Positions 1-41,048 of a stretch of 41,048 nt of DNA are shown here, piece by piece. Location of the stretch: positions 1-41,048 of IMG/VR virus record IMGVR_UViG_3300036985_001383; one strand, 5' to 3'. This stretch comes from a virus. A model generated the notes under the pieces. That model was not told where the DNA came from, made no database searches, and saw only the letters and a program-made list of their open reading frames with translations. A program made the translations under genes and the position numbers. Each line of letters opens with the position of its first letter. Positions within the stretch are counted from its first letter, which is position 1.

Positions 1-106
1 ATCTGAGCGTGTTACCTAATGCAAGTAATCTGCAAAACTCTGTTGCTGTTTCCTCGTTGTAAATTGTCGGCCTTCCTTTCCCTCTCTTGGGTTGGTCTTC
101 ACTCAT
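1..106 (-). CDS. Terminase small subunit, N-terminal fragment (runs off the left edge)
   Basis: The first 35 codons of a gene that starts at 106 and leaves the window at base 1. The peptide opens with a basic stretch, then GRPTIYNEE, then TATEFCRLLALGNTLR. This is the usual start of phage small terminases: a GRPT-K/I-Y patch followed by the first helix of a DNA-binding helix-turn-helix, ending in a G-x-(S/T)-L-R turn. In that family the protein recognises the packaging site on concatemeric DNA and loads the large terminase. The start overlaps the stop of the upstream minus-strand gene as ATGA, so the two are probably cotranslated. Only the N-terminus is visible, so a general helix-turn-helix protein cannot be excluded. 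Terminase large subunit and portal would be expected just beyond the left edge. Confidence 0.7.
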   Translation of the reverse strand, partial: MSEDQPKRGKGRPTIYNEETATEFCRLLALGNTLR

Positions 107-246
107 GTTAAAACCTCATGTGTGATTTGTCTTGACAGGAAAAAAAATGGGTGTTTAAACTTTGCTACGCAATCACCATTTGTTGCCACTCTCTGCGCTG
201 GTCTTTCTCTGGTCTTTCTCGCTTGTTCGTAGCTTTTCTCTCTCAT
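103..246 (-). CDS. Small basic protein of unknown function upstream of terminase
   Basis: An open frame of 47 codons starting at the ATG at 246, whose TGA overlaps the terminase ATG as ATGA. The chosen start follows an A/T-rich leader (ATTAATACAT) like those of most genes here; an in-frame ATG at 288 would add 14 residues. The N-terminus is charged (MREKSYEQARKTRERP) and the C-terminal half is more hydrophobic. I recognise no family. The exact overlap with the next gene is the main support; it may be the first gene of the packaging operon. Confidence 0.42.
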   Translation of the reverse strand: MREKSYEQARKTRERPAQRVATNGDCVAKFKHPFFFLSRQITHEVLT

Positions 247-288
247 ATGTATTAATTCCGATTTCATCCAATCGTCATTGGATTTCAT

Positions 289-613
289 CTTGCGTCAAAA
301 CGTTTTTTCATTCGATGGCGTAAATCGTTCGCTGATTCGTTCTTTCCGATAAAATCGAAAATCACTCGCTGTCCGTAGAACGAGGATTGGTGCGGGTTTG
401 CGGCTGTCAATAGTTTTTTTCTTTTATTTTTAATGCGTTAAAAATATTTGCGCCTGTGTTGATGCGGTTCTGCGGTCGCTTGTGTCGTTTGCGATAGTGT
501 TTATGCGGCTTCGCGAGCCTAAAAATAATTAAAAAAATATCTTGGTGATGAGCGTTGGCGTGGTATTGTTTTACCAGATGAGTGAAACAACTCTCCCGTC
601 AAATCAAATCACA
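289..613. promoter_or_regulatory. Divergent intergenic control region
   Basis: About 300 bp with no convincing gene, separating leftward packaging genes from rightward early genes, so promoters for both directions should lie here. What can be seen is limited. There is a TTGACA on the minus strand at 405-410 without a good -10 at normal spacing, long T/A runs at 411-443 and 519-540, four copies of the word TGCGG between about 395 and 510, and a short hairpin GGCT-TCGCG-AGCC at 507-519. I cannot assign a promoter with confidence. An upstream extension of the 614 gene back to 542-578 would shorten the region. Confidence 0.4.
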
Positions 614-1018
614 ATGAACACCATGACAAAATCAGACCTTACAAAATTAGCAAAATCCTATGGCTACTCTGTGAAATTCACAGATGGCGAAATAGAAGTT
701 TATCCAAAAAATATGAGGGGTGAAGCTTCATTTTTTGAGTCCGACGACATGGGCGGCAGGATTTCAATCCTTGCCACTATTAAAGCCGACTTTTCCTCCC
801 GCTTTGCAAACAAGCTTTCACAGATTCACCTTCCATCTGATATCAGAGAGTCGCTTCAAAAATGGCATGATCACCACAAAGTTGAATGGCTTGAAAATCT
901 TTACTTTGCATGGATGTATGGTCGATATGATGGCTTTTCAAACTCTATGGTTTCTGGTGATCTTCAGATATTGCGAAATACAGATGGCCACAATGTAATT
1001 AAGCTTTTGACAGCATAA
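614..1018 (+). CDS. Early hypothetical protein, first gene of the rightward block
   Basis: A protein of about 134 residues of unknown function. From the N-terminus it has a helical stretch (MTKSDLTKLAKSYGYS), a strand-rich part, and a segment rich in His, Trp and aromatics (KWHDHHKVEWLENLYFAWMYGRYDG). I see no catalytic motif. The frame is open further upstream (possible starts at 542, 548 and 578). I chose 614 because the extra residues look like translated leader; 623 is equally possible. It is the first gene after the divergent control region and so probably among the earliest expressed. It has no signal peptide or membrane segment. Confidence 0.7.
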   Translation: MNTMTKSDLTKLAKSYGYSVKFTDGEIEVYPKNMRGEASFFESDDMGGRISILATIKADFSSRFANKLSQIHLPSDIRESLQKWHDHHKVEWLENLYFAWMYGRYDGFSNSMVSGDLQILRNTDGHNVIKLLTA

Positions 1019-1019
1019 C

Positions 1020-1056
1020 AACCCAACCCAACCCAATAAATACATACATACATACA
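1020..1056 (+). repeat. Microsatellite-like leader: AACCC x3 then TACA x4
   Basis: Directly between the stop of the first early gene and the ATG at 1059 lie three copies of AACCC (1020-1034) and four copies of TACA (1041-1056), joined by AATAAA. There is no Shine-Dalgarno sequence. The tract occupies the place of the A/T-rich initiation leader seen in front of many genes here, so it may tune translation of the 1059 gene by slippage in repeat number; that is inference. Confidence 0.6.
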
Positions 1057-1058
1057 TT

Positions 1059-1382
1059 ATGAAAATCACACTTAATACATATCAAATTGCGGACGAACTC
1101 CGCAAAGATTCCAATGCAGGATGGTCTTACGCTGGAGCAAATGCCTTGGCTGAATATCTGGACGAAAACGCAGGAGAAGAAACGGAATTCGATTGCGTTG
1201 CTATTCGTTGCGAATTCTCGGAATATTCGAGCGCACAAGATGCGGCGGAGGCTTATGGGTGGGAGGCGGATTCTCATATCGAAGAAGATGGGGCCGAATG
1301 TGATGCTGATGCCTTGCAATGGCTACAGGATAGAACGCAAGTAATTGAATTCAGCGGCGGCGTTATCGTTTTCAACTTCTAA
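1059..1382 (+). CDS. Acidic early phage protein of unknown function
   Basis: A 107-residue, strongly acidic protein. It begins with a helix (YQIADELRKDSNAGWSYAGA), has a central Asp/Glu-rich region, and ends in a compact strand motif (TQVIEFSGGVIVFNF). The VIEF-GGVIV ending is of a type I recall in small early phage proteins, but I know no function. It could be a DNA mimic or host-interaction factor because of its charge; that is speculation. The next gene starts 3 bases downstream, consistent with one operon. Confidence 0.75.
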   Translation: MKITLNTYQIADELRKDSNAGWSYAGANALAEYLDENAGEETEFDCVAIRCEFSEYSSAQDAAEAYGWEADSHIEEDGAECDADALQWLQDRTQVIEFSGGVIVFNF

Positions 1383-1385
1383 AAA

Positions 1386-1604
1386 ATGAACATCACCGAA
1401 CTAATCAAAACCATGGAAGATAAAGCAAAAAACGGAAACTGGATTCCCGCTTGCGGCGGGACAGAGAAACCCTTCAAATCCCGATCTGGAAAAACCCTCT
1501 TATATTGCTGGCAGCAATCGACAGGAATCCATGCATATTTGGACTGCGGCACGGATTTGATCTTATCACAAGAGGAAGCGGAAAACGCATTAGCATTATT
1601 TTAA
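1386..1604 (+). CDS. Small early protein of unknown function
   Basis: A 72-residue protein with an N-terminal helix (MNITELIKTMEDKAKNGNW) followed by three spaced cysteines, in IPACGG, LLYCWQ and LDCGTD. The core looks strand-rich and ends in a short helix (SQEEAENALALF). Three cysteines are too few and too spread for a clear zinc knuckle. It sits 3 bases after the preceding gene and its stop touches the start of the next. Function unknown. Confidence 0.72.
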   Translation: MNITELIKTMEDKAKNGNWIPACGGTEKPFKSRSGKTLLYCWQQSTGIHAYLDCGTDLILSQEEAENALALF

Positions 1605-1605
1605 A

Positions 1606-2280
1606 ATGAACATCCATCTTTCAAAAATCAGCGGGAACGTTAAAACCGGCCCCATTCCAGTAACAACATCCTCACAGGAAACATGCCCAGATGCTTGCCC
1701 ATTAAAGGCGGGGGGATGCTATGCTAAGGGGGGGCCGCTTGCCATGCATTGGAAAAAAGTCACGGCAAACCTCCGAGGGGATACCTTGCAAACCCTAGCA
1801 AAACAGATCAAGGGTTTCCCTCGTGGCCAAGTGTGGCGACACAATCAAGCGGGTGATCTCGCTGGCATAGGCGATCACATTGACGCAAGCGCATTAAAAA
1901 CCCTAGTTGCGGCGAACAAGGGGAGGCGTGGATTTACTTATACGCATAAACCATGCGAAGAAAATCAAAACAATCGGGACGCTGTCATGGAAGCAAACAA
2001 GGGAGGGTTCACCATTAATCTTTCCGGCAATAGCCTAAGCCATGCCGATAAGCTCGCTGATTTAAATATCGGCCCTGTTGTTAGTGTCGTACCATTTGGA
2101 ACACCGAACACATTCTACACCCCATCGGGACGCAAAGGTATCGTTTGCCCAGCCCAGCAAAGGGATGACATAACGTGTGCTAATTGCCAATTATGTTCAA
2201 GGGTAAATCGTTCGGTGATTATTGGATTTCTGCCGCATGGCGCATCAAAGGCCAAGGCTAACGCAATCTCAAACAAATAA
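1606..2280 (+). CDS. Conserved Cys-rich phage protein
   Basis: A 224-residue protein resembling a family seen in many phage genomes that has, as far as I know, no assigned function. Cys clusters are visible near both ends: CPDACPL-x4-CY at about residues 28-39 and CPAQQRDDITCANCQLC near 180-197, consistent with a metal or Fe-S site built from N- and C-terminal cysteines. The middle holds VWRHNQAGDL and a GxFTYTHKP motif. A TIM-barrel-like or radical-SAM-like fold is conceivable from the spacing, but the CxxxCxxC of radical SAM enzymes is not clearly present. It is embedded in the early operon. Confidence 0.78.
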   Translation: MNIHLSKISGNVKTGPIPVTTSSQETCPDACPLKAGGCYAKGGPLAMHWKKVTANLRGDTLQTLAKQIKGFPRGQVWRHNQAGDLAGIGDHIDASALKTLVAANKGRRGFTYTHKPCEENQNNRDAVMEANKGGFTINLSGNSLSHADKLADLNIGPVVSVVPFGTPNTFYTPSGRKGIVCPAQQRDDITCANCQLCSRVNRSVIIGFLPHGASKAKANAISNK

Positions 2281-2282
2281 AC

Positions 2283-2456
2283 ATGAAAACATATAAGAAA
2301 ATCGACATATTCTTGCAAGGATTAAAACCAAGGGATGCACTTGTGTATGAGTGCTCTACAATTAGAAGCAAGACGTGCAAGCAAGCAAAGGCGGCATTCC
2401 TGCTCGTTCACAATTACCTATCGGAAAACCAAGTCAAAGCAAGATTCTCAAAATGA
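2283..2456 (+). CDS. Small early protein (57 aa), unknown function
   Basis: ATG at 2283, two bases after the preceding stop, reading 57 codons to TGA at 2454-2456. The protein is basic and helical (MKTYKKIDIFLQGLKPRDAL, then ending LVHNYLSENQVKARFSK) with two cysteines. Its last codons overlap the next ATG as ATGA, the same coupling used throughout the early block. I do not recognise a family; the charge would fit a nucleic-acid-binding role but nothing proves it. Confidence 0.6.
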   Translation: MKTYKKIDIFLQGLKPRDALVYECSTIRSKTCKQAKAAFLLVHNYLSENQVKARFSK

Positions 2457-2563
2457 AAACACTAGATCAACTCTCATCCCCACTAATCACCCTCATTTTC
2501 ACCCTTGCCATGCTGTCACTTTTTAGCGCATTGGCTCAATACATCGAAAGAAACGGACTATGA
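2453..2563 (+). CDS. Small single-pass membrane protein (36 aa)
   Basis: ATG at 2453 overlapping the previous stop, 36 codons. The peptide is MKTLDQLSS followed by one hydrophobic segment (LITLIFTLAMLSLFSALA) and a short polar tail QYIERNGL, so a single transmembrane helix is predicted. The stop overlaps the following ATG as ATGA. An in-frame extension back to 2375 exists but would read through the preceding gene. Function unknown; small early membrane proteins of phages sometimes act in superinfection exclusion, which cannot be judged here. Confidence 0.5.
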   Translation: MKTLDQLSSPLITLIFTLAMLSLFSALAQYIERNGL

Positions 2564-2712
2564 GCCTAGAAAAAATAATGCAACGATGGATTGACGAGGA
2601 AGGATTTTCCCCCGCTCGCGCTCGTGAGATATCACTTGATGAAATCGACTTTTATCAAGAGGAGGCGAAAGCGTGGAAGGGTAACGACGACAGAATGCAA
2701 GAATACATCTAA
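2560..2712 (+). CDS. Small acidic early protein (50 aa)
   Basis: ATG at 2560 overlapping the preceding TGA, 50 codons, ending TAA at 2710-2712. The product is charged and helical (MSLEKIMQRWIDEEGFSPAR at the start, WKGNDDRMQEYI at the end). The residues FSPARAREISLDEID resemble a short helix-turn-helix-like turn but are too little for a call. Its coupling to both neighbours supports it as a gene. Confidence 0.52.
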   Translation: MSLEKIMQRWIDEEGFSPARAREISLDEIDFYQEEAKAWKGNDDRMQEYI

Positions 2713-2739
2713 TAAAACCAAAAAAAATAAATCAATACT

Positions 2740-3069
2740 ATGAAAGCAAACCACACCAAAGCACCTTGGATTGTTCAAATTGACGAGGACAGGAATGATT
2801 CAAGCTTTACCACTATCAAGGTAGTGGACGGATCAAGGGAAAGCCTCACCCATCCGCAAGGCGCATTGACCCTTGCCAATATTCAAACCTTCGCTCCGCA
2901 TTTGAATGAAGGCATTGCCAACGCTCATTTGATCGCCACAGCACCAGATTTGCTGGACGCATTAAAAGGGGCGGTAGGATATGTGGAAATGGAAGGCGGG
3001 TATTTGAATGACCCATATTGGTACACAGCGGCCAAGTGTGCAATCGCCAAGGCGGAGGGTAAAGTATGA
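2740..3069 (+). CDS. Common phage hypothetical protein (APW...ATAPDLL type)
   Basis: A 109-residue protein of a widespread phage type of unknown function. Diagnostic pieces are the start KAPWIVQIDED, the block ANAHLIATAPDLLDALKGAV near residues 66-85 and a helical end AKCAIAKAEGKV. The gene is preceded by an AAAAAAAATAAATCAATACT leader and no SD. Its stop overlaps the next ATG as ATGA. The family usually sits among early, non-structural genes, as here. Confidence 0.8.
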   Translation: MKANHTKAPWIVQIDEDRNDSSFTTIKVVDGSRESLTHPQGALTLANIQTFAPHLNEGIANAHLIATAPDLLDALKGAVGYVEMEGGYLNDPYWYTAAKCAIAKAEGKV

Positions 3070-3329
3070 AAATAATTGAAAAAATAAACAATATCAAGTG
3101 TCCAGATTCAATCCAATATATTCGAGCATATGAGGAAAATGCAAATATCTTTTTAGATATTGTAGCCTTCCGAACATATAGCCAAGCGGACGAAAATCAG
3201 CGATTCTGGGACGTGTCTAATATATTGGCGGACATAGGTAAAATGGCAGGAGTGGCTAGAATCCGTCAAGATGGCACAATCGACCACGAGGAGGGGCGGG
3301 GATGGTTTTACCAAGTCGAAACAATCTAA
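3066..3329 (+). CDS. Early hypothetical protein (87 aa)
   Basis: ATG at 3066 overlaps the previous TGA. The 87-residue product has an alternating pattern (strand-like DIVAFRTYSQADENQRFWDV, helix NILADIGKMAGVARI, then GTIDHEEGRGWFYQVETI), suggesting a small alpha/beta domain. I recognise no motif of known function. It is part of a chain of overlapping early genes. Confidence 0.68.
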   Translation: MKIIEKINNIKCPDSIQYIRAYEENANIFLDIVAFRTYSQADENQRFWDVSNILADIGKMAGVARIRQDGTIDHEEGRGWFYQVETI

Positions 3330-3340
3330 ACTAAACGCAT

Positions 3341-3616
3341 ATGAAAACACTATCACCACAAGATCAATCCGAAATTGAAAGCCTCACTTATCTCACTCCA
3401 CCAGAAGACCAAGGGAATCCGCATTGCGGAGGACAGGCAATATGGGGAGAACTTGCAGTTATTCGCAGATGGGATTGGGATGATAATTGCGGAAAACTAA
3501 GCAATACTCGCCACAAATACGAGGTGTACGAGTGGGAAGGCGAAGACGAAGACCCTGCATTTAATAGGTTAACACTAGGCAACATCATTGCAAAATTCAG
3601 CGTTCCTACAGCATGA
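3341..3616 (+). CDS. Early hypothetical protein (91 aa)
   Basis: A 91-residue acidic protein. Visible features are a central IWGELAVIRRWDWDDNCGKL stretch, KYEVYEWEGEDEDP and a C-terminal LTLGNIIAKFSVPTA. It looks like a small beta-rich domain; no motif is recognised. Its stop overlaps the following start as ATGA, tying it to the operon. Confidence 0.68.
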   Translation: MKTLSPQDQSEIESLTYLTPPEDQGNPHCGGQAIWGELAVIRRWDWDDNCGKLSNTRHKYEVYEWEGEDEDPAFNRLTLGNIIAKFSVPTA

Positions 3617-3828
3617 AAATACCCCCATCACACCAAGGTAGCCCAAGGCACACCGAATGGCTTGCAAGGGTCACTCAGCTCGAAAGCGAAGGATTAGATA
3701 GAAGTGATGCCCAAGGCATTGCAGACATGGAAGCAGAACAAAATATGAAAGAAGCAATCAAGAAAAAAATCATCAACAAACTAGGCATAAGTCAAGAATG
3801 GGCAAAGGATCATCTGATCGTAATGTAA
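3613..3828 (+). CDS. Small early protein with a degradation-of-DNA-binding-like helix pattern, unknown function
   Basis: A 71-residue, helical protein starting at the overlapped ATG. The segments EWLARVTQLESEGLDRSDAQ and IADMEAEQNMKEAIKKKIIN are reminiscent of short helical bundles common in small phage proteins, where a helix pair around LD-SDAQ-I is frequent. I know no function and cannot confirm DNA binding. Confidence 0.66.
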   Translation: MKIPPSHQGSPRHTEWLARVTQLESEGLDRSDAQGIADMEAEQNMKEAIKKKIINKLGISQEWAKDHLIVM

Positions 3829-3844
3829 TAAACACTAAATAAAT

Positions 3845-4246
3845 ATGAGCAACATAAAAGACATAATCAAGGCAAGGCAGGACTTGGAAACAGCAAAGGA
3901 GAACGCTAAGATGGCAGAGGAGGCGGCAACAAGGGAAGCGGAAGAGACTGCAATGAAGCCATTCATTGACGTTTATGAGGAACTCAAGGATTTACCTCTG
4001 AGGTCAGCAAGCGGGTATAGCGTAAGGAAAGAGAAACTGAGCGATATTTGCTCAAGGTCATCATGTGCAAGCCGCATCGAATTGTATACAGGACATGGAA
4101 ACCAATTTCGCGTGTCGTCTGATCTTCACCAAGGTAGGATTCGATACTATGTAGAGCACAACAAGCATAATTCGGGATGGCTCGATTTTGACGAGGCATT
4201 CTGTGCATTCCTCGATACCTTGGCGCGACTTGTGAAAGTAGACTAA
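3845..4246 (+). CDS. Early protein with N-terminal coiled coil (133 aa)
   Basis: Begins after the leader AACACTAAATAAAT with no SD. Residues 1-45 are highly charged and Ala-rich (KDIIKARQDLETAKENAKMA, EEAATREAEETAM), a likely coiled coil. The rest is a compact domain with two nearby cysteines (ICSRSSCASRIELYTG) and aromatic residues near the end (GWLDFDEAFCAFLDTLARL). No known family is recognised. The next gene starts 1 base after the stop. Confidence 0.7.
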   Translation: MSNIKDIIKARQDLETAKENAKMAEEAATREAEETAMKPFIDVYEELKDLPLRSASGYSVRKEKLSDICSRSSCASRIELYTGHGNQFRVSSDLHQGRIRYYVEHNKHNSGWLDFDEAFCAFLDTLARLVKVD

Positions 4247-4247
4247 T

Positions 4248-4349
4248 ATGGAAACAATAATCTGCTTTGCAATCGTCGCCTTCAAGGTTGGCGAAATCAT
4301 CATCCCAGTATTGGCCCTAGGTCTTTTTGTTTGGAACATTAAAGGATAA
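4248..4349 (+). CDS. Tiny membrane protein (33 aa)
   Basis: ATG at 4248 one base after the preceding stop, 33 codons to TAA at 4347-4349, with the next ATG at 4351. The whole peptide is hydrophobic (METIICFAIVAFKVGEIIIP, then VLALGLFVWNIKG), giving one or two short membrane segments. The tight spacing on both sides supports it; the small size keeps the confidence moderate. Confidence 0.45.
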   Translation: METIICFAIVAFKVGEIIIPVLALGLFVWNIKG

Positions 4350-4350
4350 C

Positions 4351-4551
4351 ATGACGCTTACATTCGCACTATCACTTACAGCAATCACCATAGCATCCAT
4401 GTGGGCTTGCTACAAGCTAGGCCAGCAAAATATACTGGATGAGTTTGAACGATATTACAAGAAAAAAAAACTTGAATCGGAGAAACTGCAAGATACCATC
4501 AACAACCTTCCCAAGTATACAATCTTGGGAGACGACAACAACAACCAATAA
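4351..4551 (+). CDS. Small membrane-anchored coiled-coil protein (66 aa)
   Basis: I place the start at the ATG at 4351, one base after the previous stop, rather than at an in-frame ATG at 4327 inside that gene. Residues 1-20 form a transmembrane helix (LTFALSLTAITIASMWACY), followed by a charged coiled-coil-like region (DEFERYYKKKKLESEKLQD) and an Asn/Asp-rich tail. The topology (short anchor, long soluble helix) is spanin- or Rz-like, but the position among early genes argues against a lysis role. Confidence 0.58.
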   Translation: MTLTFALSLTAITIASMWACYKLGQQNILDEFERYYKKKKLESEKLQDTINNLPKYTILGDDNNNQ

Positions 4552-4559
4552 ATAAATAC

Positions 4560-5222
4560 ATGAAAAACATCGCATCAGCACTAGTAAAGGCTCAAAAAGC
4601 ATTCGGGCCTGCATTAAAAACATCAACAAATCCACATTTCCGCTCAAGGTATGCCGATCTTTCGGCTTGCGTTGAAGCTGTCATGGGTGGATTAAATGAC
4701 AATGGAATCGCATTGGTTCAGCAGACTCACGAATGTGAATCTGGAGTGTTAGTCGAAACTCTATTCATACACGAATCGGGTGAGACATTCTCGGCAGGAA
4801 AACTGCACGTTCCAGCAAGCAAGAATGACGCAATGGGATATGGGTCTGCATTGACGTATGCAAGAAGATACTCACTTATGGCCGCTTGTGGGATTGCACC
4901 AGAAGATGATGATGGTCAAGCCGCATCACGGCCAAGTGTTGCACAAGTTAGTAAGCCAGTCGCAAAAGTCATAAAGAAAGAACCAATCGTTCCTGCCAAC
5001 ATGGATGAGTTGCCTGACGCTCCTTGGTTAGAAGAGTGGTATTCTGATGTTGAGTCAACCATCAAGGAAATCGACAAGGAAGCTACATTGTGGCTCGTTA
5101 AGAAGGGTGCATTGGAGGAAGGACAGACATGGCGTGAATTACAGCAAGGCCCATATCGCTCACGCATCCTTTCCAAGGGTGGGGCATCCGCATTCGTTCA
5201 AGCAGTTCTTACAACATTATGA
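4560..5222 (+). CDS. erf: ERF-family single-strand annealing protein
   Basis: A 220-residue protein with the hallmarks of the ERF recombinase superfamily: KNIASALVKAQKAFGPALK, then NPHFRSRYADLSACVEAV near residues 24-41, and the signature GYGSALTYARRYSL at about 93-106. In that family the protein anneals complementary single strands and drives recombination-dependent replication or genome circularisation. The C-terminal half (from about 120) is low in conservation, as usual, with a small helical domain at the end. It is preceded by CCAATAAATAAATAC without SD, and its stop overlaps the start of a nuclease gene, giving an annealing-protein/exonuclease pair comparable in logic to Red beta/exo. 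Confidence 0.9.
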   Translation: MKNIASALVKAQKAFGPALKTSTNPHFRSRYADLSACVEAVMGGLNDNGIALVQQTHECESGVLVETLFIHESGETFSAGKLHVPASKNDAMGYGSALTYARRYSLMAACGIAPEDDDGQAASRPSVAQVSKPVAKVIKKEPIVPANMDELPDAPWLEEWYSDVESTIKEIDKEATLWLVKKGALEEGQTWRELQQGPYRSRILSKGGASAFVQAVLTTL

Positions 5223-6238
5223 TCCGCCATTCATCACTACCTAAGTTAGCGCAATGTGCCTGCTACGAATCTGCTTCTGGGGAGTCATCCCCAGCGGCAG
5301 CTCGTGGAACCAAGATGGATGAGGCATTCCGCTTTGCACTTGCAGGAGATAGAAGCAAGATTGAATTACTAGATACAAGCGACGATAAGAAAGCTGTCAT
5401 CTGGGCAATTGATCAAGTGATACAAATCTCTGAAGGCAAGGGAATCGTTTCAGATGAATCTAAGCTCAAAGTAAAGACTGCGGGAATTGACCATATCGGA
5501 ACAGAGGATTGCAGAATTCCCTCATTGTGCATTTCCTGCGACCTGAAGTCAGGTCAAGTCCGTGGGTATTACGAGCAGATGGCGGCATACGCCTATGGAA
5601 ACATGGCTAGAGAGTTCTGTGACGAGTGGACGTGCTATCTGATATTCTGCGACCAGCAACGGATCGTGAAGCATTCATTCAACTACGAGGAAGCCAAGGC
5701 TGGAGTTGAGGAGATTCTAGCAAAGGCTAACGATCCAAACAAAAAGCCAACTCCGTGTGAGTATTGTAAATGGTGCTCTAATTATTCAACGTGCAACGGA
5801 ATTGCAACAGCAGTCAACGATACATTGGTTGTAGTGGATAGCGACCTACAGGCCAACGTAGCGCAATTAAAGGAGTATCTAGCGGCAGACCCAGAACGCA
5901 TAAGTGCATTTGTAAAGAAGGCAAATATCTTCAATGAGCTAGTGGATTGGGCTAAGGATTTGATCCGCGAACGCTTGACCAACAATGAGCCAGTTGTGGG
6001 TTACAAGCTGCAAAACTCCAAGGGAATTGAGTATTGTGGAGCGGAAGCTCTATATTCAGCAACTGAAACATTGAGCAAGTTTGAGATAATAGACTTATTC
6101 GGCGGCAAGATCAAAGCAAATGATCTGCGTGAGTTTACTGAAAAGAAAGGCATTCCGTTCGACTTTGACACATATCGAACCAAAGACATTGTTCGCATGG
6201 TTGAAGACAAACCTAAAAAGGAAAAGAAAATCAAATGA
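5219..6238 (+). CDS. Cas4/RecB-like PD-(D/E)XK nuclease with cysteine cluster
   Basis: A 339-residue nuclease-like protein. Motifs in order: AARGTKMDEAFR near 28-38 (first helix of the PD-(D/E)XK fold), GTED at 94-97 (candidate motif II Asp), CDLKSGQ with D108-x-K110 (the (D/E)xK motif), then Q120 and Y124 in YYEQMAAYAYG, typical of the RecB/Cas4 motif IV. A cluster C180-x2-C183-x2-C186-x5-C192 and N-terminal Cys at 13/15 fit an Fe-S site as in Cas4 and AddB. It likely resects DNA ends for the ERF protein encoded just upstream with a 4-base overlap. The C-terminal third is charged and ends in a Lys-rich tail. Confidence 0.82.
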   Translation: MIRHSSLPKLAQCACYESASGESSPAAARGTKMDEAFRFALAGDRSKIELLDTSDDKKAVIWAIDQVIQISEGKGIVSDESKLKVKTAGIDHIGTEDCRIPSLCISCDLKSGQVRGYYEQMAAYAYGNMAREFCDEWTCYLIFCDQQRIVKHSFNYEEAKAGVEEILAKANDPNKKPTPCEYCKWCSNYSTCNGIATAVNDTLVVVDSDLQANVAQLKEYLAADPERISAFVKKANIFNELVDWAKDLIRERLTNNEPVVGYKLQNSKGIEYCGAEALYSATETLSKFEIIDLFGGKIKANDLREFTEKKGIPFDFDTYRTKDIVRMVEDKPKKEKKIK

Positions 6239-6465
6239 ACTACGAAACAAGAACATTAAGAATAGCTGTCATGCCAGAAAATGAGCCAATATTTGCTGAT
6301 GGTGTAACTGAAATTAAAATCGTTGATGAAGGCGGAGGTGAGTTTATAGAGGTTTCACAATGCAATGATGATAATGATGGTAAGATTCAAATTGATCCAA
6401 CAGAATGGCCTCACATAAGAGAAGCTATTAACAAAATGATAAAAAAATGCAGGAATAATAAATAA
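6235..6465 (+). CDS. Small acidic early protein (76 aa)
   Basis: ATG at 6235 overlaps the nuclease stop. The product is acidic with strand-like segments (TRTLRIAVMPENEPIFADGV, TEIKIVDEGGGEFIEVSQ) and a C-terminal helix (WPHIREAINKMIKKCRNNK). The pattern looks like a small beta-sheet domain plus helix. No family is recognised; its place between nuclease and replication genes suggests a DNA-metabolism accessory. Confidence 0.68.
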   Translation: MNYETRTLRIAVMPENEPIFADGVTEIKIVDEGGGEFIEVSQCNDDNDGKIQIDPTEWPHIREAINKMIKKCRNNK

Positions 6466-6466
6466 T

Positions 6467-6805
6467 ATGGAAACTATAATTGAAATTGAAGAGATTGAAG
6501 AGGATGAAGATAAACGCTATAGGCACAAGTTTATAGATACTGAATATCTAAAGTCAAAGTCGCAAAAGACTTGGATTGATGAGATTGAATTAGTTCCAGA
6601 CAAAAAAGTCCGTTGCGTTGCAGCAAGGATTGTATGGTGGGATTTTTTCTCAACTAAAGATTGTAATACAGGATGGGATGGGTTGGATAAGTATGTCCAA
6701 GCTCCAGAGTTCCCAGAAGTAAGCATTGATGACATTGTTGTCGCATTGCTGTCCTTTGGATATTCAATGGACAGAATCAAGTATCGCTTGAAAGGAGTAG
6801 AGTGA
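6467..6805 (+). CDS. Early hypothetical protein (112 aa)
   Basis: A 112-residue protein opening with a very acidic stretch (IIEIEEIEEDEDKRYRHKF). The middle holds a Trp/Phe-rich segment (RIVWWDFFSTKDCNTGWDG) and the end a helix (VVALLSFGYSMDRIKYRLKG). No known motif. The final codons contain AAAGGAG, which acts as a Shine-Dalgarno for the overlapping GTG start of the next gene, a rare SD in this window. Confidence 0.68.
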   Translation: METIIEIEEIEEDEDKRYRHKFIDTEYLKSKSQKTWIDEIELVPDKKVRCVAARIVWWDFFSTKDCNTGWDGLDKYVQAPEFPEVSIDDIVVALLSFGYSMDRIKYRLKGVE

Positions 6806-7101
6806 ACGGCATACAACTCAAGGAGCGTGGATGCGCCAAGGTAAGTGAAAATACTCCAGACAAGTGGCGTAATGAGGCTCTTAATATCATTACAGCAATG
6901 GCATCATCTGGATTGTCATTTCATGCTGAAGACGTGCGTAGCTTAGTTGGTGACCCTCCAAACCATCCTAACGCTTTCGGAGCTATCTTCAATACTGCAT
7001 CCAAGGCGAAGCTAATCGTTCGCATTGGAGACGTATTAGCCAAGCGTAACAACGCTCACGCAAGGAGGATTTCGCTTTACAAAGGAGCAAGATTCGCTTA
7101 G
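6802..7101 (+). CDS. Winged-helix-like DNA-binding protein of the replication module
   Basis: Starts with GTG at 6802, preceded by AAAGGAG with good spacing and overlapping the previous TGA. The 99-residue product resembles a common phage protein: an N-terminal helix (WRNEALNIITAMASSG), the block FHAEDVRSLVGDPPNHPNAF, and a terminal hairpin (AKLIVRIGDVLAKRNN, ISLYKG). The order helix - D-V-R - G-D-P-P-N-H-P-N-A - wing looks like a winged helix. Its partners are usually replication genes, as here (initiator and helicase follow). The exact role is unknown. Confidence 0.72.
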   Translation: MNGIQLKERGCAKVSENTPDKWRNEALNIITAMASSGLSFHAEDVRSLVGDPPNHPNAFGAIFNTASKAKLIVRIGDVLAKRNNAHARRISLYKGARFA

Positions 7102-7110
7102 ATTAGTGAT

Positions 7111-7142
7111 TCTGCATTTGCAGACGATGTTTGATACCATCG
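7111..7142 (+). other. Two adjacent hairpins in the leader of the replication gene
   Basis: The 125-base gap between 7101 and 7227 starts with a perfect inverted repeat TCTGCA-tt-TGCAGA (7111-7124) directly followed by CGATG (7125-7129) pairing with CATCG (7138-7142). CCATCG occurs again at 7175-7180, so CGATG and the later GATGG (7191-7195) each have two possible partners. This suggests a switching leader or small RNA ahead of the terminator at 7163-7222. No coding frame is convincing here. Confidence 0.5.
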
Positions 7143-7162
7143 CTAAACACTAAAAATTTATG

Positions 7163-7222
7163 ACCTGCCTCATGCCATCGTCTTTCGATAGATGGAGTAT
7201 CACTTGAGGTAGGTTTTTTTTT
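7163..7222 (+). terminator. Branched Rho-independent terminator before the replication initiator gene
   Basis: ACCTGCCTCA (7163-7172) pairs with TGAGGTAGGT (7205-7214) with one G-U pair, and is followed by a run of T (7214-7222). The long loop holds an internal stem CCATC (7175-7179)/GATGG (7191-7195). The T-run ends only 4 bases before the ATG at 7227, so the structure is either an attenuator controlling the replication genes or the 3' end of a short RNA, with the downstream genes then read through or driven from elsewhere. Confidence 0.68.
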
Positions 7223-7226
7223 AATT

Positions 7227-8045
7227 ATGCAATTTAAAGTTCAACAATATGAGAGATGTCAAACAATGGCGGAAGGATCAATTGAAGATCATCTCATTGG
7301 AATCACAAAGCCGACAATAGACAGATTATTGAAAATGGATAATCCAGCCGATTGTATCGCTCTTTACACGTTCTATGCTTACACTCGCAAGTGGCAGAAG
7401 AATAGTGCGGTGTATGCAACATCAGATTTCGCCATGAAGGGTCTTGATTGGGGTCGTGATAGATTTTCCAAGGCAAAGGCTCAGTTAAAGGAATCTGGGT
7501 TTGTAGAGGACGTTCAGCGCAAAGACGAGTCTGGAAAAGTTGTTGGGTGGTATGTTGGGGTAAGATTTGCACAGAATGCAACGCTTGCAAACTTCGATGT
7601 TAAACAGATTGAAAACCACCCTACGGATTTCCCACAGGGTGGTTCATCCACAGTGTGGAAAAACCGCACCCAAATACCTATAACTAATACTAAAATACCT
7701 ATTACTAATAATAAAATACAAACAACCAATATAAAAGAAGAAGATTTATTCTCTTCTATTCGCATAGAAGAAAATAAACCTAAGAAGAAAAAACTTGCGG
7801 CTATTCAAAAACCTGATGGTGTGTCGGAACAGGTATGGGATGATTTCATTGCTTTAAGAAAAGCAAAGAGAGCACCGCTTACTGAAACTGCAATGAATTC
7901 AATACAACGAGAAGTGAAGATTTCAGGCTGGACATTGGAGGATGCTCTGACAGAATGCGTGTCCCGTGGATGGCAAGGCTTCAAGGCTAGTTGGGTTGCT
8001 AATCAATCCAACCAACAGGATGAGTATCCACAACGAGCTTGTTAA
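7227..8045 (+). CDS. Replication initiator / helicase-loader-like protein
   Basis: A 272-residue protein with the two-part build of lambda-O/DnaD-like phage initiators. Residues 15-120 look like a winged-helix domain (IDRLLKMDNPADCIALYTFY, FAMKGLDWGRDRFSKAKAQL, KESGFVEDV). A low-complexity linker follows with a 7-residue repeat (IPITNTK, IPITNNK, IQTTNIK; about 149-169), then a C-terminal domain with WDDFIALRKAKRAPLTETAM and ISGWTLEDALTECVSRGWQG, typical of helicase-loading tails. It overlaps the upstream bases of the DnaB gene. The linker DNA holds AT-rich iterons and DnaA-box-like sites, so the gene probably contains the origin, as lambda O does. Confidence 0.75.
   Translation: MQFKVQQYERCQTMAEGSIEDHLIGITKPTIDRLLKMDNPADCIALYTFYAYTRKWQKNSAVYATSDFAMKGLDWGRDRFSKAKAQLKESGFVEDVQRKDESGKVVGWYVGVRFAQNATLANFDVKQIENHPTDFPQGGSSTVWKNRTQIPITNTKIPITNNKIQTTNIKEEDLFSSIRIEENKPKKKKLAAIQKPDGVSEQVWDDFIALRKAKRAPLTETAMNSIQREVKISGWTLEDALTECVSRGWQGFKASWVANQSNQQDEYPQRAC
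7628..7734 (+). other. Candidate origin of replication: DnaA-box-like sites plus AT-rich 21-bp iterons
   Basis: Inside the initiator gene, three DnaA-box-like 9-mers lie within 35 bp: TTTCCCACA (7628-7636), TCATCCACA (7644-7652) and, on the minus strand, TTTTCCACA (7654-7662), the last fitting TTWTNCACA exactly. Immediately downstream are AT-rich 21-bp repeats at 7672-7692 and 7693-7713 differing at two positions, plus a diverged third at 7714-7734. Box cluster next to AT-rich iterons within an O-like gene is the architecture of lambdoid origins; the assignment itself is inference. Confidence 0.5.
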
Positions 8046-8047
8046 AT

Positions 8048-9340
8048 ATGAAAAACCTACCTATCGCAACAACAGCAGAAAAAGCGGCATTGTCGTTAAT
8101 CGCAATTGATCCTGACGTTCTTCCGCATCTTGCTTGGTCATCTGATCTATTTGCGTTGGATCAACACAAATTGATCTTCAAAGCACTTGAGAGAGTTTAC
8201 CAAAGAACAGGCAGCACTAACGCACTAGGGGCCATCAGTGACCTTGAGACTACCGGCAAGCTCAATGCTGCTGGTGGAAAAGAAGGAGTCATGGAAGACC
8301 TAAAGACAATCTTCATGTCTGCTGGTTCAATGTGCGTTGAGACTGCCGAGGATTACCGCCAACAGCTACTCATCGCAAAGAGCTACAGAGATGCTATCGG
8401 ACTATGGGAAGAGAATGAAGCTGACATTATCGGAATGAGGGCTGATCTATCCAGCATAGCTGAATCAATCGCCAATGCTATCCCACAAGCGACACAAGCA
8501 AAAGACGTGAAAGCTCACTTGATGGATTTCCTCGATGACCTCGATGACAAGAAGCCAATCGAAAAGTTTCCACTTGGAATACCAAAGGTTGACAAGCTGC
8601 TTGGCGGTGGAATGCAGAGAGGTGAGATGATGGTTGTCGGAGCAGCAACATCTGGCGGTAAGTCAATCCTCCTTTACCAAGCTGCGTTGACTGCTTTGAT
8701 GCAAGGAAAGAATGTGGCCATCTTTTCGCTAGAAATGCCGTCTAAAGCCATCCTGCAACGCATGGCTAGTAATCTTATCGGAAAGCAGATTATTCCAATG
8801 CGTGAGGCTAATGTGGTGAATGACTGGCGCAATGTCGCAAATGCAAAAGAGATCAGTTCGGCAATCGAGCAACTGATGAATATGAAACTGACGCTCCGAG
8901 ACGACCTATCAGACGTTGGAGAGATCATTGCCGAGGCTCAGAGACTAGCTTCACTTGGGAAGGCTGATGTAATCATTGTAGATTATTTACAGATCGTGGA
9001 GATGCCTAAAGCTGATAACAGAGAACAGGCAGTATCGGAGTTATCGCGCCGTCTCAAGCTAACAGCATTAAAAACAAATTCCGTTGTGCTTACTGCATCA
9101 CAACTCAACGATGATTTCGTAGTGCGTGAGTCCCGTGCAATTGGAATGAATACTGATTTCCTTCTCATAATCCTCCATCCAGACGACAAAAAAAAGGTAA
9201 CGGATTTTCGCAAAGCTCCAGCGAAGATTGAGACAAGCAGAATCAGATTCGACAAGAATCGAAGAGGACAAAGGGACGTGTTTGTTCCAGTAAAAATGTT
9301 AGGCGCAATCTCCAGATTTGAACAAATTGATGAACACTAA
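8048..9340 (+). CDS. dnaB: Replicative DNA helicase, DnaB family
   Basis: A 430-residue DnaB-type helicase. The N-terminal helical domain (TAEKAALSLIAIDPDVLPHL onward, residues 8-110) binds primase or loader in this family. The RecA-like C-terminal domain has Walker A GAATSGGKS (198-206), the DnaB motif FSLEMPSKAILQRMASNLIG (H1a/H2 region) and Walker B ADVIIVDYLQI with D312, followed by SRRLKLTALKTNSVVLTASQL. It unwinds DNA at the fork as a hexamer. I chose ATG 8048 over an in-frame TTG at 8039; the leader is TTAAAT. It follows the initiator gene directly, giving an initiator-helicase replication cassette. Confidence 0.93.
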   Translation: MKNLPIATTAEKAALSLIAIDPDVLPHLAWSSDLFALDQHKLIFKALERVYQRTGSTNALGAISDLETTGKLNAAGGKEGVMEDLKTIFMSAGSMCVETAEDYRQQLLIAKSYRDAIGLWEENEADIIGMRADLSSIAESIANAIPQATQAKDVKAHLMDFLDDLDDKKPIEKFPLGIPKVDKLLGGGMQRGEMMVVGAATSGGKSILLYQAALTALMQGKNVAIFSLEMPSKAILQRMASNLIGKQIIPMREANVVNDWRNVANAKEISSAIEQLMNMKLTLRDDLSDVGEIIAEAQRLASLGKADVIIVDYLQIVEMPKADNREQAVSELSRRLKLTALKTNSVVLTASQLNDDFVVRESRAIGMNTDFLLIILHPDDKKKVTDFRKAPAKIETSRIRFDKNRRGQRDVFVPVKMLGAISRFEQIDEH

Positions 9341-9515
9341 TAACGCATTCGACCAATGCTGCATTCTACTTGATATAGCAACAGCTATCTGGCAGAACCG
9401 CACCAAATCTAGGTTTGCGGACGCTGAAGCAAAATATAAAAAAGCAATAGAAATCTACGAAATTTATTTTAGCGACAATGAAAAATATTTAGAAAATAGT
9501 ATTGACCCGTTTTGA
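9330..9515 (+). CDS. Small early protein (61 aa), TPR-like helix pair
   Basis: ATG at 9330 inside the last codons of the helicase gene, 61 residues. The peptide is helical: FDQCCILLDIATAIWQNRTK and FADAEAKYKKAIEIYEIYF. The second helix resembles part of a TPR unit, but one unit alone is not a TPR domain. It ends about 60 bases before the next gene; that gap holds only the AATAAATAAATAT leader. Function unknown. Confidence 0.55.
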   Translation: MNTNNAFDQCCILLDIATAIWQNRTKSRFADAEAKYKKAIEIYEIYFSDNEKYLENSIDPF

Positions 9516-9575
9516 AAACCACTTAGATTTGATCTCAAGCAAGGCAGCAATGCCAAGCAACCAATAAATAAATAT

Positions 9576-9791
9576 ATGACACTTGAATTAACACAACTCG
9601 CACAAAAGTGGATGACTGAATATCCTTCAGACTTCCAAGCTGGAGCAGACGCACAAGACCTCATCCAACAAGATTTACCTGCTGGAGATCGTGCTGATCG
9701 CATTTGGGATTTCATTCAGACTAATGACGAGATTGAACTATCACCACAAGATTACGCATTCTTGATTGGACAACATTTCGGCAAACTTTAA
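9576..9791 (+). CDS. Small acidic early protein (71 aa)
   Basis: Preceded by the characteristic leader ACCAATAAATAAATAT and no SD. The acidic 71-residue product has helices LTQLAQKWMTEYPSDFQAGA and RADRIWDFIQTNDEIELSPQ and ends in DYAFLIGQHFGKL. No recognised family. It is one of a run of small genes after the helicase that all use the same A/T-rich initiation leader. Confidence 0.66.
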   Translation: MTLELTQLAQKWMTEYPSDFQAGADAQDLIQQDLPAGDRADRIWDFIQTNDEIELSPQDYAFLIGQHFGKL

Positions 9792-9802
9792 TCAATAAAT
9801 AT

Positions 9803-9910
9803 ATGTACGAACCAGAATACGACGACCACGGAAGCGATTACGCTGAAGAAATGCACGATGCTAAATGCAGAGAACGCGACATTGATCAAGGCATCGAAAC
9901 AGGAGTATAA
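9803..9910 (+). CDS. Tiny acidic protein (35 aa)
   Basis: ATG at 9803 after the leader ATCAATAAATAT, 35 codons to TAA at 9908-9910, 4 bases before the next ATG. The product is very acidic (MYEPEYDDHGSDYAEEMHD, then AKCRERDIDQGIETGV). The consensus leader and tight packing are the support. Function unknown; an acidic microprotein of this kind may inhibit a host nucleic-acid-binding protein, but that is a guess. Confidence 0.5.
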   Translation: MYEPEYDDHGSDYAEEMHDAKCRERDIDQGIETGV

Positions 9911-9914
9911 ATAT

Positions 9915-10124
9915 ATGACAACAAAACAAGACAAAGAGGTTCTAATTCGCGCCATGCGTGAATACATGAAAGAAGATGGCGATTTGATTGATGAACTTGA
10001 TCAACGTCTATCGGAGGCTACATCGCAACGTGACGAGGCTTTAGAGCGCATAGATGCTCTTATTTCCGAAGTTGAGCAATGGAAGCGCATTGCTATGGAT
10101 TACGCATTCGATGAAACCGAGTAA
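9915..10124 (+). CDS. Small coiled-coil protein (69 aa)
   Basis: I choose ATG 9915, which follows the leader GTATAAATAT, rather than an upstream in-frame start at 9858 within the previous gene. The product is helical throughout, with heptad-like spacing in DLIDELDQRLSEATSQRDEA and LERIDALISEVEQWKRIAMD. It is probably an oligomer-forming coiled coil. The next gene starts within its last codons (ATG 10111). Confidence 0.62.
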   Translation: MTTKQDKEVLIRAMREYMKEDGDLIDELDQRLSEATSQRDEALERIDALISEVEQWKRIAMDYAFDETE

Positions 10125-10302
10125 GAATCCACATCCGGGTTCAAAGGAAGCTATTGATCTTGGATGCACTTGCCCAGTAATGGATAACCATTACGGACGT
10201 GGATACCAAGGAGTAGAAGGGATTTATGTCTACAACCAAGACTGCCACTTGCACTCACAATTAATAAATGACATAATTAAAAATCAAGAGAATGACAACT
10301 AA
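10111..10302 (+). CDS. Common small phage protein with CTCP/CHLH cysteines (63 aa)
   Basis: Start at ATG 10111, overlapping the preceding gene by 14 bases. The 63-residue product matches a familiar phage type: NPHPGSKEAIDLGCTCPVMD near the N-terminus, then HYGRGY and QDCHLHSQL. The pattern G-C-T-C-P ... C-x-L-H suggests a small zinc-binding fold with the three Cys and His residues as ligands. Function is not known for this type. Confidence 0.72.
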   Translation: MKPSKNPHPGSKEAIDLGCTCPVMDNHYGRGYQGVEGIYVYNQDCHLHSQLINDIIKNQENDN

Positions 10303-10486
10303 AGAATACGCTAAAGATAATGGATTTGTGCAGCTTACAAATACATACCATCTGCCAAAAGAACAAAAGATGATGGATTCTGTACTAAAAGATGCACGGA
10401 ACAACAACAAAGAAACTTGCCTAGTCGCCACCGAACAGGGTGCTGAAGTATGGCAAAAACTCAACCCACCAAAAACAAAAGAATAA
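10292..10486 (+). CDS. Small early protein (64 aa)
   Basis: ATG at 10292 overlaps the end of the preceding gene. The product is polar and Lys/Asn-rich, with MTTKEYAKDNGFVQLTNTYH at the start and ETCLVATEQGAEVWQKLNPP near the end. It looks like a small soluble domain; no family is recognised. Its stop lies 2 bases before the ATG of the SSB-like gene. Confidence 0.62.
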   Translation: MTTKEYAKDNGFVQLTNTYHLPKEQKMMDSVLKDARNNNKETCLVATEQGAEVWQKLNPPKTKE

Positions 10487-10488
10487 AT

Positions 10489-10755
10489 ATGGAATACGAC
10501 AACACAAACAAGGGGTCACTATTTAAGAATGATCGCAAAGAACAAGACACACACGCAGATTACAATGGTTCGATTAACATCGAAGGAAACGAATACTGGA
10601 TCAACGCATGGGTAAAAGAATCCAAGAAGGATGGAAAAAAGTTCTTCAGCTTGTCAGCGAAACCAAAGGATCAAGTGGCAGGTAAAAGCCCTGTAAAGGC
10701 CAAATCTGCTCCAGCAAAGTCCAAGGATGACGATGGATCGGAAATTCCTTTTTGA
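10489..10755 (+). CDS. SSB-like ssDNA-binding protein with acidic DDDGSEIPF tail
   Basis: An 88-residue protein beginning at ATG 10489 (leader GAATAAAT). The core GSLFKNDRKEQDTHADYNGS, NIEGNEYWINAWVKE and FFSLSAKPK resembles a small phage single-strand-binding/DUF736-type beta barrel. After a Lys/Ala/Pro linker (about 61-79) it ends in DDDGSEIPF, the hallmark acidic tip of bacterial SSB proteins through which partner enzymes are recruited. The tip plus small barrel supports ssDNA binding during phage replication. An upstream in-frame ATG at 10450 lies inside the preceding gene. A structured leader starts right at its stop codon. Confidence 0.72.
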   Translation: MEYDNTNKGSLFKNDRKEQDTHADYNGSINIEGNEYWINAWVKESKKDGKKFFSLSAKPKDQVAGKSPVKAKSAPAKSKDDDGSEIPF

Positions 10756-10893
10756 CCTATGATATTTGCTTTCCTTTTTACTCTGCATAGGTCAGTCCCG
10801 CAGGTTACAGGATTTCCTCGCTTAATTGGGAATTCCCGATAGCAGGGGCAAAGGGGGTTGGCTGTGACCCCAAAAACCACAGCCACATTTTTT
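10754..10893 (+). promoter_or_regulatory. Structured leader with competing hairpins (attenuator or riboswitch candidate)
   Basis: Non-coding stretch between the SSB-like stop and ATG 10927. From 5' to 3': GACCTATG (10754-10761) pairs perfectly with CATAGGTC (10786-10793). GGTTACAG (10803-10810) can pair with CTGTGACC (10862-10869, one G-U). The palindrome GGGAATTCCC is at 10828-10837. GGCTGTG (10860-10866) pairs with CACAGCC (10878-10884), followed by a T-run. The second and last pairings share 10862-10866 and so exclude each other, an antiterminator/terminator layout. It is locally G-rich compared with its surroundings. It matches no riboswitch class I can recognise by eye. Confidence 0.55.
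10860..10893 (+). terminator. Rho-independent terminator upstream of the 10927 gene
   Basis: Perfect 7-bp GC-rich stem GGCTGTG/CACAGCC (10860-10866/10878-10884), 11-base loop, ACA then TTTTTT (10888-10893). It would end transcripts from the replication block or act as the off-state hairpin of the leader above. The open frame that runs through it from a TTG at 10858 is not the true start of the next gene. Confidence 0.72.
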
Positions 10894-10926
10894 ATTGCTA
10901 CCATCCCAAAAAACGCTGACCATATT

Positions 10927-11211
10927 ATGAAAGATAAAGAGATTAAATTAGCATGGAATGAGTTGTCCATTTTGCGTGAATTTATTTGGAATAATTCAGA
11001 CGCTTTAAAAGAATATATTGAAAGTGAAGGTTATGATTATTTTATGGCAGCAATAATTGAAGATAATATTATTAAGTCTATTGAAGAAGACTATTCGGAA
11101 GAAATGAATAAAAAAAACTATTTAACGCATGATAAAGCTAAAAAAGGGCTTAAAAAATTCATTATTGAAAATGAAGAAGCATTATCAGCAGGGTTTGGAT
11201 TTTCTGTATGA
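10927..11211 (+). CDS. Acidic helical protein downstream of the attenuator-like leader (94 aa)
   Basis: Start at ATG 10927, because upstream codons would translate the terminator hairpin. The protein is acidic and helical: KLAWNELSILREFIWNNSDA, LKEYIESEGYDYFMAAII, then EDYSEEMNKKNYLTHDKAKK. No family is recognised. The gene is distinctly AT-rich. If the leader is a switch, this and the two overlapping genes after it are what it controls. The stop overlaps the next ATG. Confidence 0.65.
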   Translation: MKDKEIKLAWNELSILREFIWNNSDALKEYIESEGYDYFMAAIIEDNIIKSIEEDYSEEMNKKNYLTHDKAKKGLKKFIIENEEALSAGFGFSV

Positions 11212-11465
11212 TAAGTGAAGGAATGAATTTTGAACAGGCAATGATAATATACGCAGCGGCGTGTTGCGCTACCGTTGGTGCATTGTCTAATGAACTTGAT
11301 GAAGCATTAATACAAAATGAAACAATACCAGATCCACAACGACAAGAGGTTCTATCTAATTATCCTCGCAACTTCGTTGACATTCTAATCGAGCAAGGGA
11401 AGCCTCATTTAGTCGATCCTTTTATAAATAAACTAAACGCAATAATTGACGAACTGAATAAATGA
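11208..11465 (+). CDS. Early hypothetical protein (85 aa)
   Basis: ATG at 11208 overlaps the preceding TGA, and its own stop overlaps the resolvase start. Residues 8-30 are hydrophobic (FEQAMIIYAAACCATVGALS), which could be a weak membrane segment or buried helix. The rest is polar with YPRNFVDILIEQGKPHLVDP and a C-terminal helix. Function unknown; cotranslation with the resolvase suggests the same expression timing. Confidence 0.66.
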   Translation: MISEGMNFEQAMIIYAAACCATVGALSNELDEALIQNETIPDPQRQEVLSNYPRNFVDILIEQGKPHLVDPFINKLNAIIDELNK

Positions 11466-11833
11466 ACTGGACTGAAGATCAATTAAAAGAGAAAGGCTAT
11501 TATAAAGCAGCAGATGGAAACTATTACTTTACACCTACACGGGTATCTAACCCCGTCACTAAACGTCCTGCTAGGAAAGAATTATTGGATACTAATAAAA
11601 CACAAAAAGCAAGCTCAAAACGCATTGCGTTACGCATTACTAGATACTCAACAAGACTCCTCGATGAAGATAACCTTGCGGGATCAAAGTTACTCACAGA
11701 TCAATTACGATATGCTGGAATCCTTCCTTCAGATGACCCGGGATCAACAAAAATTATACTCCAGCAAGTCAAAGTTAAAACCAAAGCGGAAGAATGTACG
11801 AAAATCGAAATCAGCGACAAGCTGATAGATTAA
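11462..11833 (+). CDS. RusA-like Holliday junction resolvase
   Basis: A 123-residue protein. After an N-terminal module of a kind common on phage nucleases (LKEKGYYKAADGNYYF) comes the RusA-type catalytic block: LLDEDN with D68 and D70-N71, K76, D80 in KLLTDQLRYAGILPS, and D91-D92, followed by KVKTKAEECTKIEI. RusA enzymes are dimers that resolve Holliday junctions using conserved acidic residues. Here the enzyme would debranch replication intermediates before packaging. It is the last rightward gene and converges on the leftward block. A second open frame inside it (11514-11825) is a shadow. Confidence 0.78.
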   Translation: MNWTEDQLKEKGYYKAADGNYYFTPTRVSNPVTKRPARKELLDTNKTQKASSKRIALRITRYSTRLLDEDNLAGSKLLTDQLRYAGILPSDDPGSTKIILQQVKVKTKAEECTKIEISDKLID

Positions 11834-11877
11834 AAAGACACCCTTCCCCTGCGCGTCCACAGGAGTCACCTGTCCAT
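11834..11877. other. Convergent junction between early and leftward genes
   Basis: Forty-four bases separate the stops of the converging genes. The hairpin ACAGG (11859-11863)/CCTGT (11869-11873) with a 5-base loop is visible, without a T-run on either strand. It may help end both transcripts, but it is not a classical terminator. Confidence 0.35.
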
Positions 11878-12036
11878 TCAGGTTCGCTTATCGGGGTGAA
11901 GTTTTGAAGACGCTTTTCGATGCGCTGACCAGTCGATCTCGTCAAAGTTTGCGCGATACTTCTTGCGGTCAACTGGACGTTCTTCATCGCCTTTTCCAGC
12001 TTGTCCAGACCACTCAGACTTCTTAATGTTTTCCAT
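11878..12036 (-). CDS. Small charged phage protein (52 aa)
   Basis: ATG at 12036, TGA at 11880-11878, 52 residues. The sequence MENIKKSEWSGQAGKGDEER, PVDRKKYRANFDEIDW, then a basic tail is of a type I recall from other phages (GKGDxxRPVD-KKY-xNFDxIDW). Function is unknown. It is the last gene of the leftward transcript and overlaps the previous gene by 14 bases. Confidence 0.65.
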   Translation of the reverse strand: MENIKKSEWSGQAGKGDEERPVDRKKYRANFDEIDWSAHRKASSKLHPDKRT

Positions 12037-12268
12037 AAAACTTTTCTACTGCTTTTCGGAAGTCAAAATACATTTCTTGCTCACCAAGATCTCTTGAATA
12101 CTCTGGTTGCTTAACATAGCTCAAAGCCATTAGTAAAAGCTCGTTTGCTTGTTGTAACTTTGAGCAAGTTGATTGAACTCCCATGTGATCAATCCAATCA
12201 ACCCCACAAGACTTGCAGCTTCCTCCCATATCATGGGAATCATGTGCATGGTCACTGATGATGCTCAT
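12023..12268 (-). CDS. Small putative zinc-binding protein (81 aa)
   Basis: An 81-residue protein starting at 12268. The N-terminal part carries His and Cys residues in HAHDSHDMGGSCKSCGVDW followed by DHMGVQSTC, possible zinc ligands. The C-terminal part is helical (KLQQANELLLMALSYVKQPE, DFRKAVEKFYGKH). A small treble-clef or zinc-ribbon-like unit plus helices is plausible. It lies 3 bases after the stop of the preceding gene. Confidence 0.66.
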   Translation of the reverse strand: MSIISDHAHDSHDMGGSCKSCGVDWIDHMGVQSTCSKLQQANELLLMALSYVKQPEYSRDLGEQEMYFDFRKAVEKFYGKH

Positions 12269-12271
12269 AAA

Positions 12272-12508
12272 TTACTCTTTGCTTTCAACTTCGACTTCTT
12301 CAGCTTTTTCAGCCATATCTGCAAGCGTCTTCTTTTCGAGGAGATGCAATGCAACGGAACATTCAAAGTTAAAGCGTTTCAATCGGCCAATGAAATCAAG
12401 AAAGACTTCATCTTTACTGATTGCGTCAATGTCAATGCCTTTGATTGCGTGTTCAATGGCTTTTTGTTGGTCTTCACCGAATCCTACAAGTTCGTTTTCT
12501 TGACTCAT
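12272..12508 (-). CDS. Acidic helical protein (78 aa)
   Basis: A 78-residue acidic protein starting after the leader GAAATAAAT. Helical segments include EDQQKAIEHAIKGIDIDAIS and DFIGRLKRFNFECSVALHLL, and the end is Glu-rich (KAEEVEVESKE). No family is recognised. It lies between two other very small genes, so it is part of a short operon of six. Confidence 0.65.
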   Translation of the reverse strand: MSQENELVGFGEDQQKAIEHAIKGIDIDAISKDEVFLDFIGRLKRFNFECSVALHLLEKKTLADMAEKAEEVEVESKE

Positions 12509-12510
12509 AT

Positions 12511-12654
12511 TTATTTCTTTTTTGTTAGTTTTGGCATCTTTGCTTTTGCCTTAGGCATAGACACACGGATGTTTGTTTTTTGTGGTTTTGTTACTGCACT
12601 TGAAACGATCATTGGAGATCCAAATTTCAAGCTGGCTGATGTTTGGCTTTTCAT
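12511..12654 (-). CDS. Small Lys-rich basic protein (47 aa)
   Basis: ATG at 12654 overlaps the preceding stop as ATGA; 47 codons to TAA at 12513-12511. The peptide starts MKSQTSASLKFGSPMIVSSA and ends in a strongly basic tail (PKAKAKMPKLTKKK). The tail would bind nucleic acid or acidic partners, such as the acidic protein encoded next. The coupling on both sides supports expression. Confidence 0.52.
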   Translation of the reverse strand: MKSQTSASLKFGSPMIVSSAVTKPQKTNIRVSMPKAKAKMPKLTKKK

Positions 12655-12887
12655 TGGTGGTTTTCTCTTTCTGTTAGCATTGCGTCTGCAAATTTAAATG
12701 CGATACGAGCAATGTCTTCAGGAGGTGCTTCCATAGCTAGTTCTTCTGGATTTGCAAGAATTCCTTCTAGTGCTCGTCCTGCGAACCAATCGCGCATTCC
12801 CATTCCAGAGTTAGGTCGCACCTTGGGACTATGTTGGTCGCCGGGGTATGCCGTGACTGGAAATGCTGGATGATTATTTACTCGCAT
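12651..12887 (-). CDS. Common phage protein of the MRDWFAG...ADAMLTER type (78 aa)
   Basis: I start at ATG 12887, because upstream in-frame codons run into the previous gene. The 78-residue product begins MRVNNHPAFPVTAYPGDQHS and has the characteristic MGMRDWFAGRALEGILANP followed by ARIAFKFADAMLTERE. This block is frequent in small proteins of tailed phages, with no known function that I can name. It overlaps the preceding gene by 14 bases. Confidence 0.72.
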   Translation of the reverse strand: MRVNNHPAFPVTAYPGDQHSPKVRPNSGMGMRDWFAGRALEGILANPEELAMEAPPEDIARIAFKFADAMLTERENHQ

Positions 12888-13110
12888 ATCTATTGTTAAT
12901 ATAACTGCAATTCTTTTTAAATTCGGCTTGAACTTTTCGTCTTTCTGGAGTTTTTGTCCAGAAGTAATCGCAAGCACGATCAAATTGCGCTGCTAAGTTA
13001 ATTAACCAAATATCCCGTTCATCTGTAGTTCCAGAAGTCGTTAAACTTCCAGCAGAGTAAAGGCTTTTCTTACTTGATGTTTTTTTATGTTTAATCTGTA
13101 AAGTATCCAT
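12874..13110 (-). CDS. First gene of the distal leftward operon (78 aa)
   Basis: Starts at 13110 after the leader CGATAATAAATAT. The N-terminus is basic and Ser/Thr-rich (MDTLQIKHKKTSSKKSLYSA), followed by a helical acidic/aromatic region (DIWLINLAAQFDRACDYFWT) and a basic end (RRKVQAEFKKNCSYINNRY). Function unknown. It lies immediately downstream of a palindrome and the 12-bp repeat array, so it should be the first product of the unit they control. Confidence 0.66.
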   Translation of the reverse strand: MDTLQIKHKKTSSKKSLYSAGSLTTSGTTDERDIWLINLAAQFDRACDYFWTKTPERRKVQAEFKKNCSYINNRYASK

Positions 13111-13119
13111 ATATTTATT

Positions 13120-13134
13120 ATCGTTATTAACGAT
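13120..13134. promoter_or_regulatory. 15-bp perfect palindrome, operator-like
   Basis: ATCGTTA-T-TAACGAT, two 7-bp arms around one base, 9 bp upstream of the ATG at 13110 on the minus strand. A palindrome of this length next to a start codon is typical of repressor operators. Together with the tandem repeats 40 bp away it suggests that this promoter is tightly regulated. The binding protein is unknown. Confidence 0.5.
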
Positions 13135-13173
13135 TGCGTGAATTTATATATTCAGATCAAAAATGCAAATTGT

Positions 13174-13233
13174 TTTTCACTGGCGTTTTCACCAGCGTTT
13201 TCACCGTACTTTTCACCGTACTTTTCACCGTAC
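13174..13233 (-). repeat. Five tandem 12-bp repeats (iteron-like)
   Basis: Five head-to-tail 12-bp units with no gap. On the minus strand they read three times GTACGGTGAAAA, then CGCTGGTGAAAA and CGCCAGTGAAAA; the conserved core is GTGAAAA. They lie in a gene-free 218-bp stretch between the terminator of the late block and the palindrome/start of the distal operon. The array could bind a phage regulator or act as iterons. A 12-bp period is close to one helical turn, so bound proteins would line up on one face. Confidence 0.72.
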
Positions 13234-13235
13234 TT

Positions 13236-13268
13236 AAAAACGAAAAAGCCTGTGCGCTAACACAGGCT
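13236..13268 (-). terminator. Rho-independent terminator of the late block
   Basis: Perfect 8-bp stem AGCCTGTG (13247-13254)/CACAGGCT (13261-13268), 6-base loop. On the minus strand it is followed by TTTTTCGTTTTT. It lies about 60 bp beyond the stop of the sulfhydryl oxidase-like gene and would end the very long leftward late transcript. Confidence 0.8.
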
Positions 13269-13328
13269 ACAGTTCGGTGAAGAAACTAATGGAAATATAT
13301 AGTTTATTTTAAAACTTGCAACACTTTT

Positions 13329-13985
13329 TTAAAAATGTTTTTGCATCCACAATTCCTTTGCGTTCTCAACATCCATCGTAGGCTTTCCAATACGCAAGTT
13401 TACTGCATTGTGCAAATCAATTCCCCATTCAAAAAAACGATTCCAATCAGGAGGATTTTCTGAAAACCAATTATCAAGATGTTCTTTGCATGGGCATCCA
13501 TTGAATGGAATGGAGTCACGCCAATCATTAAGCCATCCTGTCATGTTTTTACCCGTCCTGTGTCGAATCCCTAGCAAATGCAATTCAGCCCAGAATCTAG
13601 GCCCATTGATAAGGATTGATGGAACTTCATGGAATGATTTTTCTTCTACCTCGTTACTTACACGTTTAACCCACTCTTTGTGTGCCTCCCAATCAATCGA
13701 CATTGCCTCACAGACGATCTTTTCTACCTCTGTGGCAGTTTGGTTCTGTTTTCGATGCGGAGCCTCTAGATTTGAAATGTCAAACACAGATACCTCATAC
13801 TCATGGATTCCAGCTTTACGGCATAGCCAACCCTCCACCATTTTATGAAGATTAACTAGAAACTCGCCATCTTCATTGCCATACTCTGCTACAGAACATT
13901 TCAACTCGCCATTAGGCAACCATTCCCAGTCGCCAGTAGTCACATACCTCATGGATACTGGATCAACAGACTTTAACGTGATCAT
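13329..13985 (-). CDS. Erv/ALR-like sulfhydryl oxidase with variant CPC centre
   Basis: A 218-residue protein whose C-terminal half resembles the Erv1/ALR flavin sulfhydryl oxidases. It has FWAELHLLG (131-139), then GCPCKEHLDNWFSENPPDW (163-181), then WGIDLHNAVNLRIGKPTMD with the FAD-contacting pattern H192-N193-x-V195-N196 and G-K-P, then ELW. In classical members the redox pair is CxxC three residues before a His; here it is C164-P-C166-x-x-H169, one residue shorter. The N-terminal 130 residues are not recognisable. Such enzymes form disulfides using FAD and oxygen. I start at ATG 13985; an in-frame ATG at 14045 would overlap a small membrane gene. Last gene before the late terminator. Confidence 0.68.
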   Translation of the reverse strand: MITLKSVDPVSMRYVTTGDWEWLPNGELKCSVAEYGNEDGEFLVNLHKMVEGWLCRKAGIHEYEVSVFDISNLEAPHRKQNQTATEVEKIVCEAMSIDWEAHKEWVKRVSNEVEEKSFHEVPSILINGPRFWAELHLLGIRHRTGKNMTGWLNDWRDSIPFNGCPCKEHLDNWFSENPPDWNRFFEWGIDLHNAVNLRIGKPTMDVENAKELWMQKHF

Positions 13986-13989
13986 ACTT

Positions 13990-14082
13990 TTACTCCCACC
14001 AAGTTGCAATGCCAATGCAAATACCACCACCAATAAATGACGCAATTGCCATTATCAAAATACTCCAATCACCTTGACTCAT
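13990..14082 (-). CDS. Tiny membrane protein (30 aa)
   Basis: ATG at 14082, TAA at 13992-13990, 4 bases before the start of the oxidase-like gene. The peptide MSQGDWSILIMAIASFIGGG followed by ICIGIATWWE is one glycine-rich transmembrane helix with Trp at the end. The spacing suggests cotranslation with the downstream gene, perhaps as a membrane partner, but size alone makes this tentative. Confidence 0.45.
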   Translation of the reverse strand: MSQGDWSILIMAIASFIGGGICIGIATWWE

Positions 14083-14097
14083 ATTGAGCGTGTAAGT

Positions 14098-14241
14098 TTA
14101 TTTCTTTTTAGCTTTTTTCTTAGCTTCACGTTGGACGCTATATGCAATCGCAACAGCTTGTTTTACAGACTTACCTGATTTTACTTCTGCTGAAACATTC
14201 CTGTCAAAGCAATTTTGTGAGGCGCATTTTCTTAGTGGCAT
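14098..14241 (-). CDS. Small basic phage protein of the VKQAVAIA type (47 aa)
   Basis: Start at ATG 14241. The 47-residue product MPLRKCASQNCFDRNVSAEV, then KSGKSVKQAVAIAYSVQRE and a Lys-rich tail, resembles a very common small phage/bacterial protein whose mark is the block N-(x)n-G-K-x-x-K-Q-A-V-A-I-A. Its function is not established to my knowledge. It follows the large internal virion protein by one base. The two cysteines may be redox active or bind metal. Confidence 0.68.
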   Translation of the reverse strand: MPLRKCASQNCFDRNVSAEVKSGKSVKQAVAIAYSVQREAKKKAKKK

Positions 14242-14242
14242 A

Positions 14243-17200
14243 TTATAGTTTCGGAAATTCTCCGCTTTTGTTTTGTGTTGTTTCTTGACCTTCTTCTGTA
14301 GGCTCTTCAATACCAAAATCAGTAGCTTCCGCTTGAATTCCAAAGTTCCTTAGCAAGCGTTGAGTTAGTTTAAAGTTTTCTGGAGTAATTGGCTCAGACA
14401 ATATCATTGCTGTTTCTGGATCAAATTGAGCCTTTACTAGAATATCTTTAAAGATTTCACTGACATCTTTCCTTGTGCTTTTTTGGAACTTCCTAATCAA
14501 GTCAAGGCTCTTCCAAGCAACAAACCCTTTAACATTTCCAAATGCAATAGCACCAAGAGAAAGAAGATCATTAATATTGCTGTTTTGAGCTATATCTTTA
14601 TACTTTGCAACATCTGATGCAGAAAAATCTGTTTTTTGTGACATCATATTAAGGAATTCTCTTGTTTTATCAAGTGAGTTTAGTTCCCTAGAATCTTTTC
14701 CAAACAACATCTCAAGTACATCCCTCTTAGGAAAACCCGGCTTAAGTAATTCAGTTGATTTACCAAGGCTTACTTTTAATTCATCATTGAACCGCACTGC
14801 ATCAGTCATTCCAGCTTTTACAGTAGGTTCTGCAGGAAGGTCAACACTACTCTTTAAGTTTTTTCTTGCAGCGTTCTTTAATCCTTCTAATGCTTTTCCT
14901 GTTGGATCTTTTGATGCAGCTTCAATGACTTTTGCCATATCTGCTCTTGATGTATTTGATGCAAAGATTTTTCCAAATATATCTTCAGCATTTCCTCCAA
15001 TAAACTGATTAGCTGGATTTCTTGATGGGATATTTTGTTCCTGAAAATCGGTTAAGATTTTTTGTGCTGTTTTTTCCATTTGGGATTTAAGCAATTTAGC
15101 CGCTTCTATATTTTGCTTATTAACCAATTCAGCACTCTCTCCTTGTTCAATTCTTTTAATTTTTGATAGTTCAAGACTTTCTTCTGCTGTTTTTTTAGCT
15201 TGCTCAAGTCCTTCAAATTCTGAAATAAGATTATTTATTCCTTTTTTTACATTTGATTTACTTCCTTCAAATGCTTTAAATATTCTTGAACCGTTTTTAC
15301 TAATCCATGTTTTTAATGAACCAGATGGATCTCCTTTATTAATAGAATTAAATGCTTGGCTATAAACCCAATCGTCAACAGCATTGAATCCCTTTTCAAC
15401 TAATTCTGGTGACGATGGAACTTTTGGATGTCCCTCGATTGCTTTTCGTAATCTTAACAAATCATCTTCTGTTGCTAATTCTGCACTTGCTGGGATGTAT
15501 TCTTTTAATACCTTTGTTGCGCTTACGCCTTCTTTAAATGCCTCTTCAGATGCTCCAGTATTAAAAATATCAGAATATTCTGAATAAAACTTATTTGCTT
15601 CTTTGATTTGAGGATAAACTTCTTCAAGAAGTGCTAAGTCAGCATCAATTGATTTTTTAATTTCAATAAGTTTTTTTGATTCTTTTTTATTTCCAGTTCT
15701 TATTGCTTTATTAATTTCATCATTTAACTTTTGTCTCCAATCAACAGGCTCCCATAATTCTTTTAATTTTAAATTTCCATCTTCATCTGAAATATTAGCA
15801 TATATGTCTTTAATTATTTTAGGAATATCTTTTGTTCCATTTTCTCCTTCTGGAGTTTTTGCTATTAAATTATCAATTGCTTTTTTGGTATTTGGCTGTT
15901 CAAATGGATCTACTTTTCCTATTTTAGAATATAATTGAGTAGCATATATGCCTCCAGCTTCATTTTGTTTTTCAATAACATTTGAAGCAATTTTACTTGC
16001 TGGATCTTTTGCTTGTGCTCCAGCACTTAACTTATATGATTCAATTCTATTATTAAGTTCTTTTTGTGCATTTTCAAGTGCCTCTTCTGTTGTTAAAACT
16101 CCAGTTTCAGCTAGTTTCTTTTGCTCTGCCAAAATTTGCTTAGATTCATTGATCATCGCCTGACTCTCAATGTCTCCAGATAAAGTTAATGCATCTGAAG
16201 ACTGCTTTGCTACATTTTCAAGTTCATCTAATTTAGACTTAAAAAACATTTCAGCTTCTTCTGGTTTTACTCCAGTTGTTTCAAGACCTTCGCTAACCTT
16301 AGTGCTAATACCTCTAATGTTTTCAACCTTACGATTAGCAACTTCAATAGATGATTTTTCCAATGCTTGTTGCAATGCTAATAATCCAGTTTGACCAGTT
16401 ATTTCACCAGTCATCAATTTAATATCTTTATCAGCTACCTCTCCAGCTCTTTGTAGTGATGCAAAAGCGTCTTGTCTTGATTTTTCATCTGGAAGAAGTG
16501 TTTGATAAACTCCTTGCGCCGACTGCATCGCTTCTTGCTCTAATTGCTGTTTAGTTGGAAAAAATGTTCTCATTCCAGCTCTAGTTCCATACTTCAATGC
16601 AGGGACAGCTCCAGCAGCAGCTAAACCAGCCAAAGCAGATCCAACTGGGCCAGCTCCAGCCTCCTGTGCACCAGATGATGCTCCTCCAGCTAACCCGCCA
16701 ATTACAGCTTGTTCAACAGGCTTCTCCCCCATGAATTTAAAAAACTTAGCTCCAGCTTTTGCTGTTTCTCCAGCTTTTTGAAATCCAGCAGCAGACCCAC
16801 CAGCACTTGATAGCCCCTCTGTTACTGCCTCAGTAATCCTTTCAGCAGCGGTATCTGGTTTTGGTGTTCCAAGAGCATCCAAAAGATGAGTTATTGCTCC
16901 GCGAGAAGTGTAAAAATCTTTTCCAAAATAAGAATTAATTCCTTCAATAGCTAGATCGCCAAGACCAAAAACAATAGGGCCAGCAGCTGCTCCAGCTGCA
17001 ATTCCGGGAGGGCCAGCAATAGTTCCTAAAAGGCCACCAGCGGCAGCTTGAACTCCCGGAACGGTAAGTCCGCGATTAACAGCACCAGTCATTCCTCGCC
17101 ATTCAGTAGCTGGCTCCATGTATTCAAGTGGCTTTGACTTAACTTGAGTCATTCCAGACACGGGTTGCGGAGCTGTTACATCAGCAAGAGGTGGCTTTTC

Positions 17201-17280
17201 TTCAACAGGTTTTTCTGAAGAATCCTTTGCTGATAACTTTTTTTCGTTTTCTATTTCAGACTGGATCTGTTCTTCAAGTG

Positions 17281-17284
<4 letters not shown>
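14243..17284 (-). CDS. Very large internal virion/ejection protein (1013 aa)
   Basis: A 1013-residue, mostly helical protein. Residues 1-50 are charged and Pro-rich. From about 70 to 110 comes a Gly/Ala-rich hydrophobic region (GVQAAAGGLLGTIAGPPGIA, AAGPIVFGLGDLAIEG) and another at about 190-235 (AVIGGLAGGASSG, VGSALAGLAAAGAVPALKY), both possible membrane-inserting segments. The remainder is long Lys/Glu-rich helical sequence. Size, composition and position at the end of the tail operon fit a T7 gp16-like ejection protein that crosses the host envelope with the DNA. I see no transglycosylase catalytic motif. It overlaps the preceding gene as ATGA. Confidence 0.62.
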
Positions 17285-19137
<1,853 letters not shown>

Positions 19138-19139
19138 AA

Positions 19140-19607
19140 TTAAACTCCGCCAAACTTTATACCAGATGTTTGAGGAAGTGAGAATGTATTAGTTGGATTA
19201 TATTGTCCACCAGATGCCATATTTGCTGGTGTTTTTGGCAACATATTTCCACTATATCCCATATTTGCTAAAGCATTTTGTTGTGCGGAATTAACGTCAA
19301 ATCCACCTCCAGTAGCTTGTTGTCCAGCGGCAGAAGAGGCTGCTTTAAATGCAGAAAGTGAATTTGCATCACGGATTGATTGCATTGAATCTTGCATTCC
19401 TAAATCTTGCATTGCCATCTGTTGACCTTGCATTTGCGATTGGTTGCCAGCGGCAACTTGAGAGTTAAGTAATGCTTTCTCTTGAGCAAGAGAACTCTCA
19501 GCGATTTGCTGGTTTTGTTGAACTTGCTGTTGTTTCAAAAACTCAAGCATTGGATTAACTTCTGGCTTAGGTTCTGGTCTTGATTGTTTGCGTCTACTTC
19601 CTCCCAT
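19140..19607 (-). CDS. Gln-rich virion-associated protein (155 aa)
   Basis: A 155-residue protein rich in Gln, Ala, Asn and Met: MGGSRRKQSRPEPKPEVNPM, LEFLKQQQVQQNQQIAESSL, and a C-terminus ending SGIKFGGV. The next gene's product ends in the similar SGLAFGGS, so the two probably share a role or fold at the C-terminus. The MGG start also resembles the 339-residue ejection protein. Likely a small part of the internal virion complex; no enzymatic motif. Confidence 0.6.
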   Translation of the reverse strand: MGGSRRKQSRPEPKPEVNPMLEFLKQQQVQQNQQIAESSLAQEKALLNSQVAAGNQSQMQGQQMAMQDLGMQDSMQSIRDANSLSAFKAASSAAGQQATGGGFDVNSAQQNALANMGYSGNMLPKTPANMASGGQYNPTNTFSLPQTSGIKFGGV

Positions 19608-19651
19608 ATTATATTTCTTTTAAGGTTTGTTTATTTTATTTCTATGTTTGA

Positions 19652-19677
19652 TTTCAGTATTTAATGATTTACTGAAA
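19652..19677 (-). other. Intergenic AT-rich hairpin
   Basis: TTTCAGTA (19652-19659) and TACTGAAA (19670-19677) form a perfect 8-bp stem with a 10-base loop in the 84-bp gap between the 164- and 155-residue genes. There is no T-run directly after it on the minus strand, so it may be a processing or stability element rather than a terminator. Confidence 0.45.
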
Positions 19678-19691
19678 ATAAGTCAAATGCT

Positions 19692-20186
19692 TTATGATCC
19701 ACCAAATGCCAATCCAGAAATTTGAGGCGAAAAATATCTATTTAATGGACGTTGTGTTCCTCCAGATTTTTGGTTTACTAGTGGAGCGGTTTCCATTGTT
19801 TGTTGAGGAGATTGTCCTCCAATTTTAGATGAAGTAAATCCTGAGAAACTCATGTCTGATGTAGGTGGAATATTTTGCTGCATTCCAGTTTGTTGAGGAT
19901 ATGCAGACCCTAACATTGCTGTAGTTTTATTTTGTCCTTGTATTTGAACTTTGTTGTTAGCGGCTTCTTGTGCAATTTTTCTGTTAGCGGCTTCTTGTTC
20001 TTTTATTATTAATGCAATAGCAAGAGCCTGTTCTCTTGATTTTCTTGCTTTTTCTTCAACAAGGGCAGCAGCGTCCTCCCTATTTTTTTTTGCTTTTGCT
20101 TTAGCAGCGGCATCAGCAACAGCTTGTCCACTCTCTTCAGAAGAGCTGTTATTTGAACTTAACCTCCAACCATCAAAGAATCCCAT
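19692..20186 (-). CDS. Virion-associated protein with Ala/Lys-rich coiled coil (164 aa)
   Basis: A 164-residue protein. The N-terminal MGFFDGWRLSSNNSSSEESG resembles small viral membrane-active or anchoring starts. Residues 20-80 are a charged Ala-rich helix (AKAKAKKNREDAAALVEEKA), then Gln/Pro-rich sequence, ending in PQISGLAFGGS. The shared tail with the 155-residue neighbour (SG-x-x-FGG) is the most specific feature. Probably a minor virion protein. Confidence 0.55.
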   Translation of the reverse strand: MGFFDGWRLSSNNSSSEESGQAVADAAAKAKAKKNREDAAALVEEKARKSREQALAIALIIKEQEAANRKIAQEAANNKVQIQGQNKTTAMLGSAYPQQTGMQQNIPPTSDMSFSGFTSSKIGGQSPQQTMETAPLVNQKSGGTQRPLNRYFSPQISGLAFGGS

Positions 20187-20216
20187 AGTTTTTTAGTATT
20201 TAACGCTTAAATAAAA

Positions 20217-20504
20217 TTATGTCAAAAGTTTTTTTCTAGCTTCTTTGCACAAATCACTTCCCGGTTCAAATTTACGGCATGAGTTTGGCCTATCATTATA
20301 TACTTTGCAACACACAGATTCACCAACTTTTCCATCTAATGCAACACATCTATTATTTTCTGTTTTCATTAATGGATAGTCAGTTCTTACCATGTTTGTT
20401 GGTATACTTTTTGCATCTGATCTATCTCTTTTAAAAACAGGCCATGACCATTTAAAAGCACAGCAAGCCCCACATGACTTGCAGTCAAACTCTACTTGTT
20501 CCAT
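20217..20504 (-). CDS. YkgJ-like CxxCxxCC zinc/iron-cluster protein
   Basis: A 95-residue protein with the hallmark of the YkgJ/FliB-type putative metal-chelating family: C8-x2-C11-x2-C14-C15 at the N-terminus, NRCVALDGKVG with C53, then C65-C66, CKVYNDRPNSCRKF with C76, and C86. The pattern C-x2-Y-x2-RP-x2-C-R-x-F is diagnostic of the family. The biochemical role is not settled; the cysteines bind zinc or an Fe-S cluster. The start overlaps the PAPS-reductase-like gene by 13 bases, so the two proteins are probably made together and may act in one redox pathway. Confidence 0.8.
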   Translation of the reverse strand: MEQVEFDCKSCGACCAFKWSWPVFKRDRSDAKSIPTNMVRTDYPLMKTENNRCVALDGKVGESVCCKVYNDRPNSCRKFEPGSDLCKEARKKLLT

Positions 20505-21328
20505 ACAACAGGACGAAATCCTAAGTCTTCGTTTACCAAATCTTCATATGGAGCAAGGTGCGAAATATTTGATATTTTAGCTTTCAATTTTGGACAATCA
20601 ACGTATTTCCCTTCATGTCGATTAACGCAGTTAAAGCAAACAGGATAAAAGTCGGCATTAAGTGATTTATCTTTATTGTTCCCCCAAGTATCCCAACTTT
20701 TTACATATCGAGTTGGATCTGGCTTTACTCCTTCTTCTTCCAAATATTGAAAAATGTCTTTATCAGTCCAATCTCTGAGCGGATAAAGTGACATCGGCGA
20801 ATCGTCAGCATATCGAATATCAACAGCAAGTGGTACATGGCCTTTAATTAAATCTGTATCTGAATATTTTGTTCCAATATATACTGCCCCCCAAGGCCAA
20901 TTAAAAGTCCCTGTAGGGCGTTGTAATAGGTCTGTAACGGCACACAGGTAGTCTTCGCTATCCTTTGGTCGTTCTGTTCCCAAGGAAAGGCATACAGCAG
21001 CTTGTTTTCCCCATTGGTAGTATTTGATAAAGTCAAAACGTAACTCTCCCGTTTCAACGTCTGGGCCATCAGCAATTGAAACCCTATTCGGTGGGTAATC
21101 GTACACTTCCAGCTTCCAATCTTTTATTAGCTTGTCAGAATAAGCATATCGTTCTCGCATTTTTGGTTCACGATATTGAATTACTGGAAGATCAATTCCA
21201 GCTTTGAATTTAATAAGATGAAGCAATGCCGTGGAGTCTTTTCCTCCACTCCACAAAACCACCGCTCTAGGCCATCTTTTATTCCATTCTGTTATTTTAT
21301 TTATTGTTTTATTTATTAGTTGTTCCAT
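20492..21328 (-). CDS. PAPS reductase-family PP-loop protein
   Basis: A 278-residue member of the adenine-nucleotide alpha-hydrolase/PAPS reductase family. The PP-loop SGGKDS is at 27-32, followed by ALLHLIKF and VIQYREP; the later motif LYPLRDWTDKDIFQYLEEEG at 181-200 is typical of sulfate-reduction and sulfur-transfer enzymes of this fold. A C-terminal cysteine set C231-x2-C234-x10-C245 with H238 suggests a metal or Fe-S site. Family members activate or reduce sulfur on nucleotides (PAPS reductase, TtcA-like thiolation, DndC). Which reaction occurs here is unknown. It sits between ejection-protein genes and its ATG directly abuts the preceding stop. Confidence 0.82.
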   Translation of the reverse strand: MEQLINKTINKITEWNKRWPRAVVLWSGGKDSTALLHLIKFKAGIDLPVIQYREPKMRERYAYSDKLIKDWKLEVYDYPPNRVSIADGPDVETGELRFDFIKYYQWGKQAAVCLSLGTERPKDSEDYLCAVTDLLQRPTGTFNWPWGAVYIGTKYSDTDLIKGHVPLAVDIRYADDSPMSLYPLRDWTDKDIFQYLEEEGVKPDPTRYVKSWDTWGNNKDKSLNADFYPVCFNCVNRHEGKYVDCPKLKAKISNISHLAPYEDLVNEDLGFRPVVWNK

Positions 21329-22096
21329 TTATATAATAATTGCAGCACCAATCGCCGCACCAGCAACCGCACCACCAGTGCTAATCATAGCTCCTCTACT
21401 TGCATTTTCACCCTGCGCCTTATCTTGCGCTCCTTTTAATAGTGCTTGTTCGTAGTTGGATTGATTCTGCTTGTCAACAGCATTTATTCTTTGCAGCTGC
21501 CCAAGATTACTATTAATCCAATCAGTTGTAGATTGATTTAATTGTTGTGCTCCCTGCATTACATTACCTTGATATTGCTGCATGGATTGCAGATTCTGAG
21601 CTTTTGCAGCTTGTTCTGCGGCAATAATAGATGCTGGATCAAGACCCCCAATAGGAGCTGGAGTTTGCGACAAATACCCTTGTTGGATTTGCAAGTTCTG
21701 CAATTTAGCTTGTCGTCCCTCTTGTGTTGATTGGTCGTAAATAGCTGAACGTCCAATAAGACTATCACTTCCTAGTCCACTTTTAATAGCCCATTGATCC
21801 ATCCACTTTTTACTTGCATCAAGATTTGTGGCTTCTGCAACACGATATCCCAACCCTTCTCGCATTTTAGCCAACTCTGGATTAAGTAATCGTTCAAATT
21901 CTTTAGACCTTTGGATGTTGTCCATTCCAAACTCAGATGCTTCCTTAGATGTTCTTGCGGCATCAAAAGACTGCATTGCTGGAGCCTGTGAAGAATAGGA
22001 GCGAAGTAAATTAGCTTGATTTTGCAAGGCACTCATTTGCCCTTGCGATTGAAGCATCAATCCCTGTAAACTTAATGTTGGATCTGGTCGTTTCAT
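21329..22096 (-). CDS. Gln-rich internal virion protein, gp14-like (255 aa)
   Basis: A 255-residue protein rich in Gln, Ala and Ser, paralogous to the 339-residue product of the next gene upstream. Shared landmarks are S-KEFE-x-x-x-PE, DQWAIKSGLGSDSLIGRSAIYDQS versus NQWTGRQGL...SSIGRAAMYDS, and APIGGLDPASIIAAEQAAKAQNLQSM versus APVGGIDPASSISAQQAAQARNLQSM. It ends in a Gly/Ala/Ile hydrophobic segment (TGGAVAGAAIGAAIII), a likely membrane insert. Position after the tail nozzle matches the T7 gp14 ejection protein that forms the outer-membrane pore; the assignment rests on order and composition. Confidence 0.62.
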   Translation of the reverse strand: MKRPDPTLSLQGLMLQSQGQMSALQNQANLLRSYSSQAPAMQSFDAARTSKEASEFGMDNIQRSKEFERLLNPELAKMREGLGYRVAEATNLDASKKWMDQWAIKSGLGSDSLIGRSAIYDQSTQEGRQAKLQNLQIQQGYLSQTPAPIGGLDPASIIAAEQAAKAQNLQSMQQYQGNVMQGAQQLNQSTTDWINSNLGQLQRINAVDKQNQSNYEQALLKGAQDKAQGENASRGAMISTGGAVAGAAIGAAIII

Positions 22097-22099
22097 AAA

Positions 22100-23119
22100 T
22101 TATGAGCGATATAATCCACTTGGATTATAATAATATCCACCTTGTTTTCCAATTCCCATAAATCCACCTAATCCAGTTGAACTTTGTTGAGACAATTGAT
22201 TTGGGGCTACACCATAGGCGTTTGCTCCAGCTAATTTTGAACCATAAAAGCCAGATGAATTTAACCCTCCACCAGCAGCAGAACCTCCAGCACCATATGC
22301 AGAACCTATGCCACCAGCCGCACCTTGAATAATACTACCGCCAGCTTGCAAATATGCTGAATTCATAGCGTTTCTTCCAGCTTCATTTTGAGCTTGATTT
22401 TGCATCATTGCATTAGTGTAATTCTGCTTATCTTGAGCTGCTGTTTCTTGCAAGTTTTGGAAATTAACTCCCATTTGCGCCATTTGATCAGCTGTAGATT
22501 GATTATATGCACCAACATTACCATACATGGAATTTTTCCAATTCTGCATTGATTGTAAATTCCTTGCTTGTGCAGCTTGTTGTGCAGAAATAGATGAAGC
22601 TGGATCAATTCCTCCTACTGGAGCTTGCGTTTGCTGTAACAACTGTTGTTGTAAGGCTAGATTCTGTTGCTCATAGTTTTGCCTTGCTTTTAGTGCTGAA
22701 TCATACATTGCAGCTCTTCCAATACTTGAGTCTTGCAATCCTGTTTCAAGTCCTTGAATAAGACCTTGCCTTCCAGTCCATTGATTTATATATTGATTAG
22801 CTCCTTGTGGAGATGTTAGCAAGGCAAGTTCTCTTGCTTGCGCTTCCCGAATTGCAGCAGCTTCTGGAGATGCTTGCATCTCAAGCTCTTTGGCTTTTTG
22901 AGCGTTTGCCATCCCAATTTCAGCTAGCCGTTTAGATTGTTTTAGTGGATCATAAAACTGTTGTTCTGGAGGCATTTCAGACGCAGCTTTCATCAGCGCA
23001 GCTTGTTGCGCTTGCTGTTGCATCTGAGCTTGCTGCATAGCCATAAGTATAGCTATGTCATTAGATGAATCAGGTCTGCTGATATATTTTCTTGCGTTGA
23101 CTGTTTTTGCTCCACCCAT
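22100..23119 (-). CDS. Gln-rich internal virion protein, paralogue of the 255-aa protein (339 aa)
   Basis: A 339-residue protein starting MGGAKTVNARKYISRPDSSN, then long Gln/Ala-rich helices (MQQAQMQQQAQQAALMKAAS), the segment shared with the 255-residue paralogue (about 95-245), and a Gly/Ala/Ser-rich hydrophobic C-terminal region (about 255-300). The extra C-terminal tail ends in QGGYYYNPSGLYRS. With its paralogue it is probably a membrane-active ejection protein packed in the head. The two copies are adjacent, so they arose by tandem duplication. Confidence 0.62.
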   Translation of the reverse strand: MGGAKTVNARKYISRPDSSNDIAILMAMQQAQMQQQAQQAALMKAASEMPPEQQFYDPLKQSKRLAEIGMANAQKAKELEMQASPEAAAIREAQARELALLTSPQGANQYINQWTGRQGLIQGLETGLQDSSIGRAAMYDSALKARQNYEQQNLALQQQLLQQTQAPVGGIDPASSISAQQAAQARNLQSMQNWKNSMYGNVGAYNQSTADQMAQMGVNFQNLQETAAQDKQNYTNAMMQNQAQNEAGRNAMNSAYLQAGGSIIQGAAGGIGSAYGAGGSAAGGGLNSSGFYGSKLAGANAYGVAPNQLSQQSSTGLGGFMGIGKQGGYYYNPSGLYRS

Positions 23120-23121
23120 AG

Positions 23122-23508
23122 TTAAAAATTAGTCATAGAGTAAACTTCTCTATCCATTTTAGTCAAACCTAATTTTAACATAACATCATTAGTAAAACTA
23201 GGTCTATCATTAATTAAAGGAACTCCGATATATCCGGGAGATCCAGAAAGTTGAGTGTGCGCCCTCCAATCACTCATTACTTGAATGATATCTTGTGGGC
23301 GCGTGTGTTTCGGGTGAAATGCTGGATAAACTGTTGGTAGATAAACGTGGTCAGAGTATCCAAATAGTTTTCCATTAGAATAATGAGCATATACATTAAC
23401 ATTTGGATGTTCTATAATTTGATGATTAAACTCATTTGCAAAATCAATTAATTCTAAGAATTCGTTAGTCCCAGAACGAACAAGTTTGTAGTCTATTTTT
23501 GGTTTCAT
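23122..23508 (-). CDS. GNAT-fold-like virion protein, gp13 position (128 aa)
   Basis: A 128-residue protein starting after AAATTAATAAAT. The pattern LELIDFANEFNHQIIEHPNV, NGKLFGYSDHVYLPTVYPAFHPKHTRPQDIIQ (split across two strands and a helix) and LINDRPSFTNDVMLKLGLTK resembles a GNAT acetyltransferase fold with a glycine-containing segment GSPGYIGVPL. T7-like phages carry a small protein (gp13) at the same position, between tail nozzle and gp14. Whether it acetylates anything is unknown; a structural role is equally likely. Confidence 0.5.
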   Translation of the reverse strand: MKPKIDYKLVRSGTNEFLELIDFANEFNHQIIEHPNVNVYAHYSNGKLFGYSDHVYLPTVYPAFHPKHTRPQDIIQVMSDWRAHTQLSGSPGYIGVPLINDRPSFTNDVMLKLGLTKMDREVYSMTNF

Positions 23509-23513
23509 ATTTA

Positions 23514-23768
23514 TTAATTTGTTCCTACTATTACTTCATTTCCACCTAATTCACTAGGAAGATAACCGCTGAATACTTCTGCCTGTTGTTGTATAACTTT
23601 ATTTCTAGTTGCAAAATTACCACACACTATACACGGAAGACAAGAGTTATCTTCAAGTGGAATTGGAACTGATGAATATAGAGGAACAATTGGATCATCG
23701 CCAAATGGAGATACAAATCGGTTTGGAAAATCTGTTATCTTTACAGATGCGTCAATAATAGATGGCAT
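23514..23768 (-). CDS. Hypothetical protein between nozzle and GNAT-like gene (84 aa)
   Basis: An 84-residue protein with an N-terminal strand-like region (SIIDASVKITDFPNRFVSPF), a CLPCIVCGNFATRN stretch with three cysteines at about residues 43-48, and a polar C-terminus. The C-x2-C-x2-C spacing could be a zinc or disulfide site. Its place inside the tail operon suggests a structural accessory; no family is recognised. Confidence 0.58.
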   Translation of the reverse strand: MPSIIDASVKITDFPNRFVSPFGDDPIVPLYSSVPIPLEDNSCLPCIVCGNFATRNKVIQQQAEVFSGYLPSELGGNEVIVGTN

Positions 23769-23769
23769 A

Positions 23770-25881
23770 TTAACAGGGATTCTGTGATCGGTATTGGTTT
23801 GCTGCTTGTGAAGCTGCTTGTTCAGCTAATATTCCAGCCTGTTCTTCGGCATGAGTAAAAGAAACATTTGAAAGGAATGAAGCTGATGCCGTTGCTGAAA
23901 TTGATGGGTTTATTGATGGTAGCGAACATGATAATGTTACAGTTCTAAACACTTTAGCATACCATGATTTTTGTTCCGTTATAGGAGACTCATATGGATT
24001 AGGCAAAAGATCTAAAGTTAATGTTGTTCCATCTTGAGCAGCTACGCATGATTGCGTCTCATTTGATTGTGGAACTCCAGTTGATCTTTCGCTCCACGGA
24101 TCTTGGAACATACGGATTACCTCAACACCAAATTCTCCACACCATTCAATTAACATTGAAAAACCTTTATCAATGTCTGTTGTCAACTTTGATTCACACG
24201 TCAATGATGTCGCATTTCGCGTTGTAGATTCAGTTATTAATCGACGATATTGCGTATTTAAAAAACCTAATTGTTCAACCTCTGCCGCAAATGGAGTATT
24301 TTCCCACTGGTAGTTTTGAGTTACAGCAAGTAATCTTGTGTTTAGGATTGATTGATATTGGCCCTTAGACCCTCTATATGACGCTTTAACGTCAACTGTT
24401 CCACCAATCTCGCAACACTCAAGTTCTCCATACACAAATTGCTTGTAATCCATTCCATCCCCAAGTAACGCTGTTTCAACTTGTGCGTAAATGCGGTTAA
24501 ATAGGTCAACCGTTGTACCATCGTCATTGAAACTCAAATATGAGTCAACTCTTATTGGCATAAATGATTCCCAAAGTGAAATATAAGACCCGTCACTTGT
24601 AGCTGAATAATCAACGCTGAAATGGAAACATCTAGGTTGTCCATCAATAACTCCAGAAGTCCATTCAACAGGACGTGTTCCTGTCCATACTCCACACCAA
24701 GCTGGAGATCTTTGTTGATTAATTTCAGATGCCGCTGCCCAATCCATTACCATTGTAGCTGAATTTAGTGGCTCAAGATAAGGAATGCTATAAAGAAGAT
24801 AATTCTCAAATGATGTGGCACAAATTCCAGTTTGGTCTCCAGCCATGTATGCCTTTGCCCGAACCATTTCAACGTCTTTATAAAGAACTTGAGATGACAA
24901 ATAAGCATTTCCAGCAACGTCAGCGGCAATAAGTCCACCTTGCGAATACCACCACATTTGACCAGCTTGGAATGCAATAGATTTACCAGCAATACACCCA
25001 ATATTTGGAAATAAAATAGTTTGAAAATTTGATGTAATTGCCCAAGTTGTTCTATCTAAAACTCCACTTGCAAGTGCAAATGTTGAACGATCTGTAAAAA
25101 CATAAAGCCTTTGATCATTATTTTGTCCAACATAGTTAGCAAGTGCCGTAACTGGACGAGTAAAAGAGAAGTCTCCTCTACCAGTTCCTGATTCTCGTTC
25201 TTTCCAGCTTGTTGGATCTCCAAGATCAGATGCTAAAACTATGTTTCCACTTGCAACCCACAACCTATTTCCAGAATATGCCATCCATGTTCCAGTTGGA
25301 ATTAATGACGATTGAACTCCAGTTGTGTTACTTCCATCCCAGTAAACAGGAGCAGAAATGCCATCTTGAATAAATAAAACACGATGAGATGGTGTAATTG
25401 AAACATCACCACCAGTAGAAATGTTAGCAGATTTTGTTGCTAATGTAAAAACACATTGTTTTACGTTTGGATCAATAGAAACTCCTGAAAGTTGGTATGG
25501 AACCCATGATTTAGGTTGAACAAGTGGGAATGGACTCCAATAAACTTTACCATTTACAGCAAAAACAATGTAAGGAATCTCAGTTTTCTCAACTCCATGC
25601 CCAGTAACATCAAATATCTGCGATGGATTTGTTCCATCTGCTGCTTTATATTGTTTATTTGATAGGAAAAGAATTCCACCTTGGAAGTTTCCAGCAGGAA
25701 GCGATAACTTCATTGCTTGTCCGGGCCTAGTCTGAACAATACCACCACGGAACTGAGTATTAACTGACCATTTCACTTGATCTTCAGGTAATGCCCAAGG
25801 ATTTCGCATGGAATTTACTCCACGCATCCATCCTGCTGAAGTTTTTTCTTGCCTTCCTGATGTGATTTCTGCTGATTTCAT
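23770..25881 (-). CDS. Tail nozzle protein, T7 gp12-like (703 aa)
   Basis: A 703-residue protein whose N-terminus reads WMRGVNSMRNPWALPEDQVK, WSVNTQFRGGIVQTRPG. The pattern G-x-N-x(n)-L-P-x-(D/E)-Q-x-x-x-x-x-N-x-x-x-x-G-x-x-x-T-R-P-G is the mark of podoviral tail tubular protein B/nozzle and related beta-propeller tail proteins. The rest is beta-rich with repeated W/G-containing strands (LWVASGNIVLASDLGDPTSW, RLYVFTDRSTFALASGVLD). Length is close to T7 gp12. It abuts the adaptor gene by one base, the usual gp11-gp12 order, and closes the tail tube through which DNA leaves. Confidence 0.72.
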   Translation of the reverse strand: MKSAEITSGRQEKTSAGWMRGVNSMRNPWALPEDQVKWSVNTQFRGGIVQTRPGQAMKLSLPAGNFQGGILFLSNKQYKAADGTNPSQIFDVTGHGVEKTEIPYIVFAVNGKVYWSPFPLVQPKSWVPYQLSGVSIDPNVKQCVFTLATKSANISTGGDVSITPSHRVLFIQDGISAPVYWDGSNTTGVQSSLIPTGTWMAYSGNRLWVASGNIVLASDLGDPTSWKERESGTGRGDFSFTRPVTALANYVGQNNDQRLYVFTDRSTFALASGVLDRTTWAITSNFQTILFPNIGCIAGKSIAFQAGQMWWYSQGGLIAADVAGNAYLSSQVLYKDVEMVRAKAYMAGDQTGICATSFENYLLYSIPYLEPLNSATMVMDWAAASEINQQRSPAWCGVWTGTRPVEWTSGVIDGQPRCFHFSVDYSATSDGSYISLWESFMPIRVDSYLSFNDDGTTVDLFNRIYAQVETALLGDGMDYKQFVYGELECCEIGGTVDVKASYRGSKGQYQSILNTRLLAVTQNYQWENTPFAAEVEQLGFLNTQYRRLITESTTRNATSLTCESKLTTDIDKGFSMLIEWCGEFGVEVIRMFQDPWSERSTGVPQSNETQSCVAAQDGTTLTLDLLPNPYESPITEQKSWYAKVFRTVTLSCSLPSINPSISATASASFLSNVSFTHAEEQAGILAEQAASQAANQYRSQNPC

Positions 25882-25882
25882 G

Positions 25883-28800
25883 TTACCACATAACTATATC
25901 AGTTCCATCACCATAAGTGATATTATTTATCTGAGGAGGAGTCATTGCGTGACCATCAATAGACTCTTGTTGGTTTTTAAGATACTGATAAGCAATTCCC
26001 CAATAACGAACAGCTTGATCAGCAAAATCTTTGTCTTCCAAATCAACTGCATGAACCGCTGCAATGATAGCGCGTTCTTGTTCAAGTGGAATAAAATCGT
26101 AAATAGAAGAAACTTTGGGAGATGTTACTTTGTAAATAATCCTAGCCCATGCACATTGTTTTCCTAAACGAATTTTGCGATATTGCGGATTTACTTCTGT
26201 TGGATGATACTGACCGATCAAAGTCATGTCATTGCTGCGACCATAATCCCATGCGTAAAGGCTCACATATCCGTCTGTAAGGGGTTTTTCGATGTGGGCA
26301 ATGGATTTCACTAGAACGGCCTCAAAAATAGCATCTGTAAAGAATTTAGAGGTTACTTTATTTCCGGGTGTTGTATATGTTTTACGACCAGTAATTAAAT
26401 CAAGGTTTCTAGCGTTATTAAGCGTATCGTAAAGCTCAAAAGAATTGTTGTTAATGCGTCGAACATAATAATTCGTTCCTTCAACAAGTCCAGTTGGCAA
26501 AACATCACCTAATTTAGCTCTAACAACAAGCTCTGTTCCCGTTTCGTAAAGCGATGCTGTAGCAACAATATTATTCGATGGTTGAACTTGAACATCACGA
26601 ATGATATCGAGGCTAAGTTGACCTATTCCAGAGTTAATTAATACAACAGGCGTTGAACCACTATAAATACGAATAGAACTACCAATTAAACGTATTGTGT
26701 AATCTGTGAAAGCTACAAGTGGTGATGGCAATGTACCAGATGAACTAAATTGAACAACTTGATTTTCAGTAAGGAATGAAAGATTATTTGCACTAATAAG
26801 ATTTGTATCAACAGATGGTGTTACTTGTGTTCTTAGTGCATAATAAGTTTGTCCAGTTCCAAACGAATCAATGTTAATTAATCCAGTTGTTAATGGAGGA
26901 TTAGTTGCGTTTGCAAACGTATCGTAAACTTGACCTAATGTATTTGATATATACCGAAGATATCTTGGAGTTATTCCATTATCAATTGAGGGACTTGTTG
27001 TTGGAAACAAATAATCTGTTCCAAAATATATTTGTTGGCCGGTAATAAGGCTTGCAAAATCTCCAAGCCAATTATTTGTAAAATCAACGCTAAATGAACG
27101 TGAAAGAACAAGATAAAATGTCCCAGTTCCAGATGACGTTATATTAACCTGACTAAAATCAGTATTTTTAACAGTAAATGTTCCACTTGTTGCATTTAAT
27201 GGAGATTCTGCGCGATATATTGTTCCTGAAACAAGCGGTTGAGGAAGTATTCCCGTTGATGAAAAATCAACAAATATACCAGTTGATGGAATAAATGAAA
27301 CAGTTGGAGTTGTTGTATATCCAGATCCTGAAGTTATTAGATTAAGCCCAGTTACTTCTCCAGAAAATACAGTAATTGTTCCAGAAGCGGAAGCTGGAAG
27401 TGTTGCTAAAACACTATAAGTAAATGTTAGTGCATCACTATCTGGTATTTTTGAAGTTGCAGTTCCAACACCCGGAGTTGGAGTCGTTGAAGGAACAATT
27501 ATTGTAAATGTTGTCGGGCTAGTAACAGTTACGTTAAATGAATTATTGTAAACATTTGATGTTCCTGTAAATCCTGAAAATGTAACTCTATCTCCTGTAT
27601 TGTAATCGTGATTTGTTGTTGTTGTAACTGTTGCAAGAGTAGCTGTAGACGTAGCTTTTGTTAGCGAAAAAATGCTTGTATCTATTGTTGGAACTTCAAT
27701 AATAACATCTCCATTAAATCCATCAGAAGATCCAACGCCGCCACTAATTCTAACTTTTTGATTTGTAACAAATCCATGAGGAGATACTGTTGTTGCTGTA
27801 GCCGTTGTTCCAACTCTATCTATACTAGAAACAGAAAGATTACTATTGTTTACTGATGCCGTTACAGTTGCTCCAACACCATTTCCTCCAGTTATTTCAA
27901 CCTGAGGTACTTCTTGATAATCAAATCCACCAGAGATTTTAATAAATCCAGAAATAAATGATTTAGTAATTGTTGCCGTTGCTGTTGCTGCACCAGAATT
28001 AAATGTGATTACAGGAGCTGAAGTATATCCAAAACCAGAATCAGTTATAACAATAGCTGTAACAGCAGTTCCTGCAAGCAATGCGTATCCAGTTGCCGCT
28101 CTAACTTGAATATTGCTTCCTGTTGGTGGATCTTGAGGTTCTGAAAATGTTACACTTGGAGGGGATGCGTATCCAGTTCCTCCAGCTGTTACTGAAATAT
28201 TTGTTACCGAACCAACTGTTATTGCTTGAAACGATGCTCCACTTCCTGATGCAGCGTCTATTGAAAGTCCATCTGAACCTGTAGTAATTTGACTTTGCGT
28301 TCCAGTTCTTGAAGTTGCTTGTATTAACTTTACTAGAGAATTTGTTCCAGATCCAGATGTTGTTATTTGAATTGGATTTACAAAATTTGTACTAGTTGAA
28401 TTGATTGCGTCAGTTTGATTTGAATGAAGTGAAACTGAATAAGCATCAACAATATTTACAAAATAATTTTGATTAGAAACAAGCGGTTGAGGAAGTACTC
28501 CTCCTCCAGTAAATGCTTGAACTTGATCTCCATCTCTAAAATAATGCTTGACAGGAAACACTAATTTTGTTTCAGGCGTTATTTCTTTGCGAATATCAAC
28601 GTCTATAGCATTATTTGACCCAGTTAAATATAATGGGTTTGTGTTGTTTGTTGCATCAGATAAATTTTGAAAAACTTGGATATGATCTGCATCAATTGGT
28701 TGAGCAAAATATGTCCGTTGAGCTTGCAATGGTGCAGGAAGAGACTGAGGTGGAAATACAATCTGATTTGGCGAATCAATTGTAAATGTTGGAGATGGTG

Positions 28801-29638
28801 GAACAAACTTCAAAGATGTTTCAACCTGTGCAGTGCGTTTATCTTGCAACTGCATTGAACCAAATCCATCAATAGACTGCAACGCAATTGGATATTGCAA
28901 CACCTGTGCATTAAGCGAGTCACTAAATAATTGAACAGTATATGCGTCAATTACACCAACATAATATGTCTGTCCGTCATTAAGTGGAACTGGAATAGTG
29001 CCACTAATGAGCCTAGCGGACATTGCCTGACCAGATGAGAGACTATGTGGAGTTGTGGTAGTGAAATCAGTAATTGGATCAATGGCGACTTCCCTACTTG
29101 CAATCGTATTTCCGTCTGGAGCAATTGTTCCATATTGAAAATCTTGCTGAGAATGAATTGAAACTAACAATCCATCAACCCCAGCCCCATTAGGCATCTG
29201 TGAACGAATATTTCGATTGTTTTGGTCAATTCCAAGAACGCGGATTGTTTTACCTACGTCATTATTGCTTTCAGCAACAGCAACAAGCTGAGAAGGACGA
29301 GTGATGTCCATTAATGTTGCAACATATCCACGATCATCCCATGCCCATTCTACGGAATTATACATCCCACCCTTATTTACATGGTATTGAAATAAACGAT
29401 TCCTGAAATAAGTTGGCGAACCATCAATATTTACAGCAAGTGGAATATCAATTCCTCTTGGAAGTGCCAATGAACATTTATCCCAACCTGTGCAAACATC
29501 TACTTCAGCAGTTGCGTGAGTCCAATGTCCAGATTCCATCAAGGTCTGAACAGCTTGCGTGATTTTCCGAAATACCTTTGTTTCGTCGGTAGTTCCTAGA
29601 ATTTCAGCGCATTCATCGAAGATTTCGGATACAAACAT
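25883..29638 (-). CDS. Tail adaptor, T7 gp11-like, with large inserted repeat region (1251 aa)
   Basis: A 1251-residue protein. The first ~120 residues (MFVSEIFDECAEILGTTDET, ITQAVQTLMESGHWTHATAE, then ALPRGIDIPLAVNIDGSPTY) and the last ~200 (HIEKPLTDGYVSLYAWDYGR, QYRKIRLGKQCAWARIIYKV, IPLEQERAIIAAVHAVDLED) resemble the N- and C-terminal parts of tail-tube adaptors. Between them lie about 900 residues of Thr/Ser/Gly-rich beta repeats. A module with (G)x-LP-x-PL...YYV...I recurs at least six times (about nt 29000-28930, 28740-28670, 28510-28430, 27260-27190, 26740-26660, 26510-26430). Normal adaptors are around 200-250 residues, so this is a fusion of adaptor and adhesin-like domains. Confidence 0.65.
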   Translation of the reverse strand: MFVSEIFDECAEILGTTDETKVFRKITQAVQTLMESGHWTHATAEVDVCTGWDKCSLALPRGIDIPLAVNIDGSPTYFRNRLFQYHVNKGGMYNSVEWAWDDRGYVATLMDITRPSQLVAVAESNNDVGKTIRVLGIDQNNRNIRSQMPNGAGVDGLLVSIHSQQDFQYGTIAPDGNTIASREVAIDPITDFTTTTPHSLSSGQAMSARLISGTIPVPLNDGQTYYVGVIDAYTVQLFSDSLNAQVLQYPIALQSIDGFGSMQLQDKRTAQVETSLKFVPPSPTFTIDSPNQIVFPPQSLPAPLQAQRTYFAQPIDADHIQVFQNLSDATNNTNPLYLTGSNNAIDVDIRKEITPETKLVFPVKHYFRDGDQVQAFTGGGVLPQPLVSNQNYFVNIVDAYSVSLHSNQTDAINSTSTNFVNPIQITTSGSGTNSLVKLIQATSRTGTQSQITTGSDGLSIDAASGSGASFQAITVGSVTNISVTAGGTGYASPPSVTFSEPQDPPTGSNIQVRAATGYALLAGTAVTAIVITDSGFGYTSAPVITFNSGAATATATITKSFISGFIKISGGFDYQEVPQVEITGGNGVGATVTASVNNSNLSVSSIDRVGTTATATTVSPHGFVTNQKVRISGGVGSSDGFNGDVIIEVPTIDTSIFSLTKATSTATLATVTTTTNHDYNTGDRVTFSGFTGTSNVYNNSFNVTVTSPTTFTIIVPSTTPTPGVGTATSKIPDSDALTFTYSVLATLPASASGTITVFSGEVTGLNLITSGSGYTTTPTVSFIPSTGIFVDFSSTGILPQPLVSGTIYRAESPLNATSGTFTVKNTDFSQVNITSSGTGTFYLVLSRSFSVDFTNNWLGDFASLITGQQIYFGTDYLFPTTSPSIDNGITPRYLRYISNTLGQVYDTFANATNPPLTTGLINIDSFGTGQTYYALRTQVTPSVDTNLISANNLSFLTENQVVQFSSSGTLPSPLVAFTDYTIRLIGSSIRIYSGSTPVVLINSGIGQLSLDIIRDVQVQPSNNIVATASLYETGTELVVRAKLGDVLPTGLVEGTNYYVRRINNNSFELYDTLNNARNLDLITGRKTYTTPGNKVTSKFFTDAIFEAVLVKSIAHIEKPLTDGYVSLYAWDYGRSNDMTLIGQYHPTEVNPQYRKIRLGKQCAWARIIYKVTSPKVSSIYDFIPLEQERAIIAAVHAVDLEDKDFADQAVRYWGIAYQYLKNQQESIDGHAMTPPQINNITYGDGTDIVMW

Positions 29639-29647
29639 GGCACAATG

Positions 29648-29974
29648 CTATCGCACGGAACCTTGTTCTGCAATAGATTTCAGAAACTCTTCATCAGTTC
29701 CCGATCCTTCTGGTGTCATTTGTTCTTCTGTACCTTCTTGAGCCATTCCTGCTTCTGCGCCTTTTTGTGCATCAACATCAGCTTTGAGTGACTCAAGTCC
29801 ACTTGCAAGTTGTGTTACAAGAGCATAAATAGCATCAAACGCATCAGATGGCATTCCAACCATTACTTGACCACCTTGAGGAACCATGTCTGGTGTTTGT
29901 GCTGCCATTTCCCCCGGCATAGCGTCTGTGGTTGGTGTTGGTGCTTCGGTAGGAGGCATTGTTTTATCGGCCAT
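29648..29974 (-). CDS. Acidic, Met/Pro-rich low-complexity protein (108 aa)
   Basis: A 108-residue acidic protein: a Pro/Thr/Met-rich first third (MPPTEAPTPTTDAMPGEMAA), a helical centre (DAFDAIYALVTQLASGLESL) and a Glu/Gly-rich end. Composition and position before the adaptor suggest a scaffold-like or head-tail accessory protein, but no family is recognised. It lies 2 bases after the preceding gene. Confidence 0.58.
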   Translation of the reverse strand: MADKTMPPTEAPTPTTDAMPGEMAAQTPDMVPQGGQVMVGMPSDAFDAIYALVTQLASGLESLKADVDAQKGAEAGMAQEGTEEQMTPEGSGTDEEFLKSIAEQGSVR

Positions 29975-29976
29975 AA

Positions 29977-30381
29977 TTAGTCTTTCTCGTATTCTTCGTT
30001 TTCGGATTCACCAGCTTCGGCTAGTCCCATTTCAATTGCATCTTCTGGATCTTCTTTTTTAGCTGTAGATTCCATTTTGCTTGCGCCTTTTGGTTTAATT
30101 CCACAAATGCAAAGCTCAACGCAATGACGTTTTGTTTCCTTGCCATCACGCATTACGGTTTCTTTTTTTTCCATTGTCTTTTTAAAATAAATAACAGCAG
30201 TTCCTTCTTTTGGAAGTTTACTCAATCCTTCGGCATTTTCAAAATACAATGATGGATAATGAATTTTTGGAGATTCATATTCGTCTTCACTTTCACCCAT
30301 TGAAATAGAAATGGATTTAAGTTCTTCACCAAGGTCATAAAAACCTTCTGGCATTTTAGTTTTTTCTTTAGTGTATGGCAT
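29977..30381 (-). CDS. Small virion-module protein with acidic C-terminus (134 aa)
   Basis: A 134-residue protein. Residues 1-95 look like one beta-rich domain (EELKSISISMGESEDEYESP, LPKEGTAVIYFKKTMEKKET, HCVELCICGIKP); the end is a disordered acidic tail (EDPEDAIEMGLAEAGESENE). The domain may be a capsid-decorating or head-completion protein, judging from its place beside the adaptor, but I cannot identify it. Confidence 0.58.
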   Translation of the reverse strand: MPYTKEKTKMPEGFYDLGEELKSISISMGESEDEYESPKIHYPSLYFENAEGLSKLPKEGTAVIYFKKTMEKKETVMRDGKETKRHCVELCICGIKPKGASKMESTAKKEDPEDAIEMGLAEAGESENEEYEKD

Positions 30382-30384
30382 AAA

Positions 30385-31491
30385 TTAACGAATTCTTCTT
30401 GCTTTTAGAGTTGCTGTAAATGCAATTGTTCCTGCGGAAAATGCTGGAGCTTTAATCACAAGGTAAGATGGAACTGGGCTTCCTGTAACAGAAACAGACA
30501 CTCTAGGCGTTACAAGAGCAAGTGCTGGGGATGCTGTTGCTGTAGTGAGTGCGGGTAGTATAATCGCTTGTTGTTTGTCAGCTTGAAGTGATCCTGAAGT
30601 GTCACTTACGCTTGCAATTGCTGTTGTGTTTGCCGTTACCGTTGTCCCAGTAAAATTAAATGTCGCATTTCCAAAAACTTCCCATTCTCCAGCAGTAAGT
30701 GAAAGCGTTGCTGCATTTACAGTTGCCCCAGTTAAAATAGATGTGCTTGTTTGATTTACTTCAAGCAATTCTCCAATGTAAGAAGATATTGATGGGACAG
30801 ATCCATCCGTTACTCCTTGAATAACTTTAGATGTCAAGCTTCCTGTTGCAGTCCCAGCAAGTACAGGAGAAGTAATTGTCGCTCCAGATGAAATTGTTGC
30901 TGGTATTGAAATATTAGCAGAACCATTAAATGAGGTTGCTGTTCCTGTAACCGCTCCAGAAATAGCAATTGTTCTTGGAGTTGCAAGAGTTGAAGCTGAT
31001 CCACTTGCATCTCCAGTTACATTTCCAGTTAAATTACCAGTAACATTACCAGTGAATGTTGCGTTTGCACCAGTTCCATTTTCAAGAACTTTTGTTGTTC
31101 CATTAGAAGCGTAAATATCACCAATAACATCACCAGTAACTCCACCAGTAGCAATAATACTTTGAGTAAATGTTTTTTGACCAGTTAGTGTCTGCGTTGT
31201 GTTTGTTTGAACTACGTTTGCAATTACAGCAACATCTTCATTTAGTACACGGATAATATAACAAAGAAGACCTTCTCCTTGTGCTCGCGGTATTCCAGAT
31301 ACTTCGGCTGGAGTAGTAGATGGATCGCATGGAATATTCCAAATTACACGTCCACTTTTAACAGACTTTGTAATTGCTCCATAAAGTGCATTAACAAGAT
31401 TATCAATTAGCGATGGAACGCTTTCATGTGAAACCTGTGGATAAGGTGTATCTGGGCAGCAAGGGCCGCTTCTACGAGTATTGCAAGACAT
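30385..31491 (-). CDS. Tail fibre-like protein with Cys-rich MSC N-terminus (368 aa)
   Basis: A 368-residue protein. It opens MSCNTRRSGPCCPDTPYPQ, then a region with NLVNALYGAITKSVKSGRV. Residues about 95-215 are tail-fibre repeats (TLTGQKTFTQSIIATGGVTG, GNVTGNLTGNVTGDASGSAS, PRTIAISGAVTGTATSFNGS), and the C-terminal part is a beta-rich tip. T-G-x-K-T-F and GNVTGN repeats are typical trimeric fibre shafts. Two other fibre genes here also start MSC with extra cysteines. It begins after TAGAAATAAACACT. Confidence 0.74.
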   Translation of the reverse strand: MSCNTRRSGPCCPDTPYPQVSHESVPSLIDNLVNALYGAITKSVKSGRVIWNIPCDPSTTPAEVSGIPRAQGEGLLCYIIRVLNEDVAVIANVVQTNTTQTLTGQKTFTQSIIATGGVTGDVIGDIYASNGTTKVLENGTGANATFTGNVTGNLTGNVTGDASGSASTLATPRTIAISGAVTGTATSFNGSANISIPATISSGATITSPVLAGTATGSLTSKVIQGVTDGSVPSISSYIGELLEVNQTSTSILTGATVNAATLSLTAGEWEVFGNATFNFTGTTVTANTTAIASVSDTSGSLQADKQQAIILPALTTATASPALALVTPRVSVSVTGSPVPSYLVIKAPAFSAGTIAFTATLKARRIR

Positions 31492-31530
31492 AGTGTTTAT
31501 TTCTAATGTTTTTGATTGTTTTTGTCAATA

Positions 31531-32715
31531 TTATCCTGCAGCAGCATAAAAATTAGAACAAATAATTTCTGCTGTTGTATATGAAACGAAGGTTGTTGTT
31601 GCATTATCAAGAGTAGTATGTCCTCGCAATGTTAAATTTATTTCCCCATTTGCTGTTGTTGTTGCAGCGGTTGCTTGAATGGTAGCATATCCAGTTGCTG
31701 GAATTCCTCCTGCTGTTTGAGCCAATCCATCTACTGTAGTTATATTTGTTGCTGTTGTAACTCCATTTAATGTAAATCCAGTGAAATTAGATGAATTTGT
31801 TAATGCGTTTACTACAAAAACTGGACTTGTATATGCTCCAACCGTTTGAACTTGAACTCCTGTTGCCACAGTTGTTGCAATGACATATGACATTATTTTT
31901 AATTGCAATGTTCCACCAAACCCACCTGATAAGATTTGAGTTGACCCAAGCAATTCTTGGAATTCTAAATATAAATTTGCTGGATCCAATAAATTATAAA
32001 CAATTGACCCAGTGGCTGGCAAGGAAACTGTAATTGCATTTGTTGTTTTTTGTAAGCTCCAAGAATTAGTTAAATATTGTGTATTTATAATATTGTTAAA
32101 TCCTCTTCCACTAGTATTTCCACCTCCAGTTACAGCAAACCATCCTGTAGAACTGCTTGGATTTAACAATCTTAAATTTCCATTAACACTTGCATTAGAA
32201 ACAACACTTAAATTTCCTCCAACACTACAATTGCTAGTAATAGTGCAACTGTTACCAACATTAACATTTCCTGAACTACTAACAGAAAATGGTGTTAAAT
32301 CTGGATTAGCTGAATCTTCAACAACAAAAGCACTTGCGACATCATTGGATGTAATACGCAAAGCAGGAAGTGCAGTTCCAGTTTGTTGAGTAACAGTCCA
32401 AGACGCATATGTTCCAGTTCCACCTCCAGTAGTGGTAATATTTGCAACCATTACTCCTGTAATAGGATCGTAACTTGTTACTGATCCTGACATAGATCTT
32501 GTTGATCCATTTGTAATAAATACATCTCGACCAGCAACCCAAGTAAGTCCAGTTCCAACAGTTAGCGTTTTAGAACCAGTTCCAATAGTTAATGAGGTTG
32601 TAGATGATGTAGAATAAAGTGCTTGAATTACTTTTTCACCAGTGATTGTTTGACGGGTATCAGTAGTTGCGATATTTGGCGTGATGACGCTTTGTGTGGC
32701 TTTTGTTAATGCCAT
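31531..32715 (-). CDS. Tail fibre-like protein (394 aa)
   Basis: A 394-residue protein. Residues 1-30 contain TRQTITGEKVIQALYSTSST, then a module SSTTSLTIGTGSKTLTVGTG, LTWVAGRDVFITNG, GGGTGTYASWTVTQQTG that recurs in the collagen-like fibre gene next door. The middle (150-200) has short beta repeats (SVGGNLSVVSNASVNGNLRL) and the rest is Thr/Gly/Ala-rich beta sequence. The module and composition mark it as a fibre or fibre-associated baseplate protein. Its start follows AACCTAAAATT. Confidence 0.72.
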   Translation of the reverse strand: MALTKATQSVITPNIATTDTRQTITGEKVIQALYSTSSTTSLTIGTGSKTLTVGTGLTWVAGRDVFITNGSTRSMSGSVTSYDPITGVMVANITTTGGGTGTYASWTVTQQTGTALPALRITSNDVASAFVVEDSANPDLTPFSVSSSGNVNVGNSCTITSNCSVGGNLSVVSNASVNGNLRLLNPSSSTGWFAVTGGGNTSGRGFNNIINTQYLTNSWSLQKTTNAITVSLPATGSIVYNLLDPANLYLEFQELLGSTQILSGGFGGTLQLKIMSYVIATTVATGVQVQTVGAYTSPVFVVNALTNSSNFTGFTLNGVTTATNITTVDGLAQTAGGIPATGYATIQATAATTTANGEINLTLRGHTTLDNATTTFVSYTTAEIICSNFYAAAG

Positions 32716-32737
32716 AATTTTAGGTTCTTATTTGTTA

Positions 32738-33919
32738 TTAAGCTGTAGAAAGAGATACAACAACAAGGAAACTTCCAGATGGAACAGTTGATATTGTTAG
32801 TGTTCTTGGTGAAACATTGTTGATCGTATAGTTTAATGGCGATTGTAAAATGCCATCAATTGATGCTAAATAATTTGCAGAAACAATACTGCCAGATGTA
32901 TTTCCTGTTAATGACCAAGTTAATGTTGATCCATCACCTGTGAATTCCCAAACATTTCCTGCGTTCGATGCGGGAATCACTCCAGTTGCTCCCTGCTCGC
33001 CTGTTGCCCCAATTGCGCCTGTTGCTCCTGTAGAACCAATTCCAGTAGCACCAGTTGATCCAGAACCAGTTGCTCCTTCAATTCCTGTTGCTCCAACTGG
33101 GCCTGTTGAGCCTGTTGCTCCTGTTGCGCCATCAGTGCCATTAGTGCCATTAGTGCCTGTTGCTCCTGTTAAACCAGTAGCCCCAACATCTCCTATTACT
33201 CCTTGTACGCCTGTTGCTCCAGTTGATCCAGAACCAGTTGCTCCTTCAGGGCCTGTGGCTCCTGTTGCTCCAATTGGGCCTGTTGGCCCACCAGATGGCC
33301 CAGTAGAACCAGTAAGCCCAGTTGAACCAGTTGCACCTATTCCACCATCTCCAGTTAATGCAATAACCCAGTCTGAAAATGTTCCCGCTCCTTGAGTTTT
33401 ATCAACGTAAACAGTTACAAAGCTAGAAGCAACATTAATGATATTGCCTTCCATCCAATCAAAAGGATATGCAGAATTAGCAACAATGCGAATGCGTGAT
33501 CCATAAGTCCAACCAATATCTGCTGATGGGTAAAAAAATGTTTTGGTTCCCACTTGAATAGGGAAAGTTGTAGAGCTTTGACGTGTTAATACTGGGGAAG
33601 TTCCAGCTGGGCCAGTTGCCCCATAACCAGTGGCTCCTGTGGATCCCTGTGTCCCAGTAGCTCCAGTCGAACCATTTGTTCCAGCCTGTCCTTGTGGCCC
33701 TTGTATTCCTTGTGGCCCCATTGCTCCTTGTACTCCAATTCCGGGTTGTCCAGTAGCTCCAGTTGCGCCAGATCCGCTTGCGCCAGTTGCACCAGCACCA
33801 GTTGCGCCAGTAAGCCCAGTAGCTCCAACAAATCCTACTCCTGTAGCTCCAGTAGCACCTCTGGTGTCAACACAATCACAAACAGGATAATCTGGAACGC
33901 ATTCGTCGTAGCAACTCAT
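32738..33919 (-). CDS. Collagen-like tail fibre protein 2 (393 aa)
   Basis: A 393-residue protein with two collagen-like G-x-y blocks. It starts [19 protein letters not shown] (Cys-rich), then GATGATG repeats (about 20-110), a globular module [35 protein letters not shown] homologous to one in the previous fibre, a second G-x-y block (about 195-320, mainly G-A/S/P-T) and a beta tip ([20 protein letters not shown]). The Gly-Xaa-Thr bias is typical of phage and BclA-type collagen triple helices. It is a trimeric host-contact fibre or shaft candidate. Confidence 0.82.
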
Positions 33920-33964
33920 ATTTTTCGGAATTTAATGTTGATATTTACTTGTTGTCAAATGAAA

Positions 33965-34234
33965 TTAAGAAATTTGCTGCATCTTAACATAAATCTCGTC
34001 AATTAATGATCCTAACTCTTCAATAGCGTCCTCACTAAAGTCTGGAAGTCTTGCGTGTAGCACTTCATGCGATAATACATTAAGAAGATTGCTTTCTGCA
34101 TTTCGATTGATTGTGATCTTGCGTTTTTCGTAATCGCAGCATCCATCATCAATAATTCCATTGGTTTTACCCGGAATACCATAACTAATAGTCCATACTT
34201 GCCCGTTAATTCTTACTCTTAGGCTTTTTTTCAT
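33965..34234 (-). CDS. Minimal HExxH zinc metallopeptidase-like protein (89 aa)
   Basis: Start at ATG 34234, because upstream codons run through the preceding gene. The 89-residue product carries the zinc-binding helix LLNVLSHEVLHARLPDFSED (H-E-V-L-H) followed by EELGSLIDEIYVKM. Before it is DDGCCDYEKRKITINRN, a strand leading into the helix as in minimal zincins. It could be a virion or lysis-linked protease, or an ImmA/SprT-like trimmed version. It overlaps the small winged-helix gene by 29 bases. Confidence 0.66.
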   Translation of the reverse strand: MKKSLRVRINGQVWTISYGIPGKTNGIIDDGCCDYEKRKITINRNAESNLLNVLSHEVLHARLPDFSEDAIEELGSLIDEIYVKMQQIS

Positions 34235-34469
34235 CTTTAAAAAAATAATGAGGGACAGGAAATAAAATTCCATTTACATTTGGAATATAGAAATCTTTTC
34301 TTTCAATCAGTCCTAATTTCATTCCTGATGTAATCCTTTCTTTACAAGTAGTTTTTTTAACATTCCACATTTTGCACAAATCATTTTTAGAATGCCATCC
34401 TTTTGGTGCTGGATCTGTGCATTTATTACTTGCCTCAAGAAGAATTTTAAGAAAATCGTTTGGGGTCAT
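34206..34469 (-). CDS. Small winged-helix-like DNA-binding protein (87 aa)
   Basis: An 87-residue protein: MTPNDFLKILLEASNKCTDP, then NDLCKMWNVKKTTCKERITS, GMKLGLIERKDFYIPNVNGI, ending with a basic tail. The helix-turn-helix pattern LCKMWNVKKTTCKERIxxGM and following wing-like strands suggest DNA binding. It may control a nearby late or lysis gene. Overlap with the metallopeptidase-like gene links the two. Confidence 0.6.
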   Translation of the reverse strand: MTPNDFLKILLEASNKCTDPAPKGWHSKNDLCKMWNVKKTTCKERITSGMKLGLIERKDFYIPNVNGILFPVPHYFFKDEKKPKSKN

Positions 34470-34562
34470 GGTTTCAAAATTGTGTTGGAAGTTTATTTCC
34501 TTTTTTAATGTTTTCGATTTTCCACAATGGTTGAAAATTTGTGTAATGCTTTAATTTTATTT
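34470..34562 (-). other. AT-rich gap before the winged-helix gene
   Basis: About 93 bases, very AT-rich, after the metallophosphoesterase stop and before the winged-helix start at 34469. It holds AAAAAAGGAAAT (an SD-like word, too far from the ATG) and T/A tracts but no hairpin with a T-run. A promoter for the winged-helix/peptidase pair could lie here; none is clear. Confidence 0.3.
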
Positions 34563-35327
34563 TTAAATTGGCATTCTCCATGCTTCTCCTCTTCCTCTTT
34601 GCGTTATTTGAAGTGAAGATTGATTAAGTGATTCACAATACTCACCCCAACACCACGCTTGACACCAACTGAACGTGCTTCTTCGGTTTTTAGCGTATTC
34701 TAACGCTCCCCTAGACGTTAATGTTCCAATATTGTAGCAAGTGCCACCATGATATGTTCTGGCATTCTGTATAGCAACACGATGAGTGTGTCCCATTACT
34801 ATTTTACGTCTAGTACCATTGCAGTATTGTTCTGCCATGTCCCTAGCAGCAGATTCACCATAGCAAGTTCCATGAGTAAACCCAATATCTGCTATGTCAA
34901 CGATCTGTTCAATTCCAGAATAAGGAATTAACCTAGCTTTTAGCTTTTTAGTTGTGTCTTCAATCGCAGATACAATTTTATGAGCGCAATATGAAGTAAC
35001 AGAATTTTTGCTGTGAGTTAGTTTCCATGCACGATCTTCATGGTTTCCACAAAGAACATAAGGATTCTTGCATCCAGCCATTAATTCACGGATGTGCATT
35101 AAACCTGTGTCAATGTCTGGAGTAACTTCATCTCCATCACTTCCAGAACCTATTCCATTACCCATTAGGGCTGATAAATCAATAAAGTCTCCAAGGTGCA
35201 GTATAGTGTCAGGTTTAAAACGATCTTTAAACGTCATTACAGATCTCCAAGCATCTGGACAACAGTATTTTGCATGACTGCAACTAACTGCTAGGACTTT
35301 TTTCCATTTATGTATAATATTTGCCAT
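34563..35327 (-). CDS. Calcineurin-like metallophosphoesterase with Asp-to-Cys change
   Basis: A 254-residue metallophosphoesterase. Visible motifs are GD at 46-47 (ILHLGDFID), GNHED at 94-98, THGTCYGE, and GHTHR near the C-terminus, the dimetal-site pattern of the superfamily. The first metal motif, normally D-x-H, reads C16-S-H18 (AVSCSHAKY), so one expected Asp ligand is replaced by Cys; I recall a similar CSH form in related phage proteins, which may thus be family-typical. Substrates range from phosphoproteins to nucleotides and cannot be deduced. Start follows CAGCTAAATAAAT. It is downstream of the endolysin gene. Confidence 0.8.
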   Translation of the reverse strand: MANIIHKWKKVLAVSCSHAKYCCPDAWRSVMTFKDRFKPDTILHLGDFIDLSALMGNGIGSGSDGDEVTPDIDTGLMHIRELMAGCKNPYVLCGNHEDRAWKLTHSKNSVTSYCAHKIVSAIEDTTKKLKARLIPYSGIEQIVDIADIGFTHGTCYGESAARDMAEQYCNGTRRKIVMGHTHRVAIQNARTYHGGTCYNIGTLTSRGALEYAKNRRSTFSWCQAWCWGEYCESLNQSSLQITQRGRGEAWRMPI

Positions 35328-35329
35328 AT

Positions 35330-35848
35330 TTATTTAGCTGTAGATGGATGTATCCGAATAATGTCTTTTACAAGTGATTTTTTACGAATCTTTCTCCATA
35401 CTCCATCGCCAGATTCAGAATCTCTACCACCACTACCATTAGTGTTTCCTTCAATTGTCACAATATGTTCGCCGCAATCTTCCAAAACAATTCCTGTATG
35501 CGAAAAATCAAAAGTAACAATGTCTCCAGCAACTGCTCTATCTTTTTCATTGTAAACCTTAGTCGTATTTGGCCTTTGTTTTGCCCATGATGTTAATCCA
35601 TATGCTAACGCTGTTGTTGGCCTCCATTGGTCAGTAGTTCTGTTTTTTAAACCTAGCCAATCGACAACTTCCTTATCTTTTAACCACTCACGAATAGACC
35701 AATCAACAAGTGCTGCACACCAAGGCCATGAATTTGGAGTAAGTTCAGTTGCAGATTGGTATTCACGAATACGTTTACCACAATTATTTCCTCCAGTTTC
35801 TTGCACCCCTATTTCACGGGATGCAATTACGGTTAGCTTATAAAGCAT
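35330..35848 (-). CDS. Endolysin, CHAP/NlpC-P60-like cysteine peptidase
   Basis: A 172-residue enzyme. Its core has the CHAP-type signature: VIASREIGVQETGGNNCGKR, then WPWCAALVDWSIREWL with catalytic C44, AGDIVTFDFSHTGIVLED with H117, and VTIEGNT with the polar third residue near 133-135. Such enzymes cleave peptidoglycan peptide or amide bonds. No signal peptide is seen, so it should rely on a holin. Its start overlaps the stop of a holin-like gene by one base (TAATG), and a lipoprotein and a second small membrane protein lie just upstream, a complete lysis cassette. Confidence 0.82.
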   Translation of the reverse strand: MLYKLTVIASREIGVQETGGNNCGKRIREYQSATELTPNSWPWCAALVDWSIREWLKDKEVVDWLGLKNRTTDQWRPTTALAYGLTSWAKQRPNTTKVYNEKDRAVAGDIVTFDFSHTGIVLEDCGEHIVTIEGNTNGSGGRDSESGDGVWRKIRKKSLVKDIIRIHPSTAK

Positions 35849-36024
35849 TATTTATTTTGTTTTCGGAATACGTTTATAGCTCCTACAACAGCCATTGATG
35901 CAGCAACAATAGCGTTGGCTTGTTCAGGAGCAACGGCAATACCAAGTCCACCAAGAAGAAAAATCGCACCACGATAGGTTGACGATTCCAAGAGACGAGC
36001 CAAGATGTAATCTACAATTTTCAT
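35848..36024 (-). CDS. Holin-like small membrane protein (58 aa)
   Basis: ATG at 36024, TAA at 35850-35848. The 58-residue product MKIVDYILARLLESSTYRGA then IFLLGGLGIAVAP, EQANAIVAASMAVVGAINVF and RKQNK has two short hydrophobic segments and a charged C-terminus, the build of small class II-type holins. The stop overlaps the endolysin start. It would permeabilise the inner membrane to release endolysin. Confidence 0.7.
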   Translation of the reverse strand: MKIVDYILARLLESSTYRGAIFLLGGLGIAVAPEQANAIVAASMAVVGAINVFRKQNK

Positions 36025-36215
36025 TTGTCTTTATATAATTTAGGTTGTGGAATTATAGGATTAAACCAATCGAGTTGGTCGTTTGGTATATATCTAATTT
36101 TTATTCCGATTTCTACTTTACCATAGTCTCCCATTTTATCTCCACTTGGAGGAATGGGAATTGAGATGCAGCTTGTTAATGCAAGGCATACAATCAATGT
36201 GAGTAGAATTCTCAT
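36021..36215 (-). CDS. Small lipoprotein of the lysis cassette (64 aa)
   Basis: A 64-residue protein with an N-terminal signal and lipobox: MRILLTLIVCLALTSCISIP, where LTSC places the lipidated Cys at about residue 16. The mature part is short and Pro-rich (IPIPPSGDKMGDYGKVEIG, FNPIIPQPKLYKDK). Its position directly upstream of the holin-like and endolysin genes and the Pro-rich mature part fit an o-spanin (Rz1-like) role in outer-membrane disruption. No i-spanin gene is obvious next to it. It overlaps the next gene as ATGA. Confidence 0.62.
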   Translation of the reverse strand: MRILLTLIVCLALTSCISIPIPPSGDKMGDYGKVEIGIKIRYIPNDQLDWFNPIIPQPKLYKDK

Positions 36216-36228
36216 TATAGGTCAAGTG

Positions 36229-36405
36229 TTATTTTAACTTTAAGTTTTTAATTATGATAGCAAGAGATCCTATCCCAACTAAAATACCAATAGAAAGCGA
36301 ACCTATTCTCAACCATTGTTCAATTTCTGGCAAGTAAGAAATACCAATAGATATTGATGTTGCAAACATTCCTGTTATACTTGCGTTAAGTGAGTGATTA
36401 TCCAT
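36229..36405 (-). CDS. Second holin-like/antiholin-like membrane protein (58 aa)
   Basis: ATG at 36405, TAA at 36231-36229, 58 residues: MDNHSLNASITGMFATSISI, GISYLPEIEQWLRIG, SLSIGILVGIGSLAIIIKN, LKLK. It has two hydrophobic segments with a short polar linker and a basic end. With the other 58-residue membrane protein it may form a holin/antiholin pair. It lies 13 bases before the lipoprotein gene. Confidence 0.6.
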   Translation of the reverse strand: MDNHSLNASITGMFATSISIGISYLPEIEQWLRIGSLSIGILVGIGSLAIIIKNLKLK

Positions 36406-36418
36406 TATGAGTTAATTT

Positions 36419-36853
36419 TTACGGTAGTGTAATTTTAAGTTCTTGATATGCTTCAACAACTGTTTCATTAAATGTAAATGGTGCAGTTTGCCAATCTTCT
36501 TTGGGTTGAGTGTTCTGCACATACTCGCCAAGAACGCTATTCGTCCACGCTTTAACTGCATTCATTTTTACAGAGGTTTTTCCTACTTCTGATAGTGCAG
36601 CGTATAGGTCTAAGAGAGTGACAAGCTGTGTAGCTTCATATCCTTCTTTAGATAACCATTGTTCTGCGGTGTAAGTTGGAGGAGGTGGAATAACCCATTG
36701 TCCATTATTCCACACGGCATCTGGTGATGGTTTTGTAGGAGCAAGAATCCATTCTTGGAGTTTTGGATTATTCACTTCTACCCAAGTGTCAATTAAACTT
36801 TGTGGAAGATCACGAAGATCAGATATATTTATTTTGTTGTAGTAATTAGGCAT
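36419..36853 (-). CDS. Tail fibre assembly-like protein, AT-rich paralogue (144 aa)
   Basis: A 144-residue protein that is clearly paralogous to the one at 40487-40918: MPNYYNKINISDLRDLPQSL versus MLNYYNLKTNELVTLAPETL; WNNGQWVIPPPPTYTAEQWL versus WGNGEWITPSAPTYTAEEWL; LLDLYAALSEVGKTSVKMNA versus CLDLEGKLRSKGGTSPKLAA. The family resembles phage tail fibre assembly/chaperone proteins, which sit after fibre genes. The coding frame here is AT-rich, whereas its paralogue is GC-rich. Its ATG overlaps the end of a decayed fibre remnant. Confidence 0.62.
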   Translation of the reverse strand: MPNYYNKINISDLRDLPQSLIDTWVEVNNPKLQEWILAPTKPSPDAVWNNGQWVIPPPPTYTAEQWLSKEGYEATQLVTLLDLYAALSEVGKTSVKMNAVKAWTNSVLGEYVQNTQPKEDWQTAPFTFNETVVEAYQELKITLP

Positions 36854-36938
36854 ATACTATTTGGTGGGTTGGCAAAGGTTGTGCCGTTATTGTTGGTGAT
36901 GGCAGATAGTGATTCGTCCTATTAAATTCGTAAGCCAT
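36846..36938 (-). pseudogene. Decayed remnant of a fibre C-terminus (duplicated end module)
   Basis: A 30-codon open frame starting at ATG 36938 after TAATT. Its DNA is the degraded counterpart of the last codons of the fibre gene at the right edge. In another reading frame it encodes AITNNNGTTFANPPNS, matching TITNNNGATVANHPRVYA there, and the ending HQIVYA-stop matches HPRVYA-stop; a one-base insertion separates the two frames. The beginning (MAYEFNRTNHY) may be an N-terminal end joined by an internal deletion. A functional 30-residue peptide cannot be excluded but is less likely. Confidence 0.55.
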
Positions 36939-36940
36939 AA

Positions 36941-38749
36941 TTAAGCAATTTGTTCAACCTCGACGGCGATGAGTTCGGCATCTCCCGTCATTGTGTCGCT
37001 TGCGTTACTTGCATTACGATTGATTTTTAGTCGAAAACCATCTCCTGCTGTAAGAGAGTCAATTGTTGTAAGAGTAATTGTAGAATAGTTTGGCACTCCA
37101 CTTATAGCATTTGTAGTTGCTGTTACGCTTTGCGCTGTATCAAAGCTATTTGCGTCAATGTCTGTAGTCATGCGCTCAAGCGAGGCATCCCACACGCAAG
37201 CTCCACTTGTTGCAGTTGTAGCTGTCCAGATTAATCGAATTGAAAGACCACTTGCTAGGTTAGCACCTTGTGGGCATACAGAAACAAAAATTGCAGACTC
37301 ATCTGTAGTATCGTCAAAATCCAATACAGCAATACTATTGCGTGTGTCCAGCGTTGCAAAGTTTGTGGCGGGAGGTTGATTGCTTCCATATCCTGTAAAG
37401 CGAACAAGGGATTTCGTTAATGGGCCAGTCGCGCCAGTGGCTCCCGTTGTTCCTTGTACCCCTGTAGCACCAGTCGATCCCGTTGTTCCATCAGTTCCGT
37501 TGGTTCCTGCAACGCCCGTGGCCCCAGTTGGGCCAAGCTGGGTATACATTACTTGCATTACTGTGATGATGACAGATGGGATATTTGGTGCTGGTGCAAC
37601 TGCTGTATTGTGGTCGATACCGATATTGACATTGTTAGTTGACCACATGATCTGGAAATTATCTCCAGAAACAAAATTATCCATGAAGTCCCATGCCGCT
37701 ACCGAATATGGAGTATTTGTTGGTACGGAAATTCTTGTTGCAGAATCTGGAATATCAGTTCCATTTTTACGGAACCAGATTTGGACTGTATTGCCAGAAC
37801 CTCCACCGCCATTGTTATGAAATTGAGCGGAGAATTGAATGTCGTAAGTTCCCGTGCTTGTAAAAGTAATTTGCGATCCACTAACAACAGAAATGCCATT
37901 TTCTCCGATGACATTATTTACTGTCATTGCATATGCGGTATTAATCGCGGCAGCGGTTTGATCGACATTACTGAAATACGATCCGTAATACCCCAATGCA
38001 CCACCAGTACCAGTTAGACCAGTCGCTCCCGTGGCTCCCGTTCCAGCAGGGCCAGTTGCTCCAGTCGATCCAGTCGATCCAGTCGAACCCTGTACGCCTT
38101 GGATACCAGTCGATCCTGTAGCTCCTGTAGCTCCTGTAGATCCATCAGTTCCGTTTGTTCCTATAACTCCAGTCGCGCCAGTGGCTCCTTCAACTCCTGT
38201 AGAACCAGTAAGTCCAGTAGCCCCAGTGGAACCATCAGTTCCATTTACCCCAGTTGATCCTGTTGCGCCATTAACTCCATTTGTACCAGTAGCCCCTGTT
38301 GCGCCATTAACTCCATTTGTACCAGTTGCTCCAGTTGCTCCATTAACTCCATTTGTACCAGTTGCTCCAATTGCTCCCTGTACACCAGTTGAACCCGTTG
38401 ATCCTTGTAGCCCAGTTACTCCACTCGCCCCTTGTATACCAGTTGCTCCAGTCGAACCACTAAATCCACTTGCTCCAGTGTCACCTTTAGGCCCAGTAAG
38501 TCCAGTTAGACCAGTTGCTCCAGTCACCCCTGTAGATCCACTCGATCCATTAATTCCATTAAGCCCTTGAGGCCCTTGTGCGCCTGTCAATCCAGTCGAT
38601 CCAACAATGCCAATACCTGTAGCTCCTGCGTTTCCAGTTGCCCCAATAGGGCCGGGAACACCAGTGGCTCCAGTAGCTCCATTAGGAGCGATTATAGGCC
38701 AGTTACAATCTTGAGAAGAATCATCCCAACTTCCGTTATTACATGACAT
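36941..38749 (-). CDS. Collagen-like tail fibre protein 1 (602 aa)
   Basis: A 602-residue protein: [20 protein letters not shown], then a long collagen-like G-x-y block ([20 protein letters not shown] and so on, about residues 23-250) in which Thr and Asn fill many positions; a globular region ([20 protein letters not shown] to [20 protein letters not shown], about 260-405) with a TNF/C1q-like strand pattern; a second short G-x-y block; and a C-terminal beta domain ending [12 protein letters not shown]. Three 36-bp tandem repeats lie in the first block. Collagen triple helices make extended trimeric fibres. It is the first gene after capsid. Confidence 0.82.
38265..38372 (-). repeat. Three 36-bp tandem repeats in the collagen region
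   Basis: Near-identical 36-bp units at 38265-38300, 38301-38336 and 38337-38372, each coding 12 residues ([12 protein letters not shown]-like, four G-x-y triplets). The few differences are at third codon positions except in the last unit, so duplication was recent. It shows how collagen shaft length changes by unequal recombination. Confidence 0.82.
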
Positions 38750-38772
38750 AGTTTTATTAAATAAGCTAATGA

Positions 38773-38800
38773 GGTGCGGCTAGTTTTATCCAGCCGCACC
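38773..38800 (-). terminator. Hairpin after the capsid gene
   Basis: Perfect 9-bp GC-rich stem GGTGCGGCT (38773-38781)/AGCCGCACC (38792-38800) with a 10-base loop, between the capsid stop and the collagen-like fibre start. On the minus strand it is followed by TCATTAGCTTATTT, with only weak T content, so termination is probably partial. This would give high capsid and lower fibre expression. Confidence 0.55.
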
Positions 38801-38817
38801 GATATTAACCTACCTGA

Positions 38818-40023
38818 TTACAGGCCCGTTGTTACGGTCGAGCAGGGAAGGGGATTGCCATCAAATGGGCAACGCTTGTAGACAATGGCGCACACGTTCT
38901 GTGGGCGGATTGGCTGGATAGCGCGTTGGATTTGATAGATATGCTGACCGAAGTCGCCATACAAGTTACAATCGTTATCACGGAAATACGTCCACTCCAG
39001 CTCACCCATTGCGAGTTGAGGGGCGAAACGGAAGGTTCCTTCGCCAACGTATTGTTCAGGCACAAGGCGTTTGAATGCTTCGCCACCGATAACAAACATG
39101 ATTTCGTAAGGTGCAGCTACCCAAGCTGGGTTGCGGCGTTGAGCGAAACCATTCGTAACAGCGGTGCTAACGATTGGGTTGACGAGGACGAGGTTGCCGT
39201 TACCATCAAAACCAGTAGCGCGAAGTGGTTGTTGGTCGATGCCAAAGGCAAATCCGCGATAACCCATGAACTGATAACCAGAGATGGACTCATCACCCAA
39301 TTTGAACGATCCAGCGGTAAGATAGAGCAAGTCTTCTTTTACGTCTGCATCATTGCGGAAGGCTTCGATCTGATCAGCGGAAGCAAGAACTTGGAAGAAC
39401 TCTCCATCTTTCGATGCGAAAGGTTCTGCAAGCATTTCTTCGCGGAGGAACGTGCCAATGCGATAGAGGGTTTTGAAGTTCATCTGTGCATCAGGGAGAT
39501 GCGCTGCGAACTGGGTGTTGATTTGCTGCATATCACCCGTGAGGTTATTTCCAAACGAGTATGTGCTGTTGACAACGTATTTGATACCAGACTGAATGAG
39601 GTATTGATAACGGATGTCAGCGTTGATGATCTGAAGGATCGTTTTCTCAAGAGAAACTTGAGCTTGGAGGTAAGAACCTTTGAACGCTGTCCGAGCTTGC
39701 TTGACGCAAACACGAGGGCCAGCACCACGGAGGGTCTGGAGTTGGAACTGATACTCAGTCGAGCCAACAACGTCAGGGGTTGCACCGATACCACAAAGAC
39801 CCGTGTCGTTTACGAAGGTAGGAGCGGCGAGAGAAGCGGCAGGAACTGCCATTTCCTCAACCACGCTACGAACAACGTCCGATACGGATGGAAGGGTTCC
39901 ACCATCAATCGAGTTGATGTATGGGGATTTACGAGCCAAGACCTTAGCGATCTGACCGATGATACGATTTACGTCTTTAGAAGCGAAATTCTGAATTGTC
40001 GCTAGTGGGATACATTCTGCCAT
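38818..40023 (-). CDS. Major capsid protein
   Basis: A 401-residue protein that I read as the major capsid protein. It starts MAECIPLATIQNFASKDVNR and has VVRSVVEEMAVPAASLAAPT, the acidic/aromatic segment STEYQFQLQTLRGAGPRVCV, FKGSYLQAQVSLEKTILQII, an RIGTFLREEMLAEP helix and a beta-rich P-domain (GYRGFAFGIDQQPLRATGFD, AAPYEIMFVIGGEAFKRLVP). The E-loop/P-domain-like layout suggests an HK97-like fold, though not proven by eye. Base composition is GC-richer than in the genes to its left. Several Cys lie at the end (NVCAIVYKRCPFDGNPLPC). Start follows CAGAAAACAAATATT. Confidence 0.8.
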   Translation of the reverse strand: MAECIPLATIQNFASKDVNRIIGQIAKVLARKSPYINSIDGGTLPSVSDVVRSVVEEMAVPAASLAAPTFVNDTGLCGIGATPDVVGSTEYQFQLQTLRGAGPRVCVKQARTAFKGSYLQAQVSLEKTILQIINADIRYQYLIQSGIKYVVNSTYSFGNNLTGDMQQINTQFAAHLPDAQMNFKTLYRIGTFLREEMLAEPFASKDGEFFQVLASADQIEAFRNDADVKEDLLYLTAGSFKLGDESISGYQFMGYRGFAFGIDQQPLRATGFDGNGNLVLVNPIVSTAVTNGFAQRRNPAWVAAPYEIMFVIGGEAFKRLVPEQYVGEGTFRFAPQLAMGELEWTYFRDNDCNLYGDFGQHIYQIQRAIQPIRPQNVCAIVYKRCPFDGNPLPCSTVTTGL

Positions 40024-40050
40024 AATATTTGTTTTCTGATTTTGTTTTGT

Positions 40051-40218
40051 TTAGGTTTGTTCTGCTTGAACCGACCCTTTAGAAAAATCTATTGGGCGAC
40101 ATTCAAGTGCATAAAAAAGCGGGTGCTTTTCTACTGCTTGTTTCTTGTTTGTTCGCCCCGGCACGTTGGGCTTGTTAATACGGCCTGTTTGTGGATTCTG
40201 TGACTTCCACGGAGTCAT
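40051..40218 (-). CDS. Small basic protein upstream of capsid (55 aa)
   Basis: I start at ATG 40218 (a longer frame exists from 40284). The 55-residue product MTPWKSQNPQTGRINKPNVP, GRTNKKQAVEKHPLFYALEC, RPIDFSKGSVQAEQT is basic and probably disordered at the N-terminus. It could be a small structural or capsid-associated protein. It is the gene immediately before the capsid gene. Confidence 0.55.
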   Translation of the reverse strand: MTPWKSQNPQTGRINKPNVPGRTNKKQAVEKHPLFYALECRPIDFSKGSVQAEQT

Positions 40219-40300
40219 AGGTATACGGAACCTATCTGCCGAAGTGAATTTAGAACTGCGATATATTAACGAATATGTCAACAAAAAACATTTGCAACGA
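40219..40300 (-). promoter_or_regulatory. Possible late promoter region upstream of the capsid genes
   Basis: About 80 AT-rich bases between a broken small gene and the 55-residue gene. A perfect TTGACA lies on the minus strand at 40281-40276, followed by AT-rich sequence (TATTCGTTAATATATCG), but no clean -10 box at 16-18 bp. If it is active it would drive capsid and fibre genes. This is low-confidence. Confidence 0.33.
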
Positions 40301-40490
40301 TTATGGAGAATTAAACGCCGCTGCGATTTGATCTCCCGTTGTTGCTACCGTAGAACATTGTGCGAAACGAGCTAACTGCACAGTTAACCTAGCGCAAATC
40401 TCATATAGGGTAAAGACTGCCGTGCCTGTTGTGTTGTCTGTGGGTACTCCGAATGCAACGCTGGCGGTGGTTGGAATTTGTTAAAATCAT
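40301..40490 (-). pseudogene. Frameshifted small gene (about 62 codons if restored)
   Basis: A coding-like frame of 59 codons reads from 40480 to TAA at 40301-40303: IPTTASVAFGVPTDNTTGTA, VFTLYEICARLTVQLARFAQ, CSTVATTGDQIAAAFNSP. It has no start codon. An ATG overlapping the upstream stop (ATGA, 40490-40488) begins MILT in a frame offset by one base, right beside a run of A (40477-40479). One base too many there (or a programmed shift) would join both into MILT-x-IPTTASVAFGV. It looks like a recent frameshift, or a base error in the sequence; otherwise a non-ATG start must be used. Confidence 0.6.
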
Positions 40491-40918
40491 GCAACGATTA
40501 TAAGTTGAGTGATTGCCTCTTGCACAACAACATCAAATACAAATGGCGCGGAAGGCCATGTAGAAGTGACTGCATTTGGATTGAATGCTACGGCAAGCGT
40601 AATTTCATCAAGCCATTGTCGGATCGCCGCGAGCTTCGGGGATGTTCCACCTTTGGAACGCAGTTTTCCTTCAAGGTCAAGGCAAGTTAGGAGGCGTAAC
40701 GGGGTATAGGCTTGGTTTTCTAGCCATTCTTCAGCCGTGTATGTGGGAGCGGAAGGGGTGATCCATTCTCCGTTTCCCCATGTGGCGTTCTCGCTGGGCT
40801 TGTCTGGGAGCGGGGCGTAATCGTTGGATTTGGGGTTGCTGTTCGCGGCCCATGCGGCGAGCGTTTCGGGCGCGAGGGTGACGAGTTCGTTGGTTTTTAG
40901 GTTGTAGTAATTAAGCAT
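40487..40918 (-). CDS. Tail fibre assembly-like protein, GC-rich paralogue (143 aa)
   Basis: A 143-residue protein paralogous to that at 36419-36853, sharing the start NYYN, GNGEWITPSAPTYTAEEWLE, LLTCLDLEGKLRSKGG and SAPFVFDVVVQEAITQLII. Its DNA is GC-rich (for instance the run around 40850-40880), unlike the AT-rich paralogue. Like many fibre assembly proteins it directly follows a fibre gene, overlapping its last codons. Its own stop overlaps the broken 40490 gene as ATGA. Confidence 0.65.
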   Translation of the reverse strand: MLNYYNLKTNELVTLAPETLAAWAANSNPKSNDYAPLPDKPSENATWGNGEWITPSAPTYTAEEWLENQAYTPLRLLTCLDLEGKLRSKGGTSPKLAAIRQWLDEITLAVAFNPNAVTSTWPSAPFVFDVVVQEAITQLIIVA

Positions 40919-41048
40919 AAACGCGAGGATGGTTCGCTACGGTTGCGCCGTTGTTGTTGGTAATAGTCAAGCCGCCTTTTTGGTCGATGAGGTTGCGGAC
41001 GAGCGGGGCGTAAAAAACGAGCGACTGCGGGCGGATTTTGTCGCAGGT
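40911..41048 (-). CDS. Fibre-like protein, C-terminal 45 residues (enters from the right edge)
   Basis: The last 45 codons of a gene that begins beyond the window. It ends ...IRPQSLVFYAPLVRNLIDQK, GGLTITNNNGATVANHPRVYA-stop. The gene is GC-rich and its stop overlaps the ATG of the assembly-like protein, so it is probably a fibre or a lectin-like fibre tip. A decayed copy of this end lies at 36846-36938. Only the C-terminus is visible, so its function is uncertain. Confidence 0.55.
   Translation of the reverse strand, partial: TCDKIRPQSLVFYAPLVRNLIDQKGGLTITNNNGATVANHPRVYA

Follow-up and report, generated by a model that had tools for sequence, protein, structure and literature searches.

Knowledge of structured RNAs that act in cis in phages comes from only a few models. 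EAR, which occurs in exopolysaccharide operons of Bacillales, is one structured RNA that contains pseudoknots and lies between cistrons of a single operon. The preQ1-I and SAM-II riboswitches are small H-type pseudoknots with an A-rich loop near the start codon. Among phage RNAs, put of HK022 is a folded RNA of ~70 nt that acts in cis in early operons and comprises two stem-loops near the promoter (PMC9378689). The operator of T4 gene 32 consists of a ~28-nt pseudoknot plus an unstructured leader (PMC535899). This leader pseudoknot is bound by the single-stranded DNA-binding protein, which represses gene 32 (PMC535899, PMC3014915).

The DNA analyzed here (designated the window) comprises all 41,048 nucleotides of IMG/VR virus record IMGVR_UViG_3300036985_001383. 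Positions 10813–10884 contain one copy of a structured RNA family in which a P1/P2 hairpin precedes an H-type pseudoknot (Table 1). A covariance model, R1, matches window positions 10810–10885 with a score of 49 bits (E 1e-10). These RNAs probably constitute a new family of structured phage RNAs that act in cis.

Table 1 Features of the structured leader and its neighbors in the window
Feature	Position	Strand	Basis
ssb-like upstream gene, C-terminus DDDGSEIPF-stop	10450..10755	+	PHROG 18154, E 2.4e-16; homologues in 54 viral loci
Upstream hairpin CTGC-ATAGGTCAGTCCC-GCAG	10783..10803	+	Arms covary around invariant loop GGTCAGTCCC
P1 5′ strand UUUCCUC-GC	10813..10821	+	Covariance model R1 and P1 pair counts
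P2 hairpin (includes GGGAATTCCC palindrome)	10825..10840	+	Pair counts, 13 relatives
P1 3′ strand GC-A-GGGG-C-AAA	10842..10852	+	P1 pair counts, covariance model R1
S1: GGGG 10854–10857 with CCCC 10868–10871	10854..10871	+	Sequence; S1 of cassette A covaries
S2: GGCUGUG 10860–10866 with CACAGCC 10878–10884	10860..10884	+	Compensatory change in L287
L3 loop AAAAAC	10872–10877	+	A-rich pseudoknot loop
T-run	10888..10893	+	Minority of cassette-B copies
Remnant of cassette-A 3′ half, CATCCC-AAAAAA-CGCTG-ACC	10902..10921	+	R1 partial match 10902–10913; arrangement shared with L058, L299, L315
94-aa downstream gene	10927..11211	+	Homologues directly behind cassette A in L068/L094/L105
RusA-like resolvase, third downstream gene	11462..11833	+	PHROG 34, E 4e-4; 12 viral relatives

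The element has a length of ~70–75 nt. Its common form, read from relatives, is ATTTCCTCGC-[hairpin]-AGCAGGGG-NAAA with a G-run and the pseudoknot behind it. P1 is formed by UUUCCUC-GC paired with GC-A-GGGG-N-AAA and is capped by P2, a hairpin of variable sequence. The pseudoknot occurs as one of two cassettes. Cassette A is 28 nt long and reads NGG / GGG / S2 (5 bp) / CAU / CCN / AAAAAA / S2′, while cassette B, present in the window, reads GGGG / UU / GGCUGUG / A / CCCC / AAAAAC / CACAGCC. Both cassettes form an H-type pseudoknot by base pairing between the first-helix loop and downstream sequence, and in both the third loop is A-rich.

An H-type pseudoknot is expected to contain two crossing helices that covary, and this was found: S1 and S2 change independently of each other, each with compensatory substitutions. 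S1 of cassette A occurs as GGG/CCC, AGG/CCU, CGG/CCG, UGG/CCA, GGC/GCC, and GCG/CGC; the variants of S2 include CAGCG/CGCUG, CCGCG/CGCGG, CUGCG/CGCAG, GAACG/CGUUC, and GGACG/CGUCC. Across 41 distinct full-length cassette-A sequences, a set selected partly by pairing, 98.7% of cells are paired and 8 pairs show double-sided changes. Across 28 pseudoknots from mixed backgrounds, which were largely selected in the same way, 98.2% of cells are paired compared with 75.6% in shuffles, and double-sided changes occur in 6 of 8 pairs of the crossing helices. The covariation score of these 28 pseudoknots is 0.542 as opposed to 0.110 in shuffles, and falls to 0.07 or below once the partners are slid.

Because these sets were selected partly by pairing, an independent set was built from sites chosen by P1/P2 sequence alone. 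The pseudoknot pairing test is passed by 56 of its 72 distinct sites (3 of which are themselves chance sites) and by 4% of shuffles; the sites that fail are mostly accidental matches to the pattern, contigs that are cut short, or nearly matching copies that contain a bulge or mismatch. Pseudoknot A or B is present at nearly every site of this set with a following G-run. P2, examined in 13 relatives, is 95% paired with both-side changes in 3 pairs. Cassette B is nearly invariant and provides one clear compensatory change (GGTTGTG/CACAACC in L287). Columns 9 and 38 of P1 form a U-G pair in 40 of 41 sequences, which points to RNA and argues against a DNA palindrome. Comparison of the related sequences shows the element to be an RNA fold under selection.

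Searches of IMG/VR with the ssb-like and RusA-like neighbors returned 54 and 12 viral loci, respectively. The close relatives L002 and L058 contain the 3′ hairpin of the window; the more distant L003, L057, and L063 differ in the corresponding 3′ part, which has no T-run and adjoins an ATG. The element is present at well over 100 distinct IMG/VR sites, and pattern scans for its parts recovered it from viral contigs in numbers far above chance; a first broad scan, with many chance matches among those listed, was left out of all counts. On the fetched loci, a structure-only descriptor identified 114 distinct cassette-A sites (selected partly by pairing, with a few attributable to chance) compared with 4 in shuffled sequence. 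A separate scan for cassette B identified 29 distinct sites, each directly behind the 5′ part containing P1/P2. Of 46 virus records, 41 contain a match to the covariance model, almost always a single main copy.

Rfam 15 at the gathering threshold gave no match in the window or 8 relatives, and its relaxed mode returned only a chance match to mir-202 (E 0.71). The element was not found in 50,697 phage records, where no cultured carrier was seen and chance matches extended only ~22 nt, and we found no earlier description of it in the literature. A strict pattern applied to 84,980 genomes gave only two matches, both in Chloroflexi metagenome-assembled genomes (L328 and L329). Each harbors cassette A without P1/P2, ~10 nt upstream of genes that are homologous between the two (MNMQIGQRKLMHHP.. 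/ MNLQIGKRKLMNQP..). Two such genomes with the pseudoknot only are too few for host assignment.

A reading made from the window sequence alone had interpreted this leader as an attenuator or riboswitch in which terminator and antiterminator pairings exclude each other. All of the pairings it listed exist, and it rightly recognized that this phage replication operon contains a structured leader that is real, unusual, and outside the known Rfam classes. The proposed terminator is the GGCTGTG/CACAGCC stem followed by TTTTTT. As an isolated 25-nt hairpin, which was chosen by eye, it has a folding energy of −10.1 kcal/mol (z −4.5); folding of the entire window leader is similar to that of dinucleotide shuffles (z −0.79). 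An intrinsic terminator would have a conserved, GC-rich stem with a short loop directly before the U-run. This hairpin deviates, with a loop of 11 nt and a T-run that begins 3 nt past the stem, and a consensus terminator scan of the window found nothing there; to call it a good terminator was an overstatement. A T-run of at least 6 follows about one third of the 29 distinct cassette-B copies, the rest having 2–5, and cassette A, carried by most family members, has none.

The antiterminator, GGTTACAG at 10803–10810 paired with CTGTGACC at 10862–10869, fares no better. An attenuator would conserve such a competing pairing, but at the homologous upstream position it is complete in just 2 of the 29 distinct cassette-B copies, those of the window and L270. 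The partner reads GGTTTCAG in L002/L058 (7 of 8 matching) and GTTAACAG in L298/L299/L315 (6 of 8 matching), and most of the 29 copies contain nothing comparable to GGTTACAG. The exclusive switch between the two pairings thus does not hold across the family. The 5′ arm of the supposed terminator is also the loop strand of the pseudoknot, the GGGG/CCCC helix of which that reading did not list. Rather than being mainly a terminator, the GGCTGTG/CACAGCC hairpin is helix S2 of the pseudoknot.

The covariation that had been suggested as a check was found for the S2 stem and for the 10-bp palindrome GGGAATTCCC (10828–10837), which is the window version of P2, but not for the antiterminator pairing or the outer 8-bp stem (GACCTATG at 10754–10761 with CATAGGTC at 10786–10793). 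This outer stem is present in the window but confined to near relatives. We rejected it as a conserved feature: L114 has a weakened version (AAACTATG), and the stem cannot form together with the conserved CTGC/GCAG hairpin, the arms and loop of which overlap it. In relatives, the arms of the latter hairpin occur as CTGC/GCAG, ACCTAC/GTAGGT, ATCTAC/GTAGAT, and ACCTGC/GCAGGT. A hairpin with the GGTCAGTCCC loop recurs in many loci, in some as P2 of the element and in others as a hairpin of its own upstream. We also considered and rejected a pairing between the GGUCAG loop and CUGACC in the tail of the pseudoknot; L057 retains the loop with CGCGGAC as its tail, and the two do not covary.

Phages with flanks ~90–97% identical and the same P1/P2 carry either cassette, A and B substituting for one another. 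In the window, cassette B is followed by an orphan 3′ half of cassette A, as it is in L058, L299, and L315. This segment is a remnant that stayed behind when cassette B took the place of the 5′ half of cassette A. L068, L094, and L105 contain an intact cassette A directly before the homologue of the window gene at 10927. Several contigs (L280/L212, which are one 49-kb contig, L225, L227, L278, L282, L298, and L333) start or end inside the element or at its edge, and both ends of one contig meet exactly within the G-run. These breaks suggest mixed cassettes in the population or assembly trouble.

P1 usually starts 3–10 nt past a stop codon. This distance is larger in the group that includes the window, where an extra hairpin or tRNA intervenes. 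In L287, L295, L307, and L095, the upstream gene is separated from P1 by tRNA or tRNA-like genes; ARAGORN, run on L095 alone of these four loci, identified tRNA-Arg there. The window itself contains no tRNA or tmRNA. The distance from pseudoknot to the next ATG is commonly 8–32 nt and otherwise 36–180 nt, with other sequence intervening in some loci in which the ATG is 70–180 nt away. Pseudoknot-only copies in L005, L193, L252, and the two Chloroflexi genomes lie ~10–14 nt before an ATG. We considered and rejected a role as stimulator of stop-codon readthrough or recoding because the downstream frame is not constant (41, 36, and 27 in phases 0, 1, and 2, with stops in most).

The element lies on the coding strand in the early operon, whatever genes flank it. 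These genes (ssb, PHROG 2698/378-like, Sak4, exonuclease, primase/helicase, and helicase) belong to one functional block. The gene immediately downstream varies and may be ssb-like, Sak4, helicase, or a small gene without assigned function. In some groups ssb (PHROG 378/4932-like) lies downstream; in the window group it lies upstream.

Other conserved sequences occur nearby. Downstream of ssb in L019, L020, L022, L023, L025, L026, and L029–L031, the same slot is occupied by a different conserved element with a promoter-like TAGAATAAC..CAGAGGGAAAGCGGATGCTG ... GCAGCGAGTACCTC, of which L020 appears to have two copies; the loci scanned gave no Rfam match for it. Behind the pseudoknot or ssb in L104, L119, L071, L109, and L060 is a structured-looking conserved sequence, GGGATTGTAGCGGC..CTGGTTATCATTTGACCC..GTAACTACATAAAACC, that sits between the pseudoknot and the next ATG and in which ARAGORN calls no tRNA in the loci tested. 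Between the rightward and leftward gene blocks of the window, positions 11838–11900 are GC-rich and potentially structured (CACCC...GGGGTG), have no Rfam match, and are probably a bidirectional terminator region.

We propose that the element is a new cis-acting phage leader RNA. That its main action would be on translation of the next cistron is a reading to which we give an even chance. It is favored by proximity to the start codon, including that of the pseudoknot-only copies. The RNA, which lies at an intercistronic junction of the replication/recombination block, would work within the mRNA. Located at the edge of the ribosome-binding region of the next gene, the pseudoknot may serve as a binding site for a protein, in analogy to T4 gene 32; alternatively, it may be a docking structure for the ribosome. 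P1 usually lies so close behind the upstream stop codon that terminating ribosomes could melt it and thereby couple both cistrons. A gene-specific operator fits poorly because the downstream gene is not constant, and simple ssb autoregulation fails in the window group because ssb lies upstream there.

The main rival is a processive antitermination or anti-pausing RNA akin to HK022 put or B. subtilis EAR, in which the transcript would bind RNA polymerase in cis and allow read-through of the remainder of the early operon. Although unlikely, this explanation is kept alive by the element's independence of flanking genes and its occurrence at about one copy per genome, on the coding strand of an early operon; its size of ~70 nt also equals that of put (PMC9378689). 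However, put consists of two stem-loops near a promoter, whereas the element is a helix plus pseudoknot that lies mid-operon and abuts a start codon. It is improbable that the element serves in mRNA processing or stability, with a pseudoknot that stops exonucleases and thereby makes the stability of the segment upstream (ssb) independent of that downstream. The compact fold immediately 3′ of stop codons, the gene-independent placement, and the tRNA genes directly upstream in some relatives would agree with such a role, but the strong sequence conservation of the L1 GGG, CAU, and A6 loop is more suggestive of specific recognition than of a simple roadblock.

Quite improbable is a trans-acting small RNA, a replication primer, or a recombination boundary at which cassettes are swapped by homologous exchange. 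The A/B replacement between similar flanks, the variable neighbors, and the contigs that break inside the element are in its favor; against it are the RNA-type covariation with U-G pairs, the tight fit between stop and start codons, and the absence of a promoter in a scan limited to the sigma70 type. The attenuator or riboswitch, in which a ligand, protein, or translation would shift the leader between its two pairings, is very improbable. In its favor are the presence of both pairings in the window and the T-run of at least 6 in about one third of cassette-B copies; against it are the antiterminator that is complete only in the window and L270, the lack of a T-run in cassette A, the 11-nt loop, the 3-nt gap, and the negative terminator scan. 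No ligand-linked or metabolic gene association was seen at element loci.

More broadly, it is tempting to speculate, and we do so tentatively, that the element represents a widespread new class of phage regulatory RNA, modular and present once per genome, that controls expression of the replication block through a mechanism for which known riboswitches, T4-type operators, and put would not account. A strongly covarying, single-copy pseudoknot RNA found in many uncultured phages next to unrelated genes is a concrete target for study. The natural exchange of cassettes A and B, together with the covariation of S1 and S2, provides ready compensatory variants with which to study the timing of ssb, Sak4, and exonuclease expression in phages. 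The locus also illustrates how an apparent attenuator in a single genome becomes recognizable as part of a pseudoknot through comparison with relatives.

The element resembles preQ1-I and SAM-II in its H-type pseudoknot, A-rich loop, and nearby start codon, but differs from them in its stable, multi-base-pair S2 and in having no Rfam match and no metabolic gene association that we could see. With EAR it shares the arrangement of one intercistronic pseudoknot RNA per operon; its fold and size are different, and it has no match in Rfam. Like put, it is a folded phage RNA of ~70 nt in an early operon, where it would act in cis; unlike put, which has no pseudoknot of such type, it combines a helix with a pseudoknot. 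By analogy, the T4 gene 32 operator would be its closest functional counterpart. The element differs from that operator in its extra P1/P2 domain; no sequence relationship has been established, and no UUAAA repeats of the T4-operator type were seen in the element. A downstream ssb, as in the T4 arrangement, is found in some groups but not in the window. The two are alike as intercistronic leaders within a replication block, with ssb involved or adjacent in many loci, and in architecture: the 28-nt cassette A is commonly followed by 8–32 nt to the ATG, a spacer that, being A/C-rich, is probably unstructured.
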